Of a DNA stretch of 64,000 nt, positions 1-64,000 are shown in pieces. The notes under the pieces are model-generated. The model searched no databases. It was not told where the DNA came from and saw only the letters and a list, made by a program, of their open reading frames with translations. Numbering within the stretch: position 1 is the stretch's first letter; every line of letters starts with the position of its first letter. Position numbers and translations under genes: made by a program. This DNA comes from Citricoccus sp. SGAir0253 (GTDB taxonomy: Bacteria; Actinomycetota; Actinomycetes; Actinomycetales; Micrococcaceae), in NCBI RefSeq assembly GCF_005877055.1, contig NZ_CP039424.1:62001-126000 (forward strand), written 5' to 3'.

Positions 1-489
1 GAGACCATCAAGGATCTCGCAGCGCAGATCGACCGCGACTACGAGGACAAGGACGTCCTGCTGGTGGCCGTGCTCAAGGGCGCGGTCATGGTCATGGCCG
101 ACCTCTCGCGTGCCCTGCGCTCGCACGTGACCCTCGACTTCATGGCCGTCTCCTCCTACGGCTCCGGCACCCAGTCCTCCGGCGTGGTGCGCATCCTCAA
201 GGACCTCGACGCCGACCTCATGGGCCGCCACGTGCTGATCGTCGAGGACATCATCGACTCGGGCCTGACCCTGTCCTGGCTCAAGACCAACCTGGAGTCC
301 CGCGGCCCGGCCTCCGTGGAGATCTGCGCCTTCCTGCGCAAGCCCGAGGCCATGAAGGTGGACATCGACGTCAAGTACGTCGGCAAGGACATCCCCAACG
401 AGTTCGTGGTCGGCTACGGCCTCGACTTCGACGAGCGGTACCGCAACCTGGACTTCATCGGCACGCTCGCCCCGCACGTCTACTCCTGA
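1..489 (+). CDS. hpt: Hypoxanthine-guanine phosphoribosyltransferase, 5' end missing
   Basis: Purine salvage enzyme that joins hypoxanthine or guanine to PRPP to give IMP or GMP in the cytosol. The reading frame is open from base 1, so the N-terminus lies outside the window; 162 codons remain, close to the family's usual 175-185. The PRPP-binding motif [14 protein letters not shown] is at residues 78-91 of the visible part, and the LLVAVLKG segment before it matches the family's PPi loop region. In actinobacteria hpt sits between tilS and ftsH, and ftsH does follow here. The stop at 487-489 is followed by a long inverted repeat with DnaA boxes. Identification is firm from the motif and neighbours. 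Confidence 0.95.
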
Positions 490-496
490 GCCGCCT

Positions 497-546
497 CCAC
501 AGGTTGTCCACAGCGTGATTAACAGCTGTGGGCAACCTGTGGACAA
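497..546. promoter_or_regulatory. Inverted repeat containing DnaA-box-like 9-mers
   Basis: Arms at 497-514 and 525-542 are complementary over 18 bp with one G:T-type mismatch, around a 10-nt loop. Inside are TTGTCCACA (504-512, plus), TTGTCCACA (538-546, minus) and TTGCCCACA (527-535, minus). TTGTCCACA is the DnaA box preferred in G+C-rich actinobacteria. The element could titrate DnaA or regulate ftsH; as RNA it could also end hpt transcription, although no T-tract follows. The role is inferred. Confidence 0.6.
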
Positions 547-650
547 CGTGCCGGACGCCGATCCCCCGGCGCGCGGGCGTCCCGGCCGCGGCCCCCGGTG
601 GCCCCGGGCATTCCACCGCTCGCGAACGGCGGGCTCCCAGCACCGCGCCG

Positions 651-656
651 TAGACT
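651..656 (+). promoter_or_regulatory. Probable ftsH -10 element (TAGACT)
   Basis: TAGACT fits the actinobacterial TANNNT -10 pattern. Transcription would begin near 663 and give a leader of about 85 nt with an AGGAGAG ribosome site at 738-744 before the TTG start at 748. This argues against the in-frame GTG at 598, which lies upstream of the promoter. No clear -35 was seen. Confidence 0.5.
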
Positions 657-747
657 CGCGCCCGGTACCGTTGACGGGTACGGCAGGACCGTGTCCCGCC
701 GCCGGTGGACGGATCGTCCGCGCCGCAGGCCGAGGTCAGGAGAGTTG

Positions 748-2844
748 TTGAACGCCAAGAAGGTCTTCAAGGGCCCGATCATCTGGATCGTCCTGGCCGC
801 GTTGTTCCTCGTCCTGCTCGTCCCCGCCCTCACGCAGGGCTCGAGCGCCCGCGTGGACACCAACGTCGGCCTGGCGCTGCTCCAGGAGGACAAGGCCGAG
901 CAGGCCCGCATCCAGGACGGCGAGCAGCGCGTGGACCTGACGCTGCGGGACCCCTACGTCCAGGACGGCCGGGAGCTCGGCGAGGAGGTCTACTTCTACT
1001 ACTCCACGGCCCGCGCGGAGAAGGTGGTCGAGGCCATCGACGACTCCTCGCTGGACGGCTTCACGGACCAGCCGGTGCAGAACAACTGGCTGCTGTCCCT
1101 GCTCGGGTTCATGGTCCCGTTCATCCTGATCGCCCTCGTGTTCTGGTTCCTGATGTCCCGGGTCCAGGGCGGCGGCGGAAAGGTCATGCAGTTCGGCAAG
1201 TCCAAGGCCAAGCTGATCACCAAGGACATGCCGCAGGTGACGTTCGCGGACGTCGCCGGGGCGGACGAGGCGGTCGAGGAGCTCCACGAGATCAAGGAGT
1301 TCCTCTCCGAGCCCACCAAGTTCCAGGCCGTGGGCGCCAAGATCCCCAAGGGCGTGCTGCTCTACGGCCCGCCCGGGACCGGCAAGACGCTGCTGGCCAA
1401 GGCCGTCGCCGGCGAGGCGGGCGTGCCGTTCTACTCGATCTCCGGCTCGGACTTCGTGGAGATGTTCGTCGGCGTCGGCGCCTCCCGCGTGCGCGACCTC
1501 TTCGAGCAGGCCAAGAACAACTCGCCGGCCATCATCTTCGTGGACGAGATCGACGCCGTCGGGCGCCACCGCGGCGCCGGCGTGGGCGGCGGCAACGACG
1601 AGCGCGAGCAGACCCTGAACCAGCTGCTCGTGGAGATGGACGGCTTCGACGCCACCACCAACGTCATCCTCATCGCCGCCACCAACCGGCCGGACGTGCT
1701 GGACCCGGCCCTGCTGCGCCCGGGCCGCTTCGACCGCCAGATCCCGGTGGAGGCCCCCGACCTCGAGGGCCGGCACCGGATCCTGCAGGTGCACGCGCAG
1801 GGCAAGCCCATGGCGCCGGGCGTGGACCTGCACGCCCTGGCCAAGCGCACCCCGGGCTTCACGGGCGCGGACCTGGCCAACGTGCTCAACGAGGCCGCGC
1901 TGCTCACCGCGCGCTCCAACGCCCAGCTGATCGACGACCGGGCGCTGGACGAGGCGGTGGACCGCGTCATGGCCGGCCCGCAGAAGCGCTCGCGCCTCAT
2001 GAAGGAGCACGAGCGCAAGGTCACCGCCTACCACGAGGGAGGCCACGCCCTGGTGGCCGCGGGCCTGCGCAACTCGGCGCCCGTCACGAAGATCACCATC
2101 CTGCCGCGCGGCCGCGCCCTCGGCTACACGATGGTGGTGCCGGAGGACGACAAGTACTCCGTGACCCGCAACGAGCTGCTGGACCAGCTCGCCTACGCGA
2201 TGGGCGGCCGCGTGGCCGAGGAGATCATCTTCCACGACCCCTCCACCGGCGCCTCGAACGACATCTCCAAGGCCACGGACACCGCGCGCAAGATGGTGAC
2301 CGAGTACGGGATGAGCGAGCGCGTGGGCGCCGTGAAGCTCGGCGCCGGCAGCGGCGAGCCGTTCATGGGCCGGGACATGGGCGCGGGCCGCGACTACTCC
2401 GAGCAGGTGGCCGGGCTCGTGGACGAGGAGGTCCGCCAGCTGCTGGACCAGGCCCACGACGAGGCGTACTGGATCCTCACGAGGAACCGGGACGTCCTGG
2501 ACCGCCTGGCCTACGAGCTGCTCGAGAAGGAGACGCTCAACCAGGCCCAGATCGCGGAGATCTTCGCGGACGTGCGCAAGCGCGACCCGCGCGAGGTGTG
2601 GCTCTCGAGCGAGGACCGGCCCGTCTCCGACCAGCCGCCCGTGCTGTCCCCGGCGGAGCGCCGGGCGCGCGCCGCGAGCAACGGGCACGAGGCCGGGCCG
2701 GTGGACCCCGAGTCCACCTCGGACACCCTGGTGCCCACCGTGGACCCGACGCCGGGCAGCCAGCTCCCCGGGGAGGACCCCGGCGGTTCCGGCGGGGGCC
2801 CGGGGGCGGGACCGACGGACCTGCCCTCCCAGCCGCAGGGATAG
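748..2844 (+). CDS. ftsH: ATP-dependent zinc metalloprotease FtsH
   Basis: Membrane-anchored AAA+ protease that extracts and degrades misfolded membrane proteins and selected regulators. The 698-residue product has an N-terminal membrane anchor (about 6-28), an extracytoplasmic segment, a second anchor (about 112-135), Walker A GPPGTGKT at 207-214, and the zinc site HEGGH at 429-433. A Pro/Gly/Glu-rich, probably disordered tail of about 90 residues follows the protease domain, as in other actinobacterial FtsH. TTG 748 is chosen because AGGAG at 738-742 lies 5 nt upstream; the frame stays open back to 598, but that part reads as Arg/Pro-rich non-coding sequence. The stop codon TAG overlaps the -10 hexamer of folE. 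Confidence 0.95.
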
Positions 2845-2854
2845 GATCGCTGTC

Positions 2855-3505
2855 GTGACTGAGACTGATCGAGTGACGGCCCAGGAGGCCGAGCGGGTGG
2901 CCGGGCTGCTGGCCGACCCGGAGGCCGAGCTGCCCCCGGCGGGCGTGGACCTGCAGCGCATCGAGGCCGCCGTGCGGGAGATCCTCGAGGCCGTGGGGGA
3001 GGACCCGGACCGGGAGGGGCTGGAGGACACCCCCGCCCGGGTGGCCAAGGCCTACGCCGAGTTCTTCGCCGGCCTGCACCAGGACCCGGCGGACGTCCTC
3101 GGCACCACGTTCGACATCTCCCACGAGGAGCTCGTGCTGGTCAAGGACATCCCGTTCTACTCCACGTGCGAGCACCACCTCGTGCCGTTCCACGGCACCG
3201 TCCACATCGGCTACATCCCCTCGAAGGACGGCCGGGTGACGGGGCTGAGCAAGCTCGCCCGGCTCGTGGAGGTCTTCGCCCGGCGCCCGCAGGTGCAGGA
3301 GCGGCTGACCACGCAGGTGGTGGAGGCGCTGATGACCCACCTGCACCCGCGCGGGGCGATCGTGGTGGTCGAGGCCGAGCACCTGTGCATGTCCATGCGC
3401 GGGGTGCGCAAGCCGGGGGCCAAGACCGTGACCTCCGCGGTGCGCGGCCAGTTGCGCGACGCCACCACCCGGGCCGAGGCGATGGGGCTCATCCTGCACG
3501 GCTGA
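2855..3505 (+). CDS. folE: GTP cyclohydrolase I
   Basis: Catalyses the first step of folate synthesis, GTP to 7,8-dihydroneopterin triphosphate. The 216-residue length is normal. Zinc ligands are visible: C105 with H107/H108 in [12 protein letters not shown], and C178 in EHLCMS. The segment [10 protein letters not shown] is also diagnostic. The start is GTG. TAGGAT (2842-2847) ends 7 nt before it and overlaps the ftsH stop, so a leaderless transcript is likely alongside read-through from ftsH. It heads the folate block folE-folP-folB-folK; 166 bp separate it from folP. Confidence 0.96.
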
Positions 3506-3671
3506 GCCCGGCCCCCCGACGACGACCCGCGCGAGACGCCGCGGCGGAGCGGCCCACCGCGGCCGGCGACCATCCCGACGGCCGGCCCCGGCCCGGACGA
3601 CGACCACCCGCGACGACGAACCGCCACGGCCGTGCCCGGCGCCGGGACGGCCGCAGACGAAAGGACCACCC

Positions 3672-4610
3672 TTGGACTCGATGGCAGCACAGGCAGGCAC
3701 CGGCCCGGCGACGGGACCGCTGACGGTGATCCGCAAGGTCCGCCGCCGGACCCTGGCCGACCTCCCCACGGACCGCACGCTCGTGATGGGGATCCTCAAC
3801 GTCACGCACAACTCCTTCTCCGACGGCGGGGACTACCTGGACACGGAGACGGCCATCGAGCAGGGGCTGCGCCTGCACTACTCGGGGGCGGACATCATCG
3901 ACGTCGGCGGGGAGTCCACCCGTCCGGGGGCCGAGGCCATCGACACCCTCACGGAGCAGAACCGGGTGCTGCCGGTCATCGAGGCGCTGCTGAAGGCCGG
4001 CGCCGTGGTGTCCGTGGACACCATGCACACCGCCACCGCGGAGGCCGCGCTGAAGCTCGGCGACGTCATCGTCAACGACGTCTCGGGGCTCAACCACGAG
4101 CCGGACATGCCCGAGCTGATCGCCCGCACCGGCGCCCCCTACGTGCTGATGCACAACCGCGGGGACGCGCAGACCATGGACTCCCTCGCCGAGTACGAGG
4201 ACGTCGTGGAGGAGGTGGTGGGCGAGCTCTCCGGCCTCGTGGACCGGTTCCTCGCCGCCGGCGTGCGCCGCGAACAGCTCATCCTCGACCCGGGACTGGG
4301 CTTCGCCAAGGCGGGGGACCAGAACTGGGAGCTGCTGCGCGGCCTGGACCGCCTCGTGGGGCTGGGCCTCCCGGTGCTCGTGGCGGCCTCCCGCAAGCGC
4401 TTCCTCGGCAGCCTGCTCGCCACCCGGTCCGGCGCCGAGCCGGCCCCCAAGGACCGCGACCACGTCACCGCCGCCGTCTCCGCCCTCTCGGCGGCCCACG
4501 GGGCGTGGGGCGTGCGCGTGCACCACGTGGAGTCCTCCCTGCACGCCGTGAAGGTGGCCCGGGCCTGGACCGGGGGCCCGGGACCGGTCGGCCGCCAGCC
4601 GGGGGCGTGA
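3672..4610 (+). CDS. folP: Dihydropteroate synthase
   Basis: Condenses dihydropterin pyrophosphate with p-aminobenzoate; target of sulfonamides. The 312-residue TIM-barrel protein shows the first pterin-site motif at 39-53 (MGILNVTHNSFSDGG), DVGGESTRPG, and the SRKRFLG segment with the conserved basic pair. The TH-N form of the first motif differs from the common TPDS form, though this position varies in actinobacteria (TDDS in mycobacteria). TTG 3672 is chosen because GAAAGGA (3659-3665) is 6 nt upstream; ATG 3681 is the alternative. The stop overlaps the folB start (GTGA), implying coupled translation. Confidence 0.94.
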   Translation: MDSMAAQAGTGPATGPLTVIRKVRRRTLADLPTDRTLVMGILNVTHNSFSDGGDYLDTETAIEQGLRLHYSGADIIDVGGESTRPGAEAIDTLTEQNRVLPVIEALLKAGAVVSVDTMHTATAEAALKLGDVIVNDVSGLNHEPDMPELIARTGAPYVLMHNRGDAQTMDSLAEYEDVVEEVVGELSGLVDRFLAAGVRREQLILDPGLGFAKAGDQNWELLRGLDRLVGLGLPVLVAASRKRFLGSLLATRSGAEPAPKDRDHVTAAVSALSAAHGAWGVRVHHVESSLHAVKVARAWTGGPGPVGRQPGA

Positions 4611-4981
4611 GCGGCGTGGCGGACCGGATCGCGCTCACCGGCCTGCGCGCCCGCGGCTTCCACGGGGTCTTCCCCGAGGAGCGGCGGGACGGCCAGGACT
4701 TCGTGACGGACGTCGTCGTGCACCTGGACGTGGCGCCGGCCGCCGCCACCGACGACCTCTCGCTGACGGTCAACTACGCCGAGGTCGCCGGCGCCGTGCT
4801 GGAGGTCGTCACGGGCGAGCCGGTCGACCTCATCGAGACCGTGGCCGAGCGCATCGCCCGGTCCGTCCTGGACTCCCAGCCGGTCGCCGCGGCCGTGGAC
4901 GTCACCGTGCACAAGCCCGGTGCGCCCATCGAGGCCGACTTCGCCGACGTCGCCGTGACCGTCTCCCGGAGCCGGCCGTGA
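4607..4981 (+). CDS. folB: Dihydroneopterin aldolase
   Basis: Converts dihydroneopterin to 6-hydroxymethyl-dihydropterin and glycolaldehyde. The product is 124 residues, typical for the family. The N-terminal ITLxGLRARGFHGVFPEER-type segment contains the expected substrate loop, and the conserved Glu/Lys region ends in TVHKPGAPI. Start GTG 4607 overlaps the folP stop by 4 bp; GTG 4616 would lose three residues. The stop in turn overlaps the folK start by 4 bp, so folP-folB-folK is one translationally coupled unit. Confidence 0.92.
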   Translation: MSGVADRIALTGLRARGFHGVFPEERRDGQDFVTDVVVHLDVAPAAATDDLSLTVNYAEVAGAVLEVVTGEPVDLIETVAERIARSVLDSQPVAAAVDVTVHKPGAPIEADFADVAVTVSRSRP

Positions 4982-5625
4982 CCGGCCGGGATCCCGACGC
5001 GCGGGAGGCGGCGCCCGCGGACGGGCCCGTGCCGCCCCGGTCGCCGGGGGAGGGCGCGGGGCCCCACGCGCCGGCCGATCCGCTCGACCGGGCGCCCGGC
5101 CGGCCGGTCCCGGCCGTCCTCGCCCTCGGGGCCAACCTCGGTGATCCGGCCGCGACGCTGCAGGCCGCGGTCCGCGCCCTGGCGGAGCGCGAGGGCATCG
5201 AGCTGACCGGGGTCTCGCCCGTGGCGGTCACGGCGCCGGTGGGCGGCCCGGCGGGACAGCCGGACTACCTCAACCTGGTCCTGGCGATCCGGACCACCCT
5301 GGCCCCGCGGGCACTGCTCGCCGCCTGCCACGCCGTCGAGCAGGCCCACCACCGCACCCGCGAGGTGCGCTGGGGTCCGCGCACCCTGGACGTGGACATC
5401 ATCGCCTACGCCGACCTCGCCTCGGACGTCCCCGAGCTGACGCTGCCCCACCCGCGCGCGCACGAGCGGGCCTTCGTGCTCGCCCCGTGGTCCTGGCTGG
5501 ATCCCGACGCCCGGCTCGGCGGCGTGCCCGTGGCGGAACTCGCGGCCCGCGCGGCCGACGCCGGCACCGTCCGCCGGCTGGGCGACGCCCCCGCCGCCCC
5601 GGGGCCGGGAGCGCCGGCGTCGTGA
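4978..5625 (+). CDS. folK: 2-amino-4-hydroxy-6-hydroxymethyldihydropteridine diphosphokinase
   Basis: Pyrophosphorylates hydroxymethyl-dihydropterin to supply FolP. The HPPK domain starts near residue 44 (VLALGANLGDP) and contains RWGPRTLDVDII and LPHPRAHERAFVLAPW, the ATP- and pterin-binding signatures. The first 43 residues are a Pro/Gly/Asp-rich extension not found in most HPPKs, so the true start may be internal; GTG 4978 is kept because it overlaps the folB stop. The stop overlaps the next start (GTG 5622). The 215-residue length exceeds the usual 160-180 because of both ends. Confidence 0.92.
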   Translation: MTGRDPDAREAAPADGPVPPRSPGEGAGPHAPADPLDRAPGRPVPAVLALGANLGDPAATLQAAVRALAEREGIELTGVSPVAVTAPVGGPAGQPDYLNLVLAIRTTLAPRALLAACHAVEQAHHRTREVRWGPRTLDVDIIAYADLASDVPELTLPHPRAHERAFVLAPWSWLDPDARLGGVPVAELAARAADAGTVRRLGDAPAAPGPGAPAS

Positions 5626-6173
5626 GCTCGATCCGTCCCCTGTGGCTGCTGGTCGTGTGCGCCGTGAGCGGCGTGCTGGGCTGGCTGGGCGCGCTGCTGG
5701 CGGCCCGGTCCGGCCTCGTCGCCCCCGTGCTCGTGGCGTCCTCGGTGGTCACCCTCGCGGCGGTGGCCGTGCTGGTCCTGGCCCTCGGGATCCGCGTCCA
5801 GCGGGACAAGCGGCGCCCGCCGGCCGCGCGGATGGACCCGGTGGCCGCGGCCCGCACGCTCGTCCTGGCGCAGTCCGGGGCGTACGCGGGCGCGCTGATC
5901 GCCGGATGGCACGCCGGGGTGCTCGTCCACCTGGCCTCCGCCACGGGATTCGGCACGGCCACCGTCAACGACGCGCTGGTGATGATCATCGGCGGCCTCG
6001 TGCTGGTTATCGTGGGGTTCGTGGTGGAGCAGTTCTGCCGGCTGCCCCCGGACGACGGGGCGGACGGCACCGCCAACGGGTCCGGAGGGGACCCGGACGG
6101 GACCCGGCGCACCCAGGGCCCCGCCTACGGCACGGAAGGGGAGGGCGGCTATGCCCGGTCCACGGGACGATGA
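5622..6173 (+). CDS. DUF3180 family membrane protein
   Basis: Integral membrane protein of 183 residues with about four predicted hydrophobic segments (roughly 5-25, 35-57, 85-105, 118-140) and an acidic, Gly/Thr-rich cytosolic tail. This family of unknown function is a standard companion of folK in actinobacteria, which is the main support for the name. GTG 5622 overlaps the folK stop by 4 bp. The 3' end overlaps the next gene by 23 bp, so translation is probably coupled. Function unknown. Confidence 0.8.
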   Translation: MSSIRPLWLLVVCAVSGVLGWLGALLAARSGLVAPVLVASSVVTLAAVAVLVLALGIRVQRDKRRPPAARMDPVAAARTLVLAQSGAYAGALIAGWHAGVLVHLASATGFGTATVNDALVMIIGGLVLVIVGFVVEQFCRLPPDDGADGTANGSGGDPDGTRRTQGPAYGTEGEGGYARSTGR

Positions 6174-6693
6174 CCACGCGACGGCCTGGGACCTGCGGTC
6201 CCTCGAGGGCGTGGAGTGGACGCCCGTCTCCCGCAAGCTGATCCCCGCCCGGATGCTGGGGGAGGGCCTGGGGGCCCTCGCCGTCCTCCTCGTGACCTGC
6301 GTGCCGCTGGTCCTGCGCCTGGCCGGGGCGTGGCCCGGCTACCCGGCGTGGCTGGCGTGGGGGCTGCCGGCCGTCGTGCTCGTGTGGTCGCTCGTGGACC
6401 TGGCCCTCGTCCCGCGGCAGGTCCGCGCGCTGGGCTACGCCGAGAGGGAGGACGACGTCCTGGTCCGCTCGGGCCTGTTCTTCCGCCGGGTCCTCGCGGT
6501 GCCCTACGGCCGGCTCCAGTACCTCGACGTCAAGGAGGGCCCGGTGCAGCGGCGCTTCGGGATCCGGACCCTCGAGCTGCAGACCGCCTCGGCCGCCACG
6601 AACGCCACCCTGCCGGGCATCCCGGTCGAGGACAGCGAGCACCTCCGCGACCGCCTGATGGCCCGCGGGCAGGCCCGGCTGGCGGGGCTGTGA
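6151..6693 (+). CDS. PH domain-containing membrane protein (YdbS/DUF304 type)
   Basis: A 180-residue protein with two adjacent membrane segments (about 30-52 and 60-80) and one bacterial PH (bPH2) domain at about 85-165. The signature region includes VLVRSGLFFRRVLAVPYGRLQYLDV and RRFGIRTLELQT. Such YdbS-like proteins are usually encoded as a short and a long member in tandem, exactly as here with the next gene. In other bacteria they are linked to envelope stress; the role in this organism is unknown. ATG 6151 lies inside the preceding gene's end. Confidence 0.85.
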   Translation: MPGPRDDDHATAWDLRSLEGVEWTPVSRKLIPARMLGEGLGALAVLLVTCVPLVLRLAGAWPGYPAWLAWGLPAVVLVWSLVDLALVPRQVRALGYAEREDDVLVRSGLFFRRVLAVPYGRLQYLDVKEGPVQRRFGIRTLELQTASAATNATLPGIPVEDSEHLRDRLMARGQARLAGL

Positions 6694-8366
6694 CCGGCGC
6701 GGGGCCGGACCGGCCGGAGGCGGCCGACGGCGACTGGCACCGCGTGCACCCCATCAGCCCCTGGGTGCGGGGCTGGGTGGTCCTCGTGGGGCTGCTGTTC
6801 GTGGCCACCCAGTCGGTGGGCGAGGACCTCGTCGGGGCCCTCGTGGGCGCCGGGGAGTTCCGCGCCGCCGAGGGGCTGTGGATGACCCTCGCGGTCTACG
6901 GTGCGGTCTTCGTGGTCATGGTGATCGCCTACTTCTTCTCGTGGCGGTTCACGAAGTACCGGCTGGGGGAGGAGCAGGTGCTGCTGGACAGCGGCGTCGT
7001 CTTCCGTCAGCACCGGCGGGTCCGGTACGACCGCGTGCAGGCGGTGGACATCCGCCAGCCGCTGCTCGCGCGCGTCTTCGGCCTCGCCGAGCTGCGCTTC
7101 GAGGCGGCCGACGGCGGCCGGACCGCCCTGCAACTGGCCTTCATCCGGGAGGAGGAGGCCCGCGTGCTGCGCGCGGAGATCATGGGACGCGCCGCGGGCG
7201 TCCGGCCCGGGTCCGACCCGGCACCGGGCCATGCTCCGGGCCACGCCGCGGTGGCCCTCGCCCCGGGGGCCGGGGCCACGGGCGAGGGCCGGCACGGTCC
7301 GGCGGGCGCGCCGGCACCCGGCCCGGCACCGGCACCGGGCGAGGGGCCGTCGGGCGCGGGGGCCGGCGCCGCCGTCGGGCCTCCCGTGCCGCACCCCCTG
7401 CCCGAGGCGCCCGAGCAGGTCATGCTGCAGGTCCCGGTGCCGCGGCTGGTCGGTTCGCTGCTGCTGTCCGGCGGCACGGCGGGGATGGCGACGGTCCTGG
7501 TCCTGCTGCTGGCGGGCTCGGCGTTCGCCGATGCCGTCCTCCCGGCCGGCATCGACGAGCCGTGGTCCGCGGCCCTCCTGTTCTCCCTCATCCCCTTCGG
7601 CTTCTCGCTCGTGAGCTTCCTGTGGAGCGGGTTCAGCAAGGGCTACGCCTTCACGGTGGCGACCTCCCCGGACGGGCTGCGGCTGCGCTACGGCCTGCTG
7701 GAGACGGCGCAGCAGACCGTGCCGCCGGGGCGCGTGCAGGCGGTCTCCGTCCGGCAGGGGCTGTTCTGGCGCCCCTTCGGCTGGTACCGGATGAACGTGA
7801 ACGTGGCCGGCTACGGCCCCGGCACGGAGCCGGGGGGCCCGGACAAGACCCTCGTGCTGCCCGTGGGCACCCTCGAGGACGTGCTGCGCGTGCTGTCCGT
7901 GGTCGCCCCGGACCCCGGCGTGGAGGAGGCCCCGGAGGTCATCCGGGCCGGGATCGTGGGCCGGGGCGACGACCGCGGGTTCACGGCCTCCCCGCGCCGG
8001 GCCCGCTGGCTGGACCCGCTGGCGTGGCGCCGCAACGCATTCCGCTCCACCCGCACCATGCTGATGCTGCGCTCCGGCCGTCTCGAGCGCCGGCTCGTGC
8101 TCCTGCCGCACGAGCGGATCCAGTCCATCGACGTCCGCCAGGGCCCCCTCGACCGGCGGCTGGGCCTGGCGCGGATGCGGTTCCACTCCACCCCGGGCCC
8201 GATCGCGCCGGCCCTGGAGCACGCCGACGCCGCCGTGGCCCGCCGCCTGTTCCGGGAGGCGGCGGACATCGCGGCCGTCTCGCGCCGGCTGCGGGACCGC
8301 AACCAGTGGATGCGGCCGGAGGAACTGGCCCGCTTCGACCGACGCACCCAGGAGGTGGCCCGATGA
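6690..8366 (+). CDS. Large PH domain-containing membrane protein (YdbT type, three bPH2 repeats)
   Basis: A 558-residue membrane protein with three recognisable bPH2 repeats, each carrying a Val/Leu-x-x-x-Arg-hydrophobic-Gln/Asp-hydrophobic core: LLDSGVVFRQHRRVRYDRVQ, LRYGLLETAQQTVPPGRVQ and MLRSGRLERRLVLLPHERIQ. Paired membrane segments precede the first two repeats. A long Pro/Ala/Gly-rich linker (about 165-245) separates the first repeat from the rest and looks disordered. GTG 6690 overlaps the stop of the short PH gene, and its own stop overlaps the following ATG. Function unknown; likely a complex with its short partner. Confidence 0.85.
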   Translation: MTGAGPDRPEAADGDWHRVHPISPWVRGWVVLVGLLFVATQSVGEDLVGALVGAGEFRAAEGLWMTLAVYGAVFVVMVIAYFFSWRFTKYRLGEEQVLLDSGVVFRQHRRVRYDRVQAVDIRQPLLARVFGLAELRFEAADGGRTALQLAFIREEEARVLRAEIMGRAAGVRPGSDPAPGHAPGHAAVALAPGAGATGEGRHGPAGAPAPGPAPAPGEGPSGAGAGAAVGPPVPHPLPEAPEQVMLQVPVPRLVGSLLLSGGTAGMATVLVLLLAGSAFADAVLPAGIDEPWSAALLFSLIPFGFSLVSFLWSGFSKGYAFTVATSPDGLRLRYGLLETAQQTVPPGRVQAVSVRQGLFWRPFGWYRMNVNVAGYGPGTEPGGPDKTLVLPVGTLEDVLRVLSVVAPDPGVEEAPEVIRAGIVGRGDDRGFTASPRRARWLDPLAWRRNAFRSTRTMLMLRSGRLERRLVLLPHERIQSIDVRQGPLDRRLGLARMRFHSTPGPIAPALEHADAAVARRLFREAADIAAVSRRLRDRNQWMRPEELARFDRRTQEVAR

Positions 8367-9307
8367 GTTCGCCCTTCGGCAACGCACCGCAGAGCCGGCC
8401 CGGCCGGCTGGGGATCGGCGTCATCGGCGCCGGGAAGGTGGGGGCCGTGCTCGGGGCCGCCCTGCGCAACGCCGGCCACGCGGTCACGGGCGTCCACGCG
8501 GTCTCGGAGGCCTCCCGGACCCGGGCGGAGTCCCTGCTGCCGGACGTGCCGGTCCTCGAGATCCCCGAGATCCTGCGCCGCTCCGAGCTGGTCCTGCTCG
8601 CCGTGCCGGACGACATCCTGCCCGAGCTGGTCTCGGGGCTGGCCGAGGCGGGCCACTTCCAGGCCGGGCACCTGGTGGTGCACACCTCGGGCCGGCACGG
8701 GGTGTCCGTCCTGGACCCGGTGCGCCCGGCCGGGGCCATCCCGCTGGCCATCCACCCGGCGATGTCCTTCACGGGGCTGAGCCTGGACCTCGCGCGGCTG
8801 CAGGACTGCATGTTCGGCGTCACCGCGGACGCGATCGTCCTGCCCGTGGCCCAGGCCCTCGTGGTCGAGATGGGCGGGGAGCCGACCGTCATCGCCGAGG
8901 CCGACCGCGGGACCTACCACGCGGCCCTCTCGCACGCCTCGAACCACCTGGTCACCCTCACGGCGCAGGCGGCGCAGCTGCTCGCCTCGATCGGGGTGGA
9001 GCAGACGGACCGGATGCTCTCGCCGCTGATGCACGCCTCCCTGGAGAACGCGCTGGCCAACGGGGACGGGGCGCTCACCGGGCCGGTGGCGCGCGGCGAC
9101 GTCGGCACCGTGCGCCGGCACCTCGAGGTGCTCTCCGCGCTCCTGGAGGACGGCATGCCCGCCGACGTGCTGCAGACCTACCGGCAGCTGGCCCGCGCGA
9201 CGGCCATGCGCGCCCACGCGCGCGGTGCCCTGCGGGACGACGTCGCCGCCGGGCTGCTCGAGGTGCTCGCCGAGGGCGGGCCGGGGACCGCGCCCGGCGC
9301 CGCCTGA
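8363..9307 (+). CDS. Rossmann-like/DUF2520 domain oxidoreductase-like protein
   Basis: A 314-residue cytosolic protein. The N-terminal NAD(P)-type Rossmann fold starts with IGVIGAGKVGAVLGAALRNAG (about 13-33); the all-helical DUF2520 C-terminal half contains AIHPAMSFTG and SHASNHLVTLT. It resembles ketopantoate/6-phosphogluconate-type dehydrogenases in arrangement, and actinobacterial homologues sit directly before panC, which suggests a link to pantothenate supply that has not been shown. Here a divergent three-gene block separates it from panC. Ribosome site GGAGG at 8351-8355; ATG overlaps the preceding stop by 4 bp. Confidence 0.88.
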   Translation: MSSPFGNAPQSRPGRLGIGVIGAGKVGAVLGAALRNAGHAVTGVHAVSEASRTRAESLLPDVPVLEIPEILRRSELVLLAVPDDILPELVSGLAEAGHFQAGHLVVHTSGRHGVSVLDPVRPAGAIPLAIHPAMSFTGLSLDLARLQDCMFGVTADAIVLPVAQALVVEMGGEPTVIAEADRGTYHAALSHASNHLVTLTAQAAQLLASIGVEQTDRMLSPLMHASLENALANGDGALTGPVARGDVGTVRRHLEVLSALLEDGMPADVLQTYRQLARATAMRAHARGALRDDVAAGLLEVLAEGGPGTAPGAA

Positions 9308-9326
9308 CTACGCCGGACACGCCGGA

Positions 9327-9356
9327 GGCGCCGGCGGTCCCTGGACCACCGGCGCC
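9327..9356. terminator. Hairpin between convergent genes
   Basis: Arms GGCGCCGGCGGTCC (9327-9340) and GGACCACCGGCGCC (9343-9356) pair over 14 bp with one G:T mismatch. It lies between the end of the DUF2520 gene (plus) and the end of the DUF3618 gene (minus), so it can stop transcription from both sides. No T-tract, as usual for actinobacterial terminators. Confidence 0.7.
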
Positions 9357-9382
9357 CCCGGCGCCGTGACGCGCTGTACGGC

Positions 9383-10030
9383 TCAGTACTGCTCGCTCGC
9401 GCCCTTGACGTTCTGCGCGGCCCGGGTGGACTCGTCCTTGAGGTGGCCCGCCTTGTCCTGGCCCTCGGCCTTGACGTGCTCTACGCCGGAGGTCGCGGTC
9501 TCCTTGACGGAGTCCACGGCGTCCTGCGCCTGGGGCTTGAGGTGTTCGCCCATGTCCCGGGCCACGGACTTGGCCTCGTCCACCACCGGCCCGGCGTGCT
9601 CCTTCACCCGCTCGGCGGCGTCCTGCTCGGCACGCGAGGCCGGGATGAGCGAGCCCACGAGCCAGCCGGCGCCGAGGGCGATCAGCCCCGCCGCCAACGG
9701 GTTGCCACGGGTGCTGCGGCGGACCCGGGCGGGGGCCTGCTGGACGGCGTGCACGGCGTCCTCGGCCCGGTGCTGGGCCTCGTCGGCGAGCCCGTGGGCC
9801 CGGTCGGCCAGGCCCGGCGAGCCGGTCCCGGCGGAGTACGGGTCGTAGGTGTCATGGGGTGATCCCATGACCGACTCCTTGAGGTTGACCAGGCCCTCGC
9901 GGACGCGGTCGCCCTGCCGGTGGACGGCCCGGGTGGGACTGGTCTTCTCGGCCAGGGCGTCCACGTCGCGGCCGAGCTCGTGCCGGGTGCGCTCGATGTC
10001 GGCGCGGATCTCATCGGGATTGTTGCTCAT
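9383..10030 (-). CDS. DUF3618 domain protein with YtxH/apolipoprotein-like coiled coil
   Basis: A 215-residue protein starting NNPDEIRADIERTRHELG, the DUF3618 signature. A single membrane segment (about 122-142, LAAGLIALGAGWLVGSLIP) is followed by a long charged amphipathic region rich in Ala/Asp/Glu/Lys with repeating 11-residue-like periodicity, similar to LEA/apolipoprotein-type helices. It is third in a minus-strand operon; the ATG overlaps the stop of the upstream holin-like gene by 4 bp and has AAGGAGACG before it. Such proteins are associated with envelope or desiccation stress; the exact role is unknown. Confidence 0.8.
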   Translation of the reverse strand: MSNNPDEIRADIERTRHELGRDVDALAEKTSPTRAVHRQGDRVREGLVNLKESVMGSPHDTYDPYSAGTGSPGLADRAHGLADEAQHRAEDAVHAVQQAPARVRRSTRGNPLAAGLIALGAGWLVGSLIPASRAEQDAAERVKEHAGPVVDEAKSVARDMGEHLKPQAQDAVDSVKETATSGVEHVKAEGQDKAGHLKDESTRAAQNVKGASEQY

Positions 10031-10542
10031 GGCGTCTCCTTGTTCGGGTTCAGGGTCGCGGGGATCTCCTGGACCGTCTCCTGGGTCTGGCGCAGGCCCC
10101 GGAGGCGTTCGAAGTGCTTCTTGCCCATCAGGGCGAGGACGGCGGCCACGATGCCCCACAGGACGGCCACGATCAGGGCCGCCCAGCCCGGGTGCATGAC
10201 CGCGGACAGCGCCCACATGAGGGCGGTGGACAGGAACAGCAGCACGAAGACGGCGGCGAGCGCGGCCCCGGCGAACATCCCGGCGCCCGTCCCGGCCTTC
10301 TTGGCCTCGACCGTGGCCTCGGCCTTGGCCAGGGCGATCTCCTGCCGGAACAGGGTGCTCAGGTTCGCCGAGAAGCTGGCGAACATCTCCCCGAGCGACT
10401 CGTGGCGGGCCCGGAACTCGGCCTCGGGCTCGGGCGCTGCCGTGGCCCCGGTCGCGGGGCCGGGATGGCCCAGGGGGTCGCTCGCGGCCGCGGCGGCCGC
10501 CCGGGGCGGCACCGGCGCCTCCTGGCGTGGGTCCGTGGTCAT
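10027..10542 (-). CDS. Phage-holin-family (DUF1469) membrane protein
   Basis: A 171-residue protein: Ala/Pro-rich N-terminus (1-45), an amphipathic segment LGEMFASFSANLSTLFRQEIALAKAE (about 49-74, within the family's most conserved part), then two membrane helices (about 87-110 and 118-138). The family name comes from similarity to holins, but no lysis or phage gene is present and such proteins are common chromosomal partners of DUF3618 proteins. Middle gene of the operon, with 4-bp overlaps on both sides. Function unknown. Confidence 0.8.
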   Translation of the reverse strand: MTTDPRQEAPVPPRAAAAAASDPLGHPGPATGATAAPEPEAEFRARHESLGEMFASFSANLSTLFRQEIALAKAEATVEAKKAGTGAGMFAGAALAAVFVLLFLSTALMWALSAVMHPGWAALIVAVLWGIVAAVLALMGKKHFERLRGLRQTQETVQEIPATLNPNKETP

Positions 10543-11420
10543 GGGCGACCTCCCGGCTCGCCCGGGCCGGCGCCGTACGGCTTCTCGGCCGCCGGCGTCC
10601 CGAGGACCTCGGTGGCCGGGGCGCCCGTGCCGAGGTCGGGCTCCTCGTCGGCGCCGCCGACGGTCGGGGGCACGGCGGGCGGCAACGGTGCGTCCGCGTC
10701 ATGGCCCCCCGTCCCCTGCCCGGGGTAGACGCCGGCCGGGGGGCCGGCGTAGCCGTCCCCGGAGGCCGCCGCGGAGTACTCGCTACCGGCCCCCGCGCCC
10801 AGGGAGGCACCGGCCGGGGTGGTGTCGCCCGGGTAGACGGTCCCCGGCACCCGGCCCACCGGCGCGGGGCCGGTGGCCGGACCGGGGCGCACGGGCGCCG
10901 TGGTCGGGCGCACCTCATGGCCCGAGGAGTCCTTCAGGCCGCGGGTCAGGCGCCCGGCGACCAGGCCGACGCCCGCGGCGATGGCCAGGAAGGTCCCGGG
11001 ACGCCGGGCCGCGAAGCGCCGGACGTCGTCGAGCAGGTCCATCGGCTCGCGCGTCTCCAGGTGCTCGGTCACCCGGCGTGCCCGCTCCGAGAGCATGGAC
11101 ACCGCCTGGTTGACCATGTCCGACTCCGGGCGCTCACCGCGGGCGATCCGCTCGAGGTCGTCGGAGACGGTGCGCGACTGGGAGGCCAGCCGGTCCTTCT
11201 GCGTGGACAGTTGCGAGGTCGCCTCCTGCCGGGCCGAGGCGGCCAGGTCCTTGGCCTGGCCGACGGCCTCCTCCTTCACGTGGCGGGCCTCGTCCTTGGC
11301 CGTGCCGGCGACGTCCCGCGCGGCGTCCTGCGCCTCCGTGCCGAGCCGGCCGGCCTCCTGCTTCGCCGCGTCCTGCGTCCCACCGCCGGACGTCGTGGGG
11401 TATTCGGGGTTCAGCGTCAT
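10539..11420 (-). CDS. Hypothetical coiled-coil membrane protein
   Basis: First gene of a minus-strand trio; 293 residues. Residues about 15-85 form a charged Ala-rich helix with repeated A-K-D/E-E-A spacing, again LEA-like. A segment DLLDDVRRFAARRPGTFLAIAAGVGLVAGRL (about 127-158) contains one membrane helix preceded by an Arg-rich stretch. The last 130 residues are Gly/Pro/Tyr-rich and probably disordered. The ribosome site GGGAGGGA precedes the ATG. I do not recognise a named family. Context suggests a surface or membrane stress module with the two genes downstream. Confidence 0.7.
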   Translation of the reverse strand: MTLNPEYPTTSGGGTQDAAKQEAGRLGTEAQDAARDVAGTAKDEARHVKEEAVGQAKDLAASARQEATSQLSTQKDRLASQSRTVSDDLERIARGERPESDMVNQAVSMLSERARRVTEHLETREPMDLLDDVRRFAARRPGTFLAIAAGVGLVAGRLTRGLKDSSGHEVRPTTAPVRPGPATGPAPVGRVPGTVYPGDTTPAGASLGAGAGSEYSAAASGDGYAGPPAGVYPGQGTGGHDADAPLPPAVPPTVGGADEEPDLGTGAPATEVLGTPAAEKPYGAGPGEPGGRP

Positions 11421-11463
11421 CAGTTGTCCCTCCCGTTCAGGGCCACGGCCTCGGGTATCGGCC

Positions 11464-11488
11464 GTGCCTAGACGGCGACCCTAGGCAC
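11464..11488. promoter_or_regulatory. Inverted repeat overlapping the promoter of the stress-membrane operon
   Basis: GTGCCTAG (11464-11471) and CTAGGCAC (11481-11488) are perfect 8-bp arms around 9 nt. On the minus strand TAGGGT (11478-11483) is a good -10 for the operon starting at 11420, so the repeat would cover the -10 and start site. Candidate operator; the binding protein is unknown. Confidence 0.45.
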
Positions 11489-11631
11489 ACTTCCGCACGG
11501 ATGGACATGACTGGCGGCCGGTTTGAGGTTTTCCCAGCTTGCACCCGGCCGGCGCCAAGCCGGCCGGTGACCCCGGCCACTGCTGGGACACCGTGGCTCC
11601 CCGCAGCGGGCCGGTCCGTAGACTCGAGGCC

Positions 11632-12642
11632 GTGACCCCGCTCGACCGCGTTCCCGACCGCACTCCCGTCCCCGCCGGCACCGGCCTCACCCTGGAGGAC
11701 ACCGTCCGGCAGGCCCCCGGCGACCGCCCCCTGCCCGCCGTGCACGCCACCCGGGAGGGGTTCCGGGCGGCGCTCGCCGCCCGGGTGCGCGACGTCGTCG
11801 CCTCCGGGGTGCCCGAGCCCACCGTGGGCCTGGTCCCGACCATGGGCGCCCTGCACGGCGGGCACGCGGCCCTCGTGCGACAGGCGCGGCAGGAGAACGA
11901 CATCGTGGTCGCCTCGGTCTTCGTCAACCCCCTGCAGTTCGGGGACCCCGCCGACCTGGAGAACTACCCGCGCACGCTCGAGGCGGACCGCCGGGTGCTC
12001 GGCGCGGAGGGCTGCGAGCTGGTCCTCGCCCCCGGGCTGGAGGAGATGTACCCCGGTTACCCGGACGCCCCGATCGTCACCGTCTCGGCCGGCGCCATGG
12101 GCCAGGTGCTCGAGGGCGCCAGCCGGCCGGGGCACTTCGACGGGGTCTGCACCGTCGTCGCCAAGCTCTGGCACGCGGCCATGCCGCCGGCCCCGGCCCG
12201 GCTGCGCAGCTACTTCGGCCAGAAGGACGCCCAGCAGCTGGCCGTGCTGCGGCGCATGCGGGCCGACCTCGACTTCGACCTCGAGATCCGCCCGGTGCCC
12301 CTCGTGCGGTCCCCCGAGGGGCTCGCCCTGTCCAGCCGGAACACGCGGCTGTCCGCCGAGGCCCTGCGGGCCGCCCTCGTCCTGCACCGCGCCCTGGACA
12401 CCCTGCGGCTGGCCGCCGAGGCCGGCCGCCCGCTGGACGTGGACGCCGCGCGGGAGATGGTTCGGGCCGAGCCCCTGGCCACCCTGGACTACCTCGAGGT
12501 GGTGGACCACGCCACCCTCGAGCCGCTCGGCGCCGCGGAACTGGCCGGACCCCTCGAACGGGAGGCGCTCGCGCTGGTCGCCGCGGAGTTCGAGCCCGTG
12601 CGGCTCATCGACAACATGGTGTTGCCCGCCGCCTCGGCCTGA
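11632..12642 (+). CDS. panC: Pantothenate synthetase
   Basis: Joins pantoate and beta-alanine using ATP, last step of vitamin B5 synthesis. The HIGH-like motif is GALHGGH in TMGALHGGHAALV; NPLQFG, YFGQKDAQQ and the KMSKS-like LSSRN are all present. GTG 11632 gives 336 residues, about 45 longer than common PanC, owing to an N-terminal extension. TAGACT (11619-11624) ends 7 nt upstream, so the transcript is probably leaderless and the longer frame from 11539 is not used. No panB or panD is adjacent. The gene stands divergent from the stress-membrane operon. Confidence 0.95.
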   Translation: MTPLDRVPDRTPVPAGTGLTLEDTVRQAPGDRPLPAVHATREGFRAALAARVRDVVASGVPEPTVGLVPTMGALHGGHAALVRQARQENDIVVASVFVNPLQFGDPADLENYPRTLEADRRVLGAEGCELVLAPGLEEMYPGYPDAPIVTVSAGAMGQVLEGASRPGHFDGVCTVVAKLWHAAMPPAPARLRSYFGQKDAQQLAVLRRMRADLDFDLEIRPVPLVRSPEGLALSSRNTRLSAEALRAALVLHRALDTLRLAAEAGRPLDVDAAREMVRAEPLATLDYLEVVDHATLEPLGAAELAGPLEREALALVAAEFEPVRLIDNMVLPAASA

Positions 12643-12741
12643 CGCCCGGCCCCGCGCCGCCCTCCCCGCGCCGCCCTCCCGGCGCCGGCCCCCGCTCCCG
12701 GCCCCGCCCGGCCTCCCGTCCGGTTCCCGGCCCCGCCCGGC
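12643..12741. repeat. 99-nt adenine-free low-complexity tract
   Basis: From 12643 to 12741 the plus strand contains no A. It is made of C-rich variants of CCCGGCCCCGC and GCGCCGCCCTCCC, the latter repeated in tandem near 12655-12680. It directly follows the panC stop. The rest of the gap to 12870 holds a -10-like TAGGAT (12753-12758) and the ribosome site of the peptidase gene. Confidence 0.8.
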
Positions 12742-12870
12742 ACCGCCCCGGTTAGGATCGGACCCAAGCCCGGCCCGCGGGCCCGTCCGGCGTTCCGGTC
12801 CGGGACCCGCCGGGCCCGGCGCACCCGCGCGCCGGCGCCGCCGTCGTCCCCGTCAGCCCGAGGAGCCCAC

Positions 12871-14991
12871 GTGACCGAGACCGTGACCGCCACCCGCCAG
12901 CCCACCGCCCGTGAGGACCTGTACCGGCACGTCAACGGGGCGTGGATGGAGACCGCCTCGATCCCGGCCGACCAGGGGTCCTACGGGGCGTTCATGGAGT
13001 TGCGGGACGCCTCCGAGGTCGCGGTCCGGCGGATCGCGGAGGACGCCGCCGGGCACTTCTGGTCCGGCCCCGGGGCCAGCCGGGAGTCCGGCCCGTTCAC
13101 CGCCGGGGACGACGACGCCGGGGCCCGCCGGCGCATCGGCGCCCTCTACGCCTCGTTCATGGACGAGTCCGCGGTGGAGGACCGCGGGCTGGAGCCCATC
13201 GTGGCCGACCTGGCCGAGGTGACGGCGGTGGAGACCCCCGAGGAATTCATCGAGCTCTCGGGCCGGTTCCAGCGCTCCGGGGTCAGCGGCCTGATCCACA
13301 CGGGTGCCCTCAACGACGCCGGCAACCCCGAGCGCATGCTCCTGCACCTGCTGCAGGACGGCCTGGGCCTGCCGGACGAGTCCTACTACCGCGAGGAGCG
13401 TTTCGCCCCCCTCGTGGCGGACTACCGCCAGCACGTGGCCAACATGTTCCAGCTCGGCGGCATCGGCGGGGACTCCCCGGAGACCCGCTCGGACGCGGAC
13501 CGCGTGGTGGACCTCGAGGCCCGTATCGCCGCCGCCCACTGGGACGTGGTGAAGTGCCGGGACGCCGTGGCCCGCTACAACCTGCTGGACCGCTCCGCGC
13601 TGCTGGACTCCTTCCCGCTCGCCGAGCGCTGGCTCGAGGGCATCGGCGCCGCCGGCTCGCGCAGCGCCGAGGTGGTCGCCTGGCAGCCGGACTTCCTCGC
13701 GGCGATGCAGCGCCTGCTCGTGGAGGCCGACCTGGAGGACTGGAAGCTGTGGCTGCAGCTGCAGGTGCTGCGCTCGGCCGCCCCGTACCTCACGGAGGCC
13801 TTCGTGGAGGAGCACTTCAGCTTCTACGGCCGCAAGCTCGCCGGGGCGGAGGAGGTCAAGCCGCGGTGGAAGCGCGGCGTGGGCTTCGTCAACGGCGCGG
13901 TGGGCGAGGACGTGGCCCGGCTCTACGTGGCGCGGCACTTCCCCGAGGGGCACAAGGCGGCCATGGACGAGCTGGTCTCCACGCTGCTCGAGGCCTACCG
14001 GCGGTCCATCACCACGCTCGAGTGGATGGGGGAGGAGACCCGGCAGCGGGCCCTGGAGAAGCTGTCCATGTTCAAGCCGATGGTCGGGTACCCGGTGAAG
14101 TGGATCGACTACTCCGCCCTCGAGGTGGACCCCGAGGACCTCGTGGCCAACGTGCGGGCCGCCGCCGCGTTCGGCTTCGAGCGGGACCTGTCCAAGATCG
14201 AGACGGGGCCGGACCCGGAGGAGTGGCACATGACCCCGCAGACGGTCAACGCCTACTACTCGCCCCTGGAGAACGCGATCGTGTTCCCGGCGGCCATCCT
14301 GCAGCCGCCGTTCTTCCACCCGGACCGCGACCCCGCGGAGAACTTCGGGGCCATCGGCGCGGTGATCGGCCACGAGATCGGCCACGGCTTCGACGACCAG
14401 GGCTCGCAGTATGCCGGGGACGGCTCGCTGCAGAACTGGTGGACGGACGAGGACCGCGCCGCGTTCGAGCAGCGCACCGCGCGGCTCGTGGACCAGTACG
14501 AGGTCCTCTCCCCCGCCGAGGCGCCGGAGCACCACGTCAACGGGCGGCTCACCCTGGGCGAGAACATCGGGGACCTGGGCGGGCTGGGCATCGCGTACGA
14601 GGCCCTCGGGATCTGGCGCGAGGAGCACGGCGACGCCGGCCCGGCCGGCGACGGCGGCGGGGTGGCCGACGGCGACGTGCCCACGGTCGGCGGCGCCGGG
14701 GCGGCGCGGGCCGGGGCCCGGCCGCAGGCGGACGGCCCGGCCGAGCGGGCGGACGCGGAGGCGGCGCGCGTGGAGCAGGACCGGGCGTTCTTCGCCTCCT
14801 GGGCCGAGTGCTGGCGCCAGCTGTCCCGGCCGGAGACCACCATCACCCGGATCACCTCGGACCCGCACTCCCCGAACGAGTTCCGGTGCAACCAGGTGGT
14901 GAAGAACCTCGACGCCTTCCACGAGGCCTTCGGCACCGAGCCGGGGGACCCCATGTGGCTGGACCCGGCCGACCGCGTCACCATCTGGTGA
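12871..14991 (+). CDS. M13 family metallopeptidase (neprilysin-like)
   Basis: Zinc endopeptidase of the neprilysin/PepO family. HEIGH at residues 501-505 supplies two zinc ligands and the catalytic Glu; ENIGD (564-568) supplies the third ligand. The GSQYAGDGSLQNWW segment and C-terminal NEFRCN match the family. No signal peptide is visible, so it is probably cytosolic as in many actinobacteria. An Asp/Gly/Ala-rich insertion of about 50 residues (585-636) separates conserved blocks and explains the 706-residue length against the usual 640-680. GTG 12871 has AGGAG 5 nt upstream. Confidence 0.92.
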   Translation: MTETVTATRQPTAREDLYRHVNGAWMETASIPADQGSYGAFMELRDASEVAVRRIAEDAAGHFWSGPGASRESGPFTAGDDDAGARRRIGALYASFMDESAVEDRGLEPIVADLAEVTAVETPEEFIELSGRFQRSGVSGLIHTGALNDAGNPERMLLHLLQDGLGLPDESYYREERFAPLVADYRQHVANMFQLGGIGGDSPETRSDADRVVDLEARIAAAHWDVVKCRDAVARYNLLDRSALLDSFPLAERWLEGIGAAGSRSAEVVAWQPDFLAAMQRLLVEADLEDWKLWLQLQVLRSAAPYLTEAFVEEHFSFYGRKLAGAEEVKPRWKRGVGFVNGAVGEDVARLYVARHFPEGHKAAMDELVSTLLEAYRRSITTLEWMGEETRQRALEKLSMFKPMVGYPVKWIDYSALEVDPEDLVANVRAAAAFGFERDLSKIETGPDPEEWHMTPQTVNAYYSPLENAIVFPAAILQPPFFHPDRDPAENFGAIGAVIGHEIGHGFDDQGSQYAGDGSLQNWWTDEDRAAFEQRTARLVDQYEVLSPAEAPEHHVNGRLTLGENIGDLGGLGIAYEALGIWREEHGDAGPAGDGGGVADGDVPTVGGAGAARAGARPQADGPAERADAEAARVEQDRAFFASWAECWRQLSRPETTITRITSDPHSPNEFRCNQVVKNLDAFHEAFGTEPGDPMWLDPADRVTIW

Positions 14992-15009
14992 GCCGTAGAC
15001 TGGTGGACC

Positions 15010-16566
15010 GTGACGACCCAGAACACCCCGGTCCCGCCGGCGACGGCGGGCGGCCAGCCCAGCGACCCCACGACGAGCGACCAGCGGCAGGTGCGCCGGG
15101 ACAAGCGCGGTGAGATCCTCGCCGCCGGCCGGGAGGCGTACCCCGTCGCCGTGGAGCGCACGCACTCCCTGACCGAGGTCCGCGCCGCGTACCCGGACCT
15201 GGAGCCGGGGGCCGAGACCGGTGAGCGGGTCGCCGTGGCCGGGCGCGTGGTGTTCCTGCGCAACACCGGCAAGCTGTGCTTCGCGACGCTCCAGGAGGGC
15301 GGCGAGGACGGCGCCGGGGCCCGGCTGCAGGTCATGGTCTCCCTGGCCAAGGTCGGGGAGGAGTCCCTCGCGGACTGGAAGCGCCTCGTGGACCTGGGCG
15401 ACCACCTGGCGGTCCAGGGCGAGGTGATCGCCTCGCGGCGCGGGGAGCTGTCCATCATGGCCGAGGGCTGGCAGATGGCCTCCAAGGCGTTGCGGCCGCT
15501 GCCCGTGCTGCACGCCGAGCTCAACGAGGAGACGCGGGTGCGCCAGCGCTACGCGGACCTCATCGTGCGCCCCGAGGCACGGCAGATGGTGCACACCCGG
15601 GCCGCGGTCATCCGCTCGATCCGGCGCACCCTCGAGGACCACGGCTACGTGGAGGTGGAGACCCCCATCCTCCAGCTCATCCACGGCGGCGCCCACGCCC
15701 GCCCCTTCAAGACGCACCTGAACGCGTTCGACCAGGACATGACCCTGCGCATCGCCACCGAGCTCTACCTCAAGCGGGCCGTGGTGGGCGGCATCGACCG
15801 GGTCTTCGAGATCGGCCGGGTGTTCCGCAACGAGGGCGTGGACTCCACCCACTCCCCGGAGTTCACCACCCTGGAGTCCTACGAGGCCTGGGCGGACATG
15901 CACGTCATGGCCCGGCGGATGCAGGAGATGATCCTCAACGCCGCGGACGCCGTCGGCGCCGGGCGCACGCTCGAGACCCCGCGCGGCACCGTGGACCTGG
16001 GCGGGGAGTGGCGCTGGCTGGCCGTGTACCCCGGGCTGTCCGAGGCCGTGGGCCAGGAGGTCACCCCGGACACCCCGGCGGACGTGCTGCGTCGGATCGC
16101 CGAGGAGCACGAGGTGGCCTTCGACCCGTTCTGGGACGAGCAGAAGCTCGTGATCGAGCTGTTCGGGGAGATCGTGGAGCCCACGCTCATCAACCCCACG
16201 TTCGTGTACAACTACCCGCCGGCGGCCCAGCCGCTGGCGCGCCCGCACCGCTCCGAGCCCGGGGTGATCGAGGCCTGGGACCTCATCATCGGCGGCATGG
16301 AGCGGGGCACCGCCTTCTCCGAGCTCATCGACCCGGTCATCCAGCGCGAGCGGCTCACCGCCCAGTCCGAGGCCGCCGCCGCGGGCGACGACGAGGCCAT
16401 GCAGCTCGACGAGGACTTCCTGCGCGCGCTGGAGTACGGCGCCCCGCCGATGGGCGGCATCGGCCTCGGCATCGATCGCCTGGTCATGCTCTTCACCGGC
16501 GCCGGCATCCGGGAGACCATCCTGTTCCCGCTGCTCAAGCCGGAGGCGCCGGGGGCCGCCGGCTGA
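15010..16566 (+). CDS. lysS: Lysyl-tRNA synthetase, class II
   Basis: Charges tRNA-Lys. The 518-residue protein has an N-terminal OB-fold anticodon domain (about 65-170) and a class II core with motif 2 FEIGRVFRNEGVDSTHSPEFT, and motif 3 GIGLGIDRLVML. The region GGAHARPFKTHLNAF replaces the commoner THHNAL form. TAGACT at 14996-15001 ends 8 nt before GTG 15010 and overlaps the end of the upstream spacer, pointing to a leaderless transcript. The stop overlaps the next ATG by 1 bp. In actinobacteria lysS commonly lies upstream of lsr2 and clpC, as here. Confidence 0.96.
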   Translation: MTTQNTPVPPATAGGQPSDPTTSDQRQVRRDKRGEILAAGREAYPVAVERTHSLTEVRAAYPDLEPGAETGERVAVAGRVVFLRNTGKLCFATLQEGGEDGAGARLQVMVSLAKVGEESLADWKRLVDLGDHLAVQGEVIASRRGELSIMAEGWQMASKALRPLPVLHAELNEETRVRQRYADLIVRPEARQMVHTRAAVIRSIRRTLEDHGYVEVETPILQLIHGGAHARPFKTHLNAFDQDMTLRIATELYLKRAVVGGIDRVFEIGRVFRNEGVDSTHSPEFTTLESYEAWADMHVMARRMQEMILNAADAVGAGRTLETPRGTVDLGGEWRWLAVYPGLSEAVGQEVTPDTPADVLRRIAEEHEVAFDPFWDEQKLVIELFGEIVEPTLINPTFVYNYPPAAQPLARPHRSEPGVIEAWDLIIGGMERGTAFSELIDPVIQRERLTAQSEAAAAGDDEAMQLDEDFLRALEYGAPPMGGIGLGIDRLVMLFTGAGIRETILFPLLKPEAPGAAG

Positions 16567-16793
16567 TGGCCTCGTTCTGGGAGTACTTCTCCGTCCTGGC
16601 CCCCTCCGTGGGGCTGGGGCTCATCTTCTGGCTCGTGATGCGCTCCCTGTTCCGCGCCGACAGCGGCGAGCGGAAGGCGCGGGCCGAGCTGGAGGAGCGC
16701 GAGGCGCGCGAGTGGGCGCGGCTGCGCGCCGAGCGGGAGGGCACGGCGCCCCCCGCGGAGCCGGGGCCCGGGCGCGACGACGCCGCGGGCTGA
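16566..16793 (+). CDS. Small single-pass membrane protein
   Basis: A 75-residue product with one N-terminal membrane helix (about 9-28) followed by a highly charged Glu/Arg/Ala helix (about 33-60) and a Pro/Gly tail. The ATG shares one base with the lysS stop (TGATG), so it is probably co-translated. Similar small proteins after lysS occur in related Micrococcales as far as I recall; no function is known. Its last codons are part of a 21-bp tandem repeat that continues past the stop. Confidence 0.7.
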   Translation: MASFWEYFSVLAPSVGLGLIFWLVMRSLFRADSGERKARAELEEREAREWARLRAEREGTAPPAEPGPGRDDAAG

Positions 16794-16828
16794 CGGGACG
16801 CCGCAGCGGGCTGACGGGACGCCGCAGC
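16787..16828. repeat. Two 21-bp tandem copies across a stop codon
   Basis: The unit GGGCTGACGGGACGCCGCAGC occupies 16787-16807 and 16808-16828 and contains the TGA of the small membrane gene. The gene's preceding codons resemble a shortened unit, so the array probably arose by in-frame duplication of the gene end. Confidence 0.85.
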
Positions 16829-16864
16829 GGGATCCCGGGCCACCCCTGCCCGGAATGCCCTGCT

Positions 16865-16899
16865 CAATGGGACATTCCCGGACACGGGATGCCCCATTG
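16865..16899. terminator. Hairpin upstream of lsr2
   Basis: Arms CAATGGGACATTCCCG (16865-16880) and CGGGATGCCCCATTG (16885-16899) pair with one mismatch and one bulge around GACA. It separates the lysS transcript from the more A+T-rich lsr2 upstream region (16930-17096). It may be a terminator or an operator; the lack of a T-tract leaves this open. Confidence 0.5.
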
Positions 16900-17096
16900 T
16901 GGAGCGGGGACTTCGCCGTGGGGGTCGCGATCCAGTCCGCTCAAGTTGAACAATTCCTTAATCATCCGGGATACTGGGGACCGGCGCCGGATCCTCGACC
17001 GCGGAATCTTCATTCCCCTGACGGGATATTCGATCAACCGGTGTCGGTGAACGTCAGATCGACTGACGCACCGGGCTCGACCGAAGGGGAAACGCC

Positions 17097-17396
17097 GTGG
17101 CGCAGAAAGTGGAAGTGGTCTTGGTTGACGATCTAGACGGAACTCCGGCCGAGGAGACGCTCCAGTTCGCCCTGGACGGTCGGCACTACGAGATCGACCT
17201 CTCGGCGGAGCACGCGAAGGAACTGCGGACCACGCTCAAGGCGTACATCCGCAAGGCGCGCGCGGTCGCCCCGCCGGCCCCCGCCAACGAGGCGGCGAAG
17301 ATCCGGGAGTGGGCGGCGGAGAACGGCTACGAGGTGTCCCAGCGCGGACGGCTGCACCGGGACATCGTGGAGGCCTACCGCAACGCCAAGAAGTAG
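17097..17396 (+). CDS. lsr2: Lsr2 family nucleoid-associated protein
   Basis: H-NS-like DNA-bridging protein that silences A+T-rich, often acquired DNA. The 99 residues comprise an N-terminal dimerisation domain (AQKVEVVLVDDLDG through about residue 55), a Pro/Ala linker, and a C-terminal DNA-binding domain with the AT-hook-like R83-G84-R85. Length and both domains are canonical. GTG 17097 has AAGGGGAAA upstream. The preceding 160 bp are noticeably richer in A+T than the rest of the window, which would allow autoregulation. Lies between lysS and clpC as in most actinobacteria. Confidence 0.97.
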   Translation: MAQKVEVVLVDDLDGTPAEETLQFALDGRHYEIDLSAEHAKELRTTLKAYIRKARAVAPPAPANEAAKIREWAAENGYEVSQRGRLHRDIVEAYRNAKK

Positions 17397-17430
17397 CCCG
17401 GCGCCGGGGCTCCGGAAGGCTCCCGGGCGG

Positions 17431-17452
17431 CTGTTCTCCCTGTGGCGAACAG
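17431..17452. promoter_or_regulatory. ClgR-like palindrome upstream of clpC
   Basis: A 22-bp imperfect palindrome with outer arms CTGTTC and GAACAG and a right half-site GGCGAAC. TAGCAT (17478-17483) downstream is a suitable -10, which puts the palindrome at about -35 to -60, a position expected for an activator. ClgR activates clpC and clp genes in actinobacteria through GCGAAC-type half-sites. The left half is degenerate, so the assignment is inferred. Confidence 0.5.
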
Positions 17453-17512
17453 TCGCCCGCAGCCGTCCACCGGTGCGTAGCATCGGAGGCACAGTCAGCA
17501 AGGAGTGTGCCC

Positions 17513-20050
<2,538 letters not shown>

Positions 20051-20057
20051 CCCCGGC

Positions 20058-20083
20058 GGGTGCCGGTCCCCGGACCGGCACCC
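20058..20083 (+). terminator. clpC terminator hairpin
   Basis: GGGTGCCGGTC (20058-20068) and GACCGGCACCC (20073-20083) form a perfect 11-bp stem with a CCCG loop, beginning 7 nt after the clpC stop. Confidence 0.8.
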
Positions 20084-20260
20084 CTCCCGCCACCCTCGAC
20101 CCGCTGTCCCCCGCGGGCCCGGGTCCCGTCGCCGCCCCGGCCGGGGCCGACGTCGGTGCGGTCCGGGCTCCGGGACGCGGCCGGCGGAGCGGCGGAGCGG
20201 CCCCGGCCGGCTCCCGCCCGTCCCGTGATCGCCCGCCCACCGCGGGCCTACACTGAACCG

Positions 20261-20773
20261 ATGGACTCCCCCCAGCTGCACCTCCGTCCGGCTCGGACGC
20301 AGGACGTCCCGGCGATCCGCGCCCTCGTGGAGCCGCTCGCGCGCCAGCGGGTGCTGCTCCAGAAGGAGGCGGTGGCCTACTACGAGGCCATCCAGGAGTT
20401 CCTCGTGGCGGAGGCCCCGGACGGTTCCCTCGCGGGCTTCGGGGCCCTGCACGTGATCTGGGAGGACATCGCCGAGGTGCGCACGCTGGCCACCTCCCCG
20501 GACTGGCGGGGGCACGGCGTGGGGCACCTGCTGCTCGAGCGGCTGCTGGACCGGGCGCGGTCCGTGGGCGTGGGCCGGGTGTTCTGCCTGACGTTCGAGG
20601 TGGAGTTCTTCACGCGCCATGGCTTCGAGGTCATGGCGGACCAGTCCGCGGTGGACCCTGAGGTCTACTCGGAGCTGCTGCGCTCGCACGACGAGGGCGT
20701 GGCCGAGTTCCTCGACCTGGCCCGGGTCAAGCCCAACACCCTCGGCAACACCCGCATGATCCACCACCTGTGA
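20261..20773 (+). CDS. argA: Amino-acid N-acetyltransferase (short GNAT-type NAGS)
   Basis: A 170-residue GNAT protein closely resembling the stand-alone mycobacterial N-acetylglutamate synthase (Rv2747 type): YEAIQEFLVAE, GALHVIWEDIAEVRTLA, the acetyl-CoA loop WRGHGVGHLLLERLL, FFTRHGF, and the C-terminal GVAEFLDLARVKPNTLGNTRM. It would acetylate glutamate in the first step of arginine synthesis. No other arg gene is adjacent. TACACT (20249-20254) ends 6 nt before ATG 20261, so a leaderless transcript is likely. The match is from memory of the mycobacterial sequence. Confidence 0.85.
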   Translation: MDSPQLHLRPARTQDVPAIRALVEPLARQRVLLQKEAVAYYEAIQEFLVAEAPDGSLAGFGALHVIWEDIAEVRTLATSPDWRGHGVGHLLLERLLDRARSVGVGRVFCLTFEVEFFTRHGFEVMADQSAVDPEVYSELLRSHDEGVAEFLDLARVKPNTLGNTRMIHHL

Positions 20774-20861
20774 TGCCTTGCGGGCCGGGCCCGCTCGTGG
20801 TTTCTTGTGGTGACAGGCCACCGGCACCGGGCCGGGGCCCGTCTGGTCAAGGAGGTTCCCC

Positions 20862-21044
20862 ATGGGTACCGGAGATCGCGTGGAACACGGCATGGAGGAG
20901 GCCAAGGGCAAGATCAAGCAGGGCATCGGCGAGGCGACGGACAACGACCGCCTGAAGTCCGAGGGCCGTGCCGACGAGGCCAAGGGCAACCTCAAGAACG
21001 CCGTCGAGGACGTCAAGGACGCCTTCCGCGGGGACAAGCACTGA
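20862..21044 (+). CDS. CsbD family stress-response protein
   Basis: A 60-residue, highly charged small protein with the CsbD signature: EEAKGKIKQGIGEATDN followed by GRADEAKGNLKNAVEDVKDAF. Members are general-stress proteins under alternative sigma factors in Gram-positives; the biochemical role is unknown. AAGGAGG lies just upstream of the ATG. No clear sigma-B promoter is visible. It is convergent with mutY, with only about 55 bp between them. Confidence 0.92.
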   Translation: MGTGDRVEHGMEEAKGKIKQGIGEATDNDRLKSEGRADEAKGNLKNAVEDVKDAFRGDKH

Positions 21045-21100
21045 CCCGCTGATCCCCGGGACCCGTTCCGGCGCCCCGGGGCCCTCGGCCCGGAGACCCC

Positions 21101-22042
21101 TCAGCCCGGAAGGCTGAGCGTGGGCTCCGGGCCGTCGTCGTGACGGACCGCGAGCCCGTCCGCGAGCAGCCCCGCCACACAGCGGTCCAGCTGGGCGTCC
21201 TCGGGACGGTGCGAGCCCAGGCGCCCGGACTCCTGTGTGCGCCGCGGCAGGGCCGCCACGGGGACCGGGCCCTCCTCCCGGAGCAGGGCCATGATGGCGC
21301 CGCGCACCTGCCGGTCCGTGCCGGCCCAGGCCTGCCCGGTGGGGCGGTAGTGCGGCTCGGGCATGCCGGCGGCGCGCCAGGCGCACAGGTCCGCCACGGG
21401 GCACTCCCCGCAGCGCGGGGAGCGGGCCGTGCACACCAGGGCGCCCAGCTCCATCACGGCCGCGTTCCAGCGGCACGCCTCGTCCCGGTCCGCCGGCATG
21501 AGGTCCCGGGCCAGGGCCATCTCGGCGGCGGTCAGCGACTTCTCCGGCAGGGCCCGGCCGGAGACGAGCCGGGCGTGGACGCGACGGATGTTGGTGTCCA
21601 CCACGACCTCCGGCTGGCCGAAGGCGAAGCACGCCACGGCGGCCGCCGTGTAGGCGCCGACGCCCGGCAGCGCCAGCAGTTGCCCGTGGTCGGCGGGGAC
21701 GAGCCCGCCCGGGGACTCGGCGATGGCCGCCGCCGCGGCCTGCAGGCGCAGGGCGCGCCGGGGGTAGCCCAGGCGGCCCCACGCCCGGATGACCTCCGCG
21801 GCCGGTTCGCGTGCGAGGTCCGCCGGGGTGGGCCAGCGTTCCATCCAGGCAGTCCACACGGGCAGGACCCGGACCACGGGGGTCTGCTGGAGCATGATCT
21901 CGCTGACCAGGATCCCCCAGGGGGTGCACGCCGGGTCCCGCCACGGCAGGTCCCGGCCGTGGGCGGCGAACCAGCCGTTGACGCGCCGGTGCAGGGTGGC
22001 CGTGATCCCCTCCGGGGAGGGCGCGGACCGGGCATCAGGCAT
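21101..22042 (-). CDS. mutY: A/G-specific adenine glycosylase, short form
   Basis: Base-excision repair enzyme that removes adenine opposite 8-oxoguanine. The HhH-GPD core is complete: EIMLQQTPV near residue 48, LPGVGAYTAAAV with catalytic Asp in VDTN, and the [4Fe-4S] cluster C-x6-C-x2-C-x5-C in CTARSPRCGECPVADLC. At 313 residues it lacks a full NUDIX-like 8-oxoG-sensing C-terminal domain, which is common in actinobacteria. ATG at 22042; on the minus strand TAGACT (22050-22055) ends 7 nt before it, so it is probably leaderless. Divergent from the 22106 gene. Confidence 0.93.
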   Translation of the reverse strand: MPDARSAPSPEGITATLHRRVNGWFAAHGRDLPWRDPACTPWGILVSEIMLQQTPVVRVLPVWTAWMERWPTPADLAREPAAEVIRAWGRLGYPRRALRLQAAAAAIAESPGGLVPADHGQLLALPGVGAYTAAAVACFAFGQPEVVVDTNIRRVHARLVSGRALPEKSLTAAEMALARDLMPADRDEACRWNAAVMELGALVCTARSPRCGECPVADLCAWRAAGMPEPHYRPTGQAWAGTDRQVRGAIMALLREEGPVPVAALPRRTQESGRLGSHRPEDAQLDRCVAGLLADGLAVRHDDGPEPTLSLPG

Positions 22043-22105
22043 GCGTTCCAGTCTAGTGCCGGGTTACTGCCGGATTCCCGGGGGCGCGAGCCGTAGTCTG
22101 GAGCC

Positions 22106-22864
22106 ATGTCGAGTGCGCCCCGAAACAGCGGTCTGCTGGGTCCGCAGCCCCCCGAGGTCTACCGGCGTCGCCGCCTCACGGCCCTCGTGCTCCTGCTCGT
22201 CGTCCTGGCGGTCGTCGTGGGCCTGGTGTGGTGGCTGGTGTCCCTGTTCCGGCCGGACGGGGGCGACGCCGGCCAGGCCGCCGCGCCCGCGTCCCCCGTC
22301 GCGACCGCCCCGGCCTCCCCCGCCGGGGACCAGGCGTCGCCCGGGTCCCCCGACCCCTCCGCCAGCCCCGGCGCGACCGGCGGCGCCAGCGCCTCCCCCT
22401 CCGACGGGGCCTCGCCCTCCGACGGTGCCTCGGCGTCCCCGGACGCCTCGGACGGGGCCTCGCCGAGCGCGACCGCACCCGAGTGCCTGCCCGGCGACCT
22501 GGTGGTCTCCGGGGCCACCGACCGGCAGGCGTACGGCGAGGGGGAGGATCCCGTGCTGGAACTGCGGGTGGACAACACGGGCCAGGAGCCGTGCCAGGCC
22601 AACCTCGGCACCACCCAGCAGGTCTTCACCGTGTACTCGGGCTCGGACCGGATCTTCTCCACCGAGGACTGCCAGGTGGAGGGGCAGGACGCGATGATGG
22701 TCATCTCCCCGGGCGAGCAGGAGCGCTCCCGGTTCACGTGGCCGCGCGTGCGCTCGGCCCCGCAGTGCGCCGAGGTCACCGCGACGCCCGGCAGCGGCAC
22801 CTACCGCCTGGAGGTCTCCCTCGGCGACCTGACCGCCCAGCCGGTGACCTTCACGCTGCAGTAG
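22106..22864 (+). CDS. Membrane-anchored protein with extracytoplasmic beta domain
   Basis: A 252-residue protein: short basic cytosolic N-terminus, one membrane helix (about 28-50), a long Ala/Ser/Pro/Gly/Asp linker with repeated SPSDGA-type units (about 55-130), then a folded domain (about 131-252) with paired Cys residues and an Ig-like pattern of beta strands. The linker suggests a spacer through the cell wall. A gene of this kind between mutY and radA is usual in actinobacteria, but no function is known. TAGTCT (22094-22099) ends 6 nt before the ATG, again a leaderless arrangement. Confidence 0.75.
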   Translation: MSSAPRNSGLLGPQPPEVYRRRRLTALVLLLVVLAVVVGLVWWLVSLFRPDGGDAGQAAAPASPVATAPASPAGDQASPGSPDPSASPGATGGASASPSDGASPSDGASASPDASDGASPSATAPECLPGDLVVSGATDRQAYGEGEDPVLELRVDNTGQEPCQANLGTTQQVFTVYSGSDRIFSTEDCQVEGQDAMMVISPGEQERSRFTWPRVRSAPQCAEVTATPGSGTYRLEVSLGDLTAQPVTFTLQ

Positions 22865-22975
22865 CGCCGTCCGGCCCGCACCCCGGGGTCCGGCCGTGGC
22901 CGGGTGGGCCCTCGGCCCGATGACCCCGGGGCGCGGCCGCGGGCGTCCGCGGGCCGCCGGGAGCCGCCGGCCGGC

Positions 22976-24379
22976 TCAGCCCCCGACCCAGTGGCGCATG
23001 GTCTTGAGCGCCTCCTCGAGGGTGGCCACCTCGGAGACGGTGACGTTCTCCGGCAGCTCGCCGAGCGGCTCCGGCGAGACCGGCACGACCGCCCGGCGGA
23101 AGCCCAGGCGCGCGGCCTCGCGGATCCGCCGGCCGATGCCCGGCACGGGGCGCACCTCCCCGGCGAGCCCGAGCTCCCCGAAGGCGATCATGCCCGAGGG
23201 GACCGGCGCCTTGACCTTGGCGCTCGCGATCGCCAGGGCCGCCGCGAGGTCCGAGGCGGGCTCGGTCAGCCGCACGCCGCCCACGGTGGCCACGTAGCAG
23301 TCGTCGTCCGTCAGCGGGAAGCCGGCCCGCCGCTGCAGGATGGCCAAGATCATGGTGATCCGGGCGGAGTCCAGGCCGCTCACGGTGCGCCGGGCGGCGC
23401 CCTGGCCCGAGGGCGTCAGCAGGGACTGCACCTCCGCCACGAGGGGGCGCCGGCCCTCCAGGGTGACCGTCACGCACGTGCCCTCCACGGCGGTCTTCGT
23501 GCCCGAGAGGAAGAGCCCGGAGGGGTCCTCGAGGGACAGGATGCCCGAGTCGCCCAGGTCGAAGCAGCCGACCTCGTCCGTGGGGCCGAAGCGGTTCTTC
23601 ACGGCGCGCACGAGCCGCAGGCGCGAGTGGCGCTCGCCCTCGAACTGGCAGACCACGTCCACGAGGTGCTCGAGCAGCCGCGGGCCGGCGATCGAGCCGT
23701 CCTTGGTCACGTGCCCCACCAGCACGGTGGTCATGTTGCGGTTCTTCGCCTCGGTGATGAGGCTGGCCGCCACCTCGCGCACCTGGGTGACGCCCCCGGC
23801 GGTGCCCTCCACGGACTGCGACTGCAGGGTCTGCACGGAGTCCACGACGAGCAGGTCCGGGTCCGCCTTCTCGATCTGGCCCAGCACGCGGCCGAGGTCC
23901 GTCTCGGCCGCGAGGAACAGCGTGTCCGCGACGGCACCGATGCGGTCCGCGCGCAGGCGCACCTGGGCGGCGGACTCCTCCCCGGTCACGTACAGCACGG
24001 TCCGGGTGGCGCCCTCCGGCCGGCGGTGCCGGGCCACCTTGGCGGCCACGTCCAGCAGGAGGGTGGACTTGCCGATGCCCGGTTCGCCGGCCATCAGCAC
24101 GACGGCGCCCGGGACCAGCCCGCCGCCGAGGACGCGGTCCAGCTCGGACACCCCGGTGGTGTGGAAGCGCGCCTGGGAGGCGTCCACGTCCCCGATGGGC
24201 ACGGCGGGCACGGCCACGGTCGCGGCCGGGGTGCGCCCGGCGGTGGCGTCCGCACCGGTCTCCACCACGGTGCCCCAGGCCTGGCACTCCCCGCACCGGC
24301 CGACCCACTTGGCCGTGGTCCAGCCGCACTCGCTGCAGCGGTAGCCGGGGTTCGCGCGCTTCGCGGTCTTCGTTGCCAT
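22976..24379 (-). CDS. radA: DNA repair protein RadA
   Basis: RecA-like branch-migration helicase in recombination repair. The 467-residue protein has the N-terminal C4 zinc finger (C15, C18, C29, C32), Walker A GEPGIGKSTLL, the RadA signature KNRFG in AVKNRFGPTDEVG, and a C-terminal Lon-like domain. On the minus strand TAGCCT (24386-24391) ends 6 nt before the ATG, so it is probably leaderless. In many actinobacteria disA follows radA directly; here the convergent 22106 gene follows and no disA is present at this locus. Confidence 0.97.
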   Translation of the reverse strand: MATKTAKRANPGYRCSECGWTTAKWVGRCGECQAWGTVVETGADATAGRTPAATVAVPAVPIGDVDASQARFHTTGVSELDRVLGGGLVPGAVVLMAGEPGIGKSTLLLDVAAKVARHRRPEGATRTVLYVTGEESAAQVRLRADRIGAVADTLFLAAETDLGRVLGQIEKADPDLLVVDSVQTLQSQSVEGTAGGVTQVREVAASLITEAKNRNMTTVLVGHVTKDGSIAGPRLLEHLVDVVCQFEGERHSRLRLVRAVKNRFGPTDEVGCFDLGDSGILSLEDPSGLFLSGTKTAVEGTCVTVTLEGRRPLVAEVQSLLTPSGQGAARRTVSGLDSARITMILAILQRRAGFPLTDDDCYVATVGGVRLTEPASDLAAALAIASAKVKAPVPSGMIAFGELGLAGEVRPVPGIGRRIREAARLGFRRAVVPVSPEPLGELPENVTVSEVATLEEALKTMRHWVGG

Positions 24380-24425
24380 GCACCAAGGCTAGTGGCGGGG
24401 CCGGACGCGATAGCGCCGCGCCGGC

Positions 24426-25586
24426 TCAGAGCCGCGGGAGGTAGGACACGGCCTCCTCGTGCGTGGCCCCGGTGGCCTCGAGCAGGTCGACCATCATGGG
24501 CCGCAGCAGCATCACGAGGGCCTCGCCGTGCAGCGAGGTCGCGCCGAGGTCGGCCGGGTCCAGCCGCGCGGCGGCGCCGCCCAGGGCGTCGCGCGCCACG
24601 GACAGGGACCGGTGCCGCCCCCGGGCGCCGGGCTCGCCGAGCGAGCGGCCCAGGATCGCGACGGCGTCCGCCGCCTCGTCGAACCAGTCCGCGAGCCGCT
24701 GGACGCCCTCCTCGTCCAGGGAGTCGTTGTCGATGACGCTGATCACCCGCCGGGCCACGATGCGCAGGCTGCGCACCGCCAGGTCCGACTTCTCCACGGC
24801 GTGCGCGGTGGACTCCAGCTGGGGCCGGGCGCGGCGCTGGGTGGGGGAGAAGGTGGCCACCTCGCGGGCGTTGCGGATGTCCTTCTGCAGGTTGTCCACC
24901 GCCGCCTGCGTCCCCCGGCAGGCCACGAGCGCCATCCACGCGGTGCGCGAGTCCCCGCCGCGCAGCGCCTCCGAGCAGTCCCGCAGGGTGCGGGTCATGG
25001 TCGCGTGCAGGTCCCGCAGCCCGGTGGCCGCGTCCTTCTGCAGGTTCTTGGGGTACAGCAGCGTGACGAGCAGGGCGATGAGGCCCCCGACGACGGCGTC
25101 CTGGCTGCGCGTGAACGGCCCGCCCTGCCCGGCGGGCAGCAGGACGACGAGGATGGACTGCAGGCTCATCTGCAGGGTGAAGGCGGCGCCGGAGTCCAGG
25201 AAGCGGGCCACCATGATGGACGTGAAGACCACCAGCACGGCCTGCCAGTAGCCCTGGCCCAGCGCGTGCTGCATCAGGTCGCCGATGAGGATCCCCAGCG
25301 TGCAGCCCGCCGCCACCTCGACGACCTTGCGCACCTTGGGGTCGCGGTTGAACCCCAGGGCGATGAGCGAGGCGGTGGCCGCGAAGAGCGGGTCCTCGTG
25401 GCCCAGGACGAACTCGGCGAAGACGTAGGCGAGCACGGCGCAGACGGCGCTGAGGGCGGCCGGCACCACGCTCGAGCGCACCCGGGCCGCCCCGGCCCGC
25501 ACGCGCCGGCGGCCGAAGGACCGCGTGCGTGACCACGCCTCCCGCAGGGCGGGGGACCGGGCGGCCCGGGAGGCGGTCTCGTGCAT
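24426..25586 (-). CDS. FUSC/aromatic-acid-exporter-like membrane protein
   Basis: A 386-residue protein with an N-terminal block of about five or six membrane helices (about 38-180, including LSAVCAVLAYVFAEFVLGHEDPLFAATASLIALGF) and a soluble helical C-terminal half. This is the arrangement of the FUSC/YccS/ArAE superfamily, which exports aromatic acids or other small organic compounds. The substrate is unknown. On the minus strand TAGGCT (25593-25598) ends 6 nt before the ATG. Divergent from pstS with 393 bp between them. Confidence 0.8.
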   Translation of the reverse strand: MHETASRAARSPALREAWSRTRSFGRRRVRAGAARVRSSVVPAALSAVCAVLAYVFAEFVLGHEDPLFAATASLIALGFNRDPKVRKVVEVAAGCTLGILIGDLMQHALGQGYWQAVLVVFTSIMVARFLDSGAAFTLQMSLQSILVVLLPAGQGGPFTRSQDAVVGGLIALLVTLLYPKNLQKDAATGLRDLHATMTRTLRDCSEALRGGDSRTAWMALVACRGTQAAVDNLQKDIRNAREVATFSPTQRRARPQLESTAHAVEKSDLAVRSLRIVARRVISVIDNDSLDEEGVQRLADWFDEAADAVAILGRSLGEPGARGRHRSLSVARDALGGAAARLDPADLGATSLHGEALVMLLRPMMVDLLEATGATHEEAVSYLPRL

Positions 25587-25673
25587 GGCACCAGCCTACG
25601 GCGGGCGGTGGGGGACGGGCCGAAGGACCACCCCGGGCGGACCCTTGCCCTGCCACACCCTACCGGTCGATGT

Positions 25674-25689
25674 CGTGAGATTACTCACA
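25674..25689. promoter_or_regulatory. CRP/GlxR-type site upstream of pstS
   Basis: CGTGAGATTACTCACA matches the CRP/GlxR consensus TGTGA-N6-TCACA at 9 of 10 defined positions and contains the perfect palindrome GTGAG-ATTA-CTCAC. GlxR is known to control pstSCAB in Corynebacterium. The site lies about 190 bp before the probable pstS start site and 90 bp from the FUSC start, so either gene could be the target. Confidence 0.55.
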
Positions 25690-25814
25690 ATGACGACGCC
25701 GGCGGGGCCCGCGCGCCGCCCGGTCCGGGGCTCGGGATGCGCACCCCAGGGCCGGGATTCCGGGCTGCGGTGGGCGCTGCGGGGCCACGCGTCCGCGTCG
25801 GGGGCGGTGGGCTC

Positions 25815-25869
25815 GTTAAGGTCGCGTTAATCTTCGACCGCCCTCCGTGTCACCTTCCGCCCCTAGCTT
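25815..25869 (+). promoter_or_regulatory. Probable PHO box and pstS promoter
   Basis: GTTAA recurs at 25815-25819 and 25826-25830, exactly 11 nt apart, the repeat length of actinobacterial PhoP boxes. TAGCTT (25864-25869) is a plausible -10, giving a leader of about 100 nt before pstS. Control by phosphate starvation through PhoPR is inferred from the repeat and the genes. Confidence 0.5.
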
Positions 25870-25979
25870 CTTCGATGGAACGAGGCCCGCAGCACCAGGA
25901 GTCCCGCGCCCGTGAGACCACGGGCAGCCGGTGGCGATGGCCTCGCCGGCACTGTCGTCAAACTCGAAAGAGGCATCCC

Positions 25980-27086
25980 GTGAAGGCTCTCCGCTTCGGC
26001 CGCTCCGCTGCCGTCCTGTCCGTCGCCGCCCTCGCCCTGACCGCCTGCGGCGGCAACGGCGGCTCCTCCGAGTCCCCCGCGGCCGAGGGCGGCTCCGGCT
26101 CGGCCCCCGCCGAGGTGCAGGGCACCCTGATCGGTGGTGGCGCCTCCTCGCAGGAGTCGGCCATGACCGCGTGGACCAACGGCGTGACCGAGGTCCAGTC
26201 GGGCCTGACCGTCCAGTACGACCCGGTGGGCTCCGGCTCCGGCCGCGAGGGCTTCCTGGCCGGCCAGTACTCCTTCGCCGGCTCCGACGCCGCGATGGAC
26301 GAGGAGGAGATGACCCAGGCCCAGGACGTCTGCGGCCCGGAGGGCGTCTTCCACGTCCCGGCCTACATCTCCCCGGTCGCCGTGGCCTACAACCTCGAGG
26401 GCGTCGACGAGAACATCAAGATGGACGCCGAGACCATCGCCAAGGTCTTCACCGGCGAGATCACCACCTGGAACGACCCGGCCATCGCCGAGCAGAACGA
26501 GGGCGTCGAGCTGCCGGACACCCCGATCACCGTGGTGCACCGCGCCGACGACTCGGGCACCACCGAGAACTTCACCGAGTACCTCGCCGCCGCCGCCCCC
26601 GAGGCCTGGACCTACGACGTCGTCGAGACCTGGCCCTCCGAGATCACCGCCGAGTCCGCCCAGCAGACCTCCGGTGTCGTCTCCCTGACCCAGTCCACCG
26701 ACGGCGCCATCACCTACGCCGACGCCTCCCAGATCGGCGAGCTCGGCACCGTGGACGTCAAGGTCGGCGAGGAGTACGTGCCCTACTCCTCCGAGGCCGC
26801 CGCCGCCGCCGTCGAGAAGGCGGAGCCGGCCGAGGCCGGGGCCGTCGAGCTCGACCGCAAGACCACCGAGGCCGGCGTCTACCCGATCGTGCTCGTCTCC
26901 TACCACATCTACTGCAACCAGTACCAGGACCAGGAGACCGCCGACATGGCCAAGGCCTTCGGCGAGTACGTGGTCTCCGAGGAGGGCCAGGCCGCCGCCG
27001 AGGAGTCCGCCGGCAGCGCCCCGATCTCCGACAAGACCCGCGAGGCCGCCCTGGAGGACATCCAGGCCATCTCGGTCCAGGGCTGA
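25980..27086 (+). CDS. pstS: Phosphate ABC transporter substrate-binding lipoprotein PstS
   Basis: High-affinity periplasm-side phosphate-binding protein. The 368-residue precursor has a lipoprotein signal ending in the lipobox LTAC (Cys near residue 22), a short Gly/Ser spacer, then the binding domain starting LIGGGASSQESAM. Phosphate-site segments GSGSGREGFL and DDSGTTENF are present. GTG 25980 is preceded by GAAAGAGG. Codon use is strongly biased and the gene is followed by a long perfect hairpin before pstC, consistent with making more binding protein than permease. Confidence 0.97.
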   Translation: MKALRFGRSAAVLSVAALALTACGGNGGSSESPAAEGGSGSAPAEVQGTLIGGGASSQESAMTAWTNGVTEVQSGLTVQYDPVGSGSGREGFLAGQYSFAGSDAAMDEEEMTQAQDVCGPEGVFHVPAYISPVAVAYNLEGVDENIKMDAETIAKVFTGEITTWNDPAIAEQNEGVELPDTPITVVHRADDSGTTENFTEYLAAAAPEAWTYDVVETWPSEITAESAQQTSGVVSLTQSTDGAITYADASQIGELGTVDVKVGEEYVPYSSEAAAAAVEKAEPAEAGAVELDRKTTEAGVYPIVLVSYHIYCNQYQDQETADMAKAFGEYVVSEEGQAAAEESAGSAPISDKTREAALEDIQAISVQG

Positions 27087-27117
27087 CCCCCGGTTCCGAC
27101 CGGTCTTGACAGACACC

Positions 27118-27163
27118 TGACGCAGCCGCCGGTCCCTCCTCGTGAGGACCGGCGGCTGCGTCA
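27118..27163 (+). terminator. Intra-operon hairpin between pstS and pstC
   Basis: A perfect 18-bp stem: TGACGCAGCCGCCGGTCC (27118-27135) and GGACCGGCGGCTGCGTCA (27146-27163), with a 10-nt loop. It likely terminates most transcripts after pstS, or protects the pstS mRNA 3' end, while some read-through supplies pstCAB. Confidence 0.85.
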
Positions 27164-27235
27164 TGCTTAGATTGGCCATCCGACCCCCCGGATGCGGGAT
27201 CACCGCCCGCACCACGAACTCCGAAGGGAGTCCCC

Positions 27236-28204
27236 GTGACTGACACAGCCACCGAGCCGTCCAAGGAGACGTCGCTCAAGGGCTCGCGCGGCGGCGCGGC
27301 CGGAGACAGCGTCTTCTCCGGACTGGCGCTGGCTGCCGGTGCCCTGATCCTGCTCGTGCTCGCCTTCGTGGCGATCTTCCTGGTGTACGAGTCCCTGCCG
27401 GCCCTGTGGCCGGAGGTGTTCTCGAACCGGGACTCCATCGAGAGCGCGGACACGTTCTGGCAGTACGTCTGGCCGCTCATGGCCGGCACGCTGATCGCGT
27501 CCGTCATCGCGATCATCCTGGCCACCCCCGTGGCCGTGGGCATCGCCCTGTACATCTCGCACTACGCCCCGCGGTCCATCGCGACCCCGGTCGGCTACGT
27601 GATCGACCTGCTGGCCGCGATCCCCTCCGTGGTGTTCGGCGCGTGGGGCATGACCGTGCTCGCGGGGGCCATGGTGCCGATCTACGGCTGGCTCAACGAG
27701 TACCTGGGCTGGATCCCGCTGTTCTCCGGCTCCCCGTCCACGACGGGCCGCACGCTGCTGACGGCGGCCGTGGTGCTGGCCGTGATGATCCTGCCGATCA
27801 TCACCTCGCTGTGCCGCGAGATCTTCCTGCAGACCCCCAAGCTGCACGAGGAGGCCGCCCTCGCCCTCGGCGCGACCCGCTGGGAGATGGTCAAGATGAC
27901 CGTCTTCCCGTTCGCCCGCGCCGGGATCGTGTCCTCGGTCATGCTGGGCCTCGGCCGTGCCCTGGGCGAGACGATGGCGGTGACCCTCGTGCTGTCCCCG
28001 GGCATCTTCTCCTGGAGCCTCCTGCAGTCGGGCCGCAACGCGACGATCCCGTCGGAGATCGCGCTGAACTTCCCCGAGGCCTTCGGCATGCGCCAGTCCG
28101 AGCTGATCGCGGCCGGCCTGATGCTGTTCATCATCACCCTCGCGGTCAACATGGTGGCCCGCTGGATCGTGAGCCGCCACAAGGAATTCTCGGGAGCGAA
28201 CTGA
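27236..28204 (+). CDS. pstC: Phosphate ABC transporter permease PstC
   Basis: Integral membrane subunit of the high-affinity phosphate importer. The 322 residues contain about six membrane helices; the cytosolic EAA-type loop EEAALALGATRWEMVKMTVFPFA docks the PstB ATPase. GTG 27236 has GAAGGGAG at 27222-27229. The stop shares one base with the pstA ATG, so the two permeases are coupled. Confidence 0.96.
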   Translation: MTDTATEPSKETSLKGSRGGAAGDSVFSGLALAAGALILLVLAFVAIFLVYESLPALWPEVFSNRDSIESADTFWQYVWPLMAGTLIASVIAIILATPVAVGIALYISHYAPRSIATPVGYVIDLLAAIPSVVFGAWGMTVLAGAMVPIYGWLNEYLGWIPLFSGSPSTTGRTLLTAAVVLAVMILPIITSLCREIFLQTPKLHEEAALALGATRWEMVKMTVFPFARAGIVSSVMLGLGRALGETMAVTLVLSPGIFSWSLLQSGRNATIPSEIALNFPEAFGMRQSELIAAGLMLFIITLAVNMVARWIVSRHKEFSGAN

Positions 28205-29388
28205 TGACGATGACGAACGACACCGCTGCCCGGCACCGCGCTCCCCAGCAGGGCCCCCGGCAGAGGAACTCGCTGACCGCCGGCCAGATGCCCGGCTGGA
28301 CCTGGATGGCCGTACTGGCCGGCGCCCTCGTGGTGGCCGCCGGGCTCACCGCACTGGTGGGCGCGGGCGGGTTCAGCTGGGTGGGCTGGCTGGTCCTCTC
28401 CGCCGTCCTCTACGTGGCCGGCATGTACGTGACCACCCTGGTGGTGGAGAACCGCCGGCGCGCCACGGACGGGTTCTGGCGCAACCTCGTGTGGGCCGCC
28501 TTCATCCTGGCCCTCATCCCGCTCCTCTCCGTCATCTGGACGGTGCTGGCCAACGGCCTGCCCACGCTGATCGAGACCCCGCAGCTGCTGTGGCGGGACA
28601 TGCAGGGCGTGACCGGCGCGGACGACATCGCCACGGTCGAGGAGGGGGCGCCGCTCGCGGGCGGCTTCCTGCACGGCCTCGTGGGCACCCTGATGATCAC
28701 CCTGCTGGCGACCGTCATCTCCGTGCCCATCGGCCTGCTCACCTCCATCTACCTCGTGGAGTACGGACGGGGCGGCTGGTTCTCCCGGTCCATCGTGTTC
28801 TTCGTGGACGTCATGACCGGCATCCCGTCCATCGTGGCCGGCCTGTTCGCCTTCGCCCTCATGGAGCTGGTGATCACCTCGATCCTGGGCGAGGGCCCGC
28901 GCCAGCTGCAGATGGTCAAGATGGGCCTGTCCGCGGCGATCGCCCTGTCCGTGCTGATGATCCCCGTGGTCGTCCGCTCCACGGAGGAGATGCTGCGCGT
29001 GGTGCCCAACGAGCTGCGGGAGGCCTCCTACGCGCTGGGCGTGCGCAAGTGGCGGACGATCTTCAAGGTCGTGCTGCCCACGGCCATGTCCGGCATCGCC
29101 TCCGGTGTCACCCTGGCCATCGCCCGGGTGACCGGCGAGACCGCCCCCATCCTGGTGACGGCCGGCTACGCCGCCACCGTGAACTGGAACCCGTTCGGCG
29201 AGTGGATGACCGCCCTGCCGGTCTACATCTACCGCCAGCTGATGAACCCCACGGCCCCGGCCGCCGGCCTGCCGTCCGCGGAGCGCGCCTGGGCGGCCGC
29301 GCTCGTGCTGATCGTGATCGTGATGCTGCTCAACCTCGCGGCCCGCATCATCGCCAAGGCGTTTGCGCCGAAGAAGACCGGCCGCTGA
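28204..29388 (+). CDS. pstA: Phosphate ABC transporter permease PstA
   Basis: Second membrane subunit of the Pst importer. At 394 residues it is longer than most PstA (about 280-300), because an N-terminal part of about 100 residues adds extra hydrophobic segments (about 34-56, 60-80, 93-115) before the permease core; this longer form is known in actinobacteria. The EAA loop [23 protein letters not shown] is conserved. ATG 28204 shares a base with the pstC stop (TGATG). Confidence 0.95.
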
Positions 29389-29419
29389 GCCGAGCAGACT
29401 GCTAGAGAAGGAAAGCTCC

Positions 29420-30199
29420 ATGTCCAAGCGCATCGACGCCATCGACCTGAACGTCTACTACGGCGGCTTCCGCGCCGTGGAGGGCGTGAACATCAACATC
29501 GAGCCGCGGTCCGTCACCGCGTTCATCGGCCCCTCGGGCTGCGGCAAGACCACCTTCCTGCGCACCATCAACCGCATGCACGAGGTCCTGCCCGGGGCCC
29601 GCGCCGAGGGCAAGATGCTGCTGGACGGGGAGGACATCTACGCCCCCGGCGTGGACCCCGTGACCGTCCGCACCATGGTGGGCATGGTGTTCCAGCGGCC
29701 GAACCCGTTCCCCACCATGTCCATCCGGGACAACATCCTGGCGGGCTACAAGCTCAACGGCACCCGGATGTCCAAGTCCGCGGCGGACGACATCGTGGAG
29801 AAGTCCCTGCGGGGGGCCAACCTGTGGAACGAGGTCAAGGACCGCCTCGACAAGCCCGGCTCCGGCCTGTCCGGCGGCCAGCAGCAGCGGCTGTGCATCG
29901 CCCGCTCCATCGCCGTGGAGCCGGACGTCATCCTGATGGACGAGCCGTGCTCGGCGCTGGACCCGATCTCCACGCTGGCGATCGAGGACCTCATCAACGA
30001 GCTCAAGGACAACTACACGGTCGTCATCGTCACCCACAACATGCAGCAGGCCGCTCGCGTGGCGGACAAGACCGCGTTCTTCAACATCGCCGGCACCGGC
30101 AAGCCCGGCAAGCTCATCGAGTACGACGACACCTCCGTCATCTTCAACAACCCCAAGAACAAGCAGACCGAGGACTACGTCTCCGGTCGCTTCGGCTGA
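29420..30199 (+). CDS. pstB: Phosphate ABC transporter ATP-binding protein PstB
   Basis: ATPase of the Pst importer, 259 residues, the family's normal size. Walker [11 protein letters not shown]-loop [10 protein letters not shown] (PstB-specific), signature LSGGQQQRL, Walker [14 protein letters not shown] and the switch His in [11 protein letters not shown] are all present. GAAGGAAAG precedes ATG 29420. It closes the pstSCAB operon; no phoU is adjacent on this strand. A hairpin (30234-30266) follows. Confidence 0.98.
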
Positions 30200-30233
30200 C
30201 CGGGAGACCGGGGGCGAGCGCTCCCGGGCACCC

Positions 30234-30266
30234 ACGGGGCGGGATCCGGCGCGGGTCCCGCCCCGT
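30234..30266. terminator. Terminator between pstB and the convergent pit gene
   Basis: Perfect 11-bp stem ACGGGGCGGGA (30234-30244) / TCCCGCCCCGT (30256-30266) around an 11-nt loop, 35 nt after pstB. It can act in both directions between the two convergent phosphate operons. Confidence 0.7.
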
Positions 30267-30341
30267 CGTCGTCCCCGGGGTCCCGCGCGGCCGGCCTCGA
30301 CGCGCCGCCCGGCCCGCCCCGTCGTCGTCCCCGGGGTCCCG
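30257..30341. repeat. 29-bp direct repeat, 56-bp period
   Basis: The 29-bp word beginning CCCGCCCCGTCGTCGTCC is present identically at 30257-30285 and 30313-30341. The first copy includes the right arm of the terminator, so the duplication could provide an alternative pairing partner. Confidence 0.85.
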
Positions 30342-30365
30342 GTCGCGCCCTCCGGCGCGGCGCGC

Positions 30366-31385
30366 TCAGAGCAGGGGGGTGCCCGCCGCGGCGAGGAGCA
30401 GGGCCGCGCCGCCGCAGGCGAGGAACGTGACCACCCAGTAGGACGCGATGCGGGAGAGCTCCTGCCAGCGCACCGCCGTGTAGCGCTGGTTCTGCCCGGC
30501 GCCGGCGATCGCCCCCACCGTGGCGTGCGTGGAGGACAGGGGCAGGTGGAGGGCGTAGGAGCCGGCGAACAGCAGCAGGGCGCTCACCGTGGAGGCGACG
30601 GCGGAGCGGAGGGGATCGAGGACCACGATCCGCTCGGTCAGGGTGTGCGCGATCCGCCAGCCCCCGAGGAGGGTGCCGAGGCCCAGGATGCCTCCCGCGA
30701 GCACGGGGATCCACCACGCGGACCCGAGGGAGATGCCGGCGGGGACGAAGGCCAGGAGCAGGCCGAAGCTGACCCGCTGGCCGGACTGCACCCCGTGGCC
30801 CAGGGCGTTGGCGGCCCCGGTGACGGACAGCGCCATCCGGGCCACCCGGTTCACGGTCCGGGTGGCCGCCTCCCGGCCGAGCCAGGCCGCAGGGGTGACG
30901 AGCAGCCACGAGAGGAGCCAGGCCAGGCCCGGGGTGACCACCAGCCCCAGCGTCACCACCAGCACGAGGCCCCACCACCAGTCCATGTCGATCCCGTGGT
31001 CGCCCGTGATCGCCAGGGCGGCGCTGCCCCCGACCAGCCCGGCCAGCAGGGAGTGCGTCATGGACACGGGCATCCCGCGGGCCCAGGCGAACAGGCCCCA
31101 GCCCACGGCCCCCAGCAGGGCGGCGGTGCCGAGCAGCAGTCCGGAGCCGCCCTGGTAGAGGCCCGGCGGCAGCGCGGCCCACGCCGTGGAGAGGAGGCCG
31201 CCGGAGAGCACTCCGCCCACCGCGTTCATCGCGGCCGCCAGCACCAGGGCCGACCCCGGCGTCAGGGCGCGGCTGCGCACGGGCAGCGCGATGGCGTTGG
31301 GGGCGTCGCGGAAGCCGTTGACGAGGCCGAAGGCGAGGGACAGCGCGACGACGACGACCGTCATCACCAGCAGCGTGGTGGGCAC
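30366..31385 (-). CDS. pit: Inorganic phosphate transporter, PiT family
   Basis: Low-affinity, ion-coupled phosphate transporter. The 339-residue protein has about ten hydrophobic segments and the two family repeats: N-terminal GFRDAPNAIALPV and the inverted copy GAANALGHGVQSGQR. The length suits the compact bacterial/archaeal Pit form. It begins with GTG 3 nt after the stop of the DUF47 gene, the standard Pit-accessory pair. Facing pstSCAB tail to tail, it puts both phosphate uptake routes at one locus. Confidence 0.93.
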   Translation of the reverse strand: MPTTLLVMTVVVVALSLAFGLVNGFRDAPNAIALPVRSRALTPGSALVLAAAMNAVGGVLSGGLLSTAWAALPPGLYQGGSGLLLGTAALLGAVGWGLFAWARGMPVSMTHSLLAGLVGGSAALAITGDHGIDMDWWWGLVLVVTLGLVVTPGLAWLLSWLLVTPAAWLGREAATRTVNRVARMALSVTGAANALGHGVQSGQRVSFGLLLAFVPAGISLGSAWWIPVLAGGILGLGTLLGGWRIAHTLTERIVVLDPLRSAVASTVSALLLFAGSYALHLPLSSTHATVGAIAGAGQNQRYTAVRWQELSRIASYWVVTFLACGGAALLLAAAGTPLL

Positions 31386-31388
31386 CGG

Positions 31389-32015
31389 TCAGGACTCCCG
31401 CACGAGGACGCGGCCGAGGTGGACGGCGACCTGGCGGACGGCGGCGACGGCAGCCTCCAGGCCGCGGGCGGTCTCCCGCTGGCGGTTGTAGTTGCGCTGG
31501 AGCAGGTCCCCGGTCATCCCCGAGACCCACTGGACCAGGAGGCGCTCGGCCCGCGTGCACATGCGCTGCAGCTGGACCCAGGTCTCCTCCAGCTGGTCGA
31601 GGTCCCGGAACTGGCGCGTCGCGTCCTCGAGCAGGTCGGCCTGGCGGCCCAGGATCTCCAGGATGTCCATGGCCTCGCCGGGCAGGCGGTACTGCTGGGT
31701 GGCGATGATGACGCCGCCGGCGATGCAGACCTTGTCCACCGCGTTGTTGAGGCCGTCCGCCAGGAGGTAGAGGTCCTCCCGCGGCAGCGGGGTGATGAAG
31801 GCGCTGCGCAGGCTGGTCATGAGGCCCATGAGCCGGGCCGTGGCCTCGGCGTCGATCCGGGCCAGTTCGGCGTCCACGTCCGCCGCGTGGGCGGGGGTGG
31901 AGCCCATCAACTGGGAGACCTGGTCCACGGCGGAGCGCATGGCTGCGGTGAGGGCGGCGAGGTGTTCGAGGCTGGCGGAGTCCGGTGCGAGCAACCGGGA
32001 CAGGGAGAAGCTCAT
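31389..32015 (-). CDS. DUF47 family PhoU-like Pit accessory protein
   Basis: A 208-residue all-helical cytosolic protein of the PhoU-like DUF47 family, including FITPLPREDLYLLADGLNNAVDKV, its most conserved segment. DUF47 proteins accompany Pit transporters and are thought to regulate them. On the minus strand TATCCT (32024-32029) ends 8 nt before ATG 32015, so this two-gene operon probably starts with a leaderless gene. A longer frame upstream to 32213 is not supported. Confidence 0.92.
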   Translation of the reverse strand: MSFSLSRLLAPDSASLEHLAALTAAMRSAVDQVSQLMGSTPAHAADVDAELARIDAEATARLMGLMTSLRSAFITPLPREDLYLLADGLNNAVDKVCIAGGVIIATQQYRLPGEAMDILEILGRQADLLEDATRQFRDLDQLEETWVQLQRMCTRAERLLVQWVSGMTGDLLQRNYNRQRETARGLEAAVAAVRQVAVHLGRVLVRES

Positions 32016-32267
32016 CACCCCGTAGGATAGCCCGCCGCGGGGTCCCGGGGCGGCGTCCGGAGTCCTGTTGAGCGACGTCCGGGGGGAGGGCGGTGCCGGA
32101 CCGGGAACGCCTCTCGGCGAGTGGCCGCTCGTGGCGGCGAGATATTGGAGCCCGGGGTTACCGCGGCCCGGCACCGGCATCCAGTGTGCGCGCCGGACGG
32201 GGCCGCTGTCCACCGCGGGAGGCGGGATCAGCCCGCGGCGGAACCGGGAATGCGCGAGGGCGGCCCC
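32016..32267. other. Intergenic region upstream of the DUF47-pit operon
   Basis: Apart from the TATCCT hexamer next to DUF47, this 252-bp gap holds no convincing gene. A short A+T-rich patch (GAGATATTGG, 32139-32148) stands out. The preceding minus-strand gene ends at 32268 without an obvious terminator. Confidence 0.5.
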
Positions 32268-32942
32268 TCAGTCCAGGGTGCCGGCGCGCCAGGCCGCCGC
32301 GGCCTCCTCCAGCTCCTCGGCCGTGCCGAGCAGCCGCTTGGCCTGCCGCAGGAGGGCGCCCGCCTGCTCCGGCCGGCCCGCCTCCAGCGCCTCGGCGTGG
32401 TGGGCCTGGCCGAGGCAGACCACGCGGCAGTACGCCGCGGCGCGCTCGAGGGCCACGTCGAAGTCCCCGGTGAAGGCGCCCGTGAGGATGTGGTCGGTGA
32501 GCACCTGCAGCTCGCGGGCGCCCGGGGGCTCGATCGCCCCCGCGATGGCCCGGGCCACGTGGGCGCCGTAGCCGGCGCGGTACCACGCGGCCCACTGGGC
32601 GCCGTTGCGGGTCGTGGCGGTGCGCAGGGCGTACAGCCGCCACAGGGCGCCGCCGAGGGAGATCGCGGGGGCGTCGGCCCACAGTCCCGCCACGGTGTCG
32701 ATGCCGGTCTCCTCCACCAGCCCCACGAGCCGCTGCACCGCCTGCTCGTCCGCGCCGCCGCGGCCGCCCTCGACCAGCGCGCGCGCCAGCAGGGCCGCGC
32801 CCTCCGCCGTCTCCGCCGGGTCCGGGCCGCCCTCGAAGGGGGCGAACTGCTCGGGAGCGAACGGCCGGGGCCGGTGGTGCCGGACGGTGCCGGCCGCCGT
32901 CGAGCTCGGGGACCGGTGGGACTGCCTCCGGGGGGACGTCAC
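32268..32942 (-). CDS. Conserved hypothetical protein, helical
   Basis: A 224-residue cytosolic protein: a basic, Ser/Pro-rich N-terminus, then a helical body rich in Ala/Leu/Arg/Glu with FAPEQFAPFEGGPDPAE near residue 28 and WRLYALRTATTRNGAQWAAWYRAGYGAHVA in the middle. No catalytic motif or membrane helix is visible. Codon usage and third-position G+C look coding, and similar proteins are, as I recall, annotated as hypothetical in Micrococcaceae. GTG 32942 has no strong ribosome site; the start could be internal. Function unknown. Confidence 0.65.
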   Translation of the reverse strand: MTSPRRQSHRSPSSTAAGTVRHHRPRPFAPEQFAPFEGGPDPAETAEGAALLARALVEGGRGGADEQAVQRLVGLVEETGIDTVAGLWADAPAISLGGALWRLYALRTATTRNGAQWAAWYRAGYGAHVARAIAGAIEPPGARELQVLTDHILTGAFTGDFDVALERAAAYCRVVCLGQAHHAEALEAGRPEQAGALLRQAKRLLGTAEELEEAAAAWRAGTLD

Positions 32943-33114
32943 GGGTGGGGGACCTCTCGAGGTGCGGGGACGGGGGTTCCCCCACGGTACGCCTCCATCC
33001 TGAGGGGTGGCTGGCCGTGGCCGTGCGCCGTGCCCGCCGGCCTCCGCGGGCCGGATCCCCGGGTCCGACGGCGGCCCCGTCCGGTAGCATGGACAGCGGC
33101 CTCGGGCAGGCCGG

Positions 33115-33190
33115 GGGCCTTTAGCTCAGTTGGTAGAGCATCGGACTTTTAATCCGCTGGTCGCGGGTTCGAGCCCCGCAGGGCCCACCA
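33115..33190 (+). tRNA. tRNA-Lys(TTT)
   Basis: Cloverleaf: acceptor GGGCCTT/AGGGCCC, D-arm GCTC...GAGC, anticodon loop CTTTTAA (anticodon TTT), T-arm GCGGG-TTCGAGC-CCCGC, discriminator A and encoded CCA (33188-33190). TAGCAT (33085-33090) is the likely -10. Lysine is charged by the LysS encoded at 15 kb. Confidence 0.97.
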
Positions 33191-33195
33191 CCGGG

Positions 33196-33232
33196 CGGTC
33201 CCCGCCGTGGACGGCGTCCGCGGCGGGGACCG
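33196..33232 (+). terminator. tRNA-Lys terminator
   Basis: CGGTCCCCGCC (33196-33206) pairs perfectly with GGCGGGGACCG (33222-33232); the 15-nt loop holds a small inner stem. It starts 6 nt after the tRNA. Confidence 0.75.
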
Positions 33233-33534
33233 TCGCCGTCCGGGAGGACGGGTGCTCGCCCCTCGCCGCGCGAGAGGTTTCGGAATGGTCACGGCCCCCC
33301 GGTCCGCATCAAGATTCCATAACCCTCGGGCGGTCGGCCGGAGGGTGCCCGGGATGGGCGCGGTGGGCTGCCGCCCGGCGGCACGCGGGCCAGAAGCCGC
33401 GTGACATGGGCGTTCCCGGCCTCTCCGCACGCGCCGGGGGCCGAGCGGCCCGGTCGTCGGCCGCCGGGCCGAGGATGAACTACCGGTCAGTAACCCCCTG
33501 TCGCGGCGTGCGGTTCATGCCTACCCTGATCGGC
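33233..33534. promoter_or_regulatory. 302-bp intergenic region with an inverted repeat
   Basis: No convincing gene. GGTTTCGGAAT (33276-33286) and ATTCCATAACC (33314-33324) form arms matching at 9 of 11 positions, in an unusually A+T-containing patch. TACCCT (33522-33527) lies 7 nt before the ATG of the next gene and is its probable -10. Confidence 0.45.
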
Positions 33535-34863
33535 ATGAGTGCTTCCCTCCGGAGGCTCCGCCGCAGGGTCCTCCTCGGCGGCGCCCTTGTGCCCGTGGCC
33601 GCCGTGGCCACGGCCCTCGGCATCCCCGGGGCCGCCGCGGCCCCCGGTCCCGAGGTGCACGCGGCCATGGTGGCGGGACGCGACACCCGGCTCGCGTTCG
33701 ACCTCGACGATGCCCTGCCGGAGCACCCCGACCTGGTGCGCCGCCTGCAGTGGATGCGGGCCGGCGAGGTGCCCGCCGCCCGGCCGGGCGACCTGCGGGT
33801 GGCCACCTTCTCGGCCGGGCTGAGCCGATCCGTCCCCGGCCGGCTGGCCGAGGAGGTCTCGGCCCCCGGCTCCGAGCGGGCCGAGCGCGTGGCCGAGACC
33901 GTCCAGCGCGCCGCCCCGGACGTCGTGCTGCTGACGGACGTGGACGTGGACGGCGGCGACGAGGCCGCGCGGGACTTCCGGACGAACTACCTGGCCGTGG
34001 GCACCGGCGGCCAGGAGGGCATCGACTACCCCTACGTCTACACGGCCGAGGTCAACAACGGCGTGGACACCGGGGCGGACCTGGACGACGACGGCGTGAT
34101 CGGCGGGACGGGCGACTCCTTCGGCCCGGGCGAGTTCGCCGGCCAGCACGGCATGGTGCTCTACTCCCGCTATCCCCTGGACACCGGGTCGATCCGCACC
34201 TTCCGGGACCTGCGCTGGGACGAGATGCCCTACAACGCCCTGCCGGAGGACGACTACACCGAGCTCGAGCGGTCCGTGCTGCGGCTGTCCTCCACCGCCC
34301 ACTGGGACATCCCGGTGCGGGTGGGCGGCCGCACGGTCCACGTCCTGGCCTCCCAGCCGGTGGACCCCGCGTCCGGGGAGTCCTCGGCCGCGCGCCACCA
34401 CGACGAGATGCGGTTCTGGTCCGACTACGTCACCGGCCGCGGGGACTACATCACGGACGATGCCGGCCGGTCCGGCGGGCTGGCGCGGGACAGCGACTTC
34501 GTGCTCGCCGGCACCTTCGGGGACCGCACCGGGACCGCCCTGGACGAGGACCACCCCTCGGCCATCCGGGCGCTGCTGGACGCCGAGGTCATCCGGGACC
34601 CGGAGCCGGAGTCCGCCGGGGCGCGCGCCGCCGACCGGGACGAGGCCACGGCCACCCACGCGGTGCGGGACGGCGAGGGCGAGCTGGTCCTGGACCGCAC
34701 CGACTTCGTCCTGCCCTCCGCCTCGCTGTCCACGAGCGCCTCGGGCGTGTTCTGGCCCCTCCCCGGCCAGCTGGGCTCCCACCTGACGCCGACCGGCGGC
34801 GACGCGGACCGGGCCGGCCTCAGCGAGCACCGGCTCGTGTGGGCCGACGTCACCCTGGGCTGA
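33535..34863 (+). CDS. Exported endonuclease/exonuclease/phosphatase-fold protein with altered active site
   Basis: A 442-residue precursor with a twin-arginine-like leader (RRLRRRVLLGG, then a hydrophobic stretch and AAAA before about residue 37). The body follows the exported EEP subfamily closely: IDYPYVYTAEVNNGV, GQHGMVLYSRYP, LRLSSTAHWDIPV, EMRFWSDYV, SGVFWPLPG and HRLVWADV. The catalytic positions differ: TDVD at 134-137 where NEFD is usual, ASQP at 272-275 for ASHP, GTFGD at 326-330 for GDQN-type, and SEH at 430-432 for SDH. It may therefore be inactive or changed in chemistry. Leaderless arrangement with TACCCT. Confidence 0.8.
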   Translation: MSASLRRLRRRVLLGGALVPVAAVATALGIPGAAAAPGPEVHAAMVAGRDTRLAFDLDDALPEHPDLVRRLQWMRAGEVPAARPGDLRVATFSAGLSRSVPGRLAEEVSAPGSERAERVAETVQRAAPDVVLLTDVDVDGGDEAARDFRTNYLAVGTGGQEGIDYPYVYTAEVNNGVDTGADLDDDGVIGGTGDSFGPGEFAGQHGMVLYSRYPLDTGSIRTFRDLRWDEMPYNALPEDDYTELERSVLRLSSTAHWDIPVRVGGRTVHVLASQPVDPASGESSAARHHDEMRFWSDYVTGRGDYITDDAGRSGGLARDSDFVLAGTFGDRTGTALDEDHPSAIRALLDAEVIRDPEPESAGARAADRDEATATHAVRDGEGELVLDRTDFVLPSASLSTSASGVFWPLPGQLGSHLTPTGGDADRAGLSEHRLVWADVTLG

Positions 34864-34871
34864 GGCCGACC

Positions 34872-35609
34872 GTGCACGCCCAGACCCTCTCCAGCGGCCA
34901 CCACGTCGTCTGGTCCCGTCCGCCCGCCGAGCGCCGCGGCACCGACCTGGTGGTGGTGGTCCACGGCTACGGCGCCAACGAGGTGCGCGCGGCCCAGGCC
35001 TACTTCGGCATGCTCCCCGAGGGCACCACCGGCCTGGCCGTGCGCGGGGGGTTCGAGATCGACGCCGGCGCCTACCCCGTCGCGGACGGGACCGACGGCG
35101 CCGGGGCGGGCCCCGGCGGGCCGGACCCGGGCGCGTGGGGCTGGTTCCTGCTGGACTACTTCCTGACGAACGACTTCGCCGAGGTGGTCGCCTCCGCCCA
35201 CCGGGTGTTCGACCTGCTCGACGCCGAGGAGGTGTCCGGCGCCGGATTCGGCTCCGTGGCGCTGCTCGGGCACTCGCAGGGCATGGCGATGGCCTCGACG
35301 GTCTGCCGGCTGAGGCCGGAGGCCTTCGCCTGCGTGGTGGGACTCAGTGGGTTCGTGCTGTCCAACCCGCTGCTGGCCACCCTCGACGCCCCGCCCGAGG
35401 GTCCCGGGCCCCGCCCGTTCTTCTGGGGCCGGGACGTCGCGGACCTGGTGATCAACCCGGACGCGATCGCGTTCACCGCCGACTGGCTGGAGCGGCACAC
35501 CCACCTGACGGCGCGCACCTACGAGGGCATGGGCCACGGCACGAGCCCGGAGGAGGCCAGGGACGTGCGGATCTTCCTCAAGCACGCCCTGGCCGCCGCG
35601 CGTCAGTAG
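34872..35609 (+). CDS. Alpha/beta hydrolase, phospholipase/carboxylesterase type
   Basis: A 245-residue serine hydrolase without signal peptide. VVVVHGYGAN forms the oxyanion region; GHSQG at 133-137 holds the nucleophile Ser135; the acid is probably in FFWGRDVADLVI and the base His in YEGMGHGT. This is the carboxylesterase/Abhydrolase_2 layout; the substrate is unknown. GTG 34872 lies 8 nt after the EEP gene stop, so the two form an operon. Its 3' end overlaps the convergent DUF6458 gene by 7 bp. Confidence 0.85.
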   Translation: MHAQTLSSGHHVVWSRPPAERRGTDLVVVVHGYGANEVRAAQAYFGMLPEGTTGLAVRGGFEIDAGAYPVADGTDGAGAGPGGPDPGAWGWFLLDYFLTNDFAEVVASAHRVFDLLDAEEVSGAGFGSVALLGHSQGMAMASTVCRLRPEAFACVVGLSGFVLSNPLLATLDAPPEGPGPRPFFWGRDVADLVINPDAIAFTADWLERHTHLTARTYEGMGHGTSPEEARDVRIFLKHALAAARQ

Positions 35610-35854
35610 TCGCGCGTCTCCCGCCGGGTGATCGACTCGCCCGTGTCCGGGTCCTGCACGTTCCGGGCCTCGGTGACGCGGCGCCGGGAGCCCGAGGCCC
35701 CCATCTGGACGAGGGACAGGACCAGGAGCAGGGCGCCGGCGGCCATGAGGATGTAGCCCGCGATCGTCAGGTCGATGCCGGGGATCACGTCCTGCACGGC
35801 GAAGGCGATGATGGCGCCGATGGCGATCAGGGCGATGGAGCTTCCGAAACGCAT
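35603..35854 (-). CDS. DUF6458 family small membrane protein
   Basis: An 83-residue protein with two membrane helices (about 6-24 and 31-50) and a basic, then acidic tail ending EARNVQDPDTGESITRRETRDY. This is the DUF6458 pattern, widespread in actinobacteria, with no known function. AAGGGGAAC precedes the ATG. The last 7 bp overlap the esterase gene on the other strand, leaving no room for a terminator between them. Confidence 0.8.
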   Translation of the reverse strand: MRFGSSIALIAIGAIIAFAVQDVIPGIDLTIAGYILMAAGALLLVLSLVQMGASGSRRRVTEARNVQDPDTGESITRRETRDY

Positions 35855-35988
35855 GGTGTTCCCCTTCGGTCGAGCGTGCGGCCGGACCCCGCTCGGGCCT
35901 GGCCTGCGCGTAGTGTTTCAGGAGCAGGGGCGAACGGGCCACCCGTGCCGCCCCGGTGCCACCAGGACAGCCAGCACAGGAGGACACG

Positions 35989-37026
35989 ATGGCCAAGAGG
36001 TCGATCATCGCGGGCATGGCCGGGCGAAGGGCCGCCGACTTCGCCCTGAACCGGGCCCTGGACGAACAGGGCAACCCCACGCCGGCGTTCCAGCGCATGG
36101 TGCTCAAGGCCATGGACGTCCAGCGGCCCCTCGTGCTGCGCAACCTCAACCGGCTGCGGCGGCAGAACCCCTCGGACACGCCCGCCCAGCTGGCCGAGCG
36201 GCTGGGGGCGCAGTACCTGAGGGCGGTCACGGGGGGCGGCGCCGCCGTCGGGGGCACCGCCGTGGTCCCCGGCGTGGGCACCGCGGCCGCGCTGGGACTG
36301 TCCGCGGCCGCCACCGTGGGGTTCCTCGAGGCGACCGCCCTCTACGCGCAGTCGATCGCCGAGCTCATGGGCATCCCCACGGACGACCCGCAGCGGGCCC
36401 AGACCCTCGTGATGGCGGTGATGCTCGGCGACGACGGCCGCCGGCTGCTGCGCGACTTCACGAGCCAGGCCCACGGTGCCGGCCCCGGGCCGCTGGCCGG
36501 CCCCGGGCCGCTGGCCGGCGCCGTGTCCGTGCTGTCCGGCTCCTCCGGGATCTCCGAGGCGCTCTTCCAGCAGATGAAGCGGATGTTCCTCAAGCGGTTC
36601 CTCATCCGCCAGGGCGCGGGCCTGTTCGGCCGCCTCGTGCCCTTCGGGATCGGTGCCGTGATCGGCGGCCTGGGCAACCGCGCCATGGGCAAGGGCGTGG
36701 TCAAGGCCGCGCAGGACCTGTTCGGCCCGCTGCCGGAGCAGGTCCCCGGCACGCTGGCCGCCGAGTTGCGGGCCCTGCCGTCCGGCCGGGGCGCGCGCCA
36801 GGACGCGGGCCGCGAACCGGCCGCGCCGGAGGCAGTGGACGGCGCGGAGGACGCCGGGCCGGCCGGCTTCCGCGCCCTGCTCGCCGAGGACGAGCGCCGG
36901 GACGCCGAGGAGCTGCGGGACGAGGGGACGCTGGCCGAGCTCGGCGTGGACGAGACCCCGGAGGAGTTCGCCGCGGAGGTCGAGGCGGCCCGCCGGGCCC
37001 ACCGGCGGGCCCGCGGGGAGCGGTAG
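35989..37026 (+). CDS. Hypothetical protein with Gly/Ala hydrophobic core
   Basis: A 345-residue protein. An N-terminal helical part (RMVLKAMDVQRPLVLRNLN) is followed by a Gly/Ala-rich hydrophobic stretch (about 82-117) reminiscent of EcsC-type proteins, a second Gly-rich segment (about 208-232), and an acidic C-terminus ending TPEEFAAEVEAARRAHRRARGER. A duplicated GPGPLA unit near 163-176 looks like a local repeat. Probably membrane-associated. AGGAGG (35978-35983) sits 5 nt before the ATG. I cannot assign a family with certainty. Confidence 0.65.
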   Translation: MAKRSIIAGMAGRRAADFALNRALDEQGNPTPAFQRMVLKAMDVQRPLVLRNLNRLRRQNPSDTPAQLAERLGAQYLRAVTGGGAAVGGTAVVPGVGTAAALGLSAAATVGFLEATALYAQSIAELMGIPTDDPQRAQTLVMAVMLGDDGRRLLRDFTSQAHGAGPGPLAGPGPLAGAVSVLSGSSGISEALFQQMKRMFLKRFLIRQGAGLFGRLVPFGIGAVIGGLGNRAMGKGVVKAAQDLFGPLPEQVPGTLAAELRALPSGRGARQDAGREPAAPEAVDGAEDAGPAGFRALLAEDERRDAEELRDEGTLAELGVDETPEEFAAEVEAARRAHRRARGER

Positions 37027-37099
37027 GGGCGTCCCGGGCGGGGCCCGGGCCCGCGGCCGGAGCGCGGTCCTCGGCCACGCGCCGGGCCGCGCCCGGTCC

Positions 37100-38605
37100 T
37101 CAGCCGAGGACCGCGGTGGCCACGGAGTAGATGGCCAGTCCGGCCAGGGCGCCCACGATCGAGCCGTTGATGCGGATGTACTGCAGGTCCCGGCCCATGT
37201 AGAGCTCGATCGTCCGGGACGCCTGCTCGCCGTCCCAGCGCTGGATCGTCTCGCTGATGACGCCCACCAGCTCGGGGCCGTAGTTCCGGGCCAGGTGCTG
37301 GGCGGCGTCCGAGGCCCAGCCGTCCACGCGGCCGGCCAGGGCCCGGTCCTCCTGCAGCCGCACCCCGAGGTCCTGCAGCGCCGCGACCATCGCCCGGTGC
37401 AGGTCGGAGGAGGTGTCGTGCAGCTGGCCCAGCAGGGCGTCCTTGGCGGTGGCCCACGCCTGGCCGGCCCACTCGCGCATGCGCGGGTCGTCGAACAGCT
37501 CGCGCTTGGCCTGCTCCACGCGCTCGCGCGTCACGGGGTCCTCGCGCATGTCCCGGACCAGCTCGTCGAGCCACTCGTCCACGGAGCGGCGCAGCTCGTG
37601 GCGCGGGTCGTCCCGGACCGAGGCCAGGTAGCGCAGCACCTCGGCGTGGATCCGCTCGGCCAGCAGCTGGTCCACCACCTCCGGGACCCACTGGGGGGAT
37701 CGGCGCCGCACGCTGTCCACGAAGAACTCCGGGTTCCGGGCCACCCAGTCGCCCGCGCGCGTCACCACGAGGTCCACCACGCGGTCGTGGTGCCGCTCGG
37801 CGACCACCTTGGCCAGCACCGTGGACAGCGTGGGGGACCAGTCCGGCTCGATCATGTGGCGCTGGACCAGTCCGGCCAGCAGGTCCCGCACCAGCACGTC
37901 GTCCAGGGCGGCGAGGATCCCCTCGGCGGCGGCGGAGACCTCGACCGCCACGCGTTCGGCGTTGGGGCGCCGGCGCAGCCACGCGCCGCCCCGGTGGGCC
38001 ACCTCGAGGGACTCGAGCTTCTCCCGGGCCACCTCACCGGCGAGGAAGTTGTCCTGCACGAAGGTGCCGAGCGACTCCCCGATCGAGTCCTTCTTGCGCG
38101 GGATGATGGCCGTGTGCGGGATCCGCAGGCCCAGCGGGTGGCGGAACAGGGCGGTCACCGCGAACCAGTCGGCCAGGGCGCCCACCATGCCGCCCTCCGC
38201 GGCGGCGCGGACGAAGGCGAGCCACGGATAGCGCTCCTGCAGGCTGAAGGCCACCACGAACACCACGGCCAGCGCCACCAGCAGCCCGGTGGCCACGGCC
38301 TTCATCCGCCGGAGCCCGGCCGCGCGCTCGGCGTCCGTGGTCTCCCCGCCGCGGGGGGTGCGCGGGACGCGCGGCCCCGCGCCCCGGCCCGTCCCGGCGC
38401 GGTGGGACCCGGCGACACCGGGCCGCCGTGCGCGGACCGGCCCGGCCTCGGGGGCGCGGACGGCACCCGGTCCCGACGGCGCCCGGCCGGGATCCCCGCC
38501 CCCCGCGGTCGTGTGGGGGGCACCGGTCCCGGTGGTCCCCACCGGTGCGGCGGGCGCGTCCGGGCGGGCCGGGGCGGGGCCGGCGTCGGGAAGGTTCTCG
38601 TCCAT
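37100..38605 (-). CDS. DUF445 family membrane protein
   Basis: A 501-residue protein. After a long Pro/Gly/Ala/Arg-rich N-terminus (about 95 residues), helix LLVALAVVFVVAFSLQ and the DUF445 core follow: GGMVGALADWFAVTALFRHPLGLRIPHTAIIPRKKDSIGESLGTFV, a long charged helical middle, and a C-terminal membrane anchor (about 478-499). Members of this YheB-like family are of unknown function. ATG 38605 is chosen for GGAGG (38611-38615) upstream; a TTG 21 nt further out is also in frame. Divergent from the GDPD gene. Confidence 0.88.
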   Translation of the reverse strand: MDENLPDAGPAPARPDAPAAPVGTTGTGAPHTTAGGGDPGRAPSGPGAVRAPEAGPVRARRPGVAGSHRAGTGRGAGPRVPRTPRGGETTDAERAAGLRRMKAVATGLLVALAVVFVVAFSLQERYPWLAFVRAAAEGGMVGALADWFAVTALFRHPLGLRIPHTAIIPRKKDSIGESLGTFVQDNFLAGEVAREKLESLEVAHRGGAWLRRRPNAERVAVEVSAAAEGILAALDDVLVRDLLAGLVQRHMIEPDWSPTLSTVLAKVVAERHHDRVVDLVVTRAGDWVARNPEFFVDSVRRRSPQWVPEVVDQLLAERIHAEVLRYLASVRDDPRHELRRSVDEWLDELVRDMREDPVTRERVEQAKRELFDDPRMREWAGQAWATAKDALLGQLHDTSSDLHRAMVAALQDLGVRLQEDRALAGRVDGWASDAAQHLARNYGPELVGVISETIQRWDGEQASRTIELYMGRDLQYIRINGSIVGALAGLAIYSVATAVLG

Positions 38606-38702
38606 GGGTCCTCCGGCCGGGGTCAAGGTGTCAGCACAAGTTAACCAGCCGGTCGCCTCCCGGGGGCGGCGTCCGGCACACCGCCGGTCCTAGGCTGGCC
38701 GC

Positions 38703-39680
38703 GTGTCCGACACCCCGACTCCCGTCAGCCCGGAACACCGTCCCCCCGTCGACGACCGTCCCCTGGTGATCGCCCACCGCGGGTCCTCGGGAGCCTACGC
38801 CGAGAACACGCGTGCCGCCTTCCTGCACGCCCTGGCCGAGGGGGCGGACGGCGTCGAGGTGGACGTCCACCTCACGCGGGACCGGCACCTGGTGTGCCTG
38901 CACGACGCGACCCTCGAACGCACCACCAACGGCTCGGGTGCCGTCTCCGACCACACGCTCGCCCAGCTGCGCCGGCTGGACGTGCACAGCTGGAAGGGCG
39001 CCCGGCTGCCCGGCGACTACGGTCCCCCCTCGGCCCAGCTGCTCACGCTGCCCGAGCTCGTGGACCTGCTGGTGGCCGCCGGCCGGCCCGTGCGGCTGGC
39101 CGTGGAGCTCAAGCACCCCAGCCCCTTCGGCCACGAGCTCGAGGAGCGGGCACTGGCGGCCCTGTTCGCGGCGGGCTGGGACCCGGAGACCTCGCGCGTG
39201 GGCGCGGTGGAGGTGTCCTTCATGAGCTTCTACCCGGGCTCCCTGCAGTACCTCGCCCCGATCGCGGGCACCGACCACCTCTGCCAGCTGCTGACCGTGG
39301 TGCCGCGCGAGCCGGTGCCCAGCCGCTTCAGCCTGGGGCCGCTGAGCCGCGCCGCCGTGCGGGCCACCCTGCGCCAGGCCGTGGCGGACGCGGAGCGGCT
39401 CGTCCGGGAGGGCCGGACGGGGATGGCCGGGCCCGGGGTGGCGTACGTGCGCCGCCACCTCGCCGACGTCAAGGCCTGGCACGCCGCCGGACGCCGGCTG
39501 CGCGTGTGGACCGCGGACCGGCCCGCGGACGTGGAACTGCTGCGCGGCCTGGGGGTGCAGGAGATCACCACGAACCTGCCCGCGCGCGTCCTGGCCCAGC
39601 TGGCCGCGCGCCCGGCACCCGTGGCGGAGGCCCTGTCGGGGCCGCACGTCGCGGGGTACGCCACGGCCGGGCGCCGCTGA
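38703..39680 (+). CDS. Glycerophosphodiester phosphodiesterase
   Basis: Hydrolyses glycerophosphodiesters to glycerol-3-phosphate and an alcohol. The 325-residue TIM-barrel has IAHRGSSGAYAENTRAAFLHAL with the catalytic His and Glu, VDVHLTRDRHLVCLHD with the metal ligands and second His, and the C-terminal VWTADRPADVELLRGLGVQEITTNLPARVL. No signal peptide, so cytosolic. TAGGCT (38691-38696) ends 6 nt before GTG 38703; leaderless. Stands alone before the oligopeptide transporter operon. Confidence 0.94.
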   Translation: MSDTPTPVSPEHRPPVDDRPLVIAHRGSSGAYAENTRAAFLHALAEGADGVEVDVHLTRDRHLVCLHDATLERTTNGSGAVSDHTLAQLRRLDVHSWKGARLPGDYGPPSAQLLTLPELVDLLVAAGRPVRLAVELKHPSPFGHELEERALAALFAAGWDPETSRVGAVEVSFMSFYPGSLQYLAPIAGTDHLCQLLTVVPREPVPSRFSLGPLSRAAVRATLRQAVADAERLVREGRTGMAGPGVAYVRRHLADVKAWHAAGRRLRVWTADRPADVELLRGLGVQEITTNLPARVLAQLAARPAPVAEALSGPHVAGYATAGRR

Positions 39681-39739
39681 CCTGCGCGGAGTCCGCCGGG
39701 AGGGACCCCGGGGGCTCCCGCGACCGCCGTCGGTGTGAC

Positions 39740-39745
39740 TATGCT
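39740..39745 (+). promoter_or_regulatory. -10 element of the oligopeptide transporter operon
   Basis: TATGCT with a TG-rich stretch just upstream is the best -10 in the 146-bp gap. The leader of about 75 nt contains two 10-bp copies of CGTCACTCGA (near 39790 and 39800) and the ribosome site GGGAGGGA. Confidence 0.4.
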
Positions 39746-39826
39746 CACGGTACGCACCGGGGCGCCACGAGTGCCCCCGCACGACTCGCCGTCACTCGAT
39801 CGTCACTCGACACCCGGGAGGGACCC

Positions 39827-41515
39827 ATGCCCGCATCCGCCAGGCGACGCCTCACCGCCCTGACCGCCGCCGCGGCCGCCGCGGCCCTGCTGCTCTCCGG
39901 CTGCGCCCAGAGCCAGCGCGAGGACTCCGGCGGAGGGGACGCCGAGGGCTCCGGGGGATCCAGCGAGCAGGTGGACAGCCGGTTCATCTTCGCCTCGTCC
40001 TCCGACCCCAAGACCCTGGACCCGGCCTTCGCCAACGACGGCGAGACGTTCCGCGTCTCCCGCCAGGTGTTCGAGGGGCTCGTCGGCACCGAGCCGGGCA
40101 CCCCGGACCCCGCGCCGCTGCTCGCGGAGTCCTGGGAGGCCAGCGACGACGGCCTGACGTACGACTTCACGCTCAAGCAGGACGTGACGTTCCACGACGG
40201 GACGCCGTTCGACGCCGAGGCCGTGTGCGCGAACTTCGACCGCTGGTACGGGTTCACGGGCATCCAGCAGGCCGAGACGATGTCCTACTACTACGGCAAG
40301 CTCTTCCGCGGCTTCGCCGACAAGCCCGAGGACGCCGTCTACGAGTCCTGCGAGGCCGTGGACGAGAACCACGCCACCGTGACCCTGGCCCAGCCGTGGG
40401 CCGGGTTCATCGCCTCGCTGTCCCTGCCCGCGTTCGCCATGCAGTCCCCGGCCGCGATGGAGGAGTACGGAGCGGACGAGGCCAAGGGCACCGCGGAGTC
40501 CCCGCAGCTGACCGAGTACGCCCGGGCGCACCCCACCGGCACGGGCCCGTTCAGGTTCGAGTCCTGGAACGTGGGCCAGGACATCACCCTGACGGCCAAC
40601 GAGGACTACTGGGGCGAGCAGGGCGACGTCCAGGAGATCACCTTCCGCGTGATCGACGACCCCGTGGCCCGGCGCCAGTCCCTCGAGGCCGGGGAGATCG
40701 ACGGCTACGACCTGGTGGCCCCGGCCGACGTGGCCGACCTGGAGGAGGCCGGGTTCAAGATCTTCACGCGCGACCCGTTCACCATCCTCTACCTGGGCCT
40801 GAACCAGGAGGTCGAGGAACTGCAGGACGTCAAGGTGCGCCAGGCCATCTCGCACGCGATCGACAAGGACGCGCTGATCCGCCAGACCCTGCCCGAGGGC
40901 ACCAAGAAGGCGATCGAGTTCATCCCGGACTCCGTGAACGGCTACACGGAGGACGTGGAGACCTACGACTACGATCCCGAGCGGGCCAAGGAGCTGCTGG
41001 CCGAGGCCGGCTACCCGGACGGGTTCACGGTGGACTTCAACTACCCCACCGGCGTCTCCCGGCCCTACATGCCCACCCCGGAGCAGGCCTTCTCCAACAT
41101 CTCCGGCCAGCTCGCCGAGGTGGGCATCGAGGTCAACCCGGTGCCGGAGAAGTGGAGCCCGGACTACCTGGACCGCATCAACGGCACCTCCGACCACGGC
41201 ATCCACCTGCTCGGCTGGACCGGTGACTACAACGACACGGACAACTTCGTGGGCGTGTTCTTCGGCCAGGAGAAGCCCGAGTTCGGCCTCGACGACCCGG
41301 AGCTCTTCGCGGCGCTCGAGAAGGCGCGGCAGACCGCGTCCCTCGAGGAGCAGACCCCCCAGTACGAGGACATCAACCGCATGGTCTCGGAGGTCGTCCC
41401 GGCCGTCCCGCTGGCGCACCCGGCCCCGTCCCTGGCGTTCGCGGACCGGGTGGAGGACTACCCGGCGAGCCCCGTCAACGACGAGGTCTACAACGAGATC
41501 GAGCTGAACGAGTGA
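39827..41515 (+). CDS. Peptide ABC transporter substrate-binding lipoprotein
   Basis: A 562-residue SBP_bac_5-type receptor for di- or oligopeptides. The lipoprotein signal ends in LLLSGC (Cys near 25), followed by a Ser/Gly/Glu spacer and the domain start FIFASSSDPKTLDPAFAND. Conserved segments include YDFTLKQDVTFHDGTPFDAEAV and the C-terminal PLAHPAPSLAFADRV. It heads the operon SBP-permease-permease-ATPase and is followed by a perfect 11-bp hairpin before the first permease, as expected for a receptor made in excess. The specific ligand cannot be read from sequence. Confidence 0.94.
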   Translation: MPASARRRLTALTAAAAAAALLLSGCAQSQREDSGGGDAEGSGGSSEQVDSRFIFASSSDPKTLDPAFANDGETFRVSRQVFEGLVGTEPGTPDPAPLLAESWEASDDGLTYDFTLKQDVTFHDGTPFDAEAVCANFDRWYGFTGIQQAETMSYYYGKLFRGFADKPEDAVYESCEAVDENHATVTLAQPWAGFIASLSLPAFAMQSPAAMEEYGADEAKGTAESPQLTEYARAHPTGTGPFRFESWNVGQDITLTANEDYWGEQGDVQEITFRVIDDPVARRQSLEAGEIDGYDLVAPADVADLEEAGFKIFTRDPFTILYLGLNQEVEELQDVKVRQAISHAIDKDALIRQTLPEGTKKAIEFIPDSVNGYTEDVETYDYDPERAKELLAEAGYPDGFTVDFNYPTGVSRPYMPTPEQAFSNISGQLAEVGIEVNPVPEKWSPDYLDRINGTSDHGIHLLGWTGDYNDTDNFVGVFFGQEKPEFGLDDPELFAALEKARQTASLEEQTPQYEDINRMVSEVVPAVPLAHPAPSLAFADRVEDYPASPVNDEVYNEIELNE

Positions 41516-41517
41516 CC

Positions 41518-41545
41518 GTCGGGGTCCCGTCCGCGGGACCCCGAC
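41518..41545 (+). terminator. Intra-operon hairpin after the peptide-binding protein
   Basis: GTCGGGGTCCC (41518-41528) and GGGACCCCGAC (41535-41545), perfect 11 bp with a 6-nt loop, between the receptor stop and the first permease. It parallels the pstS-pstC hairpin. Confidence 0.8.
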
Positions 41546-41567
41546 GCCACCCTCGAAGGGACGCCGC

Positions 41568-42572
41568 GTGCTCAGACTCATCGGCAGGAGGCTGCTCCTG
41601 CTGGTCCCCACCCTGTTCGGCCTGTCCGTGCTGCTCTTCCTCTGGGTCCGGGCCCTGCCCGGCGGACCGGCCACCGCCCTGCTGGGGGACAAGGCCACCC
41701 CGGAGGCCGTGGCCCGCGTCAACGAGGCCTACGGCTTCGACCGCCCCCTCCTGGAGCAGTACGTCCTCTACATGGGGCGCATCATCTCCGGGGACTTCGG
41801 CACCTCGCTGCAGACCAGCCGGTCCGTGCTGGAGGAGTTCGCCTCCCGGTTCCCCGCCACCCTGGAGCTCACCGTCTTCGCCATGGTCTTCGCCGTGGCG
41901 CTCGGGATCCCGCTGGGCTACTGGGCCGCCCGCCACGTGGGCCGGTGGCAGGACCAGGTCGCCGTGCTGCTGTCCCTCATGGGCGTGGTGGTGCCGGTGT
42001 TCTTCCTGGCGTTCATCCTCAAGTGGGTGTTCGCCGTGCAGCTGGGCTGGCTGCCCACGGACGGGCGGCAGGACCCGCGGATCGACGCGACGCACTACAC
42101 GAACCTGTTCGTGTGGGACGGGATGATCACGGGGGAGTACGACGCCGCGTGGGACGCGCTGCTGCACCTCGTGCTGCCGGGGGTGGCGCTCGGCACCATC
42201 CCGCTGGCCATCATCGCGCGCATCACCCGGGCCTCCGTGCTGGAGGTCATGAACGCCGACTACGTGCGCACCGCCCGGGCCAAGGGCCTGGCGCCCCGGC
42301 TCATCCGCGACCGGTTCGTCATGCGCAACGCGCTGCTGCCGGTCATCACGACGCTCGGCCTGCAGCTGGGCCTGCTGATCTCCGGCGCGGTGCTCACGGA
42401 GACCGTCTTCGCGTTCAACGGGATCGGCAGCTTCCTGTGGGACGCCATCTTCAACCTCGACTTCCCGGTCCTGCAGGGGTTCATCATCTTCATCGCCCTG
42501 ATCTACTCGCTGATCAACCTGGTGGTGGACGTCTCCTACGGCCTCATCGACCCCAGGGTGCGTGTCTCATGA
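41568..42572 (+). CDS. Peptide ABC transporter permease (DppB/OppB type)
   Basis: A 334-residue permease with about six membrane helices: LIGRRLLLLVPTLFGLSVLLFLWVRALPGGP at the N-terminus is typical of the DppB family, and the EAA loop reads RTARAKGLAPRLIRDRFVMRNALLPV. GTG 41568 has GAAGGGA upstream. The stop overlaps the next ATG by 4 bp (ATGA). Confidence 0.95.
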   Translation: MLRLIGRRLLLLVPTLFGLSVLLFLWVRALPGGPATALLGDKATPEAVARVNEAYGFDRPLLEQYVLYMGRIISGDFGTSLQTSRSVLEEFASRFPATLELTVFAMVFAVALGIPLGYWAARHVGRWQDQVAVLLSLMGVVVPVFFLAFILKWVFAVQLGWLPTDGRQDPRIDATHYTNLFVWDGMITGEYDAAWDALLHLVLPGVALGTIPLAIIARITRASVLEVMNADYVRTARAKGLAPRLIRDRFVMRNALLPVITTLGLQLGLLISGAVLTETVFAFNGIGSFLWDAIFNLDFPVLQGFIIFIALIYSLINLVVDVSYGLIDPRVRVS

Positions 42573-43606
42573 GCGTGAACCTCCCGCCCGTCCCCGGCGG
42601 TGCCCCCGTCCCCGGCGGGGGGCCGGGGCCCGAGCGCGTCCCGGGCGGCGTGCCGCTCGCGGCCGCTCCCGTGCCCGACGGCGGCGCGCCCGGCCCGGAG
42701 GCCGGCGCCGGCGGTGACGGCTCGGGCGCGGCCCGGGGCACCTCCGTGTGGCGGGACGCCTTCCAGCGCCTGCGCCGCAACCCCGCGGCGATCGCCGGGG
42801 CGGTGATCGTGGCCCTGTTCCTGCTCGTGGCCCTGCTGGCGCCGGTGCTCGCCCCGTACCCCGGGGAGTCCGTGCCCGGCGCCCGGGAGATCACCCCGGG
42901 GGACATCCCCGGACCCGGGGAGCTGCCCGCGTTCCCCCTCGGGCTGGACCGCTTCGGCGGGGACGTGCTGTCCAAGCTCATCTGGGGGGCGCAGTCCTCG
43001 CTGGTCATCGGCATCGTCTCCACCGCGCTGGGCCTGGTCGGCGGCATGCTGCTGGGCCTGCTGGCCGGCACGTTCGGCGGCTGGGTGGACGGGCTCGTGA
43101 TGCGCATCGTGGACATCCTGCTCTCCGTGCCGAACCTGCTGCTGGCGGTCTCCATCGCGGCGGTGCTCGGCCAGGGCGCCTACGCGGTGATGATCGCGAT
43201 CGGGGTGTCCCAGGTGCCCATCTTCGCCCGGCTGCTGCGCTCGTCCATGCTCAGCCAGAAGGGCTCCGACTACGTGCTGGCCGCCCAGACGCTCGGGCTG
43301 GGCCGGCGGACCATCACCATGAGCCACGTGCTGCCCAACTCGGTGGGGCCGGTGATCGTCCAGGCCACGCTGACGCTGGCCACCGCCGTGATCGACGCCG
43401 CCGCACTGTCCTTCCTCGGCCTCGGTGGTGGCCGGCCGGAGACGGCGGAGTGGGGGCGGATGCTGACCTACGCCCAGGCCGAACTGGGCATCGCCCCGTG
43501 GCTGGCCTTCCTGCCCGGCCTGTGCATCGCCGTCACCGCGCTCGGGTTCACGCTGCTCGGCGAGTCCCTGCGCGAGGCGCTGGACCCGAAGTCGCGGGCG
43601 CGGTGA
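42569..43606 (+). CDS. Peptide ABC transporter permease (DppC/OppC type)
   Basis: A 345-residue permease. The first 60 residues are a Pro/Gly/Ala-rich cytosolic extension; then WRDAFQRLRRNPAAIAGAVIVALFLLVALLAPVLAPY marks the DppC N-terminal helix, and LAAQTLGLGRRTITMSHVLPNS is the EAA loop. It pairs with the DppB-type permease. The ATG overlaps the preceding stop by 4 bp. The ATPase gene follows after 56 bp. Confidence 0.95.
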   Translation: MSVNLPPVPGGAPVPGGGPGPERVPGGVPLAAAPVPDGGAPGPEAGAGGDGSGAARGTSVWRDAFQRLRRNPAAIAGAVIVALFLLVALLAPVLAPYPGESVPGAREITPGDIPGPGELPAFPLGLDRFGGDVLSKLIWGAQSSLVIGIVSTALGLVGGMLLGLLAGTFGGWVDGLVMRIVDILLSVPNLLLAVSIAAVLGQGAYAVMIAIGVSQVPIFARLLRSSMLSQKGSDYVLAAQTLGLGRRTITMSHVLPNSVGPVIVQATLTLATAVIDAAALSFLGLGGGRPETAEWGRMLTYAQAELGIAPWLAFLPGLCIAVTALGFTLLGESLREALDPKSRAR

Positions 43607-43662
43607 GCGGCGTGGGCGGGGCGGCCGCGGGACCGGGGAACGAGCACGAGAGGAGGGACCGC

Positions 43663-45543
43663 ATGCAGGACCCGATAGAGGACGGCGTGGGGCGCCGCCG
43701 GGCGGCGGCCGCGGAGCCGGACGGGCGGGTAGACCCGGGAGCGGCAGCGCGGACGGACGTGGGACCGGAGGGGGCCCGGCCCCTGCTGGAGATCTCGGAC
43801 CTGCAGGTCGACTTCACCACGATGCACGGCGCCGTGCGCGCGGTGGAGGGCGTGTCCCTGGCCGTGGCGCCGGGCCGCACCCTGGCGATCGTGGGGGAGT
43901 CCGGGTCCGGCAAGTCGACCACCGCCATGGCCGCCATCGGGCTGCTCCCGGGCAACGGGCGGGTCACCGGAGGCTCCATCCGCTTCGACGGCCAGGACCT
44001 GGTGGGGCTGCCGGAGTCCCGGATGCGCTCCCTGCGCGGCCGCCAGGTGGGGCTGGTCCCGCAGGACCCCATGTCCAACCTCAACCCGGTCTCCCGCATC
44101 GGCACGCAGGTGGCCGAGACGCTGCTGACGCATCGGCTGGCCACCCGGCGGGACGTGGACGGCGCGGTGGCCGAGGTGATGCGCCGGGCCGGGATCCCGG
44201 AACCCGAGCGGCGGGCGGGGCAGTACCCGCACGAGCTCTCCGGGGGCCTGCGCCAGCGCGCGCTCATCGCGATCGCCCTGGCCTGCCGCCCGCAGCTGCT
44301 CATCGCGGACGAGCCCACCTCCGCGCTGGACGTGACCGTCCAGCGGGTCATCCTCGACCAGGTCGAGCAGATGACCGCCGAGCTGGGGACCGCGGTGCTG
44401 CTCATCACCCACGACCTCGGGCTGGCCGCCGAGCGCGCCCAGGACCTGGTGGTGATGCACCGCGGGAGGGTGGTGGAGACGGGGCCGGCGGCGCGGCTGC
44501 TGGAGGACCCGCAGCACCCCTACACGCAGTCGCTCGTGCAGGCGGCGCCGTCCGTGGCCGCGGTCCGGCTCACGCCCGGCGCCTTCGCCGCGGGCCCGCA
44601 CCGGGCCGGCGCGCCGGGTGACCAGGACGGCGCGACGCCGGCCGCGGCGGGCGGGCGGGACGGCGCCGGGGTCGGGGGCACGGGGCCGGGCCGGGAATCG
44701 GCGGGGCCGGGGACGGGAAGCCCGACGGCGACCGGTGCCGGGGCCGCCGTCGAGCCGCTCGTGCGGATCACCGGCCTGACGAAGGCCTACCCGGTACGCG
44801 GCCGCGAGGACTTCTACGCCGCGCGGGACGTCACGCTGGAGATCCCGCGGGGCACCACGGTGTCCATCGTGGGGGAGTCCGGGTCCGGCAAGACGACCAC
44901 GGCGCGGATGCTGCTGCGGCTCATCGAGCCGACCTCCGGCTCGATCGAGTTCGACGGTCGGGACGTGCTGGGGCTGGACCGGGGCGGGCTGCGGGACTTC
45001 CGCCAGCGCGTGCAGGCCGTGTTCCAGGACCCCTACTCCTCGCTGAACCCCATGTTCACGGTGGGCCGGATCATCGAGGAGCCCCTCGTGGCCTACCGCC
45101 GGGGCGGGGCGCGGGAGCGCCGGGCCCGGGTGCGGGAGCTGATGGAGCAGGTGGCGCTGCCGGCGGGCATGGTCCGCCGCTATCCCTCGGAGCTCTCCGG
45201 CGGCCAGCGCCAGCGCGTGGCGATCGCCCGGGCGCTGGCCCTGAACCCGGACCTGATCGTGTGCGACGAGCCGGTGTCCGCCCTCGACGTGCTGGTGCAG
45301 GCCCAGATCCTGCGGCTGCTGGGCGCGCTGCAGGAGGAGCTGGGGCTGAGCTACCTGTTCATCTCGCACGACCTGGCCGTGGTGCGGCTCGTCTCCGACT
45401 ACGTGTGCGTCATGAAGGACGGTGAGCTCGTGGAGGCGGCCACGTCCGAGGAGGTCTTCACGAACCCGCGGCACCCCTACACCCGCCGGCTGCTCGCCTC
45501 GATCCCGGGCAACGCGCTGGACCTCGACCCCGAGGCCGCCTGA
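43663..45543 (+). CDS. Fused dual-ATPase subunit of the peptide ABC transporter (DppD-DppF)
   Basis: One 626-residue protein carries both ATPase domains. Domain 1: Walker A GESGSGKST, signature LSGGLRQRALI, Walker B LLIADEPTSALD, switch His ITHDLG. Domain 2: Walker A GESGSGKTT, signature LSGGQRQRVAI, Walker B LIVCDEPVSALD, ISHDLA. A Gly/Ala/Pro-rich linker of about 60 residues joins them. Both domains end in the oligopeptide/dipeptide C-terminal extension (HPYTQSLV, HPYTRRLL). ATG 43663 is chosen for AGGAGG at 43651-43656; GTG 43603 is possible but lacks a ribosome site. Convergent with ackA, 18 bp away. Confidence 0.95.
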   Translation: MQDPIEDGVGRRRAAAAEPDGRVDPGAAARTDVGPEGARPLLEISDLQVDFTTMHGAVRAVEGVSLAVAPGRTLAIVGESGSGKSTTAMAAIGLLPGNGRVTGGSIRFDGQDLVGLPESRMRSLRGRQVGLVPQDPMSNLNPVSRIGTQVAETLLTHRLATRRDVDGAVAEVMRRAGIPEPERRAGQYPHELSGGLRQRALIAIALACRPQLLIADEPTSALDVTVQRVILDQVEQMTAELGTAVLLITHDLGLAAERAQDLVVMHRGRVVETGPAARLLEDPQHPYTQSLVQAAPSVAAVRLTPGAFAAGPHRAGAPGDQDGATPAAAGGRDGAGVGGTGPGRESAGPGTGSPTATGAGAAVEPLVRITGLTKAYPVRGREDFYAARDVTLEIPRGTTVSIVGESGSGKTTTARMLLRLIEPTSGSIEFDGRDVLGLDRGGLRDFRQRVQAVFQDPYSSLNPMFTVGRIIEEPLVAYRRGGARERRARVRELMEQVALPAGMVRRYPSELSGGQRQRVAIARALALNPDLIVCDEPVSALDVLVQAQILRLLGALQEELGLSYLFISHDLAVVRLVSDYVCVMKDGELVEAATSEEVFTNPRHPYTRRLLASIPGNALDLDPEAA

Positions 45544-45561
45544 GCCCGGGAGCCTCCGCCG

Positions 45562-46758
45562 CTACAGCGCCCCGTGCCGCCGCGCGACGTCCACGGTCAG
45601 CTCGGCGATCGCCTTCTCCTCGTTCGTGGGCACCACGAGCACCGGGATGGCGGAGTCCTCGGTGGAGATCACCCGGGGCGCGTCCGAGCGCTCGAGGTTC
45701 CGCTCGGCGTCGTAGGCGATGCCCAGGGGCTCGAGGCGGTCCAGCACCGCGGCGCGGAACGGGGCCGAGTTCTCCCCGATCCCGGCGGTGAACACGACCG
45801 CCTGCGCCCCGCCGACCGCCACGTGGTAGCCGCCGACGTACTTCGCCAGCCGGTAGGAGGCCACCTTCAGCGCCATCCGGGCCCGGCGGTCCCCGGCGTG
45901 GGCGTTGTCCACCACCTGGCGCATGTCCGCGTGGCCGGACATGCCCAGCAGGCCCGACTCCTTGTTGAGCACGCGGTCCATCTGCTCGGCGTCGTAGGTG
46001 CCGTTGCGGATCAGGTGCGTGATGATCGAGGGGTCCACGTCCCCCGAGCGCGTGCCCATGACGAGCCCGGCCAGTGGGGTGTAGCCCATGGAGGTGTCCA
46101 CGGAGCGCCCGCCGCGGATCGCGGTCGCCGAGGCGCCGTTGCCCAGGTGCAGGACGACCGCGCGGAACTCCTCGCGGGGGATCCCCAGCGTCTCGGCGGC
46201 GATCCCGGTGACGAGGTCGTGGCTGGTTCCGTGGAAGCCGTAGCGGCGGATGCCGTCCTCGGTGTAGAGCGCGTCCGGCAGCGCGTAGCGCCAGGCCTCC
46301 TCCGGCATCGTCTGGTGGAAGGAGGTGTCGAAGACGACCACCTGGGGCATGTCCGGCCAGCGCTCGCCGATGGCGCGCAGTCCCTGGGCGGCGGCGGGGT
46401 TGTGCAGCGGGGCCAGCGGGGCCAGCCGCTCGATGGCCCGGATGACCTCGTTGGTCACGAGCGCCGGGGCCTTGAAGCGCTCGCCGCCGTGCACCACGCG
46501 GTGGCCCGCGGCGTCGATCCTGCGGTCGCCGATCACCTCCGCCAGCTCGGCGTGCACCCGGTCCAGGGCCTCGGCGTGGTTGTCGATCCCGGAGCCGGGC
46601 ACGCCGATGCGCTCCACGAGGCCCCGCGCGAGCACCGCGTCCGCCGGCACCGCCCCGGGACCGTCCGCCGTCCCGTCCGGCCTCCCCGCGTCGTCGGCCA
46701 CCTCCCGGAGCTGGTACTTCAGCGAGGACGAGCCGGAGTTGATGACGAGGATGAGCAT
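45562..46758 (-). CDS. ackA: Acetate kinase
   Basis: Interconverts acetyl phosphate + ADP and acetate + ATP. The 398-residue protein begins with the first family signature VINSGSSSLKYQL and contains the second, RRYGFHGTSHDLV, plus VVLHLGNGASATAI (phosphate loop), MGTRSGDVDP, and FTAGIGENS (adenosine site). It lies 66 bp downstream of pta in the same direction, the usual overflow-metabolism pair. No terminator is visible before the convergent transporter gene. Confidence 0.98.
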   Translation of the reverse strand: MLILVINSGSSSLKYQLREVADDAGRPDGTADGPGAVPADAVLARGLVERIGVPGSGIDNHAEALDRVHAELAEVIGDRRIDAAGHRVVHGGERFKAPALVTNEVIRAIERLAPLAPLHNPAAAQGLRAIGERWPDMPQVVVFDTSFHQTMPEEAWRYALPDALYTEDGIRRYGFHGTSHDLVTGIAAETLGIPREEFRAVVLHLGNGASATAIRGGRSVDTSMGYTPLAGLVMGTRSGDVDPSIITHLIRNGTYDAEQMDRVLNKESGLLGMSGHADMRQVVDNAHAGDRRARMALKVASYRLAKYVGGYHVAVGGAQAVVFTAGIGENSAPFRAAVLDRLEPLGIAYDAERNLERSDAPRVISTEDSAIPVLVVPTNEEKAIAELTVDVARRHGAL

Positions 46759-46824
46759 GGCGGGGGCCTTTCGGAGCCGGCGGGGCCGGTCGGGAGGGGA
46801 CGGGACGGGGCTGCTGGTCGGGAC

Positions 46825-48897
46825 TCAGGCGCCCTGCGCCTGGATGGCCGTGATCGCCACCGTGTTGACGATGTCGTCCACGGTGCAGCCGCGGGAGAGG
46901 TCGTTGACGGGCTTGTTCAGGCCCTGCAGCACGGGCCCGACGGCGACGGCGCCGGAGGACTGCTGGACCGCCTTGTACGTGTTGTTGCCCGTGTTCAGGT
47001 CCGGGAAGATGAACACGGTCGCCTGGCCGGCCACCTCGGAGTCCGGCATCTTCGAGGCGGCCACGGAGGCGTTGACCGCGGCGTCGTACTGCAGCGGGCC
47101 GTCCACCTTGAGCTCCGGGTGGTCCCGGCGCACCAGCTCCGTGGCGGCGCGCACCTTGTCCACGGCCTCGCCCGAGCCGGAGCCGCCCGTGGAGTAGGAC
47201 AGCATGGCCACGCGCGGGTCCACGCCGAACTGCGCCGCCGTCACGGAGGAGGCGTAGGCGATGTCCGCGAGCTGCTCGGCGTCCGGGTCCGGGTTCACGG
47301 CGCAGTCGCCGTAGACGAGGGCGCGGTCCGGCAGCAGCATGAAGAACACGGAGGAGACGATGGAGACCCCGGGCCGGGTCTTCACGAACTCCAGCGCCGG
47401 ACGGATGGTGTTGGCGGTGGTGTGGGCGGCCCCGGAGACCATGCCGTCCACGTCCCCCAGGTGGACCATCATGGTGCCGAAGTACGCGCCCTCGGTCATG
47501 ACCTCGCGGGCCCGGGCGATGTCCACGCCCTTGTGCGAGCGCAGCCGGGCGTACTCCTGCGCGTAGCGCTCGTGGTCCGCGGCGGTGGCCGGGTCCACGA
47601 GCTCCAACCCGGTCAGGTCCACGCCCTCGCGGGCGGCCACCTCGCGCACGGCGGCCTCCGCCCCGAGCACCACGAGGTCGCACACGTCCCGGCGGCGCAG
47701 GATCTCGGCGGCGCGCAGCACGCGGGGGTCCTCGCCCTCCGGCAGCACGATCCGCTGCCGGTCCGCGCGCGCCCGCTCGATCAGCCCGTGCAGGAAGCGC
47801 AGCGGGGTGGTCCGCTCGGCGCGCGGCAGTCGGATCCGCTCGAACAGCTCGTCGCCGTCCACGCGCTGGTGCCACGCGCCCAGGGCGGCGGCCGTCTTGC
47901 GGGGCTGGGCGCTGGAGAGCTCGCTGCGCACCGTGGCCACGGCGCGGGCGGTGCCGAAGGTGTCCGCGAAGGTGCTGAAGATCGGGAACGAGGCCCCCGC
48001 GTAGAGCCGCTGGATCCTCTCGTTCGGCTCGATCCCGTTGGTCAGGATCATCCCGGAGGGCACCGGGAACTCGGGGGCCAGGGCGGAGGCCACCGTGGCC
48101 AGCACGGCGTCCGAGCGGTCCCCGGAGACCAGCACGAGCGCGCCCTCGCGCAGGATCTGCAGGAAGTTCCCGCCCTCCATGGACACGGCGCGGACCTCGG
48201 AGACGTCCCGGTCCAGGTTGGTGCTGCCGGCCACCTGGGTCAGGTTCAGGGCGGCGGCGACCTCCGCGACGGAGGGCAGTGCCAGCTCCGGCAATTCCGG
48301 CAGGACGTACACCGGCCAGGCGTGCCGGCCGGGACGGATGGCCGCGGCGACGGCGTCCAGCCGGGCCGGGTCCGCCCGGTTGACCATCATGGCCAGCAGC
48401 TCGACGCCGGACTCGTCCAGGGTGCGCCGGGCCAGGTCCACGGCGTCGGCGACGCCGGCCGCGTCGAGCCCCGAGCCGGAGACGACGCCCACCACGGGAG
48501 TCCCGAGGTGCCGGGCGAGGGAGGCGTTGAGGTCCAGCTCGAAGGCGGGATCCGCCCCGGTGAGGTCCGTGCCCTCCACGACGATGATCGAGCACCGGCC
48601 GGCCATCTCGTCGAACAGCGCCACGCACCGCTCGTGGAGCTCGTCCGAGCGGCCCTCCGCCATCAGCCCCCGCGCCTCGGCCGCCGTCATCCCGCCCCGG
48701 GCCCGCTCGGCGTCGAGCCCGTAGTTCTCCCGCATCAGCAGGACCATGGGGTCGGTGTCCACCGATCCCCCCGGGACCACCGGTCGGAAGAAGCCGATGG
48801 ACCCGGTGCGCTTGTACAGCGAGTCCGCCAGGCCCAGCGTGACGAGGGACTTGCCCGCCCCGCTCGTGGTGGTGGTGACGAAGATGCCCTGCGTCAT
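46825..48897 (-). CDS. pta: Phosphate acetyltransferase, long form
   Basis: Converts acetyl-CoA and phosphate to acetyl phosphate. At 690 residues it is the long type: N-terminal BioD/CobQ-like P-loop domain (TTTSGAGKSLVTLGLAD near residue 8), a middle DRTGG domain (about 215-325), and the C-terminal catalytic Pta domain (about 370-688) with MVHLGDVDGMVSGAAHTT and TGGSGSGEAVDKV. ATG 48897 is preferred over a TTG 12 nt upstream. On the minus strand TAGAGT (48940-48945) is a fitting -10, with a short leader. Transcribed with ackA. Confidence 0.96.
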   Translation of the reverse strand: MTQGIFVTTTTSGAGKSLVTLGLADSLYKRTGSIGFFRPVVPGGSVDTDPMVLLMRENYGLDAERARGGMTAAEARGLMAEGRSDELHERCVALFDEMAGRCSIIVVEGTDLTGADPAFELDLNASLARHLGTPVVGVVSGSGLDAAGVADAVDLARRTLDESGVELLAMMVNRADPARLDAVAAAIRPGRHAWPVYVLPELPELALPSVAEVAAALNLTQVAGSTNLDRDVSEVRAVSMEGGNFLQILREGALVLVSGDRSDAVLATVASALAPEFPVPSGMILTNGIEPNERIQRLYAGASFPIFSTFADTFGTARAVATVRSELSSAQPRKTAAALGAWHQRVDGDELFERIRLPRAERTTPLRFLHGLIERARADRQRIVLPEGEDPRVLRAAEILRRRDVCDLVVLGAEAAVREVAAREGVDLTGLELVDPATAADHERYAQEYARLRSHKGVDIARAREVMTEGAYFGTMMVHLGDVDGMVSGAAHTTANTIRPALEFVKTRPGVSIVSSVFFMLLPDRALVYGDCAVNPDPDAEQLADIAYASSVTAAQFGVDPRVAMLSYSTGGSGSGEAVDKVRAATELVRRDHPELKVDGPLQYDAAVNASVAASKMPDSEVAGQATVFIFPDLNTGNNTYKAVQQSSGAVAVGPVLQGLNKPVNDLSRGCTVDDIVNTVAITAIQAQGA

Positions 48898-49175
48898 GTC
48901 GCGTTCCAAGCCTTCCCGTGGACGGTTGCTCCGGGTCCCACTCTATGTCCGGCTCCCCGTCCGGCTCCGCCCCGTGCCGAGGCGGCCGGGGTGCACCCCG
49001 CTCCGCCGGGCCCGGTCCCGTGGGGCCGGGCCCGTCGGGCCGGGCCCGGCGCCGGCGTCACGGGGCGGCCGGCGTCGGCGGCGACCCGCGTCACCGACTA
49101 CCGTGTCCTAGGTCATGGCGGTGCCCTCCGCCCTGGCATCCCATCGCACCCCACCTCGCACCCCAAGGGGAGACC
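48898..49175. promoter_or_regulatory. Divergent promoter region between pta and the Nramp-like gene
   Basis: No gene. TAGAGT (48940-48945, minus) probably serves pta; TACCGT (49099-49104, plus) probably serves the Nramp-like gene with a leader of about 65 nt. Between them, near 49019-49049, runs a low-complexity array of GGGCCGGGCCCG units that can form several alternative hairpins. Confidence 0.5.
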
Positions 49176-50528
49176 ATGTCATCGCATCACCCCGTGGACC
49201 GCCACCATCCGGTCCACAATCCCGACGTCGTCGGGTTCACGCAGGCCGAGATCGACGAGACCCCGGTCCGGGTCCGGTGGAACTCCCTCGGCCCCGGCAT
49301 CGTCGCCGCCGCCACGGGCGTGGGCGCCGCCGACCTCGTCGCCACCCTGACCGCGGGCTCCCGCTACGGCTACATGCTCATGTGGGCCGTGGTGCTCGGC
49401 GTCATCTTCAAGATCGTGCTCGTGGAGGGCACCGGCCGCTACTACCTGTCCACCGGCAAGACCATCTTCCAGGGCTGGCGCACCCTGGGGGCCTGGACCA
49501 GCTGGTACTTCGGCATCTACATCATCGTCTGGGGCTTCGTGTACGGGGCCACCGCGATGAGCTCGGTGGCGCTGCCGCTGGCGGCCCTGTTCCCGGGCGT
49601 GGACTCCAAGGTCTTCGCGATCGCCTCCGGGCTGATCGGCCTGGCCCTCGTGTGGATCAACAAGTACGGGCTCATCGAGAAGCTGATGACCGTGCTGATC
49701 GGCATCATGTTCGTCGCGGTGCTCGTCTCGGCCGCGCTGACCGCCCCCAACCTCGGGGAGATCCTCACCGGGCTGGTCCCGCGCATCCCGGCCGAGCCGG
49801 ACGCCATGTTCTACGTCCTCGGCCTGGCCGGCGGCGTGGGCGGCACCATCACGCTGGCGGCCTACGGCTACTGGCTGCGGGAGAAGGGCTGGAACACGCC
49901 CAAGTGGATGAAGGTCATGCGCTACGACAACGCCACGGCCTACGTGCTCACCGGCGTCTTCGTCATCGCCACCATGATCATGGGCGTGGAGCTGCTGCAC
50001 TCCGCCGGCCTGGCCATCTCCGCGGGCGACCGCGGCCTGCTGGACGTGGGCAACGTCCTGGCCGAGCGCTACGGCCAGGCCTTCTCGGTGATCTTCCTCG
50101 TCGGGTTCTTCGCGGCCTCCTTCTCCTCCCTGCTCGGCGTGTGGCACGGCGTCTCGCTGATGTTCGCCGACTTCTGGACGAACTTCCGCAAGCCCGCGGA
50201 CAGCCTCGACCAGGACGACGCTCCCTCGCTCGAGTCGAGGCCGGCCCGGTTCTACCTCATCTGGCTGACCATCCTGCCGATGTCCCTGCTGTTCCTGGAC
50301 CGGCCGATCTTCCTGATCCTGCTCTACGGCACCCTCGGCGCCCTGTTCATGCCGTTCCTGGCGATCACCCTGCTGTTCCTGAACAACCAGCGCCGGACCG
50401 TCCCGGCGCGGTTCCGCAACCGGTGGTTCCACAACGTGCTGCTCGGCCTGACCGCGCTGGTCTTCGTGCTGCTGGGCGGCAACGAGCTGGTCAAGGCGGT
50501 GGCCCCGCTCCTCGGCGGCGGCGCCTGA
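49176..50528 (+). CDS. Nramp-family transporter homologue lacking canonical metal motifs
   Basis: A 450-residue protein with about eleven membrane helices and overall Nramp architecture (N-terminal LGPGIVAAATGVGAAD, and a Gly-rich sixth helix). The canonical TM1 DPGN is replaced by GAAD (50-53) and the TM6 MPHN by LAAY (227-230), so the known Mn/Fe ligands are absent. Such divergent members exist; some transport other cations. AAGGGGAGA precedes ATG 49176. No MntR-type operator is apparent. The substrate is unknown and calling it a manganese transporter would be unsafe. Confidence 0.8.
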   Translation: MSSHHPVDRHHPVHNPDVVGFTQAEIDETPVRVRWNSLGPGIVAAATGVGAADLVATLTAGSRYGYMLMWAVVLGVIFKIVLVEGTGRYYLSTGKTIFQGWRTLGAWTSWYFGIYIIVWGFVYGATAMSSVALPLAALFPGVDSKVFAIASGLIGLALVWINKYGLIEKLMTVLIGIMFVAVLVSAALTAPNLGEILTGLVPRIPAEPDAMFYVLGLAGGVGGTITLAAYGYWLREKGWNTPKWMKVMRYDNATAYVLTGVFVIATMIMGVELLHSAGLAISAGDRGLLDVGNVLAERYGQAFSVIFLVGFFAASFSSLLGVWHGVSLMFADFWTNFRKPADSLDQDDAPSLESRPARFYLIWLTILPMSLLFLDRPIFLILLYGTLGALFMPFLAITLLFLNNQRRTVPARFRNRWFHNVLLGLTALVFVLLGGNELVKAVAPLLGGGA

Positions 50529-50583
50529 CCCGCCCCTCCCGGCGTCCCTTGGGGCGCCCGGCGGGGTGCGGCAGACTGGAGGC

Positions 50584-50913
50584 ATGATCGTCGCCTTCTC
50601 CGTCTCCCCCTCCGGACGCCCCGAGGGATCCGCCGCCCGGGCCGAGGCCCCGGACGGCTCCGTCCACGACGCCGTGGCCGCCGCCGTCCGGGTGGTCCGG
50701 GACTCCGGGCTGCCGAACCGCACCTCCTCGATGTTCACCGAGATCGAGGGGGAGTGGGACGAGGTCATGGGCGTCGTCAAGCGTGCCGTGGAGGCGGTGG
50801 CGCCGTTCGGCTCCCGCATCTCCCTCGTCCTCAAGGCGGACATCCGCCCCGGCCACAGCGGGGAGCTGGACGGCAAGGTCGAGCGGCTCGAAGCGGCCCT
50901 GAAGGAGCTGTGA
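50584..50913 (+). CDS. MTH1187/YqgV family thiamine-binding-type protein
   Basis: A 109-residue ferredoxin-like-fold protein: IVAFSVSPSG at the first strand, TSSMFTEIEGEWDEVMGVVKRA in the middle, and RISLVLKADIRPGHSGEL near the end, matching PF01910-type proteins, some of which bind thiamine or its pyrimidine. No thiamine gene is adjacent. CAGACT (50572-50577) ends 6 nt before the ATG, a slightly weaker version of the leaderless pattern. The stop overlaps the GNAT gene start by 4 bp. Confidence 0.9.
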   Translation: MIVAFSVSPSGRPEGSAARAEAPDGSVHDAVAAAVRVVRDSGLPNRTSSMFTEIEGEWDEVMGVVKRAVEAVAPFGSRISLVLKADIRPGHSGELDGKVERLEAALKEL

Positions 50914-51443
50914 GCCGCCGGGACGACCGGCCCCGCCACTACGTCCGCGACGCCGCCCGGGCCGACCTCGAGGCCGTGCTCGCCATGAAGGCCCGCGCCT
51001 GGCGCGAGGCCTACGGCTCCGTGCGCGACGAGGCGTTCTTCGCCGCCGCGGAGGCGAGCCTGCCCGGACAGCTCGAGCACTGGCGCCGCGAGCTGGCGCG
51101 CGGCACCGCGCTGTGGCTCGCCGAGGACGCGCGCGGGCGGTGCGTGGGCATGGCCGCGGCCGGCCCGGCCCGGGAGCCCGACGGCGGCGCGGGCACCTCC
51201 CTGCCCGCCCTCGAGCTGTACTCCCTCCACGTCCTGGAGGAGGCCCAGGGCACCGGGGTGGCCGACGCCCTGCTCGAGCGCGCGATCGGGGACGCGCCCT
51301 GCCGGCTCTCCGTCCCGGCCGTCGACGCCCGGGCGCGGGCCCTCTACCGCCGCCACGGCTTCGTGGAGGTCGGCGACCCGGAACCGATGACGGGCCCCTG
51401 GGCGGGCCTCGACGCCCAGCGGATGGTCCGCCGTGGCGCGTGA
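50910..51443 (+). CDS. GNAT family N-acetyltransferase
   Basis: A 177-residue acetyltransferase. The acetyl-CoA loop is VLEEAQGTGVADALLERAIG, preceded by the strand ELYSLHV; the C-terminal YRRHGFVEVG motif closes the fold. N-terminal VRDAARADLEAVLAMKARAWREAYG resembles GNATs acting on amino acids or antibiotics, but the substrate is unknown. GTG 50910 overlaps the preceding stop by 4 bp; its 3' end overlaps the next gene by 11 bp, so the three genes are coupled. Confidence 0.88.
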   Translation: MSRRDDRPRHYVRDAARADLEAVLAMKARAWREAYGSVRDEAFFAAAEASLPGQLEHWRRELARGTALWLAEDARGRCVGMAAAGPAREPDGGAGTSLPALELYSLHVLEEAQGTGVADALLERAIGDAPCRLSVPAVDARARALYRRHGFVEVGDPEPMTGPWAGLDAQRMVRRGA

Positions 51444-52413
51444 CCGTTCCGCCCGGCGCCGGTCTGCGGCCGCGGGCGGCCCCGCGTCCCGGCGGGGCGC
51501 GGGCGGCGAGCCCTCGATCGAGCCCGGCCTCTACCCGATCGACGCCGGCACCGCCGAGATCCTGCGCGACCCGTTCACGGAGGGCGCGTGGCTGCTGCGG
51601 CTCAACGGCGCGGAGTCCTCGCAGCTCAACCCGGACGACCCGCTGGAGCTGGGCTTCGAGTACATGCGGTGGATCGCCGCCGTCGTGCGCCACCGCTGGG
51701 GGCGGGACGCCCCGCTGCGGATCCTGCACCTCGGGGCCGCCGGATGCAGCCTCGCCCGCTGGGCGGCGGCCTGGTACCCGGGCTCCCGGCAGGTGGCCGT
51801 GGAGCTCGACGCCGGCCTGGCCGCCCTGGCCCGCGACCGCTTCGGCCTGCCCCGCGCCCCCGCCCTGCGGATCCGCGTGGGGGAGGCCGGCGAGGTCCTG
51901 GCCGGGTCCCGGGACGGCAGCCGCGACGTGGTCGTGCGCGACGTCTTCGCCGGGTCCGGACCGCGGGACCAGGCGACACCGGCGCACCTGACGGGGCTGG
52001 ACGCGGCCCACCACGCCGCCCGGGTCCTCGGGGACGGCGGGATGTACCTCGTCAACCACGGCGGCGGGCCGGACCTCACGGCCGCCCGCCGCGAGGCGGC
52101 CACGCTGCGCGCGGCGTTCCGGACCGTGGCGGCGATCGCGGACCCGCAGATGCTCAAGGGGCGCCGCCGCGGGAACATCGTCCTGGCCGCCACCAACGGC
52201 CCGCTGACCGCCGGCGGGGACGGGCCGCAGGGGCGCGACGCCCTCGTGCGGCACCTGCTCGCGGACCCGTTGCCGGCCCGGCTCGTGGAGCCCGTGGACG
52301 GCTTCGCGGCGGGGGCGCGACCCTTCGACGAGCCGCTGCCGAGCACTAGACTGGAACCATCATCCGCCCGTGTCAACGACGACAACGGCGTGAACCACAG
52401 GAGGCCGTCATGA
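51433..52413 (+). CDS. Spermidine-synthase-like methyltransferase-fold protein
   Basis: A 326-residue protein with a Rossmann SAM/dcSAM-binding core: LRILHLGAAGCSLARWAAAWYPG (glycine loop) and QVAVELDAGLA (acidic ribose ligand), followed by VVVRDVFAG. It looks like the stand-alone spermidine-synthase-like proteins of actinobacteria, which usually lack the full polyamine site, so true spermidine synthase activity is doubtful. It starts with GTG 51433 inside the GNAT gene. Its last 20 or so codons carry the promoter and leader of the next gene, with which it overlaps by 4 bp. Confidence 0.85.
   Translation: MARDRSARRRSAAAGGPASRRGAGGEPSIEPGLYPIDAGTAEILRDPFTEGAWLLRLNGAESSQLNPDDPLELGFEYMRWIAAVVRHRWGRDAPLRILHLGAAGCSLARWAAAWYPGSRQVAVELDAGLAALARDRFGLPRAPALRIRVGEAGEVLAGSRDGSRDVVVRDVFAGSGPRDQATPAHLTGLDAAHHAARVLGDGGMYLVNHGGGPDLTAARREAATLRAAFRTVAAIADPQMLKGRRRGNIVLAATNGPLTAGGDGPQGRDALVRHLLADPLPARLVEPVDGFAAGARPFDEPLPSTRLEPSSARVNDDNGVNHRRPS
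52347..52404 (+). promoter_or_regulatory. Internal promoter and ribosome site for the universal stress protein gene
   Basis: TAGACT (52347-52352) within the end of the upstream coding sequence is a good -10; a leader of about 50 nt contains AGGAGG just before the ATG at 52410. The stress gene can therefore be expressed apart from the operon. Confidence 0.5.
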
Positions 52414-53381
52414 CCGGAACCCACGACCAGGACCGCACCCCGATCACCCCGGAACAGGCCACCACCCACGGCGTCGTGGTGGGCGTGGACGGTTCCGAGC
52501 AGTCCGTCTCCGCCGCGAAGTGGGCCGCCCGGGAGGCCGAGGCCCGGAACCTGCCGCTGACGCTCGTGACCGCCTACACCATGCCGGTGTTCGCCGCCTC
52601 CGCCCTCGAGGCCGGGTACGGCGTCCCGGACGACACGATGATCCGCGACGGCGCGATGCAGGTGCTGCAGGGCGTGGTCAACCAGATCGGCACCCTCGCC
52701 GTCCCGCTCGTGCACCGCGTGGAGATGGGCGACGCCGCGGGCGTCCTGGTGGACTACTCGGCCGATGCGAACCTGCTGGTGGCGGGCACCCGCGGCCGCG
52801 GCGGGTTCTTCGGCCGGCTGCTCGGTTCCGTGGCCTCGGCGCTGCCGGCCCACGCCAAGTGCCCCGTGGTGATCGTGCCCAAGGGCGAGCACGCCACGCG
52901 CGCCGCGGAGGGCGTGCCCGTGGTCGTCGGCGTGGACGGCTCCGAGCAGGGCCGCGTCGCCGCCCTGGCCGCCGCGCTGGAGGCCGAGGTCCGCCACAGC
53001 CCGCTGCGCGTGGTCATCGCCATGCCGCCGATCTCCGGCGCCGTGGCCTGGCTGCCGGCCACGGTGGACGAGCAGGCGATGGTCGAGGACATGCAGGAGA
53101 AGCTGGACGCCGGGGCCGAGTGGCTGCGCTCCGAGTTCCCCGGGCTCGAGGTCACCGCCGAGATCGTCGACGGCGTGCCCGTGGACGTCATGGTCAACGA
53201 GTCGAAGACCGCCCGGCTGACCGTGGTCGGCACGCGCGGGCACGGCGGCTTCACGGGCGCCCTGCTGGGCTCCACGAGCCAGGGCGTCATCTCCCACGCG
53301 CACGGACCCGTCATGGTGGTGCCCTACCTCAAGGACAGCCGCCTGGCCACGCGGGCGCGCTTCGGGCCGACCTACTCCTGA
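52410..53381 (+). CDS. Universal stress protein, two UspA domains
   Basis: A 323-residue cytosolic protein with tandem Usp domains (about 12-155 and 168-312). Both keep the ATP-binding pattern G-2x-G-9x-G-S: GTRGRGGFFGRLLGS and GTRGHGGFTGALLGS, so it should bind ATP like mycobacterial two-domain Usps. Each domain starts with VVGVDGSEQ. Such proteins respond to hypoxia or stationary phase in actinobacteria. It overlaps the upstream stop by 4 bp but has its own probable promoter. Confidence 0.95.
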   Translation: MTGTHDQDRTPITPEQATTHGVVVGVDGSEQSVSAAKWAAREAEARNLPLTLVTAYTMPVFAASALEAGYGVPDDTMIRDGAMQVLQGVVNQIGTLAVPLVHRVEMGDAAGVLVDYSADANLLVAGTRGRGGFFGRLLGSVASALPAHAKCPVVIVPKGEHATRAAEGVPVVVGVDGSEQGRVAALAAALEAEVRHSPLRVVIAMPPISGAVAWLPATVDEQAMVEDMQEKLDAGAEWLRSEFPGLEVTAEIVDGVPVDVMVNESKTARLTVVGTRGHGGFTGALLGSTSQGVISHAHGPVMVVPYLKDSRLATRARFGPTYS

Positions 53382-53396
53382 GCCGCCCCGCGCCGC

Positions 53397-53828
53397 TCAG
53401 CCCCAGCCGAGCTCGTGCAGCGTGGCGTCGTCGATGCCGAAGAAGTGCGCCACCTCGTGCACCACGGTCACGGTGATCTCCTCCACGAGGTGCTCGCGGT
53501 CGGCGCACATCCTCAGCAGGGGGCCGCGGAAGACGACGATCCGGTCCGGCAGCTGCCACGGCATCCCGGCGCGCTCGGTCAGCGGGATGCCGTCGTAGAG
53601 CCCGAGCAGCTCGGTGTCCGGGTCCTCCCACGGCTCGGGCTCGTACTCCTCCTCCACGAACACGGCCACGTTGGAGAGCCGCTCGGCCAGGGCCGGCGGC
53701 AGGGCGTCGAGGGCCTCCGCCACGGCGCGGTCGAAGTCCTCCTCGGACATCTCGACCCCGACGCCGTCCGGCGAGCGGCCGGCGTCGGGGTCCTCGGAGG
53801 GTCCTGCGGGGTGCTCGGTGGTGTCCAT
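53397..53828 (-). CDS. Zincin-like metallopeptidase family protein (PF06262 type)
   Basis: A 143-residue protein with an acidic N-terminus, then MSEEDFDRAVAEALDALP and near the C-terminus VVHEVAHFFGIDDATLHELGW, which holds the HExxH zinc motif followed by the family's FGIDD. Length and motif match the minimal zincins common in actinobacteria; natural substrates are unknown. Convergent with the universal stress protein gene, 15 bp apart. Confidence 0.92.
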   Translation of the reverse strand: MDTTEHPAGPSEDPDAGRSPDGVGVEMSEEDFDRAVAEALDALPPALAERLSNVAVFVEEEYEPEPWEDPDTELLGLYDGIPLTERAGMPWQLPDRIVVFRGPLLRMCADREHLVEEITVTVVHEVAHFFGIDDATLHELGWG

Positions 53829-53874
53829 CCCTCCATCGTGCCCTCTCGCGGGCCGGGCCGGTGCGGGAGCCGGT

Positions 53875-53904
53875 TTGCGGTGGACGCCCGGAAGCCTCTA
53901 CACT
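53875..53904 (+). promoter_or_regulatory. Promoter of the tRNA-Glu/Asp/Phe cluster
   Basis: TTGCGG (53875-53880) and TACACT (53899-53904) are 18 nt apart, a conventional sigma-70-type promoter about 36 nt before tRNA-Glu. A second -10, TAGAGT (54087-54092), lies before tRNA-Asp. Confidence 0.6.
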
Positions 53905-53940
53905 CTTACAGGTCCACTTCGGAGAACCCGGAGCGACTGG

Positions 53941-54013
<73 letters not shown>

Positions 54014-54107
54014 CGCAAGTCTCGCTGTTCCAGGCGATCCGGGCAACCGGAGAGCGAAGGTGGTCAGACCACCGGAAAACGTCTGGTAGAGTTAGGTCTC
54101 GCACACT

Positions 54108-54181
54108 GGCCCTGTAGCGCAGTTGGTTAGCGCGCCGCCCTGTCACGGCGGAGGTCGCGGGTTCAAGTCCCGTCAGGGTCG
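54108..54181 (+). tRNA. tRNA-Asp(GTC)
   Basis: Acceptor GGCCCTG/CAGGGTC, anticodon loop CTGTCAC (GTC) on a CCGCC/GGCGG stem identical to that of the neighbouring tRNA-Glu, T-arm with TTCAAGT loop, discriminator G. CCA not encoded. TAGAGT (54087-54092) is a probable private -10. Confidence 0.97.
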
Positions 54182-54257
54182 CTCGGATGTTCCGATCGCC
54201 GGTCTCGCCGGCACGGAGGATCTTGGTGATCACCGGTCCACGGACCGGATGGTGCCA

Positions 54258-54333
54258 GGCTCTGTAGCTCAGTTGGTAGAGCGTTCGACTGAAAATCGAA
54301 AGGTCACCGGATCGACGCCGGTCGGAGCCACCA
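54258..54333 (+). tRNA. tRNA-Phe(GAA) with A at position 54
   Basis: Acceptor GGCTCTG/CGGAGCC, anticodon loop CTGAAAA (GAA), variable region AAGGTC, discriminator A and encoded CCA (54331-54333). The T-arm is ACCGG-ATCGACG-CCGGT: the normally invariant T54 is A, while T55, C56, G57 and A58 are kept. Confidence 0.96.
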
Positions 54334-54341
54334 GCAGCACC

Positions 54342-54370
54342 GAAGGCCCCCGCTTCCCGCGGGGGCCTTC
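54342..54370 (+). terminator. tRNA cluster terminator
   Basis: GAAGGCCCCCGC (54342-54353) and GCGGGGGCCTTC (54359-54370), perfect 12 bp with a TTCCC loop, 9 nt after tRNA-Phe and followed by a short GTCGTT stretch. Confidence 0.9.
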
Positions 54371-54423
54371 GTCGTTCCCGGGGAGTGTCCTGTGCGCGCT
54401 GCCGGCGCTCCGGCACCCCACCG

Positions 54424-54467
54424 GGACGACGACGGCCCCCGCCGCGTGGCGGGGGCCGTCGTCGTCC
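54424..54467. terminator. 20-bp perfect hairpin between convergent units
   Basis: Bases 54424-54443 pair with 54448-54467 without mismatch around a GCGT loop. It is the second hairpin after the tRNAs and lies 37 bp beyond the end of the minus-strand BCCT gene, so it probably terminates that gene. Confidence 0.85.
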
Positions 54468-54503
54468 GTGGGCGCGGGACCGGTCCGGGGCCGGTCCGCC
54501 CCG

Positions 54504-56375
54504 TTAGTCCCGCCCGGGCGCGTGGCGCCCGCCGTCCTCCGCCCTCCGGCGGGAGAGCCAGGACGTCCGCGAGGCCGGTCGGGGGTCGGCCCCCTCGGCA
54601 ACCGCCGCGTCGAGGGCGATCTGCTGGCGGCGGGACCGGGAGAGGTTCGCCCACCAGAAGTCGGCGGAGATCCCGCCGGTCTCCTGGGCGTCGTCGTCCG
54701 TGCTGAGCCCGAAGCGCTCCTGGATGTCCGCCAGGAAGGCCTTGCGGCGCAGCGCCTCGACCCGGCGGACGTTGGCGTCCAGGCCGCGGAACACGGCGAT
54801 GCACATCAGCACGAGCAGGACGCTCATCGGCAGGCCGATCGTGATCGCCAGCGTCTGGATGGCGGTCAGCCCGCCGGCCAGCAGCAGGGCCGCCGCCATC
54901 AGCGCGGTGGCCACGGCGAAGAACACGCGGTACCGGTGGGCCGGCTCCGGGTCCCCGCCCGTGGCGATCATGGCCATCACGAGGGAGCCGGAGTCCGAGG
55001 ACGTGATGAAGAAGATCGCCGAGAGCAGGATGGCGCCGATGATCAGCGCGGTCCCGCCGGGCAGCTGCTCGAGCACCTGGAACAGCGCGGAGTTGACGTC
55101 CACCGAGCCGTCCGGACCGATCACCGAGGTGTAGCCCGCGGGCCGGTTGATCTCTTGGTAGATCGCCGTGCCGCCGAGCACGCCGAACCAGACCACGGAG
55201 ATGGCGGTGGGCACCAGCAGGACGCCGACCATGAACTGGCGCACCGTGCGCCCGCGGGAGATGCGGGCGATGAACACGCCCACGAACGGGGTCCAGGACA
55301 TCCACCAGGCCCAGTAGAAGGTGGTCCAGCCGGCCTGCCAGTCGTCGCCGGCCTGGCCGTAGAAGGCCGAGCCGTCGAGGGACATGCCGATGTAGTCCTG
55401 CAGGTAGCCGCCCAGGGTCTGGACGAGCTCCTTGAGCAGGAACTGGGAGGGCCCGGCGATGAGCAGGAACAGCACGAAGCCGGCGGCGATGAGCAGGTTC
55501 GTGGTGGAGAGCCACTTCATGCCCCGGTTGACGCCGGAGATGACGGACCACAGGACGAAGGCCGTGATGACGGCGATCATGGCGTACTCCACCCACGGGC
55601 TGTCCTGGGGGACGACGCCGAGCGAGCGCAGTCCCGCGGACATCTGCGTGACGCCGAGGCCCAGGGAGGTGGCCACGCCGAACACGGTGCCCACGAGGGC
55701 GGTGGCGTCCACGAGGTGGCCCCACGGGCCCCGCGTGGCCTTCTCGCCGATGAGCGGCTCGAGGGCCCAGCGCATGGACAGTGGCCGCCCGCGCCGGTGG
55801 ATGGCGTGGGCCACGGCGAGGCCGACGACCGCGTAGATGGCCCACGGCTGCAGGCCCCAGTGCAGGTACGTGGTGGACAGGGCCTGCTGGGCGCGGACGG
55901 CGGCGGAGGCCTGCTCGGCCTCCAGTGCCGGGCGCGGGGTGGCGAAGTGCATGAGCGGCTCGGTCATGCCGTAGAACACGAGGCCGATGCCCATGCCGGC
56001 GGCGAAGAGCAGGGCGAGCCACGACCCGGTGGAGAACTCCGGGGTGCTGTCCGGCCGGCCCAGGGTGATGTTCCCCTTGCGGGAGAAGATGAGGTAGAGG
56101 CAGAACACGGCCAGCAGGAAGGCCATGAGCAGGTACCACCAGCTGAAGTTGCTGATGATCGCCTGCTGGACCACGCCGATGCCGGCCTCCATGGCCTGCG
56201 GGAAGGCCATGGTCACGGCCACGAAGGCCAGGATGACCACGGAGGAGGGCCAGAACACCCAGGGCACCAGCCGGGAGCGCTGGGCGTCGTCCGGGGTGGC
56301 CGGCACCTCCTGCGAGGGCACCGGTCCGGGGGTCTGCGAGGGCGGCGAGGTCGGGGGGCTGGTGGTCGATGACAT
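54504..56375 (-). CDS. BCCT family betaine/choline/carnitine transporter
   Basis: Secondary transporter for trimethylammonium compounds such as glycine betaine; 623 residues with twelve membrane helices. The helix 3 motif AAGMGIGLVFYGMTEPLMHF carries GMGIG as in the Na+-coupled BetP type rather than the CaiT form. The aromatic substrate box is in TTFYWAWWMSWTPFVGVFIARISRGRT. The N-terminus is Pro/Ser/Thr-rich; the C-terminal 110 residues are charged and may sense osmolarity. On the minus strand TACGGT (56382-56387) ends 6 nt before the ATG, so it is probably leaderless. Likely role: osmoprotectant uptake. Confidence 0.94.
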   Translation of the reverse strand: MSSTTSPPTSPPSQTPGPVPSQEVPATPDDAQRSRLVPWVFWPSSVVILAFVAVTMAFPQAMEAGIGVVQQAIISNFSWWYLLMAFLLAVFCLYLIFSRKGNITLGRPDSTPEFSTGSWLALLFAAGMGIGLVFYGMTEPLMHFATPRPALEAEQASAAVRAQQALSTTYLHWGLQPWAIYAVVGLAVAHAIHRRGRPLSMRWALEPLIGEKATRGPWGHLVDATALVGTVFGVATSLGLGVTQMSAGLRSLGVVPQDSPWVEYAMIAVITAFVLWSVISGVNRGMKWLSTTNLLIAAGFVLFLLIAGPSQFLLKELVQTLGGYLQDYIGMSLDGSAFYGQAGDDWQAGWTTFYWAWWMSWTPFVGVFIARISRGRTVRQFMVGVLLVPTAISVVWFGVLGGTAIYQEINRPAGYTSVIGPDGSVDVNSALFQVLEQLPGGTALIIGAILLSAIFFITSSDSGSLVMAMIATGGDPEPAHRYRVFFAVATALMAAALLLAGGLTAIQTLAITIGLPMSVLLVLMCIAVFRGLDANVRRVEALRRKAFLADIQERFGLSTDDDAQETGGISADFWWANLSRSRRQQIALDAAVAEGADPRPASRTSWLSRRRAEDGGRHAPGRD

Positions 56376-56526
56376 TACTCCACCGTAGCGCGGCGGCCCG
56401 CGGCGCCCCCGGCCCTCGTGGGGTCCCTCACAGGGCCCTGACAGGCTCCCTTCGCCCGGACCCCTGCCACGGGCCCTGCCGGCGACCGCCCCGGACCCTC
56501 CCTTCCTCCCTTCCCCGGGGCGGTCG

Positions 56527-57285
56527 TCAGCGCGGGGCCATGCGCAGGGCGCCGTCCATCCGGATCGTGGTGCCGTTGAGGTAGTGGTTGTCCACGAAGG
56601 TCTCCACGAGGGAGGCGAACTCGGCGGGCCGGCCGAGCCGGTGGGGGAACGGCACGCCCTCCGCGAGCCCCGCCCGGTACTCCTCGCTGATCGTCATCAC
56701 CAGCGGGGTCTCGATCACGCCGGGGGCGATGGTGTTCACCCGGATGCCCTGGCCGGCGAGGTCCCGGGCGGCGGTGATCGTCAGGCTGTGCACCCCGCCC
56801 TTGGAGGCGGCGTACGCGGCCTGGCCGATCTGTCCCTCGAAGGCCGCCACGGAGGCCGTGTTCACCACGACCCCGCGCTGGCCGTCCTCGTCCACCGGCT
56901 CCGTGGCGGCCATCGCCTCGGCGGCGAGCGTCAGCACGGTGAACGTCCCGAGCAGGTTCACCCGCACCACGGTCTCGAACAGGCCGAGGTCGTGCGGGCC
57001 GGACCGGCCGAGGATGCGCGCCGAGGGGGCGATCCCCGCGCAGTTGACCACGGTGCGCAGGGGACCGGCCGCGGAGGCGGCGGCGACGGCGGCCCGCACC
57101 TGGTCCGGATCCGTCACGTCCGCGGGGACGTACGTGACGCCCTCGACGGCCGGGGCCTTCTCGGTGGCGGCGGCCAGGTCGACGCCGATCACGTGGGCGC
57201 CGCGCCCGGCGAGCACGGCGGCGGTGGCGGCGCCGAGCCCGGAGGCGGCGCCGGTGACGAGGGCGGAGGTGTTCGCGAGGTCCAT
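56527..57285 (-). CDS. Short-chain dehydrogenase (3-hydroxyacyl-CoA dehydrogenase type 2-like)
   Basis: A classical SDR of 252 residues: cofactor motif TGAASGLG near residue 11, VDL at the end of strand 2 (NAD preference by its Asp), NCAGIAPS, catalytic Ser in NTASVAAFEGQIGQ, and YAASK. The sequence pattern resembles type 2 3-hydroxyacyl-CoA/17-beta-hydroxysteroid dehydrogenases, so a role in fatty-acid or branched-chain acyl degradation is possible. On the minus strand TAGCCT (57292-57297) ends 6 nt before the ATG. The BCCT gene follows after 151 bp with its own promoter. Confidence 0.88.
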   Translation of the reverse strand: MDLANTSALVTGAASGLGAATAAVLAGRGAHVIGVDLAAATEKAPAVEGVTYVPADVTDPDQVRAAVAAASAAGPLRTVVNCAGIAPSARILGRSGPHDLGLFETVVRVNLLGTFTVLTLAAEAMAATEPVDEDGQRGVVVNTASVAAFEGQIGQAAYAASKGGVHSLTITAARDLAGQGIRVNTIAPGVIETPLVMTISEEYRAGLAEGVPFPHRLGRPAEFASLVETFVDNHYLNGTTIRMDGALRMAPR

Positions 57286-57338
57286 GCGGGCAGGCTATCC
57301 GGTGCGGCGGGCGCGTGTCGCCCGCCCCACGGGAGGGC

Positions 57339-59264
57339 TCAGCGCCGCAGGAACCAGGCGGCGGAGTCCGGCATCAGCTGGCCGTCCTGCAGCGCCTCGT
57401 CGTGGCTGAAGATCGCCGCCGCGTAGTCCTCCGGCACGTCCACGGCGGTCTCGGCCAGGTTGGCCATCACCAGCACCACGGTCTGCGGCACGGTGTCCCC
57501 GGAGGCCGGGTCGCGCCAGCCGCCGGTGGTCACGGTGAAGGCCAGCACGCCGTGCTCGGGGCTGTGGAACCGCGACCACGCGAAGGCGCCCGTGCCGAGG
57601 TCCAGCTCGCCGCGCACCTCGATCAGCTCGCGGTACAGCTCGAACGTGGAGCCCTCCACGTCCACCTGCTGGTCCGCCGCGTAGCGCGCGTAGGACTCCG
57701 GCTGGGGCAGCCAGGGGGCCGCGGGCCGGGCCGGTCCGCCGGGGGCGGTGCCGCCGTCGGGCCCCTCGGTCCCGGCCGCCTCCCCGGTGCCGGAGCCGGT
57801 CCCGACGGCGAATCCCAGCCCGGGCGCACCGGCCCGCCAGGGCATGGGGATCCGGCAGCCGTCCCGGCCCTTCTCCTCGCCGCCCGTGCGGAAGAAGGTG
57901 GGGTCCTGGCGCAGCGCGTCGTCCAGCTCGGTGTGCTCCGGCAGGCCCAGCTCGTCGCCCTGGTACACGTAGGCCGAGCCGGGCAGGCCGAGCTCGATGA
58001 GGGCGGCGGCGCGGGCGCGGCGCCAGCCCAGCGCCTCGTCCGGCTGCTCGTCCTCGGCGCCGATGCCCGAGGGGTAGCGGGTGGGGTCCGTCAGCCCGAA
58101 GCGGGAGGCGTGGCGGACGGTGTCGTGGTTGGAGAGCACCCACGTGTTCGGCGCCCCCACCTTGTCCGCCTCCTCGAAGGACACGGTGATCGCGTCCGAG
58201 AGCCGCACGGCGTCCCAGCCGGCCAGCAGGAAGGTGAAGTTGAACGCCTGGTGCATCTCGCCCGGGCGGACGTAGCGGAACAGCCGCTCGAGCGGGGCCA
58301 CCCACGCCTCGGCCACGAGCACCGGGTCGTGGTCGTACTCGGCGAGCACCGCGTTCCAGGACCGGTAGATCTCGTGGACGCCGTCCTGGTCGTGGTACGG
58401 CACCGGGTGGGAGTGGTCCCGGGGGTTCTCCTCGGCGTGGCCGGAGACGTCCGCGCCGTCGTCGGGCCCGGGCAGCGCCCCGGACTCCTCCGGGCGGGTG
58501 ACCGCCACGGCGGCGTCCGTGACCATGCCGGGGCGCTCGTGGTGGTCCGGCAGGCCCTCGGCCTTGACCAGCCCGTGCGCCACGTCCACCCGGAACCCGT
58601 CCACGCCGCGGTCCAGCCAGAACCGCAGGATGTCCTCGAACTCCTCGCGGACCTCCGGGTTGTCCCAGTTCAGGTCCGGCTGGGAGGAGTCGAACAGGTG
58701 CAGGTACCAGTCCCCGGGCGTCCCGTCCGGGTCCGTGGTGCGCGTCCAGGCCGGGCCGCCGAAGGTGGACTGCCAGTTGTTCGGCGGCTCGGAGCCGTCC
58801 GGGCCGGTCCCCGGACGGAACATGTACCGGTCCCGGGCGGCGCGGCCCTCCGGGGTGGCCGGGTCCGCCGCCAGGGCCTCGACGAACCAGGGGTGGGCGG
58901 CTGAGGTGTGGTTGGGCACGAGGTCCACGATGAGGCGCAGTCCGGCCTCGTGGACGGCCTCGAGGAGCTCGTCGGCGTCCTCGAGGGTGCCGAAGAGCGG
59001 GTCCACGTCCCGGTAGTCGGCCACGTCGTAGCCGCCGTCCTTCTGCGGGGAGACGTAGAACGGGGAGAGCCAGAGCGCGTCCACCCCGAGTTGCTGCAGG
59101 TAGGGCAGTCGGGCGGTGACGCCGGCCAGGTCCCCCATGCCGTCGCCGTCGGCGTCCGCGAAGGAGCGGGGGTAGACCTGGTAGATCACGGCGTCCACCC
59201 ACCAGGGGTTCTGCGGGCGGTTGCGGGCTTCGGACGGTGGGGTGCTCAGGGGTCCCGTGGTCAT
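57339..59264 (-). CDS. GH13 family alpha-glucosidase
   Basis: A 641-residue intracellular glycoside hydrolase of family 13, oligo-1,6-glucosidase/alpha-glucosidase type. Catalytic residues are visible: nucleophile D227 (GFRVDVAHG), acid/base E319 (VAEAWV), and D381 (LSNHD). The domain I motif DLVPNHTS is at 114-121. An Asp/Gly/Glu-rich insertion (about 248-290) and a Gly/Ala insertion (about 470-500) lengthen it. ATG 59264 is chosen because the minus-strand TAGGGT (59272-59277) ends 7 nt upstream. No sugar transporter is adjacent; the substrate could be maltose, isomaltose or trehalose-derived sugars. Confidence 0.92.
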   Translation of the reverse strand: MTTGPLSTPPSEARNRPQNPWWVDAVIYQVYPRSFADADGDGMGDLAGVTARLPYLQQLGVDALWLSPFYVSPQKDGGYDVADYRDVDPLFGTLEDADELLEAVHEAGLRLIVDLVPNHTSAAHPWFVEALAADPATPEGRAARDRYMFRPGTGPDGSEPPNNWQSTFGGPAWTRTTDPDGTPGDWYLHLFDSSQPDLNWDNPEVREEFEDILRFWLDRGVDGFRVDVAHGLVKAEGLPDHHERPGMVTDAAVAVTRPEESGALPGPDDGADVSGHAEENPRDHSHPVPYHDQDGVHEIYRSWNAVLAEYDHDPVLVAEAWVAPLERLFRYVRPGEMHQAFNFTFLLAGWDAVRLSDAITVSFEEADKVGAPNTWVLSNHDTVRHASRFGLTDPTRYPSGIGAEDEQPDEALGWRRARAAALIELGLPGSAYVYQGDELGLPEHTELDDALRQDPTFFRTGGEEKGRDGCRIPMPWRAGAPGLGFAVGTGSGTGEAAGTEGPDGGTAPGGPARPAAPWLPQPESYARYAADQQVDVEGSTFELYRELIEVRGELDLGTGAFAWSRFHSPEHGVLAFTVTTGGWRDPASGDTVPQTVVLVMANLAETAVDVPEDYAAAIFSHDEALQDGQLMPDSAAWFLRR

Positions 59265-59407
59265 GGGTCCCACCCTAGTGGTGCGCCCGTGGTGGGCGGT
59301 GGGTTCCCGGGTCGCGAACCGGGGGTGCCGGGCGGCGGGACCCGTGGTTCATGACCCGGGAGGCAAGGGGGCGGGAGGCGCCGCGGGGTGGGGGAGCGGA
59401 GCGCGGG

Positions 59408-59863
59408 TCAGTCCCCGGCGGCGGGGAGCATGGGCCGGTGCTCGAAGAAGGTCTGCAGCACCACGGTCGTGCGGGTGTTCACGGAGGCCACCTGCCGCAC
59501 CTCGTTGACGAGCGCCTCCAGCTCCTTGGGGGTGGCCACGCGCACGAACAGCATGTACGCGGCGTCCCCGGCCACCGAGTGGCAGGCCTCGATCGCCGTG
59601 ATGGGCTCCAGGAGCTCCGGGGCGTTGTCCGGCTGGCGGGGGTCCAGGGGCGTGATCTCGATGAACGCCGAGAGCGGCCTGCCGATGGCCTCTGGGTCCA
59701 GCAGGGCCCGGTAGCCGGTGATGACGCCGCTGCTCTCGAGCTTGCGCAGCCGCGCCTGCACGGCCGAGACCGAGAGGCCCACCCGTTCGGAGAGCTGGGC
59801 GAGGGTGGCCCGCGGGTCGTGGGAGACCTCGGTGGCCAGCCTCAGGTCCACGGGATCGTCCAT
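59408..59863 (-). CDS. Lrp/AsnC family transcriptional regulator
   Basis: A 151-residue regulator: N-terminal winged helix-turn-helix (about 10-55; ATLAQLSERVGLSVSAVQARLRKLESSGVITGY) and a C-terminal RAM effector domain (about 70-145; CHSVAGDAAYMLFVRVATPKELEALV) that binds amino acids. ATG 59863 follows minus-strand TACCGT (59871-59876) by 7 nt, so it is probably leaderless. It is divergent from the DUF6421 cluster, and the shared 124-bp gap contains a palindrome, so it most likely controls that cluster and itself. Confidence 0.92.
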   Translation of the reverse strand: MDDPVDLRLATEVSHDPRATLAQLSERVGLSVSAVQARLRKLESSGVITGYRALLDPEAIGRPLSAFIEITPLDPRQPDNAPELLEPITAIEACHSVAGDAAYMLFVRVATPKELEALVNEVRQVASVNTRTTVVLQTFFEHRPMLPAAGD

Positions 59864-59899
59864 GGAGTGCACGGTACCAGCCCGGATCGTCTCGGGGAG

Positions 59900-59951
59900 T
59901 TGACACCACCCCCGCCGTGTGTGAATGTTCCCGTGTGTGATGCATATCACC
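59900..59951. promoter_or_regulatory. Operator/promoter region of the DUF6421 cluster
   Basis: A perfect -35 TTGACA (59900-59905, plus) is followed by an A+T-rich stretch. TGTGA-TGCATA-TCACC (59936-59951) matches the CRP/GlxR consensus at 9 of 10 positions and contains the palindrome GTGAT-GCAT-ATCAC. Lrp and a CRP-type factor could both act here. The -10 is uncertain. AGGAGGG (59976-59982) is the ribosome site of the next gene. Confidence 0.5.
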
Positions 59952-59987
59952 GGAAAATTTACGTTCAATCCCATCAGGAGGGCCTAA

Positions 59988-61418
59988 ATGTCCACGTCCC
60001 AGCAGGCAGTGCAGGCGATCATCGGCGAGCCCGAGGTCGTCGAGGACGCCCATGGCGTGGAGACCAGCCCGGCCTGGCTGCGGCTGAAGGCCGCGGCCAC
60101 CGCGCTGCAGGGCCTGCAGGCCCGGGATGGGTCCGTGCCCGATCCCACCGACCACCCCGCGGCGCGCCGCCACGTCGAGGAGATCGTGGCGTCCGTCGTC
60201 GAGCTCGCCCCCCGGTTCCCGCACGACACGGCGTACCTCGAGGCCCTGCCGGCGGACTTCGCGCGCTGGGCCGACGGCGGCTTCGGCGAGCCGGACTTCC
60301 TCGACTCGCTCGTGGAGTTCCAGCCGCAGCGGCACCGCGTGGACGGGGTCCGCCACCTCGTGGTGTTCCCGATGTACACCCAGAACGGCTCGCCGGACCG
60401 GCACGTCGAGGCCCTGCTGGTCGAGGCGATCTGGCCGGAGTTCATCGCCGCACTGGAGGCCGGGGACTACGGCAACAGGCTCTTCGTCTCCCTGCGGCTG
60501 GTCGACTTCACGCCGGGGTACGACACCAACTCGGCCGTGCTGTTCCCCGAGACGGTGGCCACCCGGGAGACGCCCGTGTTCACGTGGGGCGCGATCTTCC
60601 AGGACCGCGAGGCGGCCCGCTACCGCCGCGTCGTCTCCGCGGCGGCGGAGATCACCCGGCTGCGACTGCCGGACGAGGCCGCGGCCCTACTGGCGGACCA
60701 GGACCTCGCCGAGAGGACCTTCGTGATGTGGGACCTCATCCACGACCGGACGCACATGCGCGGGGACCTGCCCTTCGATCCCTTCATGATCAAGCAGCGG
60801 ATGCCGTACTTCCTCTACACCCTGGAGGAGCTGCGCTGCGACCTGACGGCGTTCCGCGAGGCGGTGTCGATCGAGCGGGGCCTCGCCGCGCGCGCCGCGG
60901 CCGGGGAGGAGCTCACCGCCCTCGAGGAGCAGACCCGGCGCCACGCCGGACTGGTCCAGTACGCGGTCGTCTTCGACCGGATCTTCCGCTTCGCCCTCAC
61001 CGGCTCGCGCGTGCGCAACTACGACGGCCTGGGCGGCCAGCTGCTGTTCGCCTGGCTCCACCGCAAGCACGTGCTGCAGTGGCGGGACGTGGAGCTCAGC
61101 GTGGACTGGGGGGCGATCGCGGACGCCGTCGTGGAGCTCGGCGAGGCCGTCGACCGGCTGTACTGGGAGTCGATCGACCGGCCCAGGACGCTGCACTGGC
61201 TCAAGGCGTACGAGCTCATCGCCGCCGTCGTGCCCCCGCACCCCGCCTCCGCCTGGGCGCAGGGACTGCCGCGGGACGTGCTGGCCGGTCCGCCCCGGGG
61301 CTACACGGACCTGGTGCTGGACGACGAGTTCCCGCTGTCCATGTTCTTCGAGGCGCTCGGCCGGAAGCTGCGCGGCGTCATCGAGTCCACGGCCGGCATC
61401 CGCGCCACGGACGCCTGA
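59988..61418 (+). CDS. DUF6421 family protein with a putative metal site
   Basis: A 476-residue cytosolic protein with no signal or membrane helix; the family is widespread in actinobacteria and uncharacterised. H252-D-R-T-H256 (in MWDLIHDRTHMRGDLPFDPF) followed by E280-E-L-R-C-D285 resembles the HExxH...EExRxD/E layout of zinc peptidases such as M49, with Asp in place of the catalytic Glu. RHLVVFPMYTQNGSPDRHVEALLVEAIWPEF and FTPGYDTNSAVLFPETV are other conserved-looking blocks. AGGAGGG lies 5 nt before the ATG. The SDR gene starts 3 nt after its stop. The enzymatic role is inferred only. Confidence 0.85.
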   Translation: MSTSQQAVQAIIGEPEVVEDAHGVETSPAWLRLKAAATALQGLQARDGSVPDPTDHPAARRHVEEIVASVVELAPRFPHDTAYLEALPADFARWADGGFGEPDFLDSLVEFQPQRHRVDGVRHLVVFPMYTQNGSPDRHVEALLVEAIWPEFIAALEAGDYGNRLFVSLRLVDFTPGYDTNSAVLFPETVATRETPVFTWGAIFQDREAARYRRVVSAAAEITRLRLPDEAAALLADQDLAERTFVMWDLIHDRTHMRGDLPFDPFMIKQRMPYFLYTLEELRCDLTAFREAVSIERGLAARAAAGEELTALEEQTRRHAGLVQYAVVFDRIFRFALTGSRVRNYDGLGGQLLFAWLHRKHVLQWRDVELSVDWGAIADAVVELGEAVDRLYWESIDRPRTLHWLKAYELIAAVVPPHPASAWAQGLPRDVLAGPPRGYTDLVLDDEFPLSMFFEALGRKLRGVIESTAGIRATDA

Positions 61419-61421
61419 GCG

Positions 61422-62090
61422 ATGGCCGACCTGACCGGACGGACGGTGCTGGTCGCGGGCGCCGGCAGCGCGTCCGGGCTGGCGGCGACGCGCGCCCTGG
61501 CCGCCGCCGGGGCCCGCGTCGTCGCCACCGGCCGCAACGCCGCGCGGCTCACCCCGCTCGCGGCGCTCGGGGCGGACACCGAGGTGGTCGACCTCGCGGA
61601 CGAGGTCGCCGTGCTCGGCCTCGTGGACCGCCTGCGGGAGCGCGGCCTCGCGGTCGACGGCGTCCTCCACCTCGTCGGCGGCTGGCGCGGGGGAGGGGGG
61701 CTGGCGGGCCAGGCGGAGGCGGACTACCGCGCCCTGGAGCCCTCCCTCACCGCCCTGCGGCACGTCAGCCGCGCCCTCGACGACGACCTGCGGTCCTCGC
61801 CGGCCGGCCGGCTGGCGATCGTGTCCTCGACGGCGGTGGCGCGCCCGCTCGCGGGCGGGGCCAACTACGCCGCCGTCAAGGCGGCCGCCGAGGCGTGGAC
61901 CCGCGCCGTGGCGCAGGGCTACGCGAAGGCGGCCCGCGAGGCCGGCGAACCCCTGCGGGCCGCGGCGGTCGTCTACCGGGTGAAGGCCCTGGCCGGGCTG
62001 GAGGACCGCCTCGCGGCCGCCTACGCCGGCCTGTGGGACGCGGACGCGGCCCGACTGAACGACTCGATCATCGAGATCCACGAAAGGTGA
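61422..62090 (+). CDS. SDR family oxidoreductase, short atypical form
   Basis: A 222-residue Rossmann protein: glycine loop VAGAGSASGLAATRAL (GAGSASG, one step off the classical TGxxxGxG), ATGRN at strand 2 suggesting NADP, and YAAVK as the catalytic Tyr/Lys pair; the preceding catalytic Ser lies in IVSSTAV. At 222 residues it is shorter than classical SDRs because the substrate-binding C-terminal region is reduced. Tightly spaced between the DUF6421 and threonine-aldolase genes, so it probably works on the same pathway. Confidence 0.85.
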   Translation: MADLTGRTVLVAGAGSASGLAATRALAAAGARVVATGRNAARLTPLAALGADTEVVDLADEVAVLGLVDRLRERGLAVDGVLHLVGGWRGGGGLAGQAEADYRALEPSLTALRHVSRALDDDLRSSPAGRLAIVSSTAVARPLAGGANYAAVKAAAEAWTRAVAQGYAKAAREAGEPLRAAAVVYRVKALAGLEDRLAAAYAGLWDADAARLNDSIIEIHER

Positions 62091-62098
62091 TGCACGGA

Positions 62099-63172
62099 AT
62101 GCAGAGGATCCACGACCCGCAGGTGCGGGGATTCGCCTCGGACAACTACTCCGGGGTCCACCCCGAGGTGCTGGAGGCCCTCGCCGTGGCCAACGGCGGC
62201 CACCAGGTCGCCTACGGCGAGGACGAGTACACGGCCCGGCTGCAGGAGGTGGTCCGGGGCCACTTCGGCGCCGGCGCCACGGCGTGGCCCGTCTTCAACG
62301 GCACGGGCGCCAACGTCGTCGGCCTCGAGTCCATGCTCCCGCGCTGGGGCGCGGTGGTCTGCGCGGACTCGGCGCACATCCACGTCGACGAGGGCGGGGC
62401 GCCGGAGAAGTCCGCCGGCATCAAGCTGCTGCCCGTGCCCACGGCGGACGGCAAGCTCACGCCCGAGCTGATCGCCCGGGAGGCCTGGGGCTGGGGGGAC
62501 GAGCACCGTGCCCAGCCCCTCGTCGTCTACCTCACGCAGTCCACCGAGCTCGGCACGCTGTACACGCCGGAGGAACTCCGGGCGATCACCGACCACGCCC
62601 ATGCCCACGGCATGGCCGTGTTCATGGACGGGGCCCGCCTGGCCAACGCGGCGGCCGCCCTGGGGCTGCCGCTGCGGGCGTTCACCACCGACGCCGGCGT
62701 GGACGTGCTCTCCCTCGGCGGCACCAAGAACGGGGCACTCGCCGCCGAGGCGGTGGTGGTCCTGGACGAGGCGGCCTCCCACGGGCTGGTCTACCTGCGC
62801 AAGCACCAGATGCAGCTGGCCTCCAAGATGCGCTTCGTCTCGGCGCAGCTGCTGGCCCTGCTGGACGGGGACCTCTACCTGCGCACCGCGGGCCACGCCA
62901 ACGCCATGGCCCGGCGCCTGCGCGAGGGCATCGAGGCCGGCATCGCGGACGGGTCCCTGCCCGGCGTTGCCTTCACCCAGCCGACCCACGTCAACTCGGT
63001 GTTCGCCACCCTGCCCCCGGGCATCGCGGACCGGCTCCGGCAACGTTTCCGGTTCTACGACTGGGACGCCGCCCGGGGCGAGGTCCGCTGGGTGTGCAGC
63101 TTCGACACCACCGAGGAGGACGTGGACGCGTTCCTGGCCGCCCTGCGCGCGGAGCTCGTCCCCGTCGGCTGA
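62099..63172 (+). CDS. Low-specificity L-threonine aldolase / beta-eliminating lyase family
   Basis: PLP enzyme of fold type I, 357 residues. The FASDNYSGVHPEVL start, PVFNGTGANVVGL, and the PLP-lysine motif LSLGGTKNGAL are diagnostic of the threonine aldolase/beta-eliminating lyase family; VFMDGARLANAAAALG contains the PLP-nitrogen Asp. It could split threonine or a related beta-hydroxy amino acid into glycine and an aldehyde. ATG 62099 is favoured by GGTGAT-type ribosome pairing 7 nt upstream; ATG 62090, sharing a base with the SDR stop, is the alternative. Third gene of the DUF6421 cluster. Confidence 0.9.
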   Translation: MQRIHDPQVRGFASDNYSGVHPEVLEALAVANGGHQVAYGEDEYTARLQEVVRGHFGAGATAWPVFNGTGANVVGLESMLPRWGAVVCADSAHIHVDEGGAPEKSAGIKLLPVPTADGKLTPELIAREAWGWGDEHRAQPLVVYLTQSTELGTLYTPEELRAITDHAHAHGMAVFMDGARLANAAAALGLPLRAFTTDAGVDVLSLGGTKNGALAAEAVVVLDEAASHGLVYLRKHQMQLASKMRFVSAQLLALLDGDLYLRTAGHANAMARRLREGIEAGIADGSLPGVAFTQPTHVNSVFATLPPGIADRLRQRFRFYDWDAARGEVRWVCSFDTTEEDVDAFLAALRAELVPVG

Positions 63173-63173
63173 T

Positions 63174-63191
63174 CCGGGCGGGGGCGCCCGG
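63174..63191 (+). terminator. Short hairpin after the aldolase gene
   Basis: CCGGGCG (63174-63180) / CGCCCGG (63185-63191) with a GGGG loop, 2 nt after the stop. It may end the cluster transcript; the rest of the 166-bp gap is C-rich and contains no gene. Confidence 0.45.
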
Positions 63192-63338
63192 GCGGATCCC
63201 GGCCCCCCGCCCGGCCGCGTTCCCCCGTCCCCCCGTCTCCCCGTGCTCTCCACGTCCACGTCGGCCGGGCCCGCAACGGTCCGGTCCCGCCCCTGCTCCC
63301 GCCGCGGAGCACCCGTCGTTCCCCGAGGAGGAACCACC

Positions 63339-64000
<662 letters not shown>

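What the first reader, a model, noticed from the sequence alone, without database searches (positions are those of the whole stretch)
59408..63172. Lrp-controlled DUF6421-SDR-threonine aldolase cluster: a candidate undescribed pathway
A divergent Lrp/AsnC regulator faces three tightly packed genes: an uncharacterised DUF6421 protein, a reduced SDR and a PLP aldolase. Gaps are 3 nt and 8 nt or less, so they are almost certainly co-expressed. Lrp regulators usually sense amino acids, and the aldolase acts on beta-hydroxy amino acids, which suggests uptake or turnover of an unusual amino acid or peptide. DUF6421 would supply or process the substrate and the SDR would handle the carbonyl product. 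A succinate-semialdehyde-type dehydrogenase follows and may take the aldehyde. Recurrence of the trio elsewhere in actinobacteria is from memory.
Basis: partly seen in the sequence, partly recalled or inferred. Interest (0 to 1): 0.75.

Follow-up and report, generated by a model that had tools for sequence, protein, structure and literature searches.

The report
Predicted iron-pterin amino-acid cleavage operon
A set of genes that travels together across actinobacteria looks like an unrecognised way to oxidise an amino acid (perhaps lysine) with iron, oxygen and a pterin and then split it into glycine and an aldehyde; this rests on sequence evidence and has not been shown by experiment.

Summary
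In detail: a divergent Lrp/AsnC gene faces DUF6421-SDR-threonine aldolase (TA), with a 3-nt gap and an overlapping stop/start. It is not chance. Of 50 usable DUF6421 loci from an even sample of the order, 41 have the SDR next door, 33 an intact-looking TA downstream, 2 neither. A TA homologue is in 49 of 49 DUF6421-positive genomes and 71 of 199 negative ones; the SDR in 41 of 49 and 1 of 199. DUF6421 is no longer uncharacterised: PolE, a member, is an Fe(II)/tetrahydropterin amino-acid oxidase (PMC12614342). The window protein keeps its HDxxH-x23-E motif and its model matches PolE structures best. The SDR carries GGWxGG, as dihydropteridine reductases do. A conserved palindrome lies between Lrp and DUF6421.

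Best reading: DUF6421 beta-hydroxylates an amino acid, the SDR recycles the pterin (or acts on a carbonyl), and TA splits the product into glycine and an aldehyde. Past the window follow the rest of an aldehyde dehydrogenase and a permease 61% identical to E. coli LysP, a lead to lysine: glycine plus 4-aminobutanal, then GABA, paralleling eukaryotic carnitine synthesis. Substrate and reaction type are inferred; lysine and the SDR's role are the weakest steps.

The parts
59408..59863 (-). Lrp/AsnC-family regulator, 151 aa from the conserved start
   Evidence: PF13412/PF13404/PF01037 above cut-offs; a divergent homologue stands beside DUF6421 in 68 of 202 loci
59900..59905 (+). TTGACA, candidate -35 of the DUF6421 promoter, also in K. 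rosea and K. dechangensis
   Evidence: sequence; inference
59951..59963 (.). candidate Lrp operator CGGAAAATTTACG (10 of 11 to CGGAANNTTTCCG)
   Evidence: 62 of 68 Lrp-DUF6421 spacers have 9 or more of 11 matches, 2.7 of 68 expected from shuffles, 13 of 127 upstream regions in loci without the Lrp; four other places in the 64-kb window also reach 9 of 11
59976..59981 (+). AGGAGG ribosome binding site of DUF6421
   Evidence: sequence
59988..61418 (+). DUF6421 protein, predicted Fe(II)/tetrahydropterin-dependent amino-acid oxygenase
   Evidence: PF19985 782.7 bits; AlphaFold model pLDDT 83.4; Foldseek ranks 1-6 are SnPolE/SmPolE, E 6e-12 to 3e-11; profile search finds PolE at 8e-13
60741..60755 (+). 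HDRTH (residues 252-256), two His metal ligands
   Evidence: H[ED]xxHx(21-23)E in 200 of 202 DUF6421 loci
60825..60827 (+). Glu280, third metal ligand (E of x23-E)
   Evidence: motif as published for PolE (PMC12614342)
61422..62090 (+). short-chain dehydrogenase/reductase, candidate dihydropterin-recycling reductase
   Evidence: adh_short; model pLDDT 89.0; nearest folds are classical SDRs
61677..61691 (+). GGWRG (residues 86-90) in place of the usual NNAG
   Evidence: GGW in 168 of 170 trio-type SDR hits over 150 bits; same motif in dihydropteridine reductases
62090..63172 (+). L-threonine aldolase-type PLP enzyme; Lys213 (62726-62728) in GGTKNG is the expected PLP lysine (motif recalled)
   Evidence: PF01212; PDB L-threonine aldolases from 4e-72; NCBIfam aldolase models match below their cut-offs
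63339..64000 (+). aldehyde dehydrogenase, nearest models succinate-semialdehyde type, runs off the window (to G000:C1:126772); followed outside the window by a LysP-like permease (G000:C1:126847-128331)
   Evidence: NCBIfam best PRK09406, 446 bits for the full protein against a cut-off of 730; permease 61% identical to E. coli LysP

Best explanation
The cluster encodes an oxidative amino-acid cleavage route under a local Lrp. (1) DUF6421 binds Fe(II) through His252, His256 and Glu280 and uses O2 and a tetrahydropterin to oxidise the beta carbon of an amino acid to the 3-hydroxy amino acid. (2) The oxidised pterin is reduced again with NAD(P)H by the GGWRG-type SDR. (3) The L-threonine aldolase splits the 3-hydroxy amino acid into glycine and an aldehyde. 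(4) In Kocuria the aldehyde is oxidised by the next gene's aldehyde dehydrogenase, and the substrate enters through the LysP-like permease after it. The Lrp binds the CGGAAnnTTTCCG palindrome and gates the operon by amino-acid level. Shown by computation here: gene order, conservation, motifs, fold match, co-occurrence, palindrome. Shown by others for one family member, PolE: Fe/pterin/O2 chemistry on an amino acid. Inferred: hydroxylation rather than desaturation, the SDR's pterin role, the direction of the aldolase, Lrp binding, and lysine as substrate. My odds by step: Fe/pterin amino-acid oxidase 0.85; product feeds the aldolase 0.6; SDR recycles pterin 0.4; lysine or a lysine derivative 0.25 (lowered from 0.3 after recounted LysP without the query gene itself).
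For: PolE precedent with the same motif, and its stimulation by QDPR (PMC12614342). Motif in 200 of 202 loci. Fold: PolE chains rank 1-6, DPP III after them. TA: homologue (E<=1e-50) in 49 of 49 DUF6421-positive against 71 of 199 negative genomes; close TA (500 bits or more) 36 of 49 against 3 of 199. In all six DUF6421-positive genomes of genus g6, which lack an adjacent TA, a close TA lies 12-25 kb away. SDR: 41 of 49 against 1 of 199. Pairwise distances of the three proteins correlate over 138 loci (0.87, 0.91, 0.81). GGWxGG shared with dihydropteridine reductases. Operator. Lysine: permease 61% identical to LysP; leaving out the window's own permease, 2 of 7 close LysP homologues in the 49 genomes lie within 5 kb of a DUF6421 gene (0.026 expected) and 3 of 7 within 25 kb (0.12 expected); strong aminobutyraldehyde-dehydrogenase-model hits lie within 15 kb in 4 of 39 cases (0.34 expected); L084 has DUF6421-TA-flavin amine oxidase-aminobutyraldehyde dehydrogenase in a row. 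Threonine aldolases cleave 3-hydroxy-trimethyllysine (PMC11016064, passages).
Against: PolE desaturates Ile; Val and Leu gave traces and other proteinogenic amino acids nothing. 8 of 49 DUF6421-positive genomes have no such SDR at E<=1e-40 (the 11 best candidates per genome were scored). By sequence and fold the SDR is nearer FabG/glucose-dehydrogenase types than dihydropteridine reductase, and it keeps the catalytic Ser that QDPR lacks. Pterin-4a-carbinolamine dehydratase shows no clear link: 31 of 49 against 95 of 199, p 0.057. The genome has no PTPS, so the natural pterin is unknown. TA is also common in genomes without DUF6421 (71 of 199), and an E. coli threonine aldolase also cleaves 3-hydroxy-trimethyllysine, so aldolase identity says little about the substrate. 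LysP sits in only 5 of 202 loci, one a fragment; two of the five (L022, L129, both genomes of genus g2) lack an intact TA. Of the 4 aminobutyraldehyde-type cases three are from one family and two from one genus, and one scores just under the cut-off. Related genomes are not independent, so all p-values overstate the case.
Confidence: 0.5

Rival explanations
1. Biosynthesis, not breakdown: the aldolase joins glycine to an aldehyde and DUF6421 then desaturates or hydroxylates the product (or DUF6421 desaturates like PolE), giving an unusual amino acid; the SDR works on that compound.
For: PolE is a desaturase in an antibiotic pathway, and its authors propose that many DUF6421 clusters make unusual amino acids (PMC12614342). 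One PolE-like paralogue sits beside a peptide synthetase and a halogenase (L205).
Against: DUF6421 is in 104 of 394 genomes of the class. Among the trio loci whose neighbours I listed by eye I noticed no peptide synthetase; no systematic search was made. An Lrp, a permease and aldehyde dehydrogenases fit catabolism better.
Confidence: 0.25
2. The SDR is a pathway enzyme on carbon, not on the pterin: it reduces the released aldehyde or oxidises the beta-hydroxyl group.
For: Global similarity to classical carbonyl-reducing SDRs; intact Ser-Tyr-Lys; in Tersicoccus the SDR is followed directly by an aldehyde dehydrogenase with no TA at the locus.
Against: GGWxGG replaces NNAG as in dihydropteridine reductases; the SDR is the least conserved of the three (mean identity 46% against 62% and 68%), which would be odd for an enzyme of the same specific substrate; it stays next to DUF6421 at loci where TA is not adjacent.
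Confidence: 0.45
3. DUF6421 is a zinc peptidase of the DPP III kind that supplies amino acids to the aldolase.
For: DPP III chains are the next fold matches (ranks 7-17).
Against: The DPP III motif HExxGH is in none of 202 loci; the motif is HDxxH-x23-E as in PolE (PMC12614342); PolE structures match better.
Confidence: 0.04
4. The substrate is not lysine but another amino acid (branched-chain, aromatic or arginine-like); the LysP and aldehyde dehydrogenase beside the Kocuria copy are local neighbours.
For: 197 of 202 loci have no LysP-type gene at the locus; PolE uses Ile; arginase-family genes lie nearby in L038 (annotated agmatinase) and L129.
Against: LysP and aminobutyraldehyde/GABA-type genes recur near DUF6421 in several lineages.
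Confidence: 0.65

Closest known systems
PolE (polyoxin cluster), DUF6421 Fe/pterin L-Ile desaturase; PDB 9j2e, 9j2r, 9j30, 9j33, 9j3g
   Same: Named a DUF6421 member in PMC12614342; same fold and metal motif
   Different: PolE is a distant relative, works beside PolF in antibiotic synthesis and desaturates Ile; the trio type has its own SDR and aldolase partners
Eukaryotic carnitine biosynthesis (trimethyllysine hydroxylase, HTML aldolase = threonine aldolase or SHMT, TMABA dehydrogenase)
   Same: Same predicted logic: beta-hydroxylation, PLP aldolase giving glycine plus a C4 amino aldehyde, aldehyde dehydrogenase (PMC11016064 and PMC8085414, passages)
   Different: There the hydroxylase is an Fe-dependent dioxygenase (2-oxoglutarate recalled); here an unrelated Fe/pterin enzyme is predicted. 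The pathway is reported as not observed in prokaryotes (PMC8085414)
Aromatic amino-acid hydroxylases (PF00351) with QDPR and PCD
   Same: Fe plus tetrahydropterin chemistry with a reductase to recycle the cofactor
   Different: No homology to PolE according to PMC12614342; none in this genome; no firm tie to PCD
L-threonine aldolases (PDB 5vye, 7w0i, 1v72)
   Same: Sequence family
   Different: Here tied to DUF6421; also found in genomes without DUF6421

Membership tests
DUF6421 / PF19985 | score above the Pfam cut-off over the full length | tested here: met
   782.7 bits, profile 2-436 of 437
PolE-type Fe/pterin enzymes | HE/DxxH-x(21-23)-E metal motif | tested here: met
   HDRTH-x23-E; 200 of 202 loci
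PolE-type Fe/pterin enzymes | PolE fold | tested here: met
   Foldseek ranks 1-6, TM 0.59-0.61 (query) and 0.74-0.77 (target)
PolE-type Fe/pterin enzymes | Fe-, O2- and tetrahydropterin-dependent oxidation of an amino acid | not testable with these tools
   needs the protein
DPP III (M49 peptidase) | HExxGH zinc motif | tested here: not met
   0 of 202 loci
Dihydropteridine reductase (QDPR) | GGWxGG in place of NNAG | tested here: met
Dihydropteridine reductase (QDPR) | closest sequence and fold relatives are QDPRs; catalytic Ser absent | tested here: not met
   classical SDRs rank first, no QDPR among the 60, 50 and 60 rows listed; Ser135 invariant in 13 sequences
Classical SDR | Rossmann fold with Ser-Tyr-Lys | tested here: met
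   S135, Y149, K153; model
L-threonine aldolase | closest solved relatives are L-threonine aldolases | tested here: met
   activity untested
L-threonine aldolase | score above a curated NCBIfam aldolase model | tested here: not met
   GntG-type 73 bits against 230; low-specificity L-threonine aldolase PRK10534 35 against 312
Lrp/AsnC regulator | AsnC HTH plus AsnC ligand-binding domain | tested here: met
Lysine-specific permease LysP | closest to E. coli LysP among amino-acid permeases | tested here: met
   61% identity to the annotated lysine:H+ symporter; PRK10836 model 715 bits, just under its cut-off of 735, next single-function model 418; transport untested
Carnitine biosynthesis pathway | trimethyllysine hydroxylase and gamma-butyrobetaine hydroxylase | not tested
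   no search was made for these; only the logic is compared

The most novel reading that the evidence does not exclude
Actinobacteria have a previously undescribed lysine (or N-methyl-lysine) breakdown route that copies the logic of carnitine synthesis with unrelated chemistry: an Fe/tetrahydropterin DUF6421 enzyme makes 3-hydroxylysine, a dedicated SDR recycles the pterin, a threonine aldolase releases glycine and 4-aminobutanal, and aldehyde dehydrogenase gives GABA. It is kept in a local Lrp regulon, and its first enzyme is also carried by uncultured phages. (Odds lowered from 0.25 to 0.2 after the LysP recount.)
Probability: 0.2. Interest if true: 0.85.

Novelty: new variant of a known kind. 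Interest (0 to 1): 0.62.

Why it matters
Fe/pterin oxidation of amino acids was known from the aromatic hydroxylases. PolE opened a second family with about 10,000 homologues (PMC12614342) whose ordinary role is unknown. In the genomes sampled here the trio is the usual setting of that family, so its substrate would assign a function to a large, widely conserved gene set. It would also show how bacteria supply and recycle pterins for oxygenases, and it gives a directly testable candidate substrate.

Tried and rejected
PCD (PF01329) as a linked partner: not supported (31 of 49 against 95 of 199, p 0.057). QDPR orthology of the SDR: rejected on global sequence and fold; the shared feature I rely on is GGWxGG. 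Peptidase reading of DUF6421: rejected on motif. PTPS or an aromatic hydroxylase in the genome as a pterin clue: none. The MFS gene downstream of DUF6421 is found in 40 loci and is not general. A search for papers on the tryptophan of dihydropteridine reductase found nothing useful. Papers: DUF6421 by name returned one paper; further searches showed no description of this trio in their listings; that covers the held open-access library only. Fold comparison by VIA-align was not available. Atom coordinates of PolE and of my models were not at hand, so pocket residues could not be compared in space.

Counts and what was left out: the order survey uses all 51 DUF6421 places; one with too little downstream DNA was dropped. 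TA was sought in the DNA fetched, up to about 7 kb downstream; one search counts 34 TA, of which one (L022) is only pieces, hence 33. The phylum set is 16 of the 17 places (the weak second place of G171 was looked at later as L205). The class set is 54 regions I chose (all 39 positive genomes listed as same class outside family f5, two weak paralogues, and part of the rest), so it is not an even sample; 5 had too little DNA. The 80 named loci are the best of at least 595 hits and are biased to near relatives. One search counted the metal motif in 199 of 202; one miss (L170) was my script taking a short first domain, and one search gives 200. The operator consensus was read from part of the same spacers that were then scored. 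Some genomes occur both in the named and in the numbered set. The LysP figure (3 of 8, 4 of 8) included the query gene itself; one search leaves it out. Gene calls outside the trio come from a simple composition-based caller and can be wrong at starts and in overlaps. Genus names for numbered genomes are my guesses and are not used as evidence.
Full report
What is in the sequence. At 59408-63172 a minus-strand Lrp/AsnC gene faces DUF6421, an SDR and an L-threonine aldolase-type gene (TA) on the plus strand. DUF6421 ends at 61418 and the SDR starts at 61422. The SDR stop shares its last base with a TA start at 62090, and a second ATG lies at 62099. The genome search gives one DUF6421 match in the window genome. 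Its closest relatives among the named contigs are Kocuria (84% and 83% identity).

Is it more than chance. In an even sample of 248 genomes of the order, 49 have DUF6421, at 51 places. Of the 50 places with enough downstream DNA, 41 have the SDR directly next, 34 have a TA match on the same strand in the DNA fetched (one, L022, is only pieces, so 33), 26 have both the SDR and a TA of 300 bits or more, and 2 have neither. In the phylum sample 16 of 16 loci have the SDR next and 14 have a TA match, again one in pieces. In a chosen class set of 49 usable loci, 41 have the SDR, 44 TA and 41 both; of the 5 with neither, two are weak PolE-like paralogues, one is a divergent copy, one carries stop codons, and one has an SDR of this kind 4 kb away. 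Across the 248 genomes a TA homologue at E<=1e-50 is in 49 of 49 DUF6421-positive and 71 of 199 negative genomes, and the SDR at E<=1e-40 in 41 of 49 against 1 of 199. In the six positive genomes of genus g6, where TA is not adjacent, a close TA lies 12-25 kb off. Pairwise distances of the three proteins correlate over 138 loci (0.87, 0.91, 0.81; no permutation of 300 reached them). Shared ancestry adds to all of these figures.

What DUF6421 is. The literature search by name gave one paper. It reports that PolE of the polyoxin cluster, a DUF6421 member, is an Fe(II)- and tetrahydropterin-dependent oxidase that desaturates L-isoleucine, is stimulated 2-3 fold by dihydropteridine reductase, and shares the motif HE/DxxHx(21-23)E with the family (PMC12614342; passages, section 16). 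The window protein has HDRTH-x23-Glu, and 200 of 202 loci keep the motif; L037 and L203 do not. My AlphaFold model (pLDDT 83.4) matches six PolE chains best (E 6e-12 to 3e-11), then DPP III peptidases, whose HExxGH motif is in none of the 202. A profile of the family finds PolE at 8e-13 by sequence. The trio type is therefore a distant branch of a family whose one member with a reported activity that I found is an amino-acid oxidase.

The SDR. Nearest relatives by sequence and fold are classical SDRs, and Ser135, Tyr149 and Lys153 are invariant in 13 sequences. Yet 168 of 170 trio-type SDR hits carry GGW where ordinary SDRs have NNAG; of 35 low-scoring SDR hits in the same loci 19 have NAG, 14 neither and 2 GGW. 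Human and worm dihydropteridine reductases have VD(A/G)xxCVAGGWAGG at the same place. With PolE's need for tetrahydropterin and its stimulation by QDPR, I read the SDR as a pterin recycler, at about 0.4, with a carbonyl role as an equal rival. Eight of 49 DUF6421-positive genomes have no such SDR match. PCD is not clearly linked (p 0.057), and the genome has neither PTPS nor an aromatic hydroxylase.

Regulation. In 68 of 202 loci a related Lrp lies divergent to DUF6421. Their spacers share a palindrome, CGGAAnnTTTCCG: 62 of 68 have 9 or more of 11 matches, against 2.7 expected from dinucleotide shuffles and 13 of 127 upstream regions of loci without the Lrp. The window copy is 59951-59963, between the candidate promoter (TTGACA 59900-59905) and the ribosome binding site; four other places in the window also reach 9 of 11. 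Binding itself is inferred.

Substrate clues. Just past the window the same strand carries the rest of the aldehyde dehydrogenase and then an amino-acid permease. The permease is 61% identical to E. coli LysP, annotated as a lysine:H+ symporter. K. dechangensis has the same order, and in K. rosea only a C-terminal piece of the permease was found after TA. Among the 49 genomes there are 8 homologues over 600 bits, one of them the query itself. Of the other 7, 2 lie within 5 kb of a DUF6421 gene (0.026 expected, P 3e-4) and 3 within 25 kb (0.12 expected, P 2e-4); the two nearest belong to second DUF6421 copies in two genomes of one genus, which have the SDR but no intact TA. Strong hits of the aminobutyraldehyde-dehydrogenase model (614 bits or more) stand within 15 kb in 4 of 39 cases (0.34 expected), three of them from one family. 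L084 has DUF6421-TA-flavin amine oxidase (PF01593)-aminobutyraldehyde dehydrogenase in a row. L163 has such a dehydrogenase, an aminotransferase and an Lrp nearby. A Tsukamurella plasmid has amine oxidase, permease, GABA transaminase and succinate-semialdehyde dehydrogenase just upstream. The window genome has a GABA transaminase above cut-off. These point to lysine, 3-hydroxylysine, then glycine plus 4-aminobutanal, then GABA. The limit is plain: only 5 of 202 loci carry the LysP-type gene, and the dehydrogenase and permease of the window genome score below the curated cut-offs of their nearest models.

How it would work and what it resembles. The chain of beta-hydroxylation, PLP aldolase and aldehyde dehydrogenase is the logic of carnitine synthesis, where mouse threonine aldolase cleaves 3-hydroxy-trimethyllysine (PMC11016064, passages) and which was reported as not observed in prokaryotes (PMC8085414, abstract and passages). 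An E. coli threonine aldolase was also active on that compound, so the aldolase alone does not fix the substrate. Here the hydroxylase would be an unrelated Fe/pterin enzyme. I file the protein in the DUF6421/PolE family (motif and fold met, activity untested) and do not file the SDR as a dihydropteridine reductase (global relationship not met).

Verdict. The finding is real and its core idea is partly right. The new points are the Fe/pterin identity, the genome-wide tie to TA, the SDR motif, the operator and the lysine lead. No experiment supports the pathway yet.

Noticed in passing
L034 4992-6317, L035, L036 4995-6359 (IMG/VR contigs): DUF6421 genes 54-55% identical to the window protein, motif kept, in uncultured phage-like contigs; L034 has dUTPase, HNH endonuclease and 2OG-oxygenase genes, L036 an NlpC/tail-type gene; no SDR or TA matches in the fetched DNA of L034 and L036; no match in 50,697 phage records, and no PHROGs family for the two proteins tested.
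   Followed up: partly
L037 6968-8323 (Nocardia sp. NBC_00511 plasmid): DUF6421 paralogue (33% identity) that lacks the metal-binding histidines and lies near a tryptophan 2,3-dioxygenase gene.
   Followed up: no
   Followed up: partly
L031, L032, L039, L163: DUF6421 proteins with a long N-terminal extension of unknown kind ahead of the family domain.
   Followed up: no
L056 10184-11677 and 39 other loci: An MFS transporter on the opposite strand lies downstream of DUF6421 in 38 of the 40 loci that have it, many of them Microbacterium; in L056 it sits between SDR and TA.
   Followed up: partly
L050, L054 (Tersicoccus): DUF6421-SDR-aldehyde dehydrogenase followed by a glycine-betaine-type ABC transporter; a methylated amino acid as substrate is conceivable.
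   Followed up: no
L220 (G357:C3:202249-202791): The only DUF6421-negative genome of the order sample with a trio-type SDR match (168.8 bits, partial); no DUF6421 or TA in the 12 kb around it.
   Followed up: partly
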